Below are positions 1-38,144 of a stretch of DNA of 38,144 nt, in pieces; position 1 is the first letter of the stretch; every line of letters begins with the position of its first letter. The notes under the pieces were generated by a model, which saw only the letters and a list, made by a program, of their open reading frames with translations, did not search any database and was not told where the DNA came from. The stretch comes from a virus, in IMG/VR virus record IMGVR_UViG_3300035523_000144, positions 1 to 38,144 of that record; one strand, given 5' to 3'. The translations under genes and the position numbers were made by a program.

Positions 1-1458
1 TCAAATCCTCTCGCCCCGACCATAACCAGCAGATGCGCTCGCGAAGGCCTCGACGAGGCCCGCCGCGACTGCTGCCGGCGTCGGCTCGAGGTGCATCCTC
101 CGCAGCCCGAGGACGTCGATCCGCTCGAACAGTGACTCGGCGAGCGCGCGCCTCGAGGTCGGAGCGTCGTCCCAGAGCCGGCCCAGGTCCCGCAGGTACG
201 CCAGCTGCTCGGCGGCCGTTAGGGCGGGCGCCACGGTGAGCTCGCGGGCCGCGGCCTCCTGCTCGTCGAGCGCCCCCATCGTCGCTTCCAGGGCCCGCGC
301 ATCCCGGTCGCGGCGGTATCGCGACATCGCGGCATCGCGCTCCCGGCCGATGCGCGCCAGGGCGAGGCGGTCGGGCTCCGGGTCGCGCCCGGCGGTGATG
401 ACGTCGGCGATGTCGGCGGCGCCGAGCGAGGCAGCGGTGAGGACCTCGCGGACGATGGCCTCGTAATCGTCGGCCCTGTAGGAGCTGCCAGGCATGTTCT
501 TGCGCTGGCCGCGACCGCGCTTCCTGGGCTCGCGGCGGACGGCCGTGAAGGCCTTGCAGACATCGGGGTGGCGGTAGCGCCCGGTGTCCCCGATGAGGTG
601 TCGGCCGCAGCTCGAGCAATGGAGCATGGTGAGGGCGTAGCCGCGGCGGACGGGCGGGCGGCCGTCACGAGTGGCCCTCGTCGAGCGGACGGCCTGGACG
701 GCCTCCCACAGCGCGTGGTCGACAACCGGAGCCCAGTGGGCAGCCTCGCCGGTGCGCAGCCGGCCGACGTAGAGCGGGCTCGTCAGCATCCCGCGGACGG
801 TGAAGAGCGACAAGCCCGTGGCGGCCGCCACCTCCCGGTCGGTGCGCCGCTCGGCCGCGAGCTCGAAGGCGCGCTGGACGGTGGGCACCTGGTCGGGATC
901 AGCCTCGACGAGCTTGGTGTCGGGGTTGCGCCGGAAGCCGAACGGGGGCCGGCCGCCGGGGTCGTGCCGCGTGGCACGCTTGGCCTCGTAGCCCTCCTTC
1001 ACCCGCCGGCGGTGGCGCCGGAGCCACGAGTCCGCCCCCTTGGCCTCGTCGACGAGCTGGTCCCAGTGGCGGTCGCAGCTGCTGAGCAGCTCCTCGTCGC
1101 AGAACCACACCGCGACGCCGGCCGGGTGGAGCTCGTCCTCGAGGAGGTTGAGCGTCTGGCGCAGGTTGCGCTGCCAGCGGGCGACGTAGCCAACGAGCAG
1201 GACGTCGAATTCGCCAGCGATCGCCGCGTCGAGCATGGCCCGCATCTTGGCCGAGCTGTGCACCGTGGCGCCCGACTGGGCCGCCGACCAGGCGAGGCCC
1301 GTGTCGAACATCCCGAACCGGCGGGCGCTGCGACCCTGGAGCTCGCGCTGGGCGTCGGGCCCGTAGCGGTCGAACTGGCCGGCCGTGCTCTCGCGGATCC
1401 ACCGCGCGGCCCGCAGGCCGCGGAGGTCTTCAATCGAAGCCGGCAGGCGGCGGCTCAC
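1..1458 (-). CDS. int: Large serine recombinase (phage integrase)
   Basis: A 485-aa large serine integrase that would catalyse attP x attB strand exchange for integration. The N-terminal resolvase domain carries the motif RWIRESTAGQ with the presumed nucleophile Ser24, followed by RYGPDAQRE. A recombinase domain follows (GGRPPFGFRR, about residues 165-260). Next come a C-x2-C zinc-ribbon start (CSSCGRHL) with a third Cys, and a helical C-terminal region rich in Arg and Ala. I chose GTG at 1458 because it overlaps the stop of the upstream gene as GTGA; an in-frame GTG at 1491 is the alternative. It is the last gene of the early operon, and its TGA occupies bases 1-3, so the protein is complete. 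No excision factor was identified with confidence. The family call is firm; the attachment site is not visible. Confidence 0.95.
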   Translation of the reverse strand: MSRRLPASIEDLRGLRAARWIRESTAGQFDRYGPDAQRELQGRSARRFGMFDTGLAWSAAQSGATVHSSAKMRAMLDAAIAGEFDVLLVGYVARWQRNLRQTLNLLEDELHPAGVAVWFCDEELLSSCDRHWDQLVDEAKGADSWLRRHRRRVKEGYEAKRATRHDPGGRPPFGFRRNPDTKLVEADPDQVPTVQRAFELAAERRTDREVAAATGLSLFTVRGMLTSPLYVGRLRTGEAAHWAPVVDHALWEAVQAVRSTRATRDGRPPVRRGYALTMLHCSSCGRHLIGDTGRYRHPDVCKAFTAVRREPRKRGRGQRKNMPGSSYRADDYEAIVREVLTAASLGAADIADVITAGRDPEPDRLALARIGRERDAAMSRYRRDRDARALEATMGALDEQEAAARELTVAPALTAAEQLAYLRDLGRLWDDAPTSRRALAESLFERIDVLGLRRMHLEPTPAAVAAGLVEAFASASAGYGRGERI

Positions 1459-1673
1459 AGCCGAACCACCGGGCGCCTGGTGGACAGGCACGACTTGCAG
1501 CCGGCTAGCCCGCGGAGCGCGTCGGATCCGGTAGCGGAGATCTCGGCGTCGACCTCGGCCGCGATCACACCGCAGCGCGCGACGAGAACGGTGTTGCGCG
1601 TGCGCTCGAGCTCGTGCCAGACGCGACCTCGATCGACCTTGAAGACCGGGATCGGACCGGGACCTGAGCTCAT
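1455..1673 (-). CDS. Small putative zinc-binding protein upstream of int
   Basis: A 72-aa protein with the pattern GR-x-WH...ARCG...GCKSC. Spaced His and Cys residues suggest a small zinc-binding fold. The same layout (GR, His, CG, C-x2-C) recurs in the protein at 13739-13930. Its ATG at 1673 overlaps the upstream TGA (ATGA), and its own TGA overlaps the integrase GTG, so it is translationally coupled on both sides. The function is unknown. A small DNA- or protein-binding regulator, possibly a recombination directionality factor beside int, is only a guess from position. Confidence 0.7.
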   Translation of the reverse strand: MSSGPGPIPVFKVDRGRVWHELERTRNTVLVARCGVIAAEVDAEISATGSDALRGLAGCKSCLSTRRPVVRL

Positions 1674-1828
1674 GCCGCCTTGCCCTCCTCGCCGCCGTTC
1701 ATGACCGTGATCGTACGCCGCAGCTCGGCCGACCCGACAGCCCGGCGCTCGGCAACCTCGCGGAGCGCCGCGGCCAGCGCCCGGACCAGGGGCGCCGTTT
1801 CGCGCGGAACCACCGGGCGCTCAGCCAC
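1670..1828 (-). CDS. Small hypothetical protein
   Basis: A 52-aa, Ala/Arg-rich helical protein starting at GTG 1828 (MAERPVVPRE...). The start lies inside the end of the upstream gene as GTGGCTGA, and the stop overlaps the next ATG as ATGA. I recognise no family. The two-sided coupling and the lack of any alternative gene in this interval are the evidence that it is real. Confidence 0.55.
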   Translation of the reverse strand: MAERPVVPRETAPLVRALAAALREVAERRAVGSAELRRTITVMNGGEEGKAA

Positions 1829-2012
1829 CGCGCCCGCCGTCGGTGATCTGCCAGCCGGTCCGGCGCAACTCGCGCAGGAAGCGCCTGGCCTTCTCGCGGT
1901 TGACGTCGGTGCCGCCAGCGGGGGCGCCCTCGCGCTTGACCGCGGCCCTCGCCTCGCGCTCGGCGACGCGCCATGCCTCGATCACGGCCGCCTCCAGGGC
2001 GCCCTCAGCCAC
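1821..2012 (-). CDS. Small hypothetical protein, possibly helix-turn-helix-like
   Basis: A 63-aa protein with an Ala-rich N-terminal helix. Its C-terminus contains REKARRFLRELRRTGWQI, which resembles the short basic helices of small phage DNA-binding or regulatory proteins. GTG at 2012 lies in the sequence GTGGCTGA that also ends the upstream gene. The identical overlap occurs at its own 3' end, an exact repeat of the junction sequence. No family is assigned. Confidence 0.6.
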   Translation of the reverse strand: MAEGALEAAVIEAWRVAEREARAAVKREGAPAGGTDVNREKARRFLRELRRTGWQITDGGRGG

Positions 2013-2220
2013 GGCGCCGGCCCTCGGCCCAGCCGGCCGCGACGACGACCGGCAAGCTGGCCAGGATCCCCAGCGCGAAGGCCGTCCGGGCGTAGGGGTC
2101 GTCGAAGTCGGCGGCGGCGCCGACCAGGAGGACCCACGCCGCGACGGCGATCGACGCCAGGGCGGTGCGCATCAGCGGGGCAGCTCGCGGCCGCCGCAGG
2201 GGCAGCCCGGAATCCGGCAT
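2005..2220 (-). CDS. Small membrane protein, two hydrophobic segments
   Basis: A 71-aa protein with a basic N-terminus. It has two probable membrane helices, about residues 18-36 (TALASIAVAAWVLLVGAA) and 46-63 (TAFALGILASLPVVVAAG), and a basic tail (EGRRRG). ATG 2220 is used; an internal ATG at codon 17 would give a tidier membrane protein. It sits between zinc-binding and small helical genes of the early operon. Its role is unknown. A holin-like or superinfection-exclusion role is possible, but nothing specific supports either. Confidence 0.65.
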   Translation of the reverse strand: MPDSGLPLRRPRAAPLMRTALASIAVAAWVLLVGAAADFDDPYARTAFALGILASLPVVVAAGWAEGRRRG

Positions 2221-2224
2221 TCGG

Positions 2225-2527
2225 TCACGGCTGGGGCTCCCGGAGGAGGGCGAGGACGCGGGACTTGCACCACGCGAACCCGGCGTCGTACACGTCGGAC
2301 GGCTCGGTCATCGGGTCCAGCCCCTCCACGAGTGAGGCCAGGCGCTCGCGCTCCTGCTGGCGGGCCTCGACCTCACGGTCGCTGTGCGTCTCGTTGCGGT
2401 GGCCCACGTCAACGCACGTCTCACAGGCCGGGTACATGAGCCGCGAACAGGACGCGCAGGCCCATAGGCGGTTGTCAGGAGTGCCCCACGTCACGATGGT
2501 GTCGTGGCGGCAGTCGGTCGGGCTCAT
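2225..2527 (-). CDS. Putative zinc-ribbon protein
   Basis: A 100-aa protein with an N-terminal cysteine cluster (C6, then CASC and ACETC around residues 24-38) that would bind zinc. A charged helix (SDREVEARQQERERL) and a C-terminal helix follow. ATG 2527 overlaps the preceding TGA as ATGA. I know no precise family; small zinc ribbons of this kind are common in the early regions of actinophage-type genomes. The cluster of Cys pairs makes a metal-binding fold likely and the function undetermined. Confidence 0.7.
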   Translation of the reverse strand: MSPTDCRHDTIVTWGTPDNRLWACASCSRLMYPACETCVDVGHRNETHSDREVEARQQERERLASLVEGLDPMTEPSDVYDAGFAWCKSRVLALLREPQP

Positions 2528-3723
2528 CGCTCGGCCTCGGTATCACCGGAGAGGGCGGCGCGGAGGTCAGCCACGGCCTCGTCGTGGATGGCGTCGTAGT
2601 CCTTGACGGTCAGGCGGTTGTTGATGCGCGGGTCGGTCGCCTCGTCCCACGCCGTGATGACCGCCCATGCCGCCTCCCGCAGCCCGGCATCCTCGGAGCG
2701 CATCGCTGCAGCGCGACCGGCGGCGTAACCGGACTGCCACGCCCGGTCATCGCTGATCGCCTCGCGTCGGGCGGCATCCTCGGAGCGGGGAGCGGCTCGG
2801 AGGGCGTCGATCGTGGCGAGCAGGCGGCGAATGTCGTTGGGAACGACCCAACGGAACGTCCCAGCGTCAGAGGCCGCTACGTCACGCCGGAGGTCGGCCT
2901 CCTCGTCGTCGGACAGAGGCGCTGCCAGCGCCATCCCGGCGGCGTGCATCATGTCGGTGGAGCGGAGAGCGACGGTCGGCATCGCACCCTCGGCCCGCAA
3001 GGCGCGACGGATGGCGAGGTAGCGGCTCGCCCTGACGCGGACGCACTCGGGACAAAGCGTCTCGACCTCATGCCCATCGTTGGGGTGGGACTGCGACCCG
3101 TGCGTCATCGGGTCGAACAGCGACTTGGCCGCCTCCCGCAGCCCGGCATCCTCGGAGCGGGGAGCGGCCACCGGCTTGCAGTTGCACGACCCGCGGTTGC
3201 CCCAGATCGGGCAGTCCTCGGCGTGGTCGAACGCCTCCGGGTTGCCGTAGGTAGGGGCGGCATCGGGAGCGGCGTCCTCGTCCATCTCCGGGTAGCACTG
3301 GTCGCAGTCGCCGTCGCCGCAGGGGTCATCGGCTCCGCAATCGCAGTCGCCCCGGAACAGGTCATCGACGTTCCGCGAGGCGCACCCACGGTCGTGGACG
3401 TGCTCCGGGCTCACGTTGGGTGCGGCATCCTCGGAGCGGGGAGCGGCGTAAACGGACCCGCTTGGGCCGACGGTCACGGGCGCTGGGCCGTGTGACCAGT
3501 CCGGTCCGGCATCCTCGAGGAGGCCCGGCAGGTGGCCGAGGAGCAGCCGCTCCGCCACCCGGCGCGGGTTCGCGGCGGGCTCCAGCACGAATGACGCCGA
3601 CACGACGTGCGTGCCGTCGGACAGCGTCGTCACGTTGGCCACCGCCTTGCGGGTCGGGTGCTCGAGCGTCTCGGTCACCTCGCCGGACATCGACGTTGCC
3701 GCGGTGTTCACCTGCCAGGTCAC
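2524..3723 (-). CDS. Modular repeat protein with Cys-rich segment
   Basis: A 399-aa protein built from unlike segments joined by a recurring linker of the type AAPRSEDA, seen about four times. In the second and last copies the linker continues as GLREAA. One inter-linker segment is Cys- and Asp-rich (GDCDCGADDPCGDGDCDQC), and another holds CPEC. The C-terminus is helical (WAVITAWDEATD...). The N-terminal 90 residues look like a compact beta-rich domain. The linker is encoded by near-identical DNA, so the gene probably grew by duplication or by modules inserted at repeats. ATG 3723 overlaps the RusA stop. No family is recognised. Confidence 0.75.
   Translation of the reverse strand: MTWQVNTAATSMSGEVTETLEHPTRKAVANVTTLSDGTHVVSASFVLEPAANPRRVAERLLLGHLPGLLEDAGPDWSHGPAPVTVGPSGSVYAAPRSEDAAPNVSPEHVHDRGCASRNVDDLFRGDCDCGADDPCGDGDCDQCYPEMDEDAAPDAAPTYGNPEAFDHAEDCPIWGNRGSCNCKPVAAPRSEDAGLREAAKSLFDPMTHGSQSHPNDGHEVETLCPECVRVRASRYLAIRRALRAEGAMPTVALRSTDMMHAAGMALAAPLSDDEEADLRRDVAASDAGTFRWVVPNDIRRLLATIDALRAAPRSEDAARREAISDDRAWQSGYAAGRAAAMRSEDAGLREAAWAVITAWDEATDPRINNRLTVKDYDAIHDEAVADLRAALSGDTEAER
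2671..3447. repeat. Intragenic direct repeats encoding the AAPRSEDA linker
   Basis: A 30-bp sequence beginning CGCCTCCCGCAGCCCGGCAT is present identically at 2671-2700 and 3130-3159. A 24-bp sequence beginning GGCATCCTCGGAGCGGGG is present at 2773-2796, 3145-3168 and 3424-3447, and its first 15 bases also end the copy at 2671-2700. All copies are in the same frame of one gene. Conserved nucleotides, not just residues, point to recent duplication or a recombination hotspot. Confidence 0.9.
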
Positions 3724-4148
3724 GGGATCGCCTCCTCGATCGTGATCTCGACGCCGGGCGCGACGTCGTCGAAGCTCTTGCCGGCGTCGAGCCGGACCAC
3801 CTGGGCGTCGTCGCGGTAGACGACGCCGGTCAGCGCGTCGAGCAGGGCCCGGCTCGCCTTGTCGATGTCGGGGGGCGTGGTCTTGGAGAACGGCGCCGTC
3901 GGGCGCAGGCCGCCGGAGCTGCTGCGGTGGCTCTTGGGGCGCGGCCAGGTGAAGCGGGCGTGGATGACGACCGGGCCCTCGAGCATCGGCCGGCTGCCCA
4001 TCGCGAGGCGCGCCTCGGTGGCGATCGCCTGGCGCCAGTCGGCGAGCCGGCCGGCGCTCTTGTGGTACAGCCCGCCGGACGGGGACCGGACGAGGCCGCC
4101 CTGCGGGACCGGGATGCCGCGGACGTTGAGCTCGAGGCGGAGCGTCAC
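3720..4148 (-). CDS. rusA: RusA-like Holliday junction resolvase
   Basis: A 142-aa RusA-family endodeoxyribonuclease. It would cut four-way DNA junctions formed during phage replication or RecT-mediated recombination. The family's acidic signature is clear: PPDIDKASRALLDAL (Asp94, Asp96, Asp104) followed by YRDDAQV (Asp113, Asp114), matching the catalytic Asp cluster of E. coli RusA. The N-terminus has the usual beta-strand and PVPQGGLVRS layout. GTG 4148 overlaps a TGA just upstream (GTGA). The gene lies a few genes downstream of the replication initiator, as in many phages. Confidence 0.92.
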   Translation of the reverse strand: MTLRLELNVRGIPVPQGGLVRSPSGGLYHKSAGRLADWRQAIATEARLAMGSRPMLEGPVVIHARFTWPRPKSHRSSSGGLRPTAPFSKTTPPDIDKASRALLDALTGVVYRDDAQVVRLDAGKSFDDVAPGVEITIEEAIP

Positions 4149-4273
4149 GCCGTCACCTCCCGGGCGGCGCCAGGGAGGCCCTGAACTTGACTGACCCCGG
4201 AGATGGCAGCGAGCGCGGTCCTCTCCCCGTCGGGGTCCCCAGGGATCTGCGCCCCCCTACCCCTGGTGATCAC
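4145..4273 (-). CDS. Micro-ORF coupled to rusA
   Basis: A 42-aa ORF from GTG 4273 to TGA 4145. It overlaps the upstream gene's TGA (GTGA) and its own TGA overlaps the rusA GTG (GTGA). The predicted peptide is MITRGRGAQIPGDPDGERTA... with a short Ala/Val-rich end. It may be a genuine small protein, or only a leader that keeps ribosomes moving into rusA. The reciprocal overlap arrangement is the sole support. Confidence 0.45.
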   Translation of the reverse strand: MITRGRGAQIPGDPDGERTALAAISGVSQVQGLPGAAREVTA

Positions 4274-4617
4274 AGCCATGGCAGGTCTGCCTCCTCATCG
4301 ACTGGCGCCAGCTCCGCGGCCGGCATCGGCTCGGGCTCGAACCCCTGCGCCTCGAGCACCAGCTCGGCCTGCCTCTTCGCCGGCAGCTCGTTGAACGACC
4401 ACACCGAGTGGCGGGCGTAGCGCCCTGTCCGCTGGTCGAGCCCGGCCCACTCGTTGAACTCGCCGACCATCCGGGCAAGCTCCGCGGCCGGGTAGTCGCA
4501 CCAGCTGCAGCGCCGGGGGTGGCGTGGCGTCCGCCCGTCGCGGTCCCGGGCCACCAGGCACAGAGACGCGGCGATCGCGGACGCCGGCTCGTCGACCAGG
4601 GCGGGCTTGCCGCTCAC
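4270..4617 (-). CDS. Hypothetical early protein with CSWC motif
   Basis: A 115-aa protein starting at GTG 4617, which overlaps the previous TGA as GTGA. It has one C-x2-C pair (RRCSWCDYPA) and the helical segment ARMVGEFNEWAG. An acidic, proline-containing tail ends in EEADLPWL, like the short C-terminal peptides of phage replication accessory proteins. An earlier in-frame ATG at 4758 gives an Arg/Ala-rich extension that is antisense noise. It lies between the replication genes and rusA. The function is unknown. Confidence 0.7.
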   Translation of the reverse strand: MSGKPALVDEPASAIAASLCLVARDRDGRTPRHPRRCSWCDYPAAELARMVGEFNEWAGLDQRTGRYARHSVWSFNELPAKRQAELVLEAQGFEPEPMPAAELAPVDEEADLPWL

Positions 4618-5045
4618 TGCCCGTCTCCGGAGATGCGCCGGAAGATGTCGCCGAGCCGCTCGGGCGCCTCGCGCCGGTCGCGCCACCGCTGCGCCTCGGC
4701 CCGCCGCTCGCTGTCGGCCTCGATCTCGTCGAGCTCCTCGCGCCGCGCCGCTGTCCACCGGATCAGCGCGTCGACGACCTCGCGCCAGCTGCCCGACTGG
4801 CTGATCACCTCGAGCAGCCGGCCCGGCGTGTCGGACAGGGCCCGGTACACGATCGACCGCTGGCTGGGGTGCGCCGCGTCAATGTCGTCGTGCTTCGACC
4901 CTGCCGGCGGGTAGAGCATCCCGCGCTCCGCTGCCGCCCTGCGCACCGCGGACCAGGTGTCGCGGTCGAATCCGCCGTCGTGCCAGGCGACGGATGCCTC
5001 CTCCCACTGGGCCCGGGTGAACGTCCTCGCCGTCGCCTTCACCAC
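4614..5045 (-). CDS. Hypothetical replication-region protein
   Basis: A 143-aa, charged, mostly helical protein. It begins MVKATARTFTRAQWEEA and carries a long amphipathic helix (ARREELDEIEADSERRAEAQ) likely to form a coiled coil. Two consecutive GTG codons (5045, 5042) overlap the stop of the initiator-like gene; 5042 gives a 4-base GTGA overlap. The immediate coupling suggests a partner of the initiator, perhaps a helicase-loading or organising factor. That role is inference from position only. Confidence 0.75.
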   Translation of the reverse strand: MVKATARTFTRAQWEEASVAWHDGGFDRDTWSAVRRAAAERGMLYPPAGSKHDDIDAAHPSQRSIVYRALSDTPGRLLEVISQSGSWREVVDALIRWTAARREELDEIEADSERRAEAQRWRDRREAPERLGDIFRRISGDGQ

Positions 5046-5650
5046 GGGAGGTCCCCCGCCTCTCCTGCAGGAGGATCAACGGGACGCTCGGCGCGCGCGC
5101 CTCCTTCGATAGAGGTCTCGTTGATCCTCTCTCTCGTAGTCCTTGTCCCTGTCCTTGTCGCCGTCGATTCGGGCGCGCGTGAATCGGCCGTTACGGTCGC
5201 GTCTACAACGCCGTTACGACGAGACGCGGTTGTAGACGCTGGCTGGCGTGACATCGCCGTCTCTTCGCCGTCTACAACGCCGTTACCTTCGGCCCGCCAG
5301 CGCTGCTGGCGTTCGGTCGCCGTGGGGTCGCGCTGCTCGCGCTGGAAGTCGTGAATGACGATCTCCCCGGGCGTGATTCCGGGGTTCCGACGCGAGCACT
5401 CAGGGCACAAGCCGGGGGCCTCGTGGGCCAAGCCGACGGCGAGGTAGTCGGGCAGGAAGCGACCGAACCGGCCGAGGACCTCGACGAAGTGGGCGCGGTT
5501 GTCGAACACACCCATATGCCGCTGAACCTTGGCCTCGAGCAACGTGTAGAAGTACCCAAGGCGGGCCGCGTCGCTGGGGAGCGCGGCGATCTTCCCAGAC
5601 CGGCGAGCGCCGATCTTGACCTTCACCCAGGGCTCGTTGTCACGCGGCAT
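5039..5650 (-). CDS. Putative phage replication initiator
   Basis: A 203-aa protein starting at ATG 5650. Residues 1-95 form a compact winged-helix-like domain (EPWVKVKIGARRSGKIAALP, then RLGYFYTLLEAKV, HMGVFDNRAHF). This resembles the N-terminal domains of phage replisome organiser proteins. Two Cys (CPECSRR) follow near residue 90. The rest is a low-complexity Thr/Arg/Glu linker ending in a short acidic tail (AGDLPW). The linker coding sequence contains iteron-like DNA repeats (separate entry), as in lambda O, whose origin lies inside the initiator gene. In-frame upstream codons (to 5671) were rejected. The initiator role is a medium-confidence inference. Confidence 0.65.
   Translation of the reverse strand: MPRDNEPWVKVKIGARRSGKIAALPSDAARLGYFYTLLEAKVQRHMGVFDNRAHFVEVLGRFGRFLPDYLAVGLAHEAPGLCPECSRRNPGITPGEIVIHDFQREQRDPTATERQQRWRAEGNGVVDGEETAMSRQPASTTASRRNGVVDATVTADSRAPESTATRTGTRTTRERINETSIEGGARAERPVDPPAGEAGDLPW
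5184..5290. repeat. Iteron-like repeats, candidate replication origin
   Basis: GTCTACAACGCCGTTAC (17 bp) occurs at 5201-5217 and again at 5270-5286. The core is present inverted as GTTGTAGAC at 5229-5237, and this forms an 11-bp perfect inverted repeat with the first copy (GCGTCTACAAC 5199-5209 / GTTGTAGACGC 5229-5239). A further GCCGTTAC lies near 5187. An unusually T-rich stretch (5105-5165) is adjacent. Repeats plus a less GC-rich flank inside an initiator gene match the layout of lambdoid origins. Confidence 0.6.
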
Positions 5651-5681
5651 GGCGGGCCCCGCCTGGTGCACACTGGACGTG

Positions 5682-5873
5682 ATGGGTGAGCTCCCTCCTG
5701 GTCAGCCGCCGAAGTACCCGCGCAGCCGGGTGATGAACGTCGACTGCCCCGCATGTGGAGCCGGGCCGGGGATCCGGTGCATGGGCGTCGGCGGTCCCCG
5801 CACCGCCAACCACCTCGAGCGCGTCTGGCGCTACCACGAGTGGGCGCGCGACCAGGGGCGCAGGGAGCGCTAG
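5682..5873 (+). CDS. Phage zinc-finger protein (CPxC type)
   Basis: A 63-aa plus-strand protein. Its motif MNVDCPACGAGPGIRCM...HLERV is a known small phage zinc-finger type (CPxC, x-PG-x-x-C, then a His). Zinc ligands are probably Cys44, Cys47 and Cys55 of the longest reading frame together with the downstream His. ATG 5682 is preferred; ATG 5733 directly before the finger is the alternative. It diverges from the initiator gene (31 bp apart) and converges with the gene at 5883-6116. It probably binds nucleic acid in a regulatory role. Confidence 0.75.
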   Translation: MGELPPGQPPKYPRSRVMNVDCPACGAGPGIRCMGVGGPRTANHLERVWRYHEWARDQGRRER

Positions 5874-5882
5874 CCAAGCCAT

Positions 5883-6116
5883 CTAGGGCTCCCTCTGGGC
5901 GCGCCACGCCTGGTGGGCGATGGTGGCGGCATGTCGGGCCACGACGAGCGGGATCGCCTCGTCGCGGGTGTAGGCGACGTCGGTGCCGCAGGCGCACGGC
6001 ACGGGCGTGGTGGGGGCGGCGTAGCTGCGCACGAGGTCGTCCTCGGTGAGCGCGCGCAGCAGCGGACGCGGCTCGTCCAGCGGGCGCTGGCGGGGGATGG
6101 CGAAGCCCGCGCTCAC
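5883..6116 (-). CDS. Hypothetical protein with CACG motif
   Basis: A 77-aa protein starting at GTG 6116, with GGAG six bases upstream as ribosome binding site. It contains PVPCACGTDVAYTRDEAIPLVVARH, a single Cys pair and an Ala/His-rich C-terminal helix. A 15-bp palindrome (6116-6130) overlaps the start and ribosome binding site, so expression may be controlled by a bound protein. It ends in TAG 10 bp from the convergent zinc-finger gene. No family is assigned. Confidence 0.65.
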   Translation of the reverse strand: MSAGFAIPRQRPLDEPRPLLRALTEDDLVRSYAAPTTPVPCACGTDVAYTRDEAIPLVVARHAATIAHQAWRAQREP

Positions 6117-6130
6117 ACTGGACTCCAGTG
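6116..6130. promoter_or_regulatory. 15-bp palindrome over a ribosome binding site
   Basis: CACTGGA-C-TCCAGTG is a perfect dyad with a 1-base centre, lying on the ribosome binding site and start of the 5883-6116 gene. The half-site with one more base (CACTGGAC) recurs at 5671-5678, just before the plus-strand zinc-finger gene. A 1-base centre cannot form an RNA hairpin, so an operator is the more likely reading. Confidence 0.4.
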
Positions 6131-6202
6131 AGACGATCTCCGCGGCCGGAGGTCGTCGTGGTAGCGGTCCCCCACCGCGCCGGGGGGTCCTCCGGCCATT
6201 GC

Positions 6203-6236
6203 CGTCACGAGAGGCCACGCTGCGGTCCTCGTGACG
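6203..6236. promoter_or_regulatory. Inverted repeat in a 209-bp intergenic region
   Basis: CGTCACGAG (6203-6211) and CTCGTGACG (6228-6236) are perfect 9-bp arms around 16 bp. The repeat lies between the leftward gene starting at 6116 and the rightward gene starting at 6326. It could be an operator or a weak hairpin. The rest of 6131-6325 shows no gene and no clear promoter. Confidence 0.4.
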
Positions 6237-6325
6237 ACGACGTAGCACGCCCCGTACGACTGGCCGGTTGCGCGGCGGGCCCTCGCGGGCGCAGGATCGA
6301 CCGCGGAGGGGGGAAAGGTCGCCGC

Positions 6326-6433
6326 ATGAACCTGATTACGCGTTCCCCAGTCCGCTGGGCGCTCGCGCTCGCGCTGATCGCCCTCGGCGTCCTGCTGTAC
6401 GCGCTCCCCCTCGATCTCGCGGTGACGGTGTAG
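6326..6433 (+). CDS. Single-span membrane micro-protein
   Basis: A 35-aa plus-strand peptide with a short basic start (MNLITRSPVRW) and one strong membrane helix (ALALALIALGVLLYALP). The ribosome binding site GAGGGGGGAAAGG precedes ATG 6326. Four bases separate its stop from the next plus-strand start, so the two form a small operon. The role is unknown. Single-span phage peptides often act as exclusion or lysis-modulating factors, but nothing here is specific. Confidence 0.6.
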   Translation: MNLITRSPVRWALALALIALGVLLYALPLDLAVTV

Positions 6434-6437
6434 CGCC

Positions 6438-6638
6438 GTGCCGATCGACGAGCTGCTGGGCCTCCTCGACGAGCTCCGGAAGGCCGACATCCGCCTGGCC
6501 GAAACCTCGGTCGGCACACCCGAGCGCCGGGCCGCCTGGCGCGAGGTCCGCAGGATCGAGCGGGAGGCGTTCGGTGGCGTGCTCAGCCATGAGCACGCCA
6601 CGCGCGTCCGCAGGCCAGCGCCCGTCTTCATCCTGTAG
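6438..6638 (+). CDS. Small helical protein, second gene of plus-strand pair
   Basis: A 66-aa protein starting at GTG 6438. Its two amphipathic helices are IDELLGLLDELRKADIRLAE and ERRAAWREVRRIEREAFGG. The composition suits a small dimeric coiled-coil or nucleic-acid-binding protein. It is oriented against the surrounding early operon and converges with the gene ending at 6646. No family is recognised. Confidence 0.6.
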   Translation: MPIDELLGLLDELRKADIRLAETSVGTPERRAAWREVRRIEREAFGGVLSHEHATRVRRPAPVFIL

Positions 6639-6645
6639 CGGGGCG

Positions 6646-7101
6646 TCATCGCCCGGTCCCCAGGAGGGGCACGGACGAGTCGCCGGCGACGATCGCCTCC
6701 TCGAGGGTCCGCCCGTCACGAAGGAGCGCGTACGGCATGAGCTCGCGCATGACCGTGGACGCCTCGCCCTCGGCGAACTCCAGCTTGGCCTTGAGGAGCA
6801 GCACGTTCGCGCGCCAGCGCCGGCGCCACTCGGCGGCGACCTGGTTGTCGCTGGGAAGCCACTTCGTGGTCGTGGGCGGCTTTCCGTCCGCGATCCACTG
6901 CGCGCGCAGGCTCTCGGCCGTCGGGCGCTCGATGCGGAACAGGAACCGGTGACCGGCCAACTCGAACGTCAACTGGTCGCCCTCGGGCTCGGACGCCCAC
7001 GCCATGCGCTGGACGCCGTGCTTGGTCAGCAGGCCCGTGATCTCGCCGCGCGACGACTCGACGCTGACCGCGGTGCCCTCGGCGAACCGCCGCGCGGTCA
7101 T
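6646..7101 (-). CDS. Conserved phage/plasmid-type hypothetical protein
   Basis: A 151-aa protein starting at ATG 7101, overlapping the ParB-like stop as ATGA. The N-terminus (FAEGTAVSVESSRGEITGLL) matches a recurrent but unnamed pattern in phage and plasmid proteins: an 'AE-x-T-x-V...SR-x-EI' opening, then a beta-rich body (QLTFELAGHRFLFRIERP). The C-terminal half is helical (RRRWRANVLLLKAKLEFAEG). The earlier in-frame starts run antisense to the ParB-like gene and were rejected. It probably works alongside the ParB-like gene; the activity is unknown. Confidence 0.75.
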   Translation of the reverse strand: MTARRFAEGTAVSVESSRGEITGLLTKHGVQRMAWASEPEGDQLTFELAGHRFLFRIERPTAESLRAQWIADGKPPTTTKWLPSDNQVAAEWRRRWRANVLLLKAKLEFAEGEASTVMRELMPYALLRDGRTLEEAIVAGDSSVPLLGTGR

Positions 7102-8936
7102 GACGGGTCCTCGACGCCGTACTCGGCCGCGAGGGCGTCCCAGTCGACGTGGTAACCGGCCTTGTCCCGGAAGTCGCCGGCGATGCGCTCGGCGAGCTCC
7201 TTCGCGAGATCCTCGTCGCTGAGGGCGTGGATCGCCGCGAACGGGTTGGTCTTCTTGCCGCCGTGGGCCCCCGCCCAGGTCGGGATCTGGTAGCTCAGGA
7301 GGTCCCAGAGCATCGCCTCGGCGAGGATCCTGTCGATGGCGATCGCCCGGGCCTCGGGCAGCGCCCAGCCGGACGCCGTCCGCTTGATGGCCTGCTGGAC
7401 GCGGTGGGCCTTTGCCTCCCGAGCGACGCGCCTCTCCTCTGTCGCCTTCGACCTGGCCACGCGATGCTCGGAGTTGACGCACGCGGTCGCCCAGCTGAGG
7501 CCGTAGTTGACGAGGCGGCCGCCGTCGTCCCGCCACCGCGATGACTCGGTGACCTTCGCCCGGTACGCCCGGCAGTCACAGACGGCGCCGCCCGGTCGCG
7601 GCTCGGCCTCCTGCCAGCCGCTCGCCTTCCGGGCGTTCACGAAGCCGCCGGCCTTGAGGCGGGCGATCAGCCAGTCCTCGGATCCGCCGTTGCAGTAGCC
7701 CCCGCCGACGACGACCACGACGTCGGTCGCGACACCCTTCGCCACCTGCTCGGCGATCACGGCGTCGACGGCCTTCCGGCGAGCCTCGAGGAGCGCGGCG
7801 CTCTCTCGCTGGTTCTTCGCCTCGAGCTCGGCGTTCCGCTTCCGGAGCTGGACCTCCTCCTCGGTTCGGTGCGCGGAGTAGCCGCGGGCGACGACGTCCT
7901 GGGCGAGCTCGACCTGGCTCTTGGGCGCGAGGCCCTTCATCGCCTTCGCGTGCGCCGGCGTGATCGACCCGGCCGCGATCAGTGCCTGGATCGGCTCAGG
8001 CGCCTCGAGAAGGCCGAGGTCGTTGGCGACGGTCGAGGGCGCGATGCCGAGCTCGCGGGCGAGGTCGGCCTGGCTCTTGCCGCCGTCGATTACCTCGCGC
8101 ATGGCCCGGGCCCTGTCGAGGGCCGGCAGGTCCTTGCGGTGCAGGTTCTCGACGAGCTGCTCGATCGAGCGGGCGGACCCGTGGCGATCGACGTCCGCCT
8201 CCGGCGGCAGGACCATGGCCCGGATCGTGGCCGCTCCGGCCATCCGGGACGCCAAGGTGCGGCGCTGGCCCCACGTGACGAGGTAGCGGCCGTCCGGGTG
8301 CGGCCCGGTCGCCTTGACCGGCTGCAGGACGCCGTGCTCGGCAATCGACGCCGCCAGCTCCTCGAGGTCCTCGAGGTTGACGCGGACGTTGTCGCCGACG
8401 TCGACGAGATCGAGCGGCAGATCGAGCAGGGAAGCGGCGCCCGCGGCTGGGGGGAGAGCCGCGGGCGCCTGGGCGAAGTGTGCAGACTCCGCGCCGCGCG
8501 GGACTGCGTCAATTGACGTAGGCCGGCTGCCAGCCGCCGGAGCCGCCTCGGGGGCAGCCTGCTCGACCGCCTCGATGGCGCGCGGTGCGGATCCGTCCGG
8601 GGTGGGCTCCGGCGCTGCTGCAGGTGTGGTGGCGGCACCAGCGGCCGGGGGAACCGCCGGCGCCGCGGGGGATGCGGGAGTGAACACGTGGGCGTGGGGG
8701 CCGTCGGGGCACTCGGGCCCGTGCTCGGGCCGCTCGCCGGCGGCCGCGGTCCGGCGCATCGGCGCGACGGAGCGGGCCTTCGCGGCCTTCTCCAGGTCGA
8801 GCTCGATGAAGCCCTTGTTGGCGCCCCAGCACGTCTTCGCCATCTCGGGGAAGGCCGCGCCGTGGACCGAGCACGTGTCGTCGGTGCCGTGGACGCAGGC
8901 CCTGCGGGCGTTCCGCGCGGAAACGGCCGCGGTCAT
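7098..8936 (-). CDS. ParB-like nuclease/partition-fold protein, long C-terminus
   Basis: A 612-aa protein with four parts. Residues 1-85 hold Cys/His clusters (ACVHGTDDTCSVHG, TCWGANKG). Residues 86-165 are an Ala/Pro linker. Residues 170-310 form a ParB/Spo0J core: the N-domain with GQRR at 223-226, ENLHR at 263-267, and the helix-turn-helix KSQADLARELGIAPSTV from about 288. The remainder is a C-terminal region with a coiled coil and Cys (CDCRAY). GQRR and ENLHR correspond to the CTP-binding motifs of ParB proteins. The extra N- and C-terminal domains make it about twice the usual ParB length. There is no ParA nearby, so a replication or transcription role is as likely as partition. Confidence 0.85.
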   Translation of the reverse strand: MTAAVSARNARRACVHGTDDTCSVHGAAFPEMAKTCWGANKGFIELDLEKAAKARSVAPMRRTAAAGERPEHGPECPDGPHAHVFTPASPAAPAVPPAAGAATTPAAAPEPTPDGSAPRAIEAVEQAAPEAAPAAGSRPTSIDAVPRGAESAHFAQAPAALPPAAGAASLLDLPLDLVDVGDNVRVNLEDLEELAASIAEHGVLQPVKATGPHPDGRYLVTWGQRRTLASRMAGAATIRAMVLPPEADVDRHGSARSIEQLVENLHRKDLPALDRARAMREVIDGGKSQADLARELGIAPSTVANDLGLLEAPEPIQALIAAGSITPAHAKAMKGLAPKSQVELAQDVVARGYSAHRTEEEVQLRKRNAELEAKNQRESAALLEARRKAVDAVIAEQVAKGVATDVVVVVGGGYCNGGSEDWLIARLKAGGFVNARKASGWQEAEPRPGGAVCDCRAYRAKVTESSRWRDDGGRLVNYGLSWATACVNSEHRVARSKATEERRVAREAKAHRVQQAIKRTASGWALPEARAIAIDRILAEAMLWDLLSYQIPTWAGAHGGKKTNPFAAIHALSDEDLAKELAERIAGDFRDKAGYHVDWDALAAEYGVEDPS

Positions 8937-9850
8937 GCCGGCACCGCCTTCGCGGCGTTGCGCTCGCTGAGCAGCTGCGCGATGTCCTCGGGCAGCTGGC
9001 CCGCGGCGCGGATCTCCCGCAGGATCTGGCCGACCCTGGTCTCGCTGACCCCGAGCTTGACGCCGGCCTCCGTGAGCCGCGCCGTCGAGCGCACGGCCTC
9101 GAGCACCACGCGGTCGCGCTCGGTTCGGTCGCGCGGCAGCGGGTAGCGGTCCGACTTGGCGGCCTTGGCGGCGAGCATCGCGGCGTTCCCGCGCTGGCGG
9201 CTCGCGGCCGCGCGCTCCTCGTCGTTGGGGTCGCCCTTGGGCGCCTTGTCGGTGCGCCAGGACTCGCGGCCGTGCTCGCGGCGGATCGGCCGGGGATCGA
9301 GGCCGGCCCGGTCGTCGACGACGTCCAGCGGCCGCGGCATCGTGACTCCCTCGCGCAGGGCCATCCGGGGCAGGTGGTCGTCGCAGTCGGCGGTCCAGGT
9401 CCAGTGGACACGCAGGCCGGGCGCTACCTCCTCCGCCTCCCGGGCGGGCGCGATCGGCAGCGTGGACTTCTTGCCGCAGACGGCCTCATGGATGCAGGTC
9501 GTGCACAGGAGATCAGGCGGCGCGGCGGTGGTCGACACGGGTGGTTCCTCCAAGACGGCGACGGGGGGCTCCGGTACCCCGGTCCGCGCAGGGCTGCCCA
9601 CCCCGTGCGCGGACCGGGAAGCCGGACGCATGACGGCCATGCCCGCGGACGGGCGGAAGTCGGGAAGGCGTGGCGTGCGGAGGGCCTGGCTCGCGGTGAC
9701 GCGCGCGGCCAGCTCGTCCGCGGTCAGGACGCGGCGCTCGATCTCGGTGCTGACGGTGTAGACCGCGAGGTCCTGTGTCGGCCCGATGTCGTGCGGGCAG
9801 CCGGGCGCGTGGGCGCAGCCGTTCGAGGGACCGGTCCGGGTGATGGCCAT
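8933..9850 (-). CDS. Putative DNA-binding protein, zinc and HTH segments
   Basis: A 305-aa protein starting at ATG 9850 (TGATG) or GTG 9853 (GTGA). Segments seen: Cys/His near the N-terminus (CAHAPGCPHD), a proline-rich linker, and a second cluster (CTTCIHEAVCG) followed by WTWTADCDDH. The basic C-terminal region from about residue 190 includes a helix-turn-helix-like stretch (TEAGVKLGVSETRVGQILREI). It is coupled to the ParB-like gene by ATGA. It probably binds DNA and may be a transcription or replication accessory. No family is named. Confidence 0.7.
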   Translation of the reverse strand: MAITRTGPSNGCAHAPGCPHDIGPTQDLAVYTVSTEIERRVLTADELAARVTASQALRTPRLPDFRPSAGMAVMRPASRSAHGVGSPARTGVPEPPVAVLEEPPVSTTAAPPDLLCTTCIHEAVCGKKSTLPIAPAREAEEVAPGLRVHWTWTADCDDHLPRMALREGVTMPRPLDVVDDRAGLDPRPIRREHGRESWRTDKAPKGDPNDEERAAASRQRGNAAMLAAKAAKSDRYPLPRDRTERDRVVLEAVRSTARLTEAGVKLGVSETRVGQILREIRAAGQLPEDIAQLLSERNAAKAVPA

Positions 9851-10149
9851 CACTCGGCCACCGGGTGCCAGGCGGTCGCCCGCACGGGCCCGTCGGGCGT
9901 GATGACGAACTCCGCGTGCCAGTCGGCGACGCGGACGTCCGCGACCGGGAGTGCGGCCAGCGCGATCGCGCGGTAGATCGTCCGGCGCTCGACGCCGTAG
10001 GCGAGGGCGAGCGTGTCGATCGAGGCGCCGGCGGCGCGCGAGGCGGCGATCGCCACGGCCTGCGCGGGCGTGACCTTGCGGTACAGGTAGCCGAAGCCGG
10101 GCGCGTCGCGCGGCCCGGTGCGGCGATCGTCGAGGGAGGCGCCGGCCAT
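9850..10149 (-). CDS. Small HTH protein (resolvase-type helix-turn-helix)
   Basis: A 99-aa protein starting at ATG 10149 in a TGATG overlap. The middle is a Hin/resolvase-type helix-turn-helix (TPAQAVAIAASRAAGASIDT, then LALAYGVERRTIYRAI, about residues 25-60). There is no catalytic resolvase domain, so it would act by binding DNA. It forms a cassette with three further small genes and the ParB-like gene, all with overlapping starts and stops. Confidence 0.75.
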   Translation of the reverse strand: MAGASLDDRRTGPRDAPGFGYLYRKVTPAQAVAIAASRAAGASIDTLALAYGVERRTIYRAIALAALPVADVRVADWHAEFVITPDGPVRATAWHPVAE

Positions 10150-10433
10150 CAGCGGGCCACCGGGCAGATCTGCCGGTCGTGCCAGGCGAGCCAGTTGTCC
10201 GCCGCCCGGGCGAGGGCGCGCCGGCTGATGCCGCTGCTGCTGTCGGGCGTGAGCGCGGCGAGGATCGGCCGCCACGCCTCTGCACCGTCCACCAGGTGCT
10301 GGCGCACCACGGCCGACGGAGCGTGGATGTCCCGCCGGCATGCCCAGCACGCGCCGTCAGCGGCCGAGCAGGCGCATCCGCAGCGGCAGCTGCACGGCCT
10401 GCGCTCGCCGGTCGCGGCGACGGGCGGGAGCAT
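10149..10433 (-). CDS. Cys-rich zinc-binding protein
   Basis: A 94-aa protein starting at ATG 10433 (TGATG). The N-terminal third is dense in cysteines (CSCRCGCACSAADGACWACRRD), enough for two zinc sites. The C-terminal part is helical with two tryptophans (DNWLAWHDRQICP). It is coupled on both sides. The function is unknown. Confidence 0.7.
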   Translation of the reverse strand: MLPPVAATGERRPCSCRCGCACSAADGACWACRRDIHAPSAVVRQHLVDGAEAWRPILAALTPDSSSGISRRALARAADNWLAWHDRQICPVAR

Positions 10434-10576
10434 CAGCGGCCCCTCTTCGGCGCGCGGGCGGAGTCGAGGTGCTCCTGGCCGATGGCGGTCCGCGTCGAGT
10501 GGCGGCGGTTGCACGTCCGGCAGATGTAGTGAGGGACGATCGGCTCGAGCTTGGCCGGAGCCTTGGGCGCGCTCAC
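10433..10576 (-). CDS. Zinc-finger micro-protein
   Basis: A 47-aa protein starting at GTG 10576 (GTGA with the upstream stop) and stopping inside TGATG. It contains YICRTCNRRHSTRTAIGQEHL: a C-x2-C pair followed by His residues, close to a classical single zinc finger. It is probably a nucleic-acid-binding micro-protein. In-frame upstream codons run antisense to neighbours and were rejected. Confidence 0.65.
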   Translation of the reverse strand: MSAPKAPAKLEPIVPHYICRTCNRRHSTRTAIGQEHLDSARAPKRGR

Positions 10577-10701
10577 GCCGGCGTCCCCGCGACGATCGCC
10601 ACGACGACGAACGCCCACCCGACGACGACGATGACGGGCGCGGCCAGCACGCCCGCGACGATCTCGCGCGGCGTCAGCTCGGCGAGGACCTCGCGGATCA
10701 C
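10573..10701 (-). CDS. Single-span membrane micro-protein
   Basis: A 42-aa peptide starting at GTG 10701, coupled at both ends by GTGA. A short charged start (MIREVLAELTPRE) is followed by one long hydrophobic helix (AGVLAAPVIVVVGWAFVVVA). The role is unknown. Confidence 0.6.
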   Translation of the reverse strand: MIREVLAELTPREIVAGVLAAPVIVVVGWAFVVVAIVAGTPA

Positions 10702-10913
10702 CGGAGCACCACGACGCCGCGGCGGGCCGCGCGCAGGAGGGCTTTCTCCGAGCGCCGGCGGCGCCCGTGGTTGGGCGAGCCGAGCCCGTCCACGACGGCC
10801 GGGGGATTGACCGGGTGCAGCACCTGGCCACGGGCCCGGGCGAGGATCAGCGCCTCGCCCTCGGCCCTGCGGTCGACCGCCAGGCGGCTGGTGTCGACGC
10901 CGACGCGGGTCAT
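10698..10913 (-). CDS. Small basic hypothetical protein
   Basis: A 71-aa, Arg-rich protein starting at ATG 10913 (ATGA with the metallopeptidase gene). The C-terminus (NHGRRRRSEKALLRAARRG) is strongly basic, suggesting nucleic-acid binding. No family is recognised. Coupling to neighbours on both sides supports it. Confidence 0.6.
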   Translation of the reverse strand: MTRVGVDTSRLAVDRRAEGEALILARARGQVLHPVNPPAVVDGLGSPNHGRRRRSEKALLRAARRGVVVLR

Positions 10914-11692
10914 GCCTCGCCGCCCTGGCCGTCGTCCTCGGGGTCGAGGATCTCGCCCGTCTCGGGATCCACGCGGCGGCCGCCGCGCAGGTTGGCGGCG
11001 GCCGCGCGCAGGACGTCCTGCTCGGCGGCCGTGACGGTGATCTCCGCGGGAGACCGGCGCCCGCGGATGCGCGAAGCGGTGACGGTCGTGCCGTTGCCAT
11101 CGAGGGCGCCGGCGTTGACCTCGTCGACGACCTTGTCCATGACGCGGTCCATGAAGGACTCGCCGTCGACCGCGCGAAGCGGGACGACGTTCTCGCCGGC
11201 CTGGTCGCGCTGCCACGCGCTGAACGCGTTGAACAGCTCGCGGCGGCCCGGGAGGGCGGGCCCGTAGCGCCGCGCCGTCTTGCTCATCTCCTCGACGTCG
11301 TGCGGGCGCAGCGAGAGCTTCCCGCCGGACCACTCGATGTGCATGAGCTCGTGGTGCAGGACCGCCTGGCGCTGGTGGTCGCTGAACGCGTCCCAGAAGG
11401 CCTTGCGGAACTGGATGACCAGGTCGTGCCCGGTGAGGCTCAGCCAGAGCGGCGACGCCTTCGTGACCCTGGCGATCGTGTGCGGCTTGAACTCCTCCTT
11501 CTCTGGGTCGAAGGGCTTCGTCTCGAAGACGTAGGCGATCTCGAGCACGCCGTCGGACACCGCCCGGCGGAGGTCGCCGAACTCCTCCCAGAGGCGCATG
11601 ACGGTGACGGCGAGGCTCGCGACCTCGGGCGCCAGGACGAAGGGCTCGGCGGCGAGGCCCGGGAACAGTCCGCCGTCGGGGTTGGTGGCCAT
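10910..11692 (-). CDS. Putative phage metallopeptidase
   Basis: A 260-aa protein with the zinc-protease motif HHELMHIEW (HELMH at residues 114-118) in the setting typical of the putative phage metallopeptidase family. Around it are an upstream strand region (VLEIAYVFETKPF, IARVTKASPLW) and a downstream helix. The C-terminal third is variable and acidic. A strong ribosome binding site (AGGAG) overlaps the recT stop codon, with ATG at 11692. It lies directly after recT, as such genes often do. The substrate is unknown; a role in processing a host or phage early protein is inferred. Confidence 0.85.
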   Translation of the reverse strand: MATNPDGGLFPGLAAEPFVLAPEVASLAVTVMRLWEEFGDLRRAVSDGVLEIAYVFETKPFDPEKEEFKPHTIARVTKASPLWLSLTGHDLVIQFRKAFWDAFSDHQRQAVLHHELMHIEWSGGKLSLRPHDVEEMSKTARRYGPALPGRRELFNAFSAWQRDQAGENVVPLRAVDGESFMDRVMDKVVDEVNAGALDGNGTTVTASRIRGRRSPAEITVTAAEQDVLRAAAANLRGGRRVDPETGEILDPEDDGQGGEA

Positions 11693-11701
11693 CGGTTTCT
11701 C

Positions 11702-12781
11702 CTACTCGGCGATCAGGGCGGCGGCGAGCTCGGAGCGCGCCTTCGCGCGGTCCGGCTCGGCCATGCGGCCCATGTCGGGGAACATCTCGGTCGCGACCGC
11801 CTTCGCGTACTCGGTCGAGATCGAGTGCTGGGCGAGGAACGCGGCGAAGGTCTCGCTGTCCATGGCGTCGGGCCAGGACGGCTCGGGAGCGGTCGCCAGC
11901 GGGTCGACGGCCTCGACCACCACGACGACCGGCTCCGGGTCAGGAGCGGCCGGGGCGGGCTGGCTCGGGCGCAGCCGCGCAGCGAGGCGGGCGGTGGCCG
12001 GCGCGGCGGCCGGGAGCTGCGGGGCCACCGGGGCCGGCGCCTCGAGCTCGTCCTCGCGGACCAGGATCGAGCGAACCTCGGGGCGGACCGGGAGCAGCTT
12101 CGCGAGACGCTTCACGACCGTCTTCTTGGCCATCTCGTCCCAGTCGGTGTCCCAGGGGTTGATGCCCTTCTTCTGCTTGCCCTTCGCGCGGATCCGCTCG
12201 ACCTCGGCGTGGTCCATGACGTCGAACTTCGGCTCGGCGCCGTTGGCCATGCGGGCGATCGCGTAGACGTGGGAGGTGGGCTTGCTCGAGCGGCTCGCCG
12301 ACAGCGTCGGGACATGCACGAGGCTGGCCGCGATGCCCTCGGTGTAGGCGAACTCGTCGCCCTCCTTGACCGTGCGCGCCTCGATCGAGAGGACGTCGGA
12401 CGGGGTCCCGTCCTTCGCCGGCCTGGTGACCATCGCGACCACGCCGCGGAAGTCGGGGATCAGCTGCGCGCGCTTCTCCCAGCGATCGGGCTCGTTGCCC
12501 CGGCTGACCTTCACGTTGAACGGCACCAGGTGCGCGCCACCGGCGGCGCCGGTCGGCTCGAGGCCCATGGCCGCTGCCTCGAACACGGCCGTCACGACCG
12601 AGTCCGGCGTGCAGGCCAGCAGGTCGGGGTTCTTGGCGCAGGCCTGGAGCACGACGCGCTTGAACCGGGTGACGGCACTGGCGTCCGGCAGGAGCTCGAG
12701 CAGGGCCTGGCTCTGCTCGTTGAGCGCGATCGCGACCGGCGACTCCTCGACGCGCACGAGCGCGGTGGCCTGGCTACCCAT
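11702..12781 (-). CDS. recT: RecT family single-strand annealing protein
   Basis: A 359-aa RecT-type recombinase that coats 3' single strands and anneals complementary DNA. The core occupies residues 10-235: a helical start (LLELLPDASAVTRFKRVVLQ), the family stretch CTPDSVVTAVFEAAAMGLEP, LIPDFRGVVAMV, and INPWDTDWDEMAKKTVVKRL. A Pro/Ala linker and a short helical C-terminal domain follow. ATG 12781 has the ribosome binding site AGGAGGAG and overlaps the exonuclease stop by 8 bp. The pair forms a phage two-component recombination system with RusA as resolvase. Confidence 0.93.
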   Translation of the reverse strand: MGSQATALVRVEESPVAIALNEQSQALLELLPDASAVTRFKRVVLQACAKNPDLLACTPDSVVTAVFEAAAMGLEPTGAAGGAHLVPFNVKVSRGNEPDRWEKRAQLIPDFRGVVAMVTRPAKDGTPSDVLSIEARTVKEGDEFAYTEGIAASLVHVPTLSASRSSKPTSHVYAIARMANGAEPKFDVMDHAEVERIRAKGKQKKGINPWDTDWDEMAKKTVVKRLAKLLPVRPEVRSILVREDELEAPAPVAPQLPAAAPATARLAARLRPSQPAPAAPDPEPVVVVVEAVDPLATAPEPSWPDAMDSETFAAFLAQHSISTEYAKAVATEMFPDMGRMAEPDRAKARSELAAALIAE

Positions 12782-13739
12782 TGGTCTCCTCCTCCCATCG
12801 CGGCAGGAAGCGCCGCGATCCTGGCTTCGTGGTCGTGAACTCGGCGACGTGGCGCGGGCTCGGAAGCCACTGCTCCGCCATGGCGCGCCAGTCGGTCTCG
12901 GCGCGGCCCTTCGTGGCCTTCCACGTGATGCGGCCGACGCCCGGGATGACGAGCGCCGTGGCCGGGCCCATGACCGCCTGCAGCTGCGCCTTGAGCGCAG
13001 CGATCTCCGACTCGAGCTCGTCGCGGAGGCCGGTCGCGTGGCGGTAGTGGCGGGCGAGCTCGGCGACGTCGTCGCCCGCGAGCAGCTCCTCGCCGTTGTC
13101 GTCGGGATACGCGGCCGCGAGCGCCCTGGCGGTGGCGTCGGACCCGTCGACCACGGGCTGCTCGCGGCGGGTGACGTGGCCCCAGAAGGCCTCCGTGCCC
13201 TCGATGACGAGCCGCTCCGCATCGGCGTCCCGGCGGATGGGTCCGTAGATGTCGAAGCGGCTGCCGCGGACGACCGCGACGTCGGCCGAGGCCGCGCCCG
13301 TGACGGCCATCTGGGCGACGACCTGGACGAGGACCTCGTCGGGGACCTCGTCGGTGCCCGGCTCCCCGTAGCCGTCGCCGCGGGCCGTCCACTTGAGCTC
13401 CACGAGCCGCCCGTCCTCGCCGCGGCGGTCGAGGCTCGCGAGCATCCACGGGTGCGCCTTCGAGCGCAGGAGCCGGTTGACGCGGCGGAGCGCGATGCCG
13501 GTCTCCGCCTGGTACAGGCCGGCGATCATCGGCTCCAGCGCGGTTCCGATCTGCATCGGGATGCTCGGCTCGGGCGGCGGCGTCAGGCCGCACTTGCGGG
13601 CCCACAGGGCGTAGGGGGACTCCCAGCGCGACAGGCCGAGCGCCGCGGCGGCCTCGGATGCACCGATGCCGTGCTGGCGCGCCTCGAGCCACTCGGGCGT
13701 GCGCTGGATCGCCGGGAGCGCCTCGTGCGTCGCGGCCAT
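12774..13739 (-). CDS. YqaJ-like viral exonuclease
   Basis: A 321-aa YqaJ-type recombination nuclease of the PD-(D/E)xK fold, the partner that produces single strands for RecT. Key residues: Glu69 in GTALEP, Asp104 in ASLDRR, and the Glu114-x-Lys116 pair in VELKW. The N-terminus (RTPEWLEARQHGIGASEAAA) is the family's entry motif. The C-terminal 100 residues are helical and end just after the RecT start. ATG 13739 forms a TGATG overlap with the preceding small gene. Confidence 0.93.
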   Translation of the reverse strand: MAATHEALPAIQRTPEWLEARQHGIGASEAAAALGLSRWESPYALWARKCGLTPPPEPSIPMQIGTALEPMIAGLYQAETGIALRRVNRLLRSKAHPWMLASLDRRGEDGRLVELKWTARGDGYGEPGTDEVPDEVLVQVVAQMAVTGAASADVAVVRGSRFDIYGPIRRDADAERLVIEGTEAFWGHVTRREQPVVDGSDATARALAAAYPDDNGEELLAGDDVAELARHYRHATGLRDELESEIAALKAQLQAVMGPATALVIPGVGRITWKATKGRAETDWRAMAEQWLPSPRHVAEFTTTKPGSRRFLPRWEEETNG

Positions 13740-13930
13740 CAGAGCCCCAGCCCAGGGTTGTCGGTCAGCGCCGCGGTGCAGACCATGCAGTGGCGGAGCT
13801 CCGGCCAGGACAGGTTCTCGGCGACCACCGGCTCGCCGCAGATCGTGCGCGTGGCCCTTGGCGTGTGGGCGTGCGCGACGCGGTCGCGGCCTGCGCGCCA
13901 GGTGACCTTCGGCGCCTTGGTGACGGGCAT
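13739..13930 (-). CDS. Small zinc-binding protein
   Basis: A 63-aa protein with GRDRVAHAH...TICGE...HCMVC: paired Cys and His residues consistent with one zinc site. Its order of motifs resembles the 72-aa protein at 1455-1673. ATG 13930 is preceded by purine-rich GAGGAACCAAGG. It is the first gene after a strong hairpin and so probably starts a transcription or processing unit with exo-recT. Confidence 0.65.
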   Translation of the reverse strand: MPVTKAPKVTWRAGRDRVAHAHTPRATRTICGEPVVAENLSWPELRHCMVCTAALTDNPGLGL

Positions 13931-13979
13931 TCCCTTGGTTCCTCGTGACGGGTGTCGGGGGCGGTCGATCGGGTGGCGT

Positions 13980-14011
13980 CCCCCGGCCCGACCTCCTCAG
14001 CGGGCCGGGGG
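13980..14011 (-). terminator. Strong hairpin, possible terminator or processing site
   Basis: CCCCCGGCCCG (13980-13990) and CGGGCCGGGGG (14001-14011) are perfect 11-bp arms with a 10-base loop. They lie in the 125-bp gap after the gene ending at 14056. No T-run follows on the minus strand, so intrinsic termination would be atypical. RNA processing or pausing is the alternative. Confidence 0.5.
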
Positions 14012-14055
14012 CTGCAGTCGGCCGGTGCGCGAGTCCGGCCCGTCCTCCAGCGCGC

Positions 14056-14331
14056 TTAGGCAGCCGGTTCGACGCGAGTCAGGCCCCGCGTCTCGCCGCT
14101 CCGGCCGGAGCCCAGGGGGGAGTGGGCCCCGGCCGCAGGGGCGGGCAGGGGATCGCCGCCGACGACCGACGGGCGCAGGACGCCGGCGCGCGCCTGGTCA
14201 TGCCAGCGCTCGCCGAAGAAGGACATCGCCTCGCGCTCGTGGGCGGCGCAGTTGGCGTGGACGATCCCGGTGGCCGACGTCGGCACGGGCTCGCGCTCGC
14301 AGCCGGGATCGAAGGCGCAGCGCCGGGTCAC
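14056..14331 (-). CDS. Hypothetical protein with N-terminal Cys/His cluster
   Basis: A 91-aa protein starting at GTG 14331 (GTGA). The N-terminal half has paired Cys and His (RRCAFDPGCERE, HANCAAHERE) suggesting a zinc site. The C-terminal half is low-complexity. It ends in TAA, the only TAA stop in this block, 45 bp before a strong hairpin. The function is unknown. Confidence 0.65.
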   Translation of the reverse strand: MTRRCAFDPGCEREPVPTSATGIVHANCAAHEREAMSFFGERWHDQARAGVLRPSVVGGDPLPAPAAGAHSPLGSGRSGETRGLTRVEPAA

Positions 14332-14468
14332 GGGAGGACTCCCAGCGCCTGCGTCAGGACCTGGCCGAGGACGACACCGACCGCGACGGCGGCCGCGAGC
14401 AGGACGATGGCGAGGGTGCCGGCGATGACGAGGGCGAAGATGCCCGCCCAGGCGTACGGGTCGTTCAT
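14328..14468 (-). CDS. Single-span membrane micro-protein
   Basis: A 46-aa peptide starting at ATG 14468 (ATGA). Almost the whole length is hydrophobic (GIFALVIAGTLAIVLLAAAV). It is followed by GTGA coupling to the next gene. It is one of three tiny membrane proteins in a row of coupled early genes. Confidence 0.65.
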   Translation of the reverse strand: MNDPYAWAGIFALVIAGTLAIVLLAAAVAVGVVLGQVLTQALGVLP

Positions 14469-14560
14469 CGCAGGAGCCACCGGACCATGAACGCGAGCGC
14501 CGGCCAGGCGATGACCATGACGAGCAGGACGGTGGCCACGGCGGCCGGGGCGGTGCTCAT
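14465..14560 (-). CDS. Single-span membrane micro-protein
   Basis: A 31-aa peptide starting at ATG 14560 (ATGA at both ends) with one membrane helix (VATVLLVMVIAWPALAFMV) and a basic tail. It is too short for most gene callers; the reciprocal overlaps argue that it is translated. Confidence 0.55.
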   Translation of the reverse strand: MSTAPAAVATVLLVMVIAWPALAFMVRWLLR

Positions 14561-14832
14561 GCGTACGCCCCCTCGAGGATCCCGAGCAGGGTCGCGACGT
14601 CGTCCGCCGCAGTCTCCAGGTCGCCGAAGCCATGCTCGTACCGGCGCGCGATCGACGTGACGATCTCGCCCTGGGCGGACGTCAGCAGCCTGGCGCCACA
14701 GGCCTCGCACGGCGCATCCAGGGCGCCGGCAAGCTCCTCGGGAGTCAGCTCCGCGGCGGCGCGGCGTCGGGCCATGGGGTCGTTCGCGCGGCGGGTCCAG
14801 CGACGGGCACGGCCGGCAGCCTGGGTGCTCAT
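14557..14832 (-). CDS. Hypothetical protein with CEACG motif
   Basis: A 91-aa protein starting at ATG 14832 (ATGA). It has a basic N-terminus (GRARRWTRRANDPMARRRAA), a Cys pair (CEACGARL) and a helical C-terminus (LETAADDVATLLGILEGAY). It is probably a small DNA-interacting factor; no family is named. Confidence 0.65.
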   Translation of the reverse strand: MSTQAAGRARRWTRRANDPMARRRAAAELTPEELAGALDAPCEACGARLLTSAQGEIVTSIARRYEHGFGDLETAADDVATLLGILEGAYA

Positions 14833-14933
14833 GCGGCACGCCCGTAGTACAGGCAGGGGCCGATCCACTCCATCGCCACGAAGGCGACGAACACGAACAC
14901 CCGCCAGCGCCACGGGAACCAGGTGGCGGTCAT
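14829..14933 (-). CDS. Aromatic membrane micro-protein
   Basis: A 34-aa peptide starting at ATG 14933, rich in Trp and Phe (WFPWRWRVFVFVAFVAMEWI), likely a single membrane helix. It is coupled by ATGA on both sides. Confidence 0.55.
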   Translation of the reverse strand: MTATWFPWRWRVFVFVAFVAMEWIGPCLYYGRAA

Positions 14934-15253
14934 GCCGCCCTCCCGTGGCCCAGGTGCCGGACGGTCTCGCCGTCGGGGCAGACGGCGTCGGCGCGCATGG
15001 CGGCGAGAGCCGCGACCGCCTGGTTGCCGTCGCGGAGGAAGTGCGCCTCGAGGACCTCGAGAACATCGGCGGTGGCCCACCCGCGCGCGGCGTGCTGCTG
15101 GGCGCGGCGGACGAGGGCCAGGCCGGCGGCCGCGCGATCGCGGCGCTCGAGCTCCCGGGCGACGGCCTCGTCACGGGCGTCGCGCAGGGCCTCGACCTCC
15201 GCCGACTGGCGGCCGCGTCCACGGGTGCGCTCGAACGGGACGATGGCACCCAT
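14930..15253 (-). CDS. Helical hypothetical protein
   Basis: A 107-aa protein starting at ATG 15253 in a TGATG overlap with the Cro-like gene. It is mostly charged helix (SAEVEALRDARDEAVARELE), then AARGWATADVLEVLEAHFL. As the second gene of the leftward operon it may modulate the Cro-like protein or host functions. No family is recognised. Confidence 0.65.
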   Translation of the reverse strand: MGAIVPFERTRGRGRQSAEVEALRDARDEAVARELERRDRAAAGLALVRRAQQHAARGWATADVLEVLEAHFLRDGNQAVAALAAMRADAVCPDGETVRHLGHGRAA

Positions 15254-15474
15254 CACGAGGCCGCCTGCTCGGTCTCGGCCGGGAAGAGGATGTCCTCGGG
15301 CACGCCGAGCGCCTCGGCCGCCGAGGCGCGGAACGCGTCGGTGATTGGGCGTTCGCCGCGCAGCATCCGGAAGGCGTACGAGACCGACACGCCGGCCTTC
15401 CTGGCCAGCCACGCGATCGACCGGCCCTGCTGCTCGAGGACCCGCTCGGTCGGTGTCGATGCCGGAGAACCCAC
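15253..15474 (-). CDS. Cro-like HTH protein, first gene of the leftward early operon
   Basis: A 73-aa XRE-type helix-turn-helix protein: RSIAWLARKAGVSVSYAFRML fits the recognition motif at about residues 18-38, followed by RGERPITDAF. It has no other domain, as in Cro-type repressors. GTG 15474 has AGGAG five bases upstream. The predicted promoter (15540-15568) would start its RNA about 58 nt upstream. It is divergent from the larger HTH gene at 15582, so the two form a classic immunity switch. An excisionase-like role cannot be excluded. Confidence 0.8.
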   Translation of the reverse strand: MGSPASTPTERVLEQQGRSIAWLARKAGVSVSYAFRMLRGERPITDAFRASAAEALGVPEDILFPAETEQAAS

Positions 15475-15498
15475 GTCCGCTCCTGCTGCCCGATGCTA

Positions 15499-15514
15499 TC
15501 CGTCACATGACGGA
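15499..15514. promoter_or_regulatory. Operator-like palindrome
   Basis: TCCGTCA-CA-TGACGGA is a perfect 7-bp dyad with a 2-base centre, between the Cro-like start and the predicted -10 box. Its right half begins a 20-base stretch (15508-15527) that matches 15598-15617 at 16 of 20 positions (TGACGGAGA...CGGGCA), giving two candidate binding sites 90 bp apart. This location suits repressor binding to the leftward promoter. Confidence 0.55.
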
Positions 15515-15539
15515 GATCCACGGGCATCTACCGGGGCGA

Positions 15540-15568
15540 AGCCTATGCCGGCCACTAACGCTTGTCAA
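15540..15568 (-). promoter_or_regulatory. Strong sigma70-like leftward promoter
   Basis: On the minus strand TTGACA (15563-15568), a 17-bp spacer and TAGGCT (15540-15545) form a near-consensus promoter. It points at the Cro-like gene and the whole early operon. A possible opposing -10 (TACCTT, 15569-15574) abuts it. Confidence 0.7.
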
Positions 15569-15581
15569 TACCTTTGTGCCC

Positions 15582-15941
15582 GTGAACGGCGGACAGGTGA
15601 CGGAGACACCCGGGCAGCGGCTGAGGGCCTACATCGGCGCCCGCTGGACGCGCAAGCAGCGCGGGATTGTGGGCCTGGCCGAGGCCATGAACGTCGACAC
15701 CGACACGATCTACGGGTGGTTCCGGGACGAGCGGCCGCCCAATCTCGACCACATCGCGGAGCTTGCCCGGCTCCTGGGGGTCAGCCGCTGGGAGATCGTC
15801 GCGGCAATGGACGGCGAGGAGACGGTTGTGGATCTCCGGGCCGATCGCGCTCGAGAGATGCTGGCCGAGATCGTGGATCAGGCTCTAGACGCTCGCGGAG
15901 TGCCCGATCGACGGCCTCGGTCATCAGGCGGCGCAGCATGA
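15582..15941 (+). CDS. Repressor-like HTH protein
   Basis: A 119-aa plus-strand protein. The XRE-type helix-turn-helix covers RGIVGLAEAMNVDTDTIYGW and on to ELARLLGVSRWEIVAAM, and a charged C-terminal helix may dimerise (AREMLAEIVDQALDARG). No LexA-type protease domain is present. In-frame GTGs at 15576, 15582 and 15597 and an ATG at 15507 are possible starts. No clear ribosome binding site precedes any of them, and a TACCTT -10 seven bases before 15582 would give a leaderless message, as in lambda cI. Divergence from the Cro-like gene argues that this is the lysogeny repressor. Confidence 0.7.
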   Translation: MNGGQVTETPGQRLRAYIGARWTRKQRGIVGLAEAMNVDTDTIYGWFRDERPPNLDHIAELARLLGVSRWEIVAAMDGEETVVDLRADRAREMLAEIVDQALDARGVPDRRPRSSGGAA

Positions 15942-16427
15942 GCTCAGCGGTGTTCTCTTGCCCCATGCCCTTCACGATGACGGCACCGGTTCGCAGGAAC
16001 AACGGGGTTCGGTGCGCGAATGCGCCGGGATCTTCGTCAAGACGGTCGTCCCCCGGGACGGCGCACCCCTCATGTCGACCCGGAGCGCCTGGGTCGGCCG
16101 TCGCCGCGTCACCGGTCGAGCGTCCTAGCGTGGCAGGCTGCCCGCCTGGCCGCAACGGGACCTGTCCACCGAATCGGCCCGATGTTCGATGGTCGGTGTG
16201 GATGGACGCCGCAGCAGTGACAGCCAAGGTGGCACGAGTTATCAACAGCGGGTCCGCAACTTGCCCATCCGGCGTCAAATGCCCGAAGGTCTCTTGACGG
16301 GGACGGCATGACTCGTCAATGTCACCCAGCACTTGGTCCGGGGGGCGCATGGGACGACACTCTCAGGGGATTGTCAACGTCGGCCATGTAGAGTGGCTGC
16401 ATCACCAGCATGCAGGGGGTCACCACC
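15942..16427. other. 486-bp region without a convincing gene
   Basis: Open frames exist on both strands but look like GC-driven noise. A leftward 189-residue frame (15781-16350) overlaps the repressor antisense and lacks a recognisable domain. Base composition is slightly lower in GC, with mixed codon phase. The segment ends with a candidate promoter for the plus-strand cargo. It could hold an attachment site, but no repeat marks one. Confidence 0.5.
16389..16394 (+). promoter_or_regulatory. Candidate -10 box for cargo operon
   Basis: TAGAGT preceded by TG gives an extended -10-like element about 34 bp before ATG 16428. No good -35 at 17 bp is seen (TTGTCA at 16371 is only 12 bp away). A ribosome binding site, AGGGGG, follows at about 16414. 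Confidence 0.3.
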
Positions 16428-16649
16428 ATGAAGGATCCGAGGTCGTTCGATCGGGCGCGCGACCAGGTCCGCCAGAAGACCAAGGGCCTGAGCGAGGATC
16501 AGATCGCGGACGAGGTCACTCTGCTCGTCGCGGAGATCCGAGCAACACAGGCGCCGCTGGTGATGATCCTCGGCGTGACCTTCGGCACCTCGCAGCAGAG
16601 CGGCCACTCCGAGGTGTCGTCGACACTGTCGTTCTCCTCCGCGGGCTAG
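16428..16649 (+). CDS. Small protein upstream of PIN ORF, putative antitoxin
   Basis: A 73-aa protein with a charged N-terminal part (FDRARDQVRQKTKGLSEDQI) followed by DEVTLLVAEIRATQAP, a helical profile seen in PIN-associated antitoxins. The last 25 residues (GTSQQSGHSEVSSTLSFSSAG) are Ser-rich and unlike the rest. They are read over the region that encodes the start of the PIN domain in the -1 frame, so the native C-terminus may be lost. ATG 16428 has AGGGGG upstream. The antitoxin assignment is inference from position. Confidence 0.5.
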   Translation: MKDPRSFDRARDQVRQKTKGLSEDQIADEVTLLVAEIRATQAPLVMILGVTFGTSQQSGHSEVSSTLSFSSAG

Positions 16650-17008
16650 CAAGTTCTGGTCATGCGGCGTCGATCGCGGACGCCATCCGCGACGGCATCA
16701 TCCGCCCGATCTTCTCAGAGCAAACGTGGACCGAGTTCGACCGCGGCCTCGATGCCTGGCGCGTAGCCGGCCGCCTGACTGCGCGCACCGCCCAAGACGT
16801 TCGGTCGGGGATGCTCGACGCCAGCGACATCCACCGGGTTGACGCGCGCTTCACGGGATGTCGAGATCGGAACGACAACATGTTCTTCGACGTGCTGGAT
16901 CAGACCGAGGCGCGCTGGATCTGCACGGACGACCCTGACCTTCATGACGTCGGACGCGAAGAGGTCATCGGTATGGGGGAGCTAGTGCGGCTCCTCCAGA
17001 AGGAGTAG
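16613..17008 (+). pseudogene. PIN-domain ribonuclease-like ORF without a start codon
   Basis: The frame encodes a PIN_3-like toxin body. It opens VVDTVVLLRGLASSG (first acidic residue), then FSEQTWTEFDR (second), and GCRDRNDNMFFDVL with ICTDDPDL (third and fourth). It ends QKE just before the next gene. There is no ATG, GTG or TTG between the upstream codons of this frame and the domain, and it lies in the -1 frame of the small gene before it. No slippery heptamer is visible. A single-base indel that broke an antitoxin-toxin junction, or an assembly error, is the simplest explanation. Confidence 0.65.
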
Positions 17009-17011
17009 GCA

Positions 17012-17425
17012 GTGCCCAGTCGACCGAAGAACATCACGCCCGTGCTCCAATTCCTGGTCGTGTGTCGCGCCATCGTCCCGGACTCCGACGGGCAAATCTC
17101 GTTCCAGGGCATCTTCGATTCGGTTGGCCTCCCTCCGCTGGGCGATGACACTGGAATCGAATTCAAGTTCGCGGTCGCCGCTCAGTTCCGCGGCGGAACA
17201 GGTCCGCACCGCTTCTGGCTGATCATTCAGCACCCGTCAGGCGAGGAGATCACGACTCCGGAGTCGACATTCTGGCTGGCGAGCAAGCAGGCGGCCCACC
17301 GCGTCGACCTACGGCTCAACACCATGATCGGCAACAAGGAGATCGGGACAATCAGGCTGACCGCAATCCTCGACGGGCGCCCTGTGATGGAGGTCCCGAT
17401 CGCAGTCAACGCGCCAGGGCGCTAG
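17012..17425 (+). CDS. DUF6941-like protein
   Basis: A 137-aa protein starting at GTG 17012. AGAAGGAG overlaps the PIN stop, so it belongs to the same operon. The sequence (LQFLVVCRAIVPDSDGQISF, then QGIFDSVGLPPL) matches my recollection of the DUF6941 family: a predicted beta-sandwich starting with 'vC...i.d..g..s..gif'. Alternating hydrophobic strands run to the end. No catalytic motif is visible. Its link to a PIN gene in a phage cargo position is suggestive of host-interaction or defence, but the function is unknown. Confidence 0.7.
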   Translation: MPSRPKNITPVLQFLVVCRAIVPDSDGQISFQGIFDSVGLPPLGDDTGIEFKFAVAAQFRGGTGPHRFWLIIQHPSGEEITTPESTFWLASKQAAHRVDLRLNTMIGNKEIGTIRLTAILDGRPVMEVPIAVNAPGR

Positions 17426-18183
17426 ACCCCCGGTTCGCCCGCGAGCCGCCGGACATGACGATGCCCGTCACGGCTCGGGGGAACGCGCGACGGGCATCGG
17501 GTGCCGCGGGGTGCCTGCGGCCCTGCGCTCCGGTACCGGCCGCCAGGCGAGGGGAGCGCGTCGCGGCCGGATCGACGCATGGTGCCCCAGGCCGGTCCGG
17601 TCCACGCAGTCGGCCCGTCGTGGCCCGGCCGATTCGCCGAGATTCGCGCCACCGGGAACCGCGCTTCGTGACCACCGGCACGGAGGCCCGTCGGTCGCAC
17701 CCTGGATCTGATCCACGGAGAGAGGAGGCCCGTCGCGAGCACGGGAGCTCACGGCGGGCCGCTTTCGACGCCCCACACCCGTCACAGTGCGTGCGCCGGG
17801 CCGGGCCGTTCCTCAGGGTGCCCCCGTGAATCGAGGGGAGCGGCACCGGTCGTCGCCGCCCACTGCCAAGTTGGCGGTCCAGTAACTATGGATGGGCGTG
17901 GTGCGCCTGCCAACGGGACCTTCGGATGGGTGGCCCGAGATTTGTCCGGCATCACGGCGGTTCGGGACGTCAGGCGCACAGGTTCGTGCCAACTAGGGTC
18001 CACATGGACCCGGTTGCCTCGACCAACGGTGCACGGCCGGGCGAGTCCAGCTGATGCCCCCGGGTCGCCGGCGCTCGAGCTGGTCGTTCCGCGCGGAACG
18101 AGATCGCCGCACGCCGCGCGTTGCCCGGGGCGCATGATGGTGGCGGCCGCCACTCATCGGCGGCTTACGTGGGGAGCTAGGGG
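17426..18183. other. 758-bp intergenic region in cargo segment
   Basis: No credible gene on either strand. It holds an 11-bp perfect inverted repeat, CGATGCCCGTC (17459-17469) and GACGGGCATCG (17489-17499), 33 bp after the DUF6941-like stop, which may be a terminator. It also holds a 16-bp palindrome GGGTCCA-CA-TGGACCC (17996-18011), with the same 7-2-7 design as the one at 15499. No tRNA was found. The size is exceptional for this otherwise compact sequence. Confidence 0.6.
17459..17499 (+). terminator. Inverted repeat downstream of DUF6941-like gene
   Basis: Perfect 11-bp arms (CGATGCCCGTC / GACGGGCATCG) around 19 bases. It is placed where a terminator for the plus-strand cargo operon is expected, but no T-run follows. 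Confidence 0.4.
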
Positions 18184-19185
18184 ATGACCGGGGGGACTCG
18201 TCGGGCGATCACGGGGCGACTCGACAGGTGGTACCGGCCGATCATGGTCGGCCTGGCAGGCGGCATCCTGGCTTGGACGTCCCTCGCCTACGGGGCATGG
18301 GCGGCAAGCGGACTCGCGGGCAATCTCGGGCTGGACTTCACCCTCTACCTCGACACGACGCGCGGGATGCTGGCCGGGGAACCCCTCTACCCAGCCGTCC
18401 AGCTTGCCGGACCCTACGCCGTCGATGTGAGCGGACGGGTGCTCTACCCGCCCGTCACCATGCTGCTGTTCGTCCCGTTCACGGTCCTGCCCGCCCTCCT
18501 GTGGTGGGTGATCCCGCTCACGCTCACCGGGGCCGCACTCTGGAGGCTTCGACCGCGGCCGTGGGCGTGGCCGGTGATGGCGCTGCTCGTCTCTCCGCCG
18601 GCCATCACGCTCTCGTTCGTGGTGTGGGGCAACCCGCTCATGTGGGAGGTAGCGTTCCTCTCGCTCGGGATGTGTTGGGGCTGGCCTGCCGCCCTCGTCC
18701 TGCTGAAGCCGACCCTTGCTCCGTTCGCCCTTGTCGGCATTCGGACCAGGGGCTGGTGGGTCGCGTTCGCGCTCCTGGCGATCGTGTCCGTCCTGATGCT
18801 CCCGCTCTGGCTGGACTGGGTCCAAGTGATGCTCAACGCCCGCGGCCCGAAGGCCGGGCTGTGGTACTCGCTGAACAACCTGCCCGCGATGCTCATCCCG
18901 GTCGTCGCGTGGCTCGGGTCAGACCGCGTAGCCGTACGCGCGCGTGACGGCAGTCGGAGCGCCCCCGCCGCCGGGCGTCGTCTGGGTGTCGTCGGCCGTG
19001 ACCAGCGCCTCGACCACGTACTGCGAGACGCGGGCCGACCCGCTTCCCGCGACCAGCACCTCGACGACGTACTGCGAGACGCCGGCTCCGGTGACGGTCG
19101 TCGGGCTGAATGCGTCCGTGGGGACGAGCGCCTCGACGACGTATTGAGCGACGCGAGCGCGGGCCATCAGCTCACCAGCTCGTAG
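18184..19185 (+). CDS. GT87-like membrane glycosyltransferase with aberrant 3' end
   Basis: The first ~245 residues form a polytopic membrane protein, with roughly seven hydrophobic segments between residues 20 and 243. It has the N-terminal loop LDFTLYLDTTRGMLAGEPLYP, which fits polyprenol-phosphate-dependent glycosyltransferases of the GT87/DUF2029 type (Asp in the first loop). Such enzymes add sugars to cell-envelope polymers; phage versions can cause seroconversion. After VAWLGS the frame enters DNA antisense to the 82-aa tail gene and becomes Arg/Asp-rich nonsense to 19185, so the native C-terminus and stop seem lost near 18920. ATG 18184 has GGGGAG upstream. It is either a truncated host gene at a junction or phage cargo. 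Confidence 0.65.
   Translation: MTGGTRRAITGRLDRWYRPIMVGLAGGILAWTSLAYGAWAASGLAGNLGLDFTLYLDTTRGMLAGEPLYPAVQLAGPYAVDVSGRVLYPPVTMLLFVPFTVLPALLWWVIPLTLTGAALWRLRPRPWAWPVMALLVSPPAITLSFVVWGNPLMWEVAFLSLGMCWGWPAALVLLKPTLAPFALVGIRTRGWWVAFALLAIVSVLMLPLWLDWVQVMLNARGPKAGLWYSLNNLPAMLIPVVAWLGSDRVAVRARDGSRSAPAAGRRLGVVGRDQRLDHVLRDAGRPASRDQHLDDVLRDAGSGDGRRAECVRGDERLDDVLSDASAGHQLTSS
18919..19167 (-). CDS. Small tail-end protein with three VSQYVVE repeats
   Basis: An 82-aa protein starting at ATG 19167 (TGATG). It consists of three copies of a unit of the form A-R-V-S-Q-Y-V-V-E-A-L-V (residues about 4-15, 30-41 and 47-58) separated by short Gly/Thr/Pro linkers. A terminal Gly-rich stretch ends in AYGYAV. Such 'VSQ..VE.L' units recur in phage tail and fibre proteins. 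It is the last gene of the late block, next to the fibre genes, so a fibre-associated or assembly role is likely. Confidence 0.75.
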   Translation of the reverse strand: MARARVAQYVVEALVPTDAFSPTTVTGAGVSQYVVEVLVAGSGSARVSQYVVEALVTADDTQTTPGGGGAPTAVTRAYGYAV

Positions 19186-20204
19186 CCGAACTCGGCGGCG
19201 TTGATCTCCGTGGCGGTCCACGCCGTTGACGTCGCAGGCGACACGGAGACGGGATCCGTCAGGAACACGTAGGAGGCCGCCGCGGTCATGCTCGTGCCGT
19301 TGTAGTTCGTCGTCCCGATCCTCGTGACAGGCCGCACGGTTCGCGCGCCCCCAGCATCGCGCCGCGCCATGATGACGTGCTGGATGGCGTGGACCGTCCC
19401 GGCCGGGACGTCCGTCATGGCGAACTGGTCGGTCTGCCCCGCCGTGCTGCTCTGGTTGAACGTCGAGTCCGAATCGCCGTTGGTGTCGCGGACGTTCTGC
19501 CAGTTGTCCGCGTAGTTGCCCGTCCATTGTGCCGTGGTGCCGACGCCGCCCGGGCGCATCACCTCGAAGCGGCAGGGGCCGAGGAAGTCCGACGCCACCG
19601 AGCCCGTCGTGTTGAGGATGTAGAAGTCCTGGAAGCGGTGGTTGGTCGTCGTCGAGTCGGACGTGTTGCGTGAATGGATCCTGGCCGAGCCGATGGTCGC
19701 GTTCCCGGCGTTGCGCGTGTCGGCGCCCGTGGCCGCCGCGATCCAGTTTGTCGCGGAGCCGTCCACTCGGACCTCGTAGGCGCCGCTTGGCGCATCGCCG
19801 ATCGTCGCCTTGACCTCGATGTGGTACCAGGTGTCGATCGAGAGCGTGTTCACCGACGTGGCGAGGACCGTCGCATCGCGGCACAGGGTGATGTGCCCCG
19901 AGGTGTCGTATCGCACGCTGACGTGGATGTTCGCCGGGGTCGCCGAGTCCATGAACGAGGCGATGATGCTCGCCGTACTGAGCAGCCCTGTGCGGAACCA
20001 GAAGCCGCACACGAAGGTCCCCAAGGCGGCGGGCAGGACCTTCTCGTAGTTGCCGTTGCCGCCCGTCAGGAGCCCGGCCTGGTGGGGCGGCAGTGCGTAG
20101 GCTGGTGCGATCACCGAGCTGGCAAGGTTGGTCACGTTCGTCCACTTCTTCGCGATGTCGGCGATGACGTAGTGGTCGAACGAGTCCCCGAAGACGAGCG
20201 CCAT
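19167..20204 (-). CDS. Tail fibre/lectin-like protein (LamG-type fold)
   Basis: A 345-aa protein starting at ATG 20204. The pattern FGDSFDHYVIADIAKKW, then FVCGFWFRTG, TWYHIEVKATI and SGAYEVRVDG is typical of concanavalin/LamG-like jelly-roll domains found in phage receptor-binding proteins. The C-terminal half (ADNWQNVRDTNGDSDST, then TDPVSVSPATSTAWTATEIN) is also seen in fibre ends. It probably contributes to host recognition. It is coupled to the small repeat protein by TGATG. Confidence 0.75.
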   Translation of the reverse strand: MALVFGDSFDHYVIADIAKKWTNVTNLASSVIAPAYALPPHQAGLLTGGNGNYEKVLPAALGTFVCGFWFRTGLLSTASIIASFMDSATPANIHVSVRYDTSGHITLCRDATVLATSVNTLSIDTWYHIEVKATIGDAPSGAYEVRVDGSATNWIAAATGADTRNAGNATIGSARIHSRNTSDSTTTNHRFQDFYILNTTGSVASDFLGPCRFEVMRPGGVGTTAQWTGNYADNWQNVRDTNGDSDSTFNQSSTAGQTDQFAMTDVPAGTVHAIQHVIMARRDAGGARTVRPVTRIGTTNYNGTSMTAAASYVFLTDPVSVSPATSTAWTATEINAAEFGYELVS

Positions 20205-20215
20205 GCCTTGACCTC

Positions 20216-21175
20216 CTACGGTCGCGAGTAGTGGAGGACGCAGGTGACGCGCCCGAGGGTCGATGCGGAGACGAGCGAGAAGCGGAGGATGTCCCCGGCG
20301 GTGATGGCCGTGGTCCATCCGGTCAGGGTCGAGGACGCGGCCCGCGCGGCGGCGGTCAGGGTCGGCGGGGCCGCAGCCGTGATGAGGTCGGCGGGGAAGG
20401 TCGGGGGGAAGTTGGCGGCCACGTCCTTGCCGACCTTGACCTCGGCCGATCCCGACACGTCGCCCAGCATCTCCCAGGACGTCAGGGTCCCGGAGTAGGG
20501 GGCCGGCACGTCGACCACGGCCCCTGCCGCCGGGGCCGCGCCGCCACCGTCGAAGATGGCGACGATCTGGCCCGAGCTGTCCCCCGAGCCGCCGCCGGAG
20601 ATTGTGATGGTCTTGGTCGCCCCGGTCCCGGACGCGGTGACGCCGGCTCCCACGAAGTCGAGCGTGGTGGCAGCGGTGGCGAGGGGCGTTCCCTCGTCCG
20701 AGACGGTCAGGGACCAGCCGGAGAGCGCTGCCCAGTTGATCGCGTCGGTGTCCACGACGGTCGCAGCGGTATTCGTGACGGTCCACACCGTGCCCGCGTT
20801 GGCCGTGCCCGCGATGACGTAGACCACGGCGCCGAGGACCTCGAGGTCGTCGTCCATGTCCGCGGCCCGGGCGGGGGTGGTGCCCACGACGTAGATGCCG
20901 TTCTGTGACGCGGTGCCCTGGTTCTTGACGAGGACCCGGTCACCCGCCACGAGGGTCACCCCGTCGATGACGTCGGCCGCGTTGAGTGCCGTGGCGATGG
21001 TGACGCTCGCGGTGGTGGCACAGCGGACGGGCTGCTTCCACTGGTCCTGCCCGTCCACGCCGGGGGCGGCGTCCCAATCCACGTCGTCGCCGGTATAGGC
21101 GCCGTCGATCGACACCTCGTCCGGGAGCGGGAACCCGGTGTCCTCGATGCGGGTGGGCTTGATGCCGTCGCTCAC
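20216..21175 (-). CDS. Tail fibre-like protein
   Basis: A 319-aa protein starting at GTG 21175 (GTGA). The N-terminal part has the recurrent fibre module 'V..AT..NV..L.G....DGV.L..GDRVLVKNQ...NGIYVV' (DGVTLVAGDRVLVKNQGTAS, QNGIYVV), common in phage tail fibres. A Gly/Ser-rich segment (SGGGSGDSSG) leads to a beta-rich C-terminal domain (PYSGTLTSWEMLGDVSGSAE). It is part of the host-adsorption cassette with its two downstream neighbours. Confidence 0.8.
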   Translation of the reverse strand: MSDGIKPTRIEDTGFPLPDEVSIDGAYTGDDVDWDAAPGVDGQDQWKQPVRCATTASVTIATALNAADVIDGVTLVAGDRVLVKNQGTASQNGIYVVGTTPARAADMDDDLEVLGAVVYVIAGTANAGTVWTVTNTAATVVDTDAINWAALSGWSLTVSDEGTPLATAATTLDFVGAGVTASGTGATKTITISGGGSGDSSGQIVAIFDGGGAAPAAGAVVDVPAPYSGTLTSWEMLGDVSGSAEVKVGKDVAANFPPTFPADLITAAAPPTLTAAARAASSTLTGWTTAITAGDILRFSLVSASTLGRVTCVLHYSRP

Positions 21176-22839
21176 AGGGTCCACGTCCAGTAGTAGTCGA
21201 GAGTGCGCGGGACGTTGTAGCCGATGTCCGTCTGGTTGAGCCTCCAGCCCCCCGTCTGGTCCATGGTCAGGCCCCCGTAGGAGCCCACGGGATTGCCGAG
21301 GACGAAGCCCTCCATCGAGAAGCCGTCCACGGGGCCCAACCCCACGAACGCCTGTGTCGCCCGAGAGGTCACGGCAGTCGTGTTGGTCCCGCCGGGCGTC
21401 CAGCCGTTGCCGAACAGGTCGGCGGTGTTGGCGGCGTTGACAAGGACCGAGTAGGTGAACTTGTTGCCGGGCTGGAACACGGTGTTCCAGTTCTCGGTCA
21501 GGTGGATGCGCCAGTATTTGTGCCGCAGGGCCGTCGGGAACATGATGAGCGAGCCCTGCGGGGCGGCGGCGATCTCGGCCGAGGACAGGACCACGCTGAA
21601 CGGGACCCCGTCGTCTGCCGCCTCGAGGGTCGCATACCAGAAGCCGCCGTTGGGCCATCCGCCCTCGAACGAGCCGATGAACCCCAGCGCGGCGGGGGCG
21701 ACAGGCGCAGCCACGCCCGGGCCCTGGAGCTCGAGCCCGAGGTCGTACTGGTCGCCCACCCCAACGGGCTGGATCGACACCGACAGCACGCGCATCCATC
21801 GCCAGTCCGTGTAGCCCGGGAGGTGGGTCGCCTTGAACCGTACCCGCATCCCGGCCCGGAGCATCGTGGCCTTGCCCTTGGGCAGCCGGACCTTCGCGAT
21901 GATGCGCTCGTCGGGGTTGGCGAGGTCGGCCAGGAGCCGCGACGCGCGGGCGGTGGCCTTGGCCTTGGTCCGCACGTTCGGGTAGTCGGCGACGTAATCC
22001 CGGTATCCGTAGGCGGTCACGGAGGCGGCACGGCGGCGGTAGATGGCCCTGGTCCCATTCGCGTACCGCAGGTACACCCCGGCGTAGACGCGGCTGGTGT
22101 CGCGGCGGAGCTTCGTGTCGTCGTCGATCGGCCACACCGTCGACGTCCCGGCCGCGAGTTCGGCGTCCAACCAGTCGGCGGGGTCGTTGGACAGGAGCAG
22201 GTCGGACGAGTAGGTGGTGAGACCGTCGAGGCCGTACCACCCGACGTTGACCCGGCCCGTGCCCGTCTCCTGCCGCTGCACCCACCAGTTCTTGCCGGTG
22301 TGCTGCGCCCCGTCGTCGACGATCTGGTTGAGGTACTGCCCGCGATAGTCGTTCTTGTCCATGTTCGACGGCGAGCTCGTGGCGAGGTACGTGGTGGCGT
22401 CGTCCAGCCACCCGGCCTCGGCCGTCGTGAGGAGCCACTGCATCCGCGCCACGTCGGACTCGGCCGGGCGCCGGCAGTCCGTCCCGACCATCACGCGCCG
22501 GTTCCAGTACCCGTTGAAATCGGTGAGCTGGATCTGCCACGCCCGCGCGATCGGGTCGTAATGGGTCGAGCCCTTCTCCCCCCGGGAGACCTCGGGGTCC
22601 ACGACGAGCCCGCCGAACAGCACGTTGTCCGTCGCCTCTGAGGCATCCTCCACGATCGTGTAGGCCCGCAGACCGTCCACGTCGAGGGTCTGGCCCGGGT
22701 CGTTGAGCCACATCACCCCCGACCCGACGGAGCCCTCCTCCGCCCGCTCGGTGACCCTCCAGCCCTCGGACATCTCGACGCGGTCGGTGACCTCGATCGT
22801 GGAACCGTCCGCCAGCTGGAGGTAGTGGCGTGCTGCCAT
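21172..22839 (-). CDS. Baseplate/tail-tip protein
   Basis: A 555-aa protein directly after the tape measure (TGATG at 22839). Residues 1-330 look like a tail hub module (YLQLADGSTIEV, FNGYWNRRVMVG, HTGKNWWVQRQETG), consistent with Dit/Tal-type proteins. The C-terminal ~200 residues (FIGSFEGGWPNGGFWYAT, then AAPQGSLIMFPTALRHKYWR) resemble a carbohydrate-binding or receptor-facing domain. Its place between tape measure and fibres supports a tail-tip role. The longer open frame (to 24216) is antisense noise. Confidence 0.8.
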   Translation of the reverse strand: MAARHYLQLADGSTIEVTDRVEMSEGWRVTERAEEGSVGSGVMWLNDPGQTLDVDGLRAYTIVEDASEATDNVLFGGLVVDPEVSRGEKGSTHYDPIARAWQIQLTDFNGYWNRRVMVGTDCRRPAESDVARMQWLLTTAEAGWLDDATTYLATSSPSNMDKNDYRGQYLNQIVDDGAQHTGKNWWVQRQETGTGRVNVGWYGLDGLTTYSSDLLLSNDPADWLDAELAAGTSTVWPIDDDTKLRRDTSRVYAGVYLRYANGTRAIYRRRAASVTAYGYRDYVADYPNVRTKAKATARASRLLADLANPDERIIAKVRLPKGKATMLRAGMRVRFKATHLPGYTDWRWMRVLSVSIQPVGVGDQYDLGLELQGPGVAAPVAPAALGFIGSFEGGWPNGGFWYATLEAADDGVPFSVVLSSAEIAAAPQGSLIMFPTALRHKYWRIHLTENWNTVFQPGNKFTYSVLVNAANTADLFGNGWTPGGTNTTAVTSRATQAFVGLGPVDGFSMEGFVLGNPVGSYGGLTMDQTGGWRLNQTDIGYNVPRTLDYYWTWTL

Positions 22840-25205
22840 CAGCCCGGCCTGCGCGTCTGCCCGCCGCCACCAGCCGAGCCCGTGGGCGAGCCGTACCGCA
22901 CCGAGGCCCCGGGGACGCCGGTGACGGTGACATTGACGGTGGGCCGGATGCCTGAGAGCGCGGAGACGATGCGGGACGCGCTGCTGAATGTCGCCATCGC
23001 GGACGTGGCCCCGGCCATGCGGGACGCGCTGGCGGTGGTATTGCCCGCCGTCTGCGTCGCCCGCTCGCCTGCCCGGAACGCGACCAGGGACTCGGCCTGC
23101 TTGCCCTTGACGGCATCGACTGCCCGGGTAGTGGCGAGCTGCTCGGAGTGTGTGTCGCCGAGACCCTTGATGATCGGGGCGCCGCTGGCGCTGTTCTTGA
23201 ACCCTGTCGGGTCGTATTCGATCGTCCCCGGAGTCGTTGCGCCGGATCCCGCCAGCTGCGTCTTGAGCTGCTCGCGCATGGCCTTGAGCTGGTCGAGCGC
23301 CGAGCCTGCGACGAGGACGTTGAGCGGGTTGCTCTCGATGTCGTGGATGCCCTGCTCGACGCCGGCGAGTGCCGTCTGCAGCTCGGCTGGCGTCTTCACT
23401 GCGATGCCTGCCTGCAGGTTCGCGTTGATGGCCGCCGCCTGGGTGGAGCTCGCGTCGCGCTGCTGCTGCAGCGTCTGAGCGACGGCGAGGACGGATCCCG
23501 CCATGGCGCCGATCGGGCCCGCGATCAGCGCGCCACCGGCGATCATGCCGCCGCCCCCGAGCATGCCGGCGGCAGCGCCCTCGGGCGTGGCGCCGAGCTG
23601 GGTGGACTGGCCGAGCACCCACGACCCGCCGACGCCGAGGCCGATGCCAAGGGCGCCCTTCAGGAGCGAGTTCGCAAGGGTCCCGCCTCCGCCGGCCGCG
23701 CCGGGGATGCCGCCGCCGTTGACCATGCCGCCGTTGACGTTGACCACTGCGGCCTGGATGCCGAGCGTCTTGAGGGCCAGGCCCTTGAACAGTGCGCCGC
23801 CCATGCCGCCGAGGACGTCGGTGACGACGCCGCCCGTGACCTTGTTCGCCACGAACCCGCCGACGAGCAGCTGCTGGAGCTCGGGCGGCATGTTCGTGAA
23901 CACGTCGACGATCGTCTTGGCCGCGTCCGCGCCGGCGCCGAGGGCCTTGCCGATCGCGTCCCAGTCGAGGCTCCTCGCGTACTCCACCGCGTCGCGGATG
24001 TTCCGCGCGAGGCCCTCGCCGAAGCCCTTGATCTCGTCCTGGTGCTCGGTGATCCAGCCCGTGCCCTCCTTGCTGAGCTCGACGAGCTGCGGGAGCAGGG
24101 CGCTGCCGACCGTGATGGCCGCGTCGTTGACATTGTTCTTGAAGATGTCGAGCTGGGCCGCGGTCGTCTGGACCCGCTTCTCGTACTCGGCCTGTGCGGC
24201 GGTCCCATCGGCCCACGCCTTGCGGCTCCCATCGAGGGCCGGGTTGAGGTTGCGGTCGAAGGAGTCGGCGAGGCCGATGATGAGGCGGGTGAGCCCGGTG
24301 CCCTTGCCGAAGACCTTCTGGACCACGGCCAGGCGCTGCTCCTTCGGGATCTTCCCGAGGCCCTTGATGAAGCGCTCCATCGTGCCCGAGGCGTCGCGGC
24401 CGAAGGCCCGCTTGAAGCCCGCGGCCGTCATGCCCGCGGTCTTCGCCAGCGCGTCGAGCTTCTTGCCGCCGGACCCGACGTTGGTCTGGACGATCTGGAA
24501 GAAGCGCTGCAGCGAGGTGCCCGCGATCTCGTCCTGCATGCCGAGGTTGGCGGCCGCCGCGGCCCAGCCGAGGGTCTCGTCCTTGGCCACGCCCACGAGC
24601 TTGGCGGCGCCGCCGGAGCGCCGCGCGATCTCCAGGATCTGCGCCTCGGTGCTGGCGCCCTTGTTGCCGAGGTCGACGAGGGCGGCCGCGAAGCTGTTGA
24701 AGTCGGCGCCGGTCAGGCCCAGAACGTTCTGCAGCTGGCCGAGCGCGGTGGCGGCGTCCTCGGAGCTCACGTTCGTGGTGGCGCCGATCATGGCCACGAC
24801 CCTGGTGAAGGACAGGATGTCCTTGCGCGCGATGCCCAGGGCGCCGGCGCTCTCGGCGATCATCGCGAGCTCGACGGCGCTGGTCGGCATCACCTTTGAG
24901 AGGTCGCGGATGCCCTGCTCGATCGCCGCGATCTGCTCGGGCGTGCCCTCGACCGTCTTGCGCACGCCGGCGAACGCGGACTCCCAGTTGAGGGCCTCGT
25001 TGACGGCGTAGCCGATCGCGCCCACCGCGGCGCCGGCGCCGATCACGAGGCCGCGCTCCATGTTGCGGCTGATGTTGCTGAAGGCCTTGCCGCTGTGGCG
25101 CTCGAGCCTGGTGATCTTCCGGTTGAGGTTCGTCATGGCCTTCGACGCCGAGACGTCGCGGCCGGTCAGCAGGAACGCGAGCTCCCGCTGGATCTTGCTC
25201 GCCAT
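22839..25205 (-). CDS. Tail tape measure protein
   Basis: A 788-aa TP901-1-type tape measure protein, which fixes tail length and is ejected with the DNA. The start MASKIQRELAFLLTGRDVSA and the domain WESAFAGVRKTVEGTPEQIA...MPTSAVELAMIAESAGALGI are typical. Glycine-rich hydrophobic stretches appear around residues 52-68 and 490-560, and the C-terminal third is helical. At ~1.5 angstrom per residue it predicts a tail near 120 nm. The start is 2 bp from the chaperone stop, as usual. Confidence 0.95.
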   Translation of the reverse strand: MASKIQRELAFLLTGRDVSASKAMTNLNRKITRLERHSGKAFSNISRNMERGLVIGAGAAVGAIGYAVNEALNWESAFAGVRKTVEGTPEQIAAIEQGIRDLSKVMPTSAVELAMIAESAGALGIARKDILSFTRVVAMIGATTNVSSEDAATALGQLQNVLGLTGADFNSFAAALVDLGNKGASTEAQILEIARRSGGAAKLVGVAKDETLGWAAAAANLGMQDEIAGTSLQRFFQIVQTNVGSGGKKLDALAKTAGMTAAGFKRAFGRDASGTMERFIKGLGKIPKEQRLAVVQKVFGKGTGLTRLIIGLADSFDRNLNPALDGSRKAWADGTAAQAEYEKRVQTTAAQLDIFKNNVNDAAITVGSALLPQLVELSKEGTGWITEHQDEIKGFGEGLARNIRDAVEYARSLDWDAIGKALGAGADAAKTIVDVFTNMPPELQQLLVGGFVANKVTGGVVTDVLGGMGGALFKGLALKTLGIQAAVVNVNGGMVNGGGIPGAAGGGGTLANSLLKGALGIGLGVGGSWVLGQSTQLGATPEGAAAGMLGGGGMIAGGALIAGPIGAMAGSVLAVAQTLQQQRDASSTQAAAINANLQAGIAVKTPAELQTALAGVEQGIHDIESNPLNVLVAGSALDQLKAMREQLKTQLAGSGATTPGTIEYDPTGFKNSASGAPIIKGLGDTHSEQLATTRAVDAVKGKQAESLVAFRAGERATQTAGNTTASASRMAGATSAMATFSSASRIVSALSGIRPTVNVTVTGVPGASVRYGSPTGSAGGGGQTRRPG

Positions 25206-25583
25206 CTAGCGTGCCTCCAGGCCGAGGGCCGCGCGGATCTCCGCCTGCATCCTGGCCATGACCTTGAGGTCCTCGATCGCCATGAGGCGGCGCCTGTGCT
25301 CGTGCGCGCCCGCGGCGCGGGGGTTCTTCTCCGCCTGGTCCGCGATGGTCAGGTCCTCGATCTCGGACGCGATGTCGCGCTGCAGCAGGGGGACCCAGCG
25401 GCGGGCGTACGCGATCACCCGCGCCGCGGCGACGTCGGCCGGCGGCGCGGTGCGGAAGCGGTCACGGTCCCAGCCCCGCAGCTCGGCCATGATCAGGTGC
25501 TCGTAGAGCTCGGCGGCGTCGGGGTCGTCGGGGTGGGGGTACCGCTCTCCTGCGACCCACTCGGCGAGGGAGCGGCGGACGCT
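25206..25583 (-). CDS. Tail assembly chaperone extension (gpT-like, -1 frame)
   Basis: The downstream part of the frameshifted tail chaperone. It has no start of its own and is reached by -1 slippage at 25583-25589, adding 125 residues to the first 120 residues of the gpG-like protein. The segment (SVRRSLAEWVAGERYPHPDD, HLIMAELRGWDRDRF, then IADQAEKNPRAAG) is helical and ends 2 bp before the tape measure, matching the universal gpG-gpGT order. Earlier in-frame codons to 25892 are antisense-like Arg/Gly text and are not translated alone. Confidence 0.85.
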   Translation of the reverse strand, partial: SVRRSLAEWVAGERYPHPDDPDAAELYEHLIMAELRGWDRDRFRTAPPADVAAARVIAYARRWVPLLQRDIASEIEDLTIADQAEKNPRAAGAHEHRRRLMAIEDLKVMARMQAEIRAALGLEAR

Positions 25584-25942
25584 AAAGGGAGCTCCTCCTC
25601 CGCGAACGCTTCGCCGAGCAGCTGGTCCTCGCCCTCGCCGGCGTTGACGCCCAGGATCCGGAGCACCGTCCCCTCGTCGAGCCGGCCCACCTGCTCGGCG
25701 TCGATCGGGCGCGCCGACGCGTCGGGTAGCACGAGGTTCCAGCGCTTGACGCCGAGCAGGATCGCCATGAGGTAGCTCTGCTCGGTGCCGCCCAGCCTGC
25801 CGGCCTGGCGGATCCGGGCACGCTCGCCGTAGCCGAACAGGCGGACGATGTCCGCCGTGTCCGTCGCGTGCGGCGTGCCCGGGCAGCGGCACGGCCCGAT
25901 GGTGACGGGCCGCGTCGCTTCGGGATCGACGTAGTTGCTCAT
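25493..25942 (-). CDS. Tail assembly chaperone (gpG-like)
   Basis: A 149-aa protein starting at ATG 25942. The first part of the tail chaperone pair, needed at high level during tail assembly. It contains CRCPGTPHATDTADIVRLFG and SYLMAILLGVKRWNLV, a pattern typical of gpG-like proteins of actinophages, and an acidic stretch (GEGEDQLLGEAFAEEELP) just before the slip site. After the site the zero-frame tail is Ser/Thr/Pro-rich (SPSGSQESGTPTPTTPT). It follows the major tail protein by 4 bp. Confidence 0.88.
   Translation of the reverse strand: MSNYVDPEATRPVTIGPCRCPGTPHATDTADIVRLFGYGERARIRQAGRLGGTEQSYLMAILLGVKRWNLVLPDASARPIDAEQVGRLDEGTVLRILGVNAGEGEDQLLGEAFAEEELPLASAAPSPSGSQESGTPTPTTPTPPSSTST
25583..25589 (-). 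promoter_or_regulatory. Programmed -1 ribosomal frameshift site (CCCTTTA)
   Basis: On the minus strand the heptamer C-CCT-TTA sits in exact zero-frame register (CTC CCT TTA) at the end of the gpG acidic stretch. It fits X-XXY-YYZ and gives CCC TTT in the -1 frame. TTA is a very rare codon in DNA of this GC content. Slipping here joins the gpG-like and gpT-like frames without a stop. Confidence 0.9.
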
Positions 25943-25946
25943 CGGC

Positions 25947-26978
25947 CTAGGAGGCGAGGGTGGCGACGTCGTTGGTGATGCTCCACTTCGCGGCGCCCGA
26001 GAGCGTCGAGTCGCGCACGAGCTTGCCCGTGCACTCGTAGACGCGCTCGCCGTCGCGCTCGCCGATCGGCACGGCCGTGAGACCGGTCCGGAAGTCGAGG
26101 GTCGCCGCGTTGTTGCCGTTGCCGTCGACCGACACGCGGCCGCGGATCTCGCCCAGGGCGGCGCCCGTGCTGTTCCAGGCGTCGTGCAGCGTGGACTTGG
26201 ACGTCGAGCTGACCTTGACCTTGAACGTGACCTCGCCCTCGGACTTGGTGCTGAAGCCGTAGCCCGTGGCGATGTCGGTGGCCGAGCCGTAGGGCCGCAG
26301 CACCAGGTGGCGCATCGTCTTGATCTGGAAGGAGATGAGGCTGGCCGAGAGCTCGGTCAGCGAGGCGAACGCGGTCGCGGTCGAGCCGAACGCGATCGTC
26401 GAGAGGTGCCCCTGCATCGTCTCGAGGACCGCGGCCGCGGGCGGCGAGACGGCGGCCGTGAGAGGATCGACGACCTTGGTGACGCCCAGGCACGACGCGT
26501 CGACCGTCCACGGGTGGATGCCCGGGGCGTCGAGGTCGTCGAAGCCCACGGTCAGCTCGTCGATGAGCACGCCCTGGACGTACCACTGGTCCTGGGTCGT
26601 CTCGGAGCCGAAGCGGACGGTGTCCGGGATGAGCGTCGGCGCGCCCGTCTCGAGCACGTAGCCCCAGACGTACGGGCCCACGCCGGTCGGCACGATGCCG
26701 CCGGCGTAGTGCATCTCGAGCATCTCCATGAGGTCGCCGAAGCGGGCCTCGGCGGGGATGCTGAAGGTGACGCCCCGGACGCCGTGCGAGCCGCGGCCCG
26801 GGTAGGCGTCCCAGTTGTAGCCGTGGTCCTCCGACGGGTACCGCGAGGCGCGGTCCATGTCCGCGTTGAGCGGCTCGGTCGTCGGGAACAGGATGGCGCC
26901 CGCGACGGCGGGCCCCGGCGCGGCGAAGGTGCCGGCCTGCTGCCCGAGCTGGCAGACGTTGAAGACCTGCTCGCTCAC
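25947..26978 (-). CDS. Major tail protein
   Basis: A 343-aa protein, GTG 26978. It lies directly before the chaperone pair, the universal place of the tube protein, and is rich in beta strands (RGVTFSIPAEARFGDL, WYVQGVLIDELTVGFDDL, EVTFKVKVSS). It carries a central long insertion (residues about 150-230) with Ala-rich helices. The fold would be the gpV/Hcp-type tube. No catalytic feature is expected. The upstream in-frame text to 27422 is noise. Confidence 0.88.
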   Translation of the reverse strand: MSEQVFNVCQLGQQAGTFAAPGPAVAGAILFPTTEPLNADMDRASRYPSEDHGYNWDAYPGRGSHGVRGVTFSIPAEARFGDLMEMLEMHYAGGIVPTGVGPYVWGYVLETGAPTLIPDTVRFGSETTQDQWYVQGVLIDELTVGFDDLDAPGIHPWTVDASCLGVTKVVDPLTAAVSPPAAAVLETMQGHLSTIAFGSTATAFASLTELSASLISFQIKTMRHLVLRPYGSATDIATGYGFSTKSEGEVTFKVKVSSTSKSTLHDAWNSTGAALGEIRGRVSVDGNGNNAATLDFRTGLTAVPIGERDGERVYECTGKLVRDSTLSGAAKWSITNDVATLAS

Positions 26979-26982
26979 AGGT

Positions 26983-27318
26983 TCAGCCCTCCGTGGTGGT
27001 GGCCGGCTGGGCCGGCGTGGACTCGTCGGCCGCGGGGGCGGCCTCGTCGGCGTTGACGTAGAGGCCCGACCGCAGGAGCGCCTCGACGAGCTCGCCGGCG
27101 ATCGCCTGGTCGGGGGTGTGCGGATCCGGGCGGATCCCGTCGGCCAGGCCACGGCGAGCCGCCTCCTGGTACGCGAGGCGGGCGATGTCGGCGGCCGTGA
27201 GGGCGCGCGCCGGCGCGTCGACGTTCCGCGCGGAACCCTCGACGAACGCGAGGACGACACGCTCGGACGCGGGGTCCGCGAGCGGGAGGGCGGGATCGGT
27301 GGTCTTGGTCTTCGGCAC
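26983..27318 (-). CDS. Small tail-region protein
   Basis: A 111-aa protein starting at GTG 27318 with AGGAG upstream. Acidic and Ala-rich, with a helical middle (ALTAADIARLAYQEAARRGL, then AIAGELVEALLRSGLY) and a low-complexity end (ADESTPAQPATTTEG). It sits between the tail terminator-like gene and the major tail protein. It may be a tail-assembly cofactor; no family is named. Confidence 0.65.
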   Translation of the reverse strand: MPKTKTTDPALPLADPASERVVLAFVEGSARNVDAPARALTAADIARLAYQEAARRGLADGIRPDPHTPDQAIAGELVEALLRSGLYVNADEAAPAADESTPAQPATTTEG

Positions 27319-27328
27319 GGGATACTCC

Positions 27329-27811
27329 TCAGCTGGGCCGGTAGGTCACGGCGCGGTTGACGGTCACCTGGAGGGAGAGGGGCAGGACCAGGAACCAGGG
27401 CTGGTTGTCTCCGCGCTGCCACTGGCGCCCGGCGACGCGGCCGACCTCGGTGACCAGCACGGCCTGCACCGCGGGATCGGCGACGCCGGCGCGCGCCTTC
27501 GTGCGGAACGCCTCGCGGATCGGGTCCTCGAGGTCGACGAGGTCGCGGTAGACCTCGCCGCGCGGCGGGAGATCGGGGACCCAGATCGACAGCTCGACCG
27601 TCCAGGTCGTGCGCTCCCAGCTGCCGGGGATGACCGTCTTGTCCGCGCCGAGCACGACGACCGCCGGGAAGGCCCCGTCGGCCAGGTTGTCAGGGATGTC
27701 CTTGACGCCCTCGATCTCGCCACCGCCGGCGGAGTAGATCGCGTCGTTGTTGAGCCCGTCGACGTCGATGGCGACCGCGGCGATCGCGTCGAGGATGGTG
27801 CTGCCGGCCAT
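27329..27811 (-). CDS. Tail terminator/completion-like protein
   Basis: A 160-aa protein starting at ATG 27811 (TGATG). Features are an N-terminal helix (STILDAIAAVAIDVDGLNND), strands around VVVLGADKTVIPG and TWTVELSIWVPDL, then YRDLVDLEDPIREAF. This pattern matches phage tail-completion (gpU-like) proteins. Its position before the tail tube gene supports that. Confidence 0.7.
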   Translation of the reverse strand: MAGSTILDAIAAVAIDVDGLNNDAIYSAGGGEIEGVKDIPDNLADGAFPAVVVLGADKTVIPGSWERTTWTVELSIWVPDLPPRGEVYRDLVDLEDPIREAFRTKARAGVADPAVQAVLVTEVGRVAGRQWQRGDNQPWFLVLPLSLQVTVNRAVTYRPS

Positions 27812-28335
27812 CAGCGGAGACCCCGCAGGAACTCGTCCATCGCAGCCTGGGAGGCCTTCTCCTGCTCGGAGTCGAAGACAGGCCCGATGAGCGGGCGCGC
27901 GCCCATGCCGGGGTGGTGGACGGGCTCGCCGGCGACGAAGTCCCGGCTCCGGTAGTGCTCGCCGCCCTTGCCCGAGAGCAGCAGGCGACCGGTGAACATG
28001 CCGGACCTGGCGCCGCGCGTCACGGTGGCGCGTCCGGATCCCTGCCAGCCGGGCGCGATCGTGTGGTCGTCGGCGCCCTGCTCGAAGATGTTGAGGAGCG
28101 GCGAGGTCGGGCCCGTCGAGGTGCCGACCGGGTTCCGGTGGCCGCGGGTCTTGGTGACCGCGAACGAGTCCGGGATATCCGGGCGGCTCTTGGCCTCGGC
28201 GCGCGCCTTCGTGCGGAACACCTTGGCGCCGGCGCGGGTGCCCCGGCGCGTCCGGTTCTGCAGCTCGCGGCCGCTGAGCGAGCGGCAGAGCTGCCTGGCC
28301 TCCTTGGTCCCGGAGACGGTGATCGTGAGGCTCAC
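27811..28335 (-). CDS. Head-tail connector protein (HK97 gp10-like)
   Basis: A 174-aa protein starting at GTG 28335 (GTGA). It has a helix followed by a basic region (QNRTRRGTRAGAKVFRTKAR), IPDSFAVTKTRGH, and a C-terminal helix (EQEKASQAAMDEFLRGL). The gp10-type proteins that join head and tail show the same layout. It occupies the usual slot between head-tail adaptor and tail terminator. Confidence 0.7.
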   Translation of the reverse strand: MSLTITVSGTKEARQLCRSLSGRELQNRTRRGTRAGAKVFRTKARAEAKSRPDIPDSFAVTKTRGHRNPVGTSTGPTSPLLNIFEQGADDHTIAPGWQGSGRATVTRGARSGMFTGRLLLSGKGGEHYRSRDFVAGEPVHHPGMGARPLIGPVFDSEQEKASQAAMDEFLRGLR

Positions 28336-28955
28336 AACGAGCACCCGCGGTGGCGGCCGCGCTCGCGGACGAGGACGTCGTAGGCGGCCTTGGGCCAGAG
28401 GTCCGGGCCGACGCGGGCCCCGAGCTCCTCGGGGCCGAAGGCGCCGCCCTGGCCGGTCTGGTCGAGCCCCAGGCGCTGGCGGACGATCGCGACCGTCGCC
28501 GCACGCGCCCGGGTGGGCGTGGCAGCCCAGCCGCGGGCCCCGGTCAGGCGCACGAGCTGCCGGCCGCGGGGGAACGCGGTGTAGGTGGCGGTGGGCAGCA
28601 GCGCGACGTGGAACGCCGGCTCGCCAGCGAGGACGAGCGGCTCGCCGGGCTCCGACTCGAGGACCCAGTCGCCTGCGTCCAGGGCGATCCAGGCGTCGGC
28701 GGCGGAGTGCCGGATCTCGACCGCGGTGAGGCTGGCGAGACCCTCGTGGACGTGGAGGATCTCGCAGCCCGTCCCGGACACGGTCCAGGTCGCGTCGCCG
28801 GCGTCGGGCTGGCGGTGGAAGCTGTAGCCGATGGCCTCGGTCAGGTCCTCCGTCGCGTCCTCGAGGTACTGCTCGACGGCGGCGAGATACCGTGCGTCGG
28901 CCGTGGCCTGGCGGCGCGTGAGGACGACGTCCGCGACGTCGGCGTACGTGGTCAC
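28332..28955 (-). CDS. Head-tail adaptor/connector (gp6-like)
   Basis: A 207-aa protein with an N-terminal helical part (TYADVADVVLTRRQATADAR, YLEDATEDLTEAI) typical of gp6-like head-tail connectors, and a beta-rich middle (WTVSGTGCEILHVHEGLASL) not found in the shortest members. GTG 28955. It is followed by a GTGA overlap to the gp10-like gene. Confidence 0.75.
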   Translation of the reverse strand: MTTYADVADVVLTRRQATADARYLAAVEQYLEDATEDLTEAIGYSFHRQPDAGDATWTVSGTGCEILHVHEGLASLTAVEIRHSAADAWIALDAGDWVLESEPGEPLVLAGEPAFHVALLPTATYTAFPRGRQLVRLTGARGWAATPTRARAATVAIVRQRLGLDQTGQGGAFGPEELGARVGPDLWPKAAYDVLVRERGRHRGCSL

Positions 28956-28960
28956 GGCGG

Positions 28961-29359
28961 TCAGGCCGGGCCCGGGGCGTAGAGGATGACGACCCGGCCG
29001 GTGGCCGAGTTGACGGCGTTGCCGCTGATCGCGAGCGTCAGCGTCTCGTCGACCGACACGCCCGGGTGGTTCGAGCTCGAGGTGTGGACGACGTTCGCGA
29101 TCTCGGACGTGGTCGTGTGCCGGTTCTGCCCGGCGGCCAGGAGGCGGTCCACGCCCTCGGCGTCGTTGAGCGCGATGTCGTAGTTGGCAGTCGGGGCCGT
29201 CGCGCCCGGGTTGGTCTCGATCGCGAGCAGGTAGCCCTCGATCGCAGGGAGGGCCAGCGCGGGCACGCTCGCGTCCGCGGCGTCGGCGACCCAGTCGACG
29301 ACCAGGCGCCGGACGAGCCCGAAGCTCTTGTGGCTGGTGAGGGTGATGGTGCCGGCCAT
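28961..29359 (-). CDS. Structural protein of head-tail region
   Basis: A 132-aa protein starting at ATG 29359. Beta-rich with repeated hydrophobic strands (VRRLVVDWVADA, IEGYLLAIETNPG, ANYDIALNDAEG, RVVILYAPG). Located between decoration-like and connector genes. Probably a head-surface or head-fibre component; no named family. Confidence 0.65.
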   Translation of the reverse strand: MAGTITLTSHKSFGLVRRLVVDWVADAADASVPALALPAIEGYLLAIETNPGATAPTANYDIALNDAEGVDRLLAAGQNRHTTTSEIANVVHTSSSNHPGVSVDETLTLAISGNAVNSATGRVVILYAPGPA

Positions 29360-29362
29360 GGC

Positions 29363-29764
29363 TTACGAGATCGCCGGCGGCGCGGCGATGCCCGCGGTGC
29401 CGAGGAGGACCCAGCCCACGGTGTCGTCGATGTACATGAGGGTCGCGTTGTCACCGGCGTCGGCGAACACGATCGTCGCGAAGCCCGTCTTGGTGGCCGG
29501 GGTCAGCGTGCCGTCGCCGCCGCCGTCCGTGCCGAGGATCAGCGTCAGGATCTGGCCGGGTGCGCCGTTCGCGAGCGTGAGCGCCTCGGCACCGACGCCC
29601 GTGGTCATCACCACCGCGCGGTGCGTGATCGGCACCGCGAGGGTGGCCGCGGCCTTCGTGGTCGACCCGGCGACCGCCGGGATCCCGAAGACGGCGGACC
29701 CGTCGAGCTTCTCGAAGATGAGGTTGCCGCCGCTCCACTTCGAGCGGACGTTGGTCACCGGCAT
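29363..29764 (-). CDS. Putative capsid-associated protein
   Basis: A 133-aa protein starting at ATG 29764. Ala/Gly/Thr-rich beta pattern (KWSGGNLIFEKLDGSAVFGI, then LTLANGAPGQILTLILGTDG, and ATLMYIDDTVGWVLLGTAG) as in decoration or spike-like phage proteins. The gene is 3 bp from the next one and begins after the 29843-29870 hairpin. The function is inferred from place. Confidence 0.65.
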   Translation of the reverse strand: MPVTNVRSKWSGGNLIFEKLDGSAVFGIPAVAGSTTKAAATLAVPITHRAVVMTTGVGAEALTLANGAPGQILTLILGTDGGGDGTLTPATKTGFATIVFADAGDNATLMYIDDTVGWVLLGTAGIAAPPAIS

Positions 29765-29842
29765 CGGCCTCGGGCCTCCATGCGTGTCGCTTGCGCGCCG
29801 TGGTTCGGCGCCTCTGGGAGCTGGCGGGTCCCGCGCTCCCCG

Positions 29843-29870
29843 CGGCCCTCGAGGAGGAGATCGAGGGCCG
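29843..29870 (-). terminator. Hairpin after the decoration gene
   Basis: CGGCCCTCGA (29843-29852) and TCGAGGGCCG (29861-29870) are perfect 10-bp arms with an 8-base loop, 20 bp beyond the stop of the 29891-30364 gene. No T-run follows. The other parts of the 126-bp gap (29765-29890) show nothing. It may end or stabilise the capsid-decoration message. Confidence 0.5.
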
Positions 29871-29890
29871 GACGGGAGGGCGTGAGCCGC

Positions 29891-30364
29891 TCAGTCGATC
29901 GCGGAGGCCTTGATGGCACCGGCGAGACGGGCCTCGCCGAGGATCAGGACGCCGCCCAGGACCGGGTCGTTGGCGACCTCGGTGAAGAGGGCGCGGACGT
30001 ACCGGTAGCCCGTGGCCGCTAGCGCGCTGTGGTGGACCTCGGCCACCACGAGCTTGGAACTCTGGGCGGTCGTGGCCACGCCGGCGGCGACGGTCGCGGC
30101 CGCGGCCGCGGCCTCCGTGTCGCCGGTGAGCACCTCGCGGTAGTGGAACGGGATCGGCGTGTGGTTCGTGGGCGTGGTGTCGTCGCACGCCTCGACCTGG
30201 ACGGTCGAGGTGCCGACGGCGCCGACGCCGTCGTGGCGGATGAACAGGACCCGCTCGAACGCCGACATGTCGACGACGTCGGAGCCGACGGCGCCCGAGA
30301 ACGCGTCGGCGACCGGGTCCTTGCCCTTGATGATGTGGAAGCGCTCCAGGAGGAGGCCGGACAT
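29891..30364 (-). CDS. Putative capsid decoration protein
   Basis: A 157-aa protein starting at ATG 30364 with a strong AAGGAG site, directly downstream of capsid. Beta-rich with Ala-rich insert (LLLERFHIIKGKDPVADAFS, then FERVLFIRHDGVGAVGTSTV, YRYVRALFTEV). The strong ribosome binding site and position suggest high copy number, fitting a capsid-binding decoration protein. No exact family is known. Confidence 0.65.
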   Translation of the reverse strand: MSGLLLERFHIIKGKDPVADAFSGAVGSDVVDMSAFERVLFIRHDGVGAVGTSTVQVEACDDTTPTNHTPIPFHYREVLTGDTEAAAAAATVAAGVATTAQSSKLVVAEVHHSALAATGYRYVRALFTEVANDPVLGGVLILGEARLAGAIKASAID

Positions 30365-30397
30365 CGGTGTGCTCCTTTCAGCCGCTCAGCGCGGCGC

Positions 30398-31768
30398 TCA
30401 GCGGGCCGCCAGGGCGACGAAGGGGCTCTTGGTGAACGTGCCCTTGTAGGGCGTGATCGCCGACTTCCAGCCGGGTGCGCCGTTGGTCCGGAGGATCCAG
30501 CGGAAGACCTCCTGGTCCGTGAGGAACTCGACGTGGATCGAGCTCGCGCGCTGGATGCCGCCCTTCTCGAGGCGGAGGTACTCCGCCATGTCGACGAAGG
30601 TGAAGTCGCCGACGTCGCCCGGGGCCGAGGCCTGCTCGATCTCGATGACCGGCCGGCCCAGGAGGGAGCCGCCCGGGGTCTCGCCGATGCCGCCCGACGG
30701 GATGAACAGCGGCACGCCGCCGGTCCCGATGACCTGGTGCAGACGGTAGATCTGCGGCCAGAGGTCGCCGACCGTGTACCAGGCCGCCCGGCGCTTCGAC
30801 CGCGCGGGCATCCGGGCGAACATGTTGAAGACGTTCTCGGCGATGACGGTGTCGACGGCCTGGCCGGCCTCGGCCGCGACCGAGATCAGGCACGGCGCAT
30901 TGAGGAAGCCCGTCGGCTGGCCCGCGCCGCTGCCGCGGACCGCGGCGTCGTCGAGGGTGAACGCCATCTCGGAGACGAACGCGCGCTCCATGAGGGCGCC
31001 GCTGGCGGTCCAGTCGGTGCCGATCTCATCGGTCCGGTAGCCGAGGCCGAAGAGCTTCGCGAGCGAGAGCTCGAGCTTCGTGATCTTCGGCTTCTTGGCC
31101 GTGGCGGCCGTCGCCTCGGGCTCCCAGTAGACCTGGACGCCGCCGAAGCGCGAGCCGGTCGCGCGGCTGGTCTCGTCGATCAGGTTGATCTTGGCGCCGT
31201 TGGACCCCGGGGACAGCGGGACCGGCGTGGCGGCCGGCCACAGGACGGCCTCGGTCTCGATCTGGGTCATCCAGCGGTCGGTGATGTCCGTCTGGACCGC
31301 GAAGCCGCCGTCGGAGCCGGCCGTCTCGTTGAGGCCGGATGCGGCCGCCTGCATGCGGGCGTAGTCCTGGACCGCGACGAGGCGCGGGTCCGGGGCGCCA
31401 CCGTGGGCGCGGTCGATGGCGGCCTGGCGGATCGCCACGGCCTGCTCGCCGAAGGAGGCGAAGGGCGTCGGGGGCTTGCTGTCCGACGTCGGCCGGACGG
31501 CCTCGATGACGATCCCGGTGGCCGCGGCGGATGCCTGCTCCGGCAGCGCCGGCTCGGCGATCGCGCGCTCGCGGCGGGCGGCCTCCTGGGCGATCTCGGT
31601 GTCGACGGCGGTGAGCTCGCCGGCGATCGCCGTGCGGCGCTCGGCGGACGAGGCGAGGGCCGCGAGGGTGGCATCGGGGCTGGGCGCGGCCTCCGCGGCC
31701 GCGATGAGGGCATCCTCCTCAGCCTTGAGCGCCTTGCGCCGCTCCTGGAGGATCGCGAGAAGCCGCAT
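30398..31768 (-). CDS. HK97-type major capsid protein with N-terminal scaffold domain
   Basis: A 456-aa capsid protein. Residues 1-75 are a charged coiled-coil (delta/scaffold) segment (ILQERRKALKAEEDALIAAA). Residues ~145-456 form the HK97 fold (NETAGSDGGFAVQTDI; TGSRFGGVQVYWEP; LGYRTDEIGTDWTA; GIQRASSIHVEFLTDQEV). The scaffold is likely removed by the upstream protease. ATG 31768 has GGAG eight bases upstream, partly held in a hairpin (leader entry). The longer frame to 31837 would start inside the leader hairpin and was rejected. Confidence 0.95.
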   Translation of the reverse strand: MRLLAILQERRKALKAEEDALIAAAEAAPSPDATLAALASSAERRTAIAGELTAVDTEIAQEAARRERAIAEPALPEQASAAATGIVIEAVRPTSDSKPPTPFASFGEQAVAIRQAAIDRAHGGAPDPRLVAVQDYARMQAAASGLNETAGSDGGFAVQTDITDRWMTQIETEAVLWPAATPVPLSPGSNGAKINLIDETSRATGSRFGGVQVYWEPEATAATAKKPKITKLELSLAKLFGLGYRTDEIGTDWTASGALMERAFVSEMAFTLDDAAVRGSGAGQPTGFLNAPCLISVAAEAGQAVDTVIAENVFNMFARMPARSKRRAAWYTVGDLWPQIYRLHQVIGTGGVPLFIPSGGIGETPGGSLLGRPVIEIEQASAPGDVGDFTFVDMAEYLRLEKGGIQRASSIHVEFLTDQEVFRWILRTNGAPGWKSAITPYKGTFTKSPFVALAAR

Positions 31769-31940
31769 GGTGTGTTCTCCGGCTTGGGCGCCGGTTACAC
31801 AAAACGCGCAGCCGGCGCCAGTGTTTCCACTGGACAACAGCTGCGCGCGACCATTGGGCGTTGCGCTCTGTGTTCACCTCGGGCGGCCGATGAGCGTCGG
31901 CTTCGACCTTTCCCGCAGGCCTCTTCAGTTACCTCGATCG
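31769..31940 (-). ncRNA. Structured 5' leader of the capsid mRNA
   Basis: The predicted transcript carries three clear hairpins before the capsid start. The first is GCCGA/TCGGC (31886-31901). The second is a long stem CGCGCAGC/GCTGCGCG (31805-31847), topped by CCAGTG/CACTGG with a GAAA tetraloop in the minus-strand sense, followed by TTTTGTGT. The third, CCGGC/GCCGG (31779-31794), covers two bases of the GGAG ribosome binding site. ACACA near 31871 can pair with TGTGT near 31798. The GNRA loop and the T-run both favour a minus-strand RNA. It may be an attenuator or translation switch. No Rfam class was recognised. Confidence 0.55.
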
Positions 31941-31967
31941 GCCACGAACGTAGCTACGTGGCCGATC
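31936..31967. promoter_or_regulatory. 11-bp inverted repeat across capsid promoter
   Basis: GATCGGCCACG (31936-31946) and CGTGGCCGATC (31957-31967) are perfect arms around AACGTAGCTA. The repeat covers the -10 box and part of the spacer, so it suits an operator. If the RNA instead comes by read-through it would be a stable hairpin. Confidence 0.6.
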
Positions 31968-31976
31968 CGATGTCAA
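31947..31976 (-). promoter_or_regulatory. Promoter upstream of capsid gene
   Basis: On the minus strand TTGACA (31971-31976), an 18-bp spacer and TACGTT (31947-31952) form a sigma70-like promoter, about 180 bp before the capsid start. The -10 and spacer are overlapped by the large dyad at 31936-31967. Confidence 0.55.
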
Positions 31977-31980
31977 GCCC

Positions 31981-32226
31981 CTATCGGGCGAGTGTTCGCC
32001 GGGCCCGATGGGCCGCGGCGCGGATCCGGATCTTCAGCAGCTGCCACGGTCCCGCGAGCGTCCCGCGCAGCTCGAGTTCGAGCGCCTCGAGCAGGTTCGT
32101 GAGCGCGTGGTCGAGCAGGTGCCCCCTCGCGTGGAGCGTGTCTGCCTCAGGGCAGGGCGCGGCGTGATGCTCGCGGCCGTCGGGGTGCGACCAGCACGTG
32201 GGCCCGTCGCACCACAGGCGCCTCAC
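31981..32226 (-). CDS. Small Cys/His-rich protein between protease and capsid
   Basis: An 81-aa protein starting at GTG 32226, coupled to the protease stop by GTGA. It opens with a Cys/His cluster (LWCDGPTCWSHPDGREHHA, then PCPEADTLHARGH) and continues as a helix (ALTNLLEALELELRGTLAG), with a basic end. TAG at 31981 is 5 bp before the capsid promoter. It may bind zinc; the role is unknown. Confidence 0.6.
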   Translation of the reverse strand: MRRLWCDGPTCWSHPDGREHHAAPCPEADTLHARGHLLDHALTNLLEALELELRGTLAGPWQLLKIRIRAAAHRARRTLAR

Positions 32227-33236
32227 CGGGCGCCGGCCCGGGCGCGCGCGACCGCCGCGGCGGCCTCGGCCTCGACGGACCGGTCCGGCGTTTCCGCGAG
32301 GAACGCCGCGGGGTCGACTTCGGCCGCGGGCGCCAGGAAAGCCTCGGCCCGCCGGCCCTCGCGGATGGCGACCTTGCCGCTCGCGAGGCGCGACAGCGTG
32401 TTCTCGTAGGTGTCGACCCGGTCGGCCATGCCGACCCTGACGGACTCCCTGGGCGAGAGCACGCGGCCGCCGCCGAAGCTGCCGCGGACGTCGGACGCGC
32501 TGATGCCGCGGCCCTTGGCGATCGCCGCGACGAACTGCCCGTAGGCCTCGTCGACGAGGGACTGCAGGTGGGCCCGGGCGTCGTCGGACAGCGGCGTCTG
32601 CGGGTACGTCTCGACCTTGTGCTCGCCGGCGTGGATCAGGGTGACCTTGCGGCCCTCCTGCTCGAGCGCGACGGTCTGGTCCTCGTGGCCCATGACGACG
32701 CCAACGGACCCGGTGAGCGAGCTCGGGGTGACGACGATCTCGTCCGCCTGGCTGGCGAGCCAGTAGGCGGCCGACGCCATGAGGGTGTTGCTGATCGCGA
32801 CGATCGGCTTCTGCCCGCGGGCGGCGCGGATCTCCTCGGCGAGCTCGGGCACGCCGCTGATCTGTCCGCCGGGGGAGTCGACGTCGAGCAGGATGCCCGA
32901 CACCTCCGGGTCCGCCATCAGCTGTCGGAAGCCCTGGGCCAGGGTCTCGACGGCCGTGCCCTGGCTGCTCGTCTCGGCGAAGTAGCCGGCGCGGTGGGCG
33001 ATGACGCCGTAGAGGGGCAGCTGGCCCACCACGCCCGTCCGGCGGGGGCCGGCGGATCCGCGCGGGCCGGCGGTGCGCCCGGTCGCGATCCGGTCCGCGA
33101 GCTCGTCCTCGGTGAAGCGCTCGCCGGCGATCCGGCGGCCGAGGACGTCGACGATGACGTCCATGACGGGCGGATGTACGGCCCAGGGGACCGAGAGCAC
33201 CGCCGCGGCGACGTGGGAGTAGCGGGACGTGGTCAT
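32223..33236 (-). CDS. Head maturation protease (S49/SppA-like)
   Basis: A 337-aa serine protease of the ClpP/S49 type that matures the procapsid. Motifs: DVDSPGG (118-124, oxyanion region), the presumed nucleophile Ser155 in LMASAAYWLAS, TGSVGVV, and Lys207 in AGEHKVETYP as general base. ATG 33236 overlaps the portal stop (ATGA). The C-terminal ~90 residues are Ala/Glu-rich, possibly scaffold-like. The upstream frame to 33722 is noise. Confidence 0.93.
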   Translation of the reverse strand: MTTSRYSHVAAAVLSVPWAVHPPVMDVIVDVLGRRIAGERFTEDELADRIATGRTAGPRGSAGPRRTGVVGQLPLYGVIAHRAGYFAETSSQGTAVETLAQGFRQLMADPEVSGILLDVDSPGGQISGVPELAEEIRAARGQKPIVAISNTLMASAAYWLASQADEIVVTPSSLTGSVGVVMGHEDQTVALEQEGRKVTLIHAGEHKVETYPQTPLSDDARAHLQSLVDEAYGQFVAAIAKGRGISASDVRGSFGGGRVLSPRESVRVGMADRVDTYENTLSRLASGKVAIREGRRAEAFLAPAAEVDPAAFLAETPDRSVEAEAAAAVARARAGAR

Positions 33237-34777
33237 GCTGCGAGGTCCTCCTGGTCCATGGCGAGGTGCGTCAGGGCGTCGACGCGATCGACGAGCCAGT
33301 CCTCCATGGCCGTGGGGCCCTGGGCGAGCAGGGCTGCCTGCTGGTCGCGGCTGTAGCGCTGCGCCTCGTGCGGGGAGACGTGCAGCGCCTGGGTGACGTG
33401 GTCGGCGTGCTCGGCGTAGAACGTCCGGACGCCCGACGTCCAGCCGCCCGGGTCGCCGGCGGAGCGCTCCGCGAGCTTCTGCATCGCCGCGATCTCGCGG
33501 CGCACGACGCGCGCCGCAGCGTCCGAGGCGAACAGCCGCAGGTGCCCCGCCACCGCGGACCGCTCGCCGGGCCCGAGGGCCGCCAGGGGCTGGGCGTAGG
33601 TCACGGCGACCGCACCGTCCTGGCCCTGGGTCATGTTGAGCGGCGTGAGCGGGTCGTCGAGGCCCGGGAGCGGGTTCCAGTCCTCCTTGCGGCGTGCCTC
33701 GTTGCGGGTCATCCAGCCCCACTGGATGGCCAGCGCGTAGGCCTTCGAGCGGGACTCGGCGTCGCCGCGCAGCAGGCCGTCGAGGTTGTGCTTGGCGAAG
33801 AAGCGGCCGGTCGCTAGGATCAGGTCGCGGCGGGTGGCCTGTTCCCAGCGGATGGCCCAGCCGAGAAGCGTGTCGGTGACATAGTCGATCGACTGGCGCT
33901 CGATGTTGTTGTTCGTCGAGCGCTCGAGCTCGGCGATCTTGTGCGGCGGCACCCGGAACAGCCGGCAGATCTGCGCGATGCCGAACCGGCGCTGGGCGAG
34001 GAACTCCATGTCCCGGTTGGCGAGGCTCACGTCGTGCCAGGTCATGCCGTCCTCGAGGAGGAGCGGCCGCCCTGCGCGCGGCCCGTCGATCGAGTAGTCG
34101 TCGAGGGCGGCGCGGAACGCCTTGCGCACGGGGTCGGCGAGGAGCTTGGGCGAGCTCACGACGCCCTGGTGCTTGCTGCCTCGCGTGAACATGAACGCCG
34201 AGTACTTCTCCATGGAGATCTCGAGCGAGAGCGTCGAGCGGGCGAACTCGATCGCCGAGCGCCCCATCCGCCCGCGCAGGACGAAGACGTCGTCGGCGAG
34301 CAGGGTCTCCTCGGTGAAGTCGTTGCGCGGGTTGCGGTACTTGAACCGCCGGATCCCGGACCTCGTCGTCTCCTCGGTCACGAGGTCGGGGTGGAGCGGC
34401 TCGAGCGTGTCGACGGGCCCGCGTCGGCCGTCGTGGATCCGCGCGATGCCCTTGCCCCGCAGGAGCGCGAAGGCGGTGATCATCTCGCGGAACTCGAGGG
34501 CCGTCTGGTACTCGTTGGGCTGGTCGTGCAGGAGCTCATGGAGGGGGTGTGCCGGCGCCGCCTTGTTGCCGGCCTCGCCCATGTCCTCGTACATGCCGTA
34601 CGGGACCTTCGCGATGTCCTCGCTGATGAGCGCGGTGCAGGCGTAGACCGCGGGCACCGACAGCGCGGTCTCGGGCGTGATCTCTCCGAGCTGCCCGTAG
34701 GTGCCCGGGTAGTAGCGATCGTCGAGCGCACGGCCGAGGCCGGCGTCGGCGGCGAGGACCGGACCGAGCACGCCCAT
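33233..34777 (-). CDS. Portal protein (HK97 family)
   Basis: A 514-aa portal protein that forms the DNA-entry ring at one capsid vertex. Recognisable stretches: SVPAVYACTALISEDIAKVP, FREMITAFALLRGKGIARI, then FGIAQICRLFRVPPHKIAEL, NNNIERQSIDYVTDTLLGWA and MTRNEARRKEDWNPLPG. The C-terminal ~110 residues are helical and extended (EIAAMQKLAERSAGDPGG). ATG 34777 (TGATG). It lies in the standard order terminase-portal-protease-capsid. Confidence 0.95.
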   Translation of the reverse strand: MGVLGPVLAADAGLGRALDDRYYPGTYGQLGEITPETALSVPAVYACTALISEDIAKVPYGMYEDMGEAGNKAAPAHPLHELLHDQPNEYQTALEFREMITAFALLRGKGIARIHDGRRGPVDTLEPLHPDLVTEETTRSGIRRFKYRNPRNDFTEETLLADDVFVLRGRMGRSAIEFARSTLSLEISMEKYSAFMFTRGSKHQGVVSSPKLLADPVRKAFRAALDDYSIDGPRAGRPLLLEDGMTWHDVSLANRDMEFLAQRRFGIAQICRLFRVPPHKIAELERSTNNNIERQSIDYVTDTLLGWAIRWEQATRRDLILATGRFFAKHNLDGLLRGDAESRSKAYALAIQWGWMTRNEARRKEDWNPLPGLDDPLTPLNMTQGQDGAVAVTYAQPLAALGPGERSAVAGHLRLFASDAAARVVRREIAAMQKLAERSAGDPGGWTSGVRTFYAEHADHVTQALHVSPHEAQRYSRDQQAALLAQGPTAMEDWLVDRVDALTHLAMDQEDLAA

Positions 34778-35010
34778 CAAGCACCCCTCCGCATCGCGGT
34801 GATGGCCGGCAGGGACCCGAGCAGGACGAGGATCGCTCCCGGTACCAGGAAGACGGCCGGGATCCACCCGGCGATGGCGAAGCCGACCGCGAGCAGGACC
34901 ATCCCCGTGTAGACCGCGCCCTCGGTCGAGCCGGGCGCCGGCAGGAACGGCCTGACGATGCGCGCGACCAGGCCGGCAGCCGCGGCCATGACGTTCCGGA
35001 TAGCCCTCAT
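34777..35010 (-). CDS. Small membrane protein between terminase and portal
   Basis: A 77-aa protein starting at ATG 35010 (ATGA with the terminase stop). Two hydrophobic segments, about residues 33-50 (VYTGMVLLAVGFAIAGWI) and 51-68 (PAVFLVPGAILVLLGSLP), are preceded by an amphipathic basic N-terminus. Two adjacent spans joined by a Pro suit a hairpin-like holin, but membrane proteins of unknown role also occur at this site. Confidence 0.7.
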   Translation of the reverse strand: MRAIRNVMAAAAGLVARIVRPFLPAPGSTEGAVYTGMVLLAVGFAIAGWIPAVFLVPGAILVLLGSLPAITAMRRGA

Positions 35011-36758
35011 GCGTTCTCCACCTCAGCTGCATTCCGCGGCCAGCGTGCCGCGATCTCCTCGTCGGTCATGCCGAGCATTCGGCCGAGGACCTGCTCCTCC
35101 GTGAGGCCCTCGTAGGCCTGGGTGCTCTCGGTGTTGAGCGCGCCCGCGGTGATCGCGTCGTTGCGCGCCTCCCAGGACAGGACCGCGGCCGGGACCGAGT
35201 CCATCTTGTCCGGGCCGCCCTTGCGGTCCTTCTTGGCCACCCAGAGCACGCCGCCGTCGTCCTTGTAGCCCGTGTCGTCCTTGACGGCGTTGCCGACGTG
35301 CGCGGTGAAGAGGGCGCACAGCTTGTGGTCCTCGCCGCAGTGGCTGACCTCGCCCTTGCGCTGGGCTTCCTCCCACGAGCGCGTCGCGTAGGCCATGGCC
35401 TTGGGCCGGTTGGTCCACCACTCGACGACGCGGTCCCTGCCGTACCGGCCGGACCACGCGGCCACCCAGGTCTCGATGTACGGCGGGTCGAGGTACAGGC
35501 GCCAGACGTCGAACGTCGCGAACGCCTGGTCCACGACGGCGTCGACGACGGCCATCGGGATCTCGCCGCCGTGGTCCTCCGGGCGCCAGATGCCGAGGGG
35601 CCACTGGTAGCCCGACGCGATCTCGGTGGCGATCAGGCTGAAGTGGTCCCAGCGCACCGAGCCGTCGCCGCCGATCGCGATCAGGGAGCCGGGTGGCACG
35701 ACCTTGGGCCGGGTGACCCGGAGGTCCCGCCATCGCTGCGAGTCGAAGGCCTTGCCGCCGCCCTTGACCAGGCGGTTCCCGAAGAAGCGCTCGGCCTGCG
35801 GCTCGTCGGTCTCCATGAGCTCCACGGCCTCGGCGTCGATCGAGTCGAGATCGACATGCCCGCCGTTCTCGCGGCGGGTGTCGGCGGGGTAGACGAACTG
35901 GAAGATCTTCCGCCGCTCGGCCTTGTTCTTGAACGACAGCGTCGAGGGCGGCTGGATGAACTGGCGGTAGATGTCGGTGGCCTTCGAGACCCAGCGCATC
36001 TGCGCCACGCTGCCCTGGCTCGGGTCCCAGGCGTTCGTGTCGGCCGACGCGCGGCCGCCCATGCCCGAGAGGCCGCGGCCCTGCGTCTGGGCGAAGAGGA
36101 CCATCCCGTTGCGGGGGGTCCAGAGCCCGATCTCGCCCTGGGAGGCGAAGGTGATCGGGTTGCCCAGGCGCGACGGCGCCGAGCTCGTGACCGGGCGGAT
36201 CCAGGAGTCGCCGACGCCCGGGAGGCGGATGAACTCCTCGCCCGTCTTGGGGATCAGGTCGTGCAGCGGACCGTTGTCGATCATCGGCCGCAGGGCACCG
36301 TAGGTGTTGTCGGTGTTGTCCTCGGACAGGCCGGCGATCTGGATCCGCGGCGTCGGCCAGCGCATGCCCTTGGGCTCGCCCGGCTCGTATGCGTACTCCC
36401 AGCCGCACCCGCACCCCCAGTCCGCACAGGCGTAGCCCTCGTCCTTGCCGGCCCAGTCTGCGAACACGACCGGGCCCACGCCCTCGACGCAGATCTGCGC
36501 GGCCTTCATCGGGTCCTTGCCGAGCTTCTGCGGGCCGCCGATGAGCCCCGAGCGGTAGACGAACGAGGGCGCGAGGATCGGCGCCTCCGGGACCCAGACG
36601 GCCGACCCGCGGACCAGGTAGAAGTTGGCGATGTAGAGCAGCTGGTAGTTGTAGAGCCGGAACGGTGCGCCGAAGCGGAAGCCGTCGGGCACGACGCAGT
36701 GCGCCTCGATCCACGAGGGCACGATCGCCATGGTCCGGTCAGGACGCTCAGGCGCCAT
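35007..36758 (-). CDS. terL: Terminase large subunit
   Basis: A 583-aa packaging motor of the actinophage-like type. The Walker A-like motif is GGPQKLGKDP (74-83; compare the RPQKWGKGP type), with an N-terminal LYNYQLLYIANFYLVRG. The Walker B region is near ITFASQGEIGLW. The RNase H-like nuclease has GGDGSVRWDHF (Asp365, Asp371) and YLDPPYIETW. A Cys-rich insert (YACADWGCGCGW, Cys111-118) separates the Walker A region from the later motifs and is not typical. ATG 36758 overlaps the small-subunit stop by 11 bp. Confidence 0.93.
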   Translation of the reverse strand: MAPERPDRTMAIVPSWIEAHCVVPDGFRFGAPFRLYNYQLLYIANFYLVRGSAVWVPEAPILAPSFVYRSGLIGGPQKLGKDPMKAAQICVEGVGPVVFADWAGKDEGYACADWGCGCGWEYAYEPGEPKGMRWPTPRIQIAGLSEDNTDNTYGALRPMIDNGPLHDLIPKTGEEFIRLPGVGDSWIRPVTSSAPSRLGNPITFASQGEIGLWTPRNGMVLFAQTQGRGLSGMGGRASADTNAWDPSQGSVAQMRWVSKATDIYRQFIQPPSTLSFKNKAERRKIFQFVYPADTRRENGGHVDLDSIDAEAVELMETDEPQAERFFGNRLVKGGGKAFDSQRWRDLRVTRPKVVPPGSLIAIGGDGSVRWDHFSLIATEIASGYQWPLGIWRPEDHGGEIPMAVVDAVVDQAFATFDVWRLYLDPPYIETWVAAWSGRYGRDRVVEWWTNRPKAMAYATRSWEEAQRKGEVSHCGEDHKLCALFTAHVGNAVKDDTGYKDDGGVLWVAKKDRKGGPDKMDSVPAAVLSWEARNDAITAGALNTESTQAYEGLTEEQVLGRMLGMTDEEIAARWPRNAAEVENA

Positions 36759-37224
36759 CGACGACCCCCACGCCCATGGCGGTGAGCCGGGCCCGGGCGC
36801 CCCCGCCGGTGGCCGCCGGCCGCCGGGGATCCGCCGCGGCGGCCGCGGCATCGCTGATGCGCCAGCGGTTGCGGGCAAGGCCCGAGAGCGAGAGCCCCAG
36901 GATCTCCTCGAGCTGCTTGACGTGGGTCCGGAGGGTGACCGACGAGCCGCGGCGCTCGGCCTCCACGAAGGCGCGCACGTACTGCGCGACCTGGTCGGCC
37001 TGGTGCTCGGCCTCCCACATCACGGCCTGGGGCTTGGCCCACTCGATCGCCCAGCGGGCGAGCTCGCGGCGCGTGGCGCGCGTCAGCGGCCAGGCGGGCG
37101 GGGGACCGGCGCGGCCGGCGGACGGCAGCGTCGTCCAGCTGGCCTGGTCGGACGGACGGGAGCGCCGGAGAGCGTCCGGGTCGGGCGGGGGTCCGGAGCG
37201 GGCGCGGGCGCCGCCGCTGCTCAT
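36748..37224 (-). CDS. terS: Terminase small subunit
   Basis: A 158-aa DNA-recognition subunit of the P27-like type. The helical core is ATRRELARWAIEWAKPQAVM, YVRAFVEAERRG, then TLRTHVKQLEEILGLSLSGL. The N-terminus is disordered and Arg-rich, and the C-terminus Ala-rich (SDAAAAAADPRRPAATGGGA). ATG 37224. Overlap with terL and the HNH gene nearby fit a cos/pac cassette. Confidence 0.85.
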   Translation of the reverse strand: MSSGGARARSGPPPDPDALRRSRPSDQASWTTLPSAGRAGPPPAWPLTRATRRELARWAIEWAKPQAVMWEAEHQADQVAQYVRAFVEAERRGSSVTLRTHVKQLEEILGLSLSGLARNRWRISDAAAAAADPRRPAATGGGARARLTAMGVGVVDGA

Positions 37225-37352
37225 CGGTCCGCCTCCAGCCGCTCCTCGAACGCTGACCACTCGGGGACGTGGACGCGCCACCACTGGCGGCCGCGGGCGT
37301 ACTGCCCGAGCAGGTCGGCCAGCTGCCAGAGCAGGAGCTCGCGATCGCTCAT
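37221..37352 (-). CDS. Micro-protein between HNH and terS
   Basis: A 43-aa protein starting at ATG 37352 (ATGA), overlapping terS (ATGA). The sequence MSDRELLLWQLADLLGQY then WWRVHVPEWSAFEERLEADR looks like a compact helical peptide. The role is unknown; it is supported by double coupling. Confidence 0.65.
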   Translation of the reverse strand: MSDRELLLWQLADLLGQYARGRQWWRVHVPEWSAFEERLEADR

Positions 37353-37678
37353 CGGCGTGCCGCCGCGGCCAGGCGGCCGCCCTGGGCGCGCTGGCAGTGG
37401 CTGCAGGCGGGCTGGAGCGGGCTTGTCCAGTCGCCGGGCCGGGTGTAGTCGGCGGACGTCGCTACGCCGGTGCAGCCGGCCAGGCGGAGGGCGCAGGGCC
37501 GTCCGCGGAGCTGCGCCCGGGCCCGGTCGTAGGGTGCGCCATGGCCGCGCGCCTGCCGCGGGACGCCCCGGTGGTTCCGCGAGGAACGTCTGTCCGGCTG
37601 CCCGTGCACCGCGCAGCGCCCGGCGTCCGTGAGGGTCGGACAGCCGGGCGTCGAGCAGACCCGGAGGGCGCGAGGCAT
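37349..37678 (-). CDS. Divergent HNH endonuclease-like protein
   Basis: A 109-aa protein in the classic place for an HNH next to terminase, where it assists cos cleavage and packaging. Cys pairs are present (CSTPGC, then GRCAVHG; PCALRLAGC; CSHCQ) and the spacing fits the HNH family. However, the expected DH is DY (TSADYTRPG) and the CN..K end is CQRAQGG, so the catalytic His and Asn appear substituted. Start ATG 37678. It may have altered activity or use other ligands. Confidence 0.75.
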   Translation of the reverse strand: MPRALRVCSTPGCPTLTDAGRCAVHGQPDRRSSRNHRGVPRQARGHGAPYDRARAQLRGRPCALRLAGCTGVATSADYTRPGDWTSPLQPACSHCQRAQGGRLAAAARR

Positions 37679-37686
37679 CGGCGCCC

Positions 37687-37911
37687 TCAGCGGGGGACGA
37701 GGATGCGGGGCCGGGGGTGCTGGGCCTTCGCGAGCTCGTGCGGCAGCTGGGTCGAGATGAACCCGAGGACCTCGATGAGCTCGATCGGCGTCAGGTCGGA
37801 CGGGATATCGAATCGGACCTCGCGGCCGGTCGAGGGCATCGCCACGGTGCCCTGCCAGCGCTGCGCGACGGGCGGGTGCGCGGCCGCGGCGATCGCCGCA
37901 TCGATGGCCAT
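37687..37911 (-). CDS. Small hypothetical protein
   Basis: A 74-aa protein starting at ATG 37911 (TGATG). It has an Ala-rich helix (MAIDAAIAAAAHPPVAQRWQ), then EVRFDIPSDLTPIELIEVLG as a strand-helix unit resembling small regulatory proteins. No family is recognised. Confidence 0.65.
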   Translation of the reverse strand: MAIDAAIAAAAHPPVAQRWQGTVAMPSTGREVRFDIPSDLTPIELIEVLGFISTQLPHELAKAQHPRPRILVPR

Positions 37912-38144
37912 CAGGAGGTCGCCCAGCGGAGCGCGGTCCGGTAGCCCGCGCTGATGAGCGCGTTGGCGATGGCGGTCGCGGCGACCGCCGGCGTGGCGGC
38001 CGCGATGTCGATGCCGGTGACGCCGACCGCCACGAGCGCCGCGGAGGCGCCCATGAGCGTGTCTGCGACGAAGTCCTTGAGGACCTTGGACTTCGTGAGT
38101 GAGGCGATCCCCCCGCCGTCGGTGAGCGTGCTCGTCACGTTCAC
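37911..38144 (-). CDS. Holin-like membrane protein at window edge
   Basis: A 77-aa frame whose GTG is the last base triplet of the window. It has two hydrophobic stretches (FVADTLMGASAALVAVGVTG, then IAAATPAVAATAIANALISA) flanked by charged residues, as in small phage holins, and it is coupled by TGATG to the next gene. The protein may start here or continue beyond the edge. If the ends are joined, GAGAGG lies six bases upstream of GTG. Confidence 0.6.
   Translation of the reverse strand: MNVTSTLTDGGGIASLTKSKVLKDFVADTLMGASAALVAVGVTGIDIAAATPAVAATAIANALISAGYRTALRWATS

Follow-up and report, generated by a model that had tools for sequence, protein, structure and literature searches.

In the 38,144-base viral record IMGVR_UViG_3300035523_000144, which was analyzed as a whole and is referred to here as the window, the major capsid gene is directly preceded by a structured RNA whose fold recurs in eleven further records of phages or prophages. 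We propose that the capsid transcript has its promoter and 5′ leader at positions 31976-31769 on the minus strand and that the leader RNA is a cis-acting attenuator, a reading to which we give a probability of roughly 0.6. By comparison among these sequences, the conserved capsid leader is a real feature. By the tests available, it represents a family of conserved, structured RNAs of phages that has not been described before; the family is new, but its kind, the phage leader or attenuator RNA, is already known.

Results

A promoter-like site and a folded leader lie between the protease and capsid genes

On the minus strand of the window, a portal gene (34789-33233), an S49 protease gene (33236-32223) and an unassigned 81-aa frame (32226-31981), which lies between protease and leader, are followed by a major capsid gene of the HK97 type (30398-31768; Phage_capsid, PF05065, E=1e-27). 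The 212-base gap between the 81-aa frame and the capsid gene holds a promoter-like site, a dyad and a folded leader, and the promoter-like site is located mid-operon, downstream of terminase, portal and protease. All features named in the original prediction are present on the minus strand at 31976-31769; the capsid ATG, directly 3′ of the leader, occupies 31768-31766, which corrects the capsid start from 31769 to 31768.

The promoter-like site consists, as predicted, of a -35 element TTGACA (31976-31971), an 18-nt spacer and a -10 element TACGTT (31952-31947). Transcription would be expected to start near 31940 which, with the capsid ATG at 31768, gives a leader of ~172 nt. Among random 70-nt stretches drawn from the same sequence, 0.4% contain a site as good as this one. 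A promoter scan program did not call it, because TACGTT matches TATAAT at 3/6 positions only. Promoter-like sites also precede the RNA in 10 of the 12 members of the family described below, and in the other two (L003 and L101) they precede a tRNA-Met gene that intervenes between site and RNA; that of L101 is poor, with CATCAT as its -10. Across 16 leaders, namely the 12 members plus four loci that the RNA model does not reach (L022, L072, L058 and L132), the combined significance is P~1e-16; L132 and L058 are not individually significant in the stretch scanned, and good sites are listed further along in both.

The tRNA-Met gene of L003 (2829-2903) was called by ARAGORN, and a same-looking sequence is found in L101 on the reverse strand; because of its position between promoter-like site and RNA, the leader of these two phages may be freed by tRNA processing. 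At several loci (e.g. L002, L011 and L014), the TGA within the -35 TTGAC- appears to double as the upstream gene's stop codon, in which case the promoter overlaps the gene end.

The -10 element of the window is flanked by a perfect 11-bp inverted repeat (31936-31967), with arms GATCGGCCACG/CGTGGCCGATC at 31957-31967 and 31936-31946 and a 10-nt loop that contains the -10. The window has this dyad once, and none of 100 shuffles has it; single matches resembling its half-site (<=2 mismatches) are also commoner in the window, with 83 against 46 in shuffles, and the dyad could be an operator. Reading of the relatives' promoters revealed no such dyad, and we therefore regard it as private to the window phage and reject it as a part of the conserved element. 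The operator-like dyad of the original prediction is accordingly there, over the -10, and is not conserved. The prediction had also called a separate, regulated capsid leader unusual. The separate promoter-like site and the structured leader are both there, but a capsid promoter as such is less unusual than stated, as promoter motifs ahead of the capsid gene are reported for Listeria phage CKA15 (PMC12282133).

Anatomy of the leader RNA

The region folds better than its shuffles, with z=-5.3 when the dyad is included and z=-3.5 when it is not (0/200 shuffles as good each time), in agreement with the predicted structured leader of ~170 nt. Within it, a conserved structured RNA of ~135 nt (31799-31929; this and all following elements on the minus strand) matches the covariance models R1 and R2 described below. 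Helix P1 (31918-31912 paired with 31883-31877) encloses the hairpin P2 (31888-31905; CGA-AGC / GCT-CA-TCG), whose CA bulge is conserved within the close group; all 7 of the P1 pairs are double-changed among 12 sequences. There follows a linker, TGAACACAGAGCGCAACGCC (31857-31876), which is conserved in the alignments with a consensus near TGACACAGA-AGCGACACC and is mostly unpaired, its last bases going into P3. P3 (31850-31859) is a small hairpin of the CACC-NNNN-GGTG type, represented in L010 by TAAC/GTTA. P4 (31804-31848) is a terminator-like hairpin with an internal loop and a GAAA loop, in which 97-100% of cells hold standard pairs across 12 sequences; the internal loop is conserved, and in the close group its 3′ side carries GGCGCC. 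The T-rich stretch 3′ of P4, TTTTGTGT (31797-31804), is imperfect as a T-run in the window and much better in L010, L073 and L081.

Two further pairings involve the sequence downstream. An alternative helix, P5 (31787-31819), joins GGCGCCGG (31819-31812) to CCGGCGCC (31794-31787) and is exclusive with both P4 and P6. At the ribosome-binding site lies the hairpin P6 (31772-31800; GTGT..CCGGC / GCCGG..ACAC), in which CCGGC-GCCCAA-GCCGG (31794-31779) covers the GG of GGAG (31780-31777). The three leader hairpins that had been predicted are thus found, including the GAAA-capped P4 with its T-rich tail and one covering part of the ribosome-binding site. The order in the members is promoter-like site, ~10-40 nt, P1/P2, linker, P3, P4, T-rich stretch and capsid start, with ~20-45 nt between the end of P4 and the capsid start.

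The fold is conserved in twelve phages, always ahead of the capsid gene

A pattern scan of viral contigs with a single capsid protein found no relatives; a portal search led to L002, L003 and L010, whose pre-capsid stretch resembles the window leader. In a plain MAFFT alignment of the window, L002 and L003, not fitted to structure, a 30-pair structure has 98.9% of cells paired (1/90 unpaired) and 12 pairs double-changed, and sliding the structure by 1-3 columns lowers pairing to 33-41%. Model R1, built from these three sequences, found L010 (5e-7) and L011 (5e-5), both at the capsid gene. A DNA pattern scan for P4 added L097, L099 and L101, each 5′ of a capsid gene (confirmed for L099); the other 6 of its 9 new stretches lie within coding DNA and were discarded as chance. 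The alignment of eight sequences has 95.7% of cells paired, and model R2, built from it, found L014 (5e-4), L073 (1e-3), L081 (3e-3) and, in the L004 record (L187), a further copy (5e-22), outside the stretch of that record examined earlier. In the L004 record ~5 kb separate the protease from the leader, and the leader and its promoter-like site are still directly 5′ of the capsid gene.

Together with the window these are the 12 members: L002, L003, L010, L011, L014, L073, L081, L097, L099, L101 and the L004 record. Their alignment, which like that of eight was fitted to the structure, has 95.3% standard pair cells, against 32-47% in slid controls, and double changes in 23/30 pairs; the 80 double-changed cells compare with 25 (sd 3.8) in shuffles, a control that ignores the relatedness of the sequences. 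Homologous leaders were predicted to conserve their pairing if the structure was real, and the covariance search found it kept in twelve phages with many compensatory changes. GC-rich windows generally fold strongly, and chance structure beside an unrelated promoter-like site would be one explanation; here the fold exceeds that of dinucleotide shuffles, and covariation in the alignments of three, eight and twelve sequences, the twelve phages including one whose element is 47% GC, refutes this explanation and leaves it next to no probability.

All 12 members lie directly 5′ of a capsid gene, and the leader thereby combines two of the properties expected of a cis-regulatory leader RNA, conserved pairing with compensatory changes and a constant position 5′ of one class of gene. 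The two DNA-pattern scans gave convincing copies solely 5′ of capsid genes; four new stretches from the linker scan had no significant model match and were judged to be chance. L010 is located in a Sulfuricaulis MAG, and among 369 genomes from the class of its host, L010 was the sole match. An Rfam 15 scan of the window at the gathering threshold returned 0 hits, and permissive scans, run on 14 loci that are members or related to them, returned nothing but a tRNA and chance hits, so that no Rfam family matches the leader. No description of such a leader was found in the literature covered, which takes in few subscription journals.

Possible alternative pairings link P4 to the ribosome-binding site

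Past the T-stretch lies a segment that can pair with the 3′ strand of P4, and this complementarity defines P5. The match is 8/8 in the window, L002, L011, L099 and the L004 record, is made with other sequence in L010 (9/9) and L014 (11/11), and is 6-7/8 in L003, L097 and L101. Tested in nine members (the window, L002, L003, L010, L011, L097, L099, L101 and L014), it exceeds that of shuffled tails at P<=0.025 in 7; covariation adds little, as the pairing is nearly invariant in the nine alignable sequences. No antiterminator pairing 5′ of P4 was found; it is P5, with its partner past the T-run, that competes with P4. In the window, the fold with P4 and P6 is ~12 kcal/mol better than the fold with P5 forced, and P5 would therefore need help to form there.

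Mutually exclusive pairings of the 1:2, 2:3, 3:4 kind recall erm leaders, in which a stalling ribosome on a leader peptide would choose between them. An upstream reading frame with a Shine-Dalgarno sequence common to the members was not found, in three members such a frame is absent altogether, and attenuation of the erm/trp type, for which a short translated leader ORF would be expected, is largely refuted and very improbable.

In most long-tailed members the partner segment of P5 also folds into the hairpin P6 at the ribosome-binding site, with tail z to -4.5 and a Stouffer score of -9.4 over 20 loci. Within the same sequences, folding is stronger around capsid starts than around the starts of other genes (P=0.0004), but Shine-Dalgarno accessibility is not significantly lower for capsid than for other genes (P=0.16), and an in-silico fold with P4 blocked does not leave the Shine-Dalgarno sequence cleanly accessible. 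Because accessibility resembles that of control genes, we have dropped occlusion of the ribosome-binding site as a stand-alone claim and retain it as a possibility. These results bear on a purely translational switch, in which the exclusive P4, P5 and P6 would set ribosome access to the capsid mRNA, perhaps in response to the capsid protein. The strong folding of P6 would suit such a switch, but the unchanged accessibility does not, nor do the strong terminators without P5 or P6 at L073, L132, L110 and L120; we consider it unlikely. The original suggestion of attenuation or translation control is matched by the anatomy and the conserved pairing.

By sequence and fold, the hairpin ahead of capsid is terminator-like in L010, L073, L081, L014, L022 and L072. 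A promoter, a structured body and a good predicted terminator (as in L010, L073 and L081) are the full anatomy of a small RNA, and position alone does not separate a cis-acting leader from an independent RNA. The RNA could then be a phage sRNA that acts in trans, its conserved unpaired linker contacting another RNA or a protein, while capsid would be expressed by leakage through P4 or from upstream. We regard this as rather unlikely: the RNA is always ~20-45 nt from the capsid gene, even in the L004 record with its genes between protease and leader, the pattern and model scans gave no convincing copy elsewhere, and P5 ties the RNA to sequence past the terminator in most members.

Terminator-like hairpins ahead of other capsid genes

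A strong terminator-like hairpin is found shortly 5′ of the start at at least 12 of 122 nonredundant capsid loci (L022, L132, L081, L014, L002, L010, L072, L110, L073, L120/L122, L088 and L023), ending 19-68 nt away. Since the model does not find L132, L110, L120, L022 or L072, the layout extends beyond the RNA family, which suggests that terminators ahead of capsid are more general than the RNA itself. At L132, L110, L120 and L088, none of them matched by the model, strong hairpins of this type end 19-34 nt 5′ of the capsid start. A linker-like GACAGC(G) is present in L022, L052, L072 and L033, which may be distant members. The cultured Bradyrhizobium phage ppBdUSDA122-1 (L091) has a small leader of similar appearance, with a small pre-capsid hairpin at ~2610-2700 with CGCCGGACA/TGTCCGGCG complementarity across it, and its match to the RNA model is not significant.

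Between protease and capsid leader, four members encode a small protein whose zinc motif is DnaJ/Anti-TRAP-like (L002:3967-4290; L003:2477-2779; L004:8595-8840; L097 near 6905, reverse strand); the window, L011 and L099 yielded no copy of it. The three copies scanned (L002, L003 and L004) all have a SAP domain match, and the protein is a candidate nucleic-acid-binding regulator.

Discussion

Because the shape of the leader has been kept while its letters changed, in the window phage and at least 11 diverse relatives, capsid production is probably under an RNA control not described in the databases checked. We propose that P4 is the default, low-expression state, at which some of the transcripts terminate; termination would probably be strong in relatives whose T-runs are good and weak in the window. 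With P4 formed, the downstream segment would be available for P6, the hairpin at the ribosome-binding site. A factor bound to P1-linker-P3, or an antitermination factor on RNA polymerase, could prevent P4, upon which P5 might form and capsid would be made. More tentatively, the leader may represent a new class of regulatory RNA in phages of unrelated hosts, one that responds to a factor of phage or host origin, perhaps the capsid protein, and sets capsid production through P4, P5 and P6 by termination together with translation.

Overlapping with the attenuator reading is the possibility of a late-promoter unit like lambda pR′-6S RNA-tR′ or HK022 put, in which a constitutive promoter, a leader and a terminator are followed by antitermination into the structural genes, mediated by a phage protein on RNA polymerase or by the RNA itself. 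Q-type systems act via a DNA element at the promoter and need no conserved RNA fold, which argues against such a unit here, as do the mid-operon position of the promoter, after terminase, portal and protease, and the lack of an antiterminator gene among the proteins scanned for families. The layout of promoter, ~100-190-nt leader, terminator and late genes does agree with it. An antiterminator is used by GTA clusters, which are phage-like, to pass terminators (PMC11150451). On balance we find this explanation rather unlikely and favor cis-acting attenuation.

Tailed phages need far more capsid protein than portal, protease or terminase, and to our knowledge how the capsid ratio is set in such operons is mostly unexplained. 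A conserved capsid leader in very different phages offers a concrete, testable switch and a new RNA family to annotate. It may also be a point of attack for satellites that reduce capsid expression, as PLE does for ICP1 capsid (PMC7567579), and a possible part for controlled expression in high-GC hosts.

Several known systems share elements of this design. Listeria phage CKA15 likewise has a capsid promoter of its own, but no conserved structured leader is seen in the available part of its description (PMC12282133). The erm and trp attenuators and riboswitch expression platforms also have mutually exclusive pairings, a terminator-like hairpin and a hairpin at the ribosome-binding site; unlike them, the window leader has no leader peptide and no Rfam family match. 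HK022 put RNA, compared here by description and not by sequence, is a structured phage RNA near the transcript start and ahead of a terminator, but it sits in early operons. The layout of promoter, short leader ending at a terminator and late structural genes is shared with lambda pR′, 6S RNA and tR′ under Q antitermination. Unlike in lambda, neither a gene for a Q-like protein, among the proteins scanned for families, nor an element that would bind Q was identified, and the window leader is a conserved RNA fold placed just 5′ of capsid rather than at the head of the late operon.
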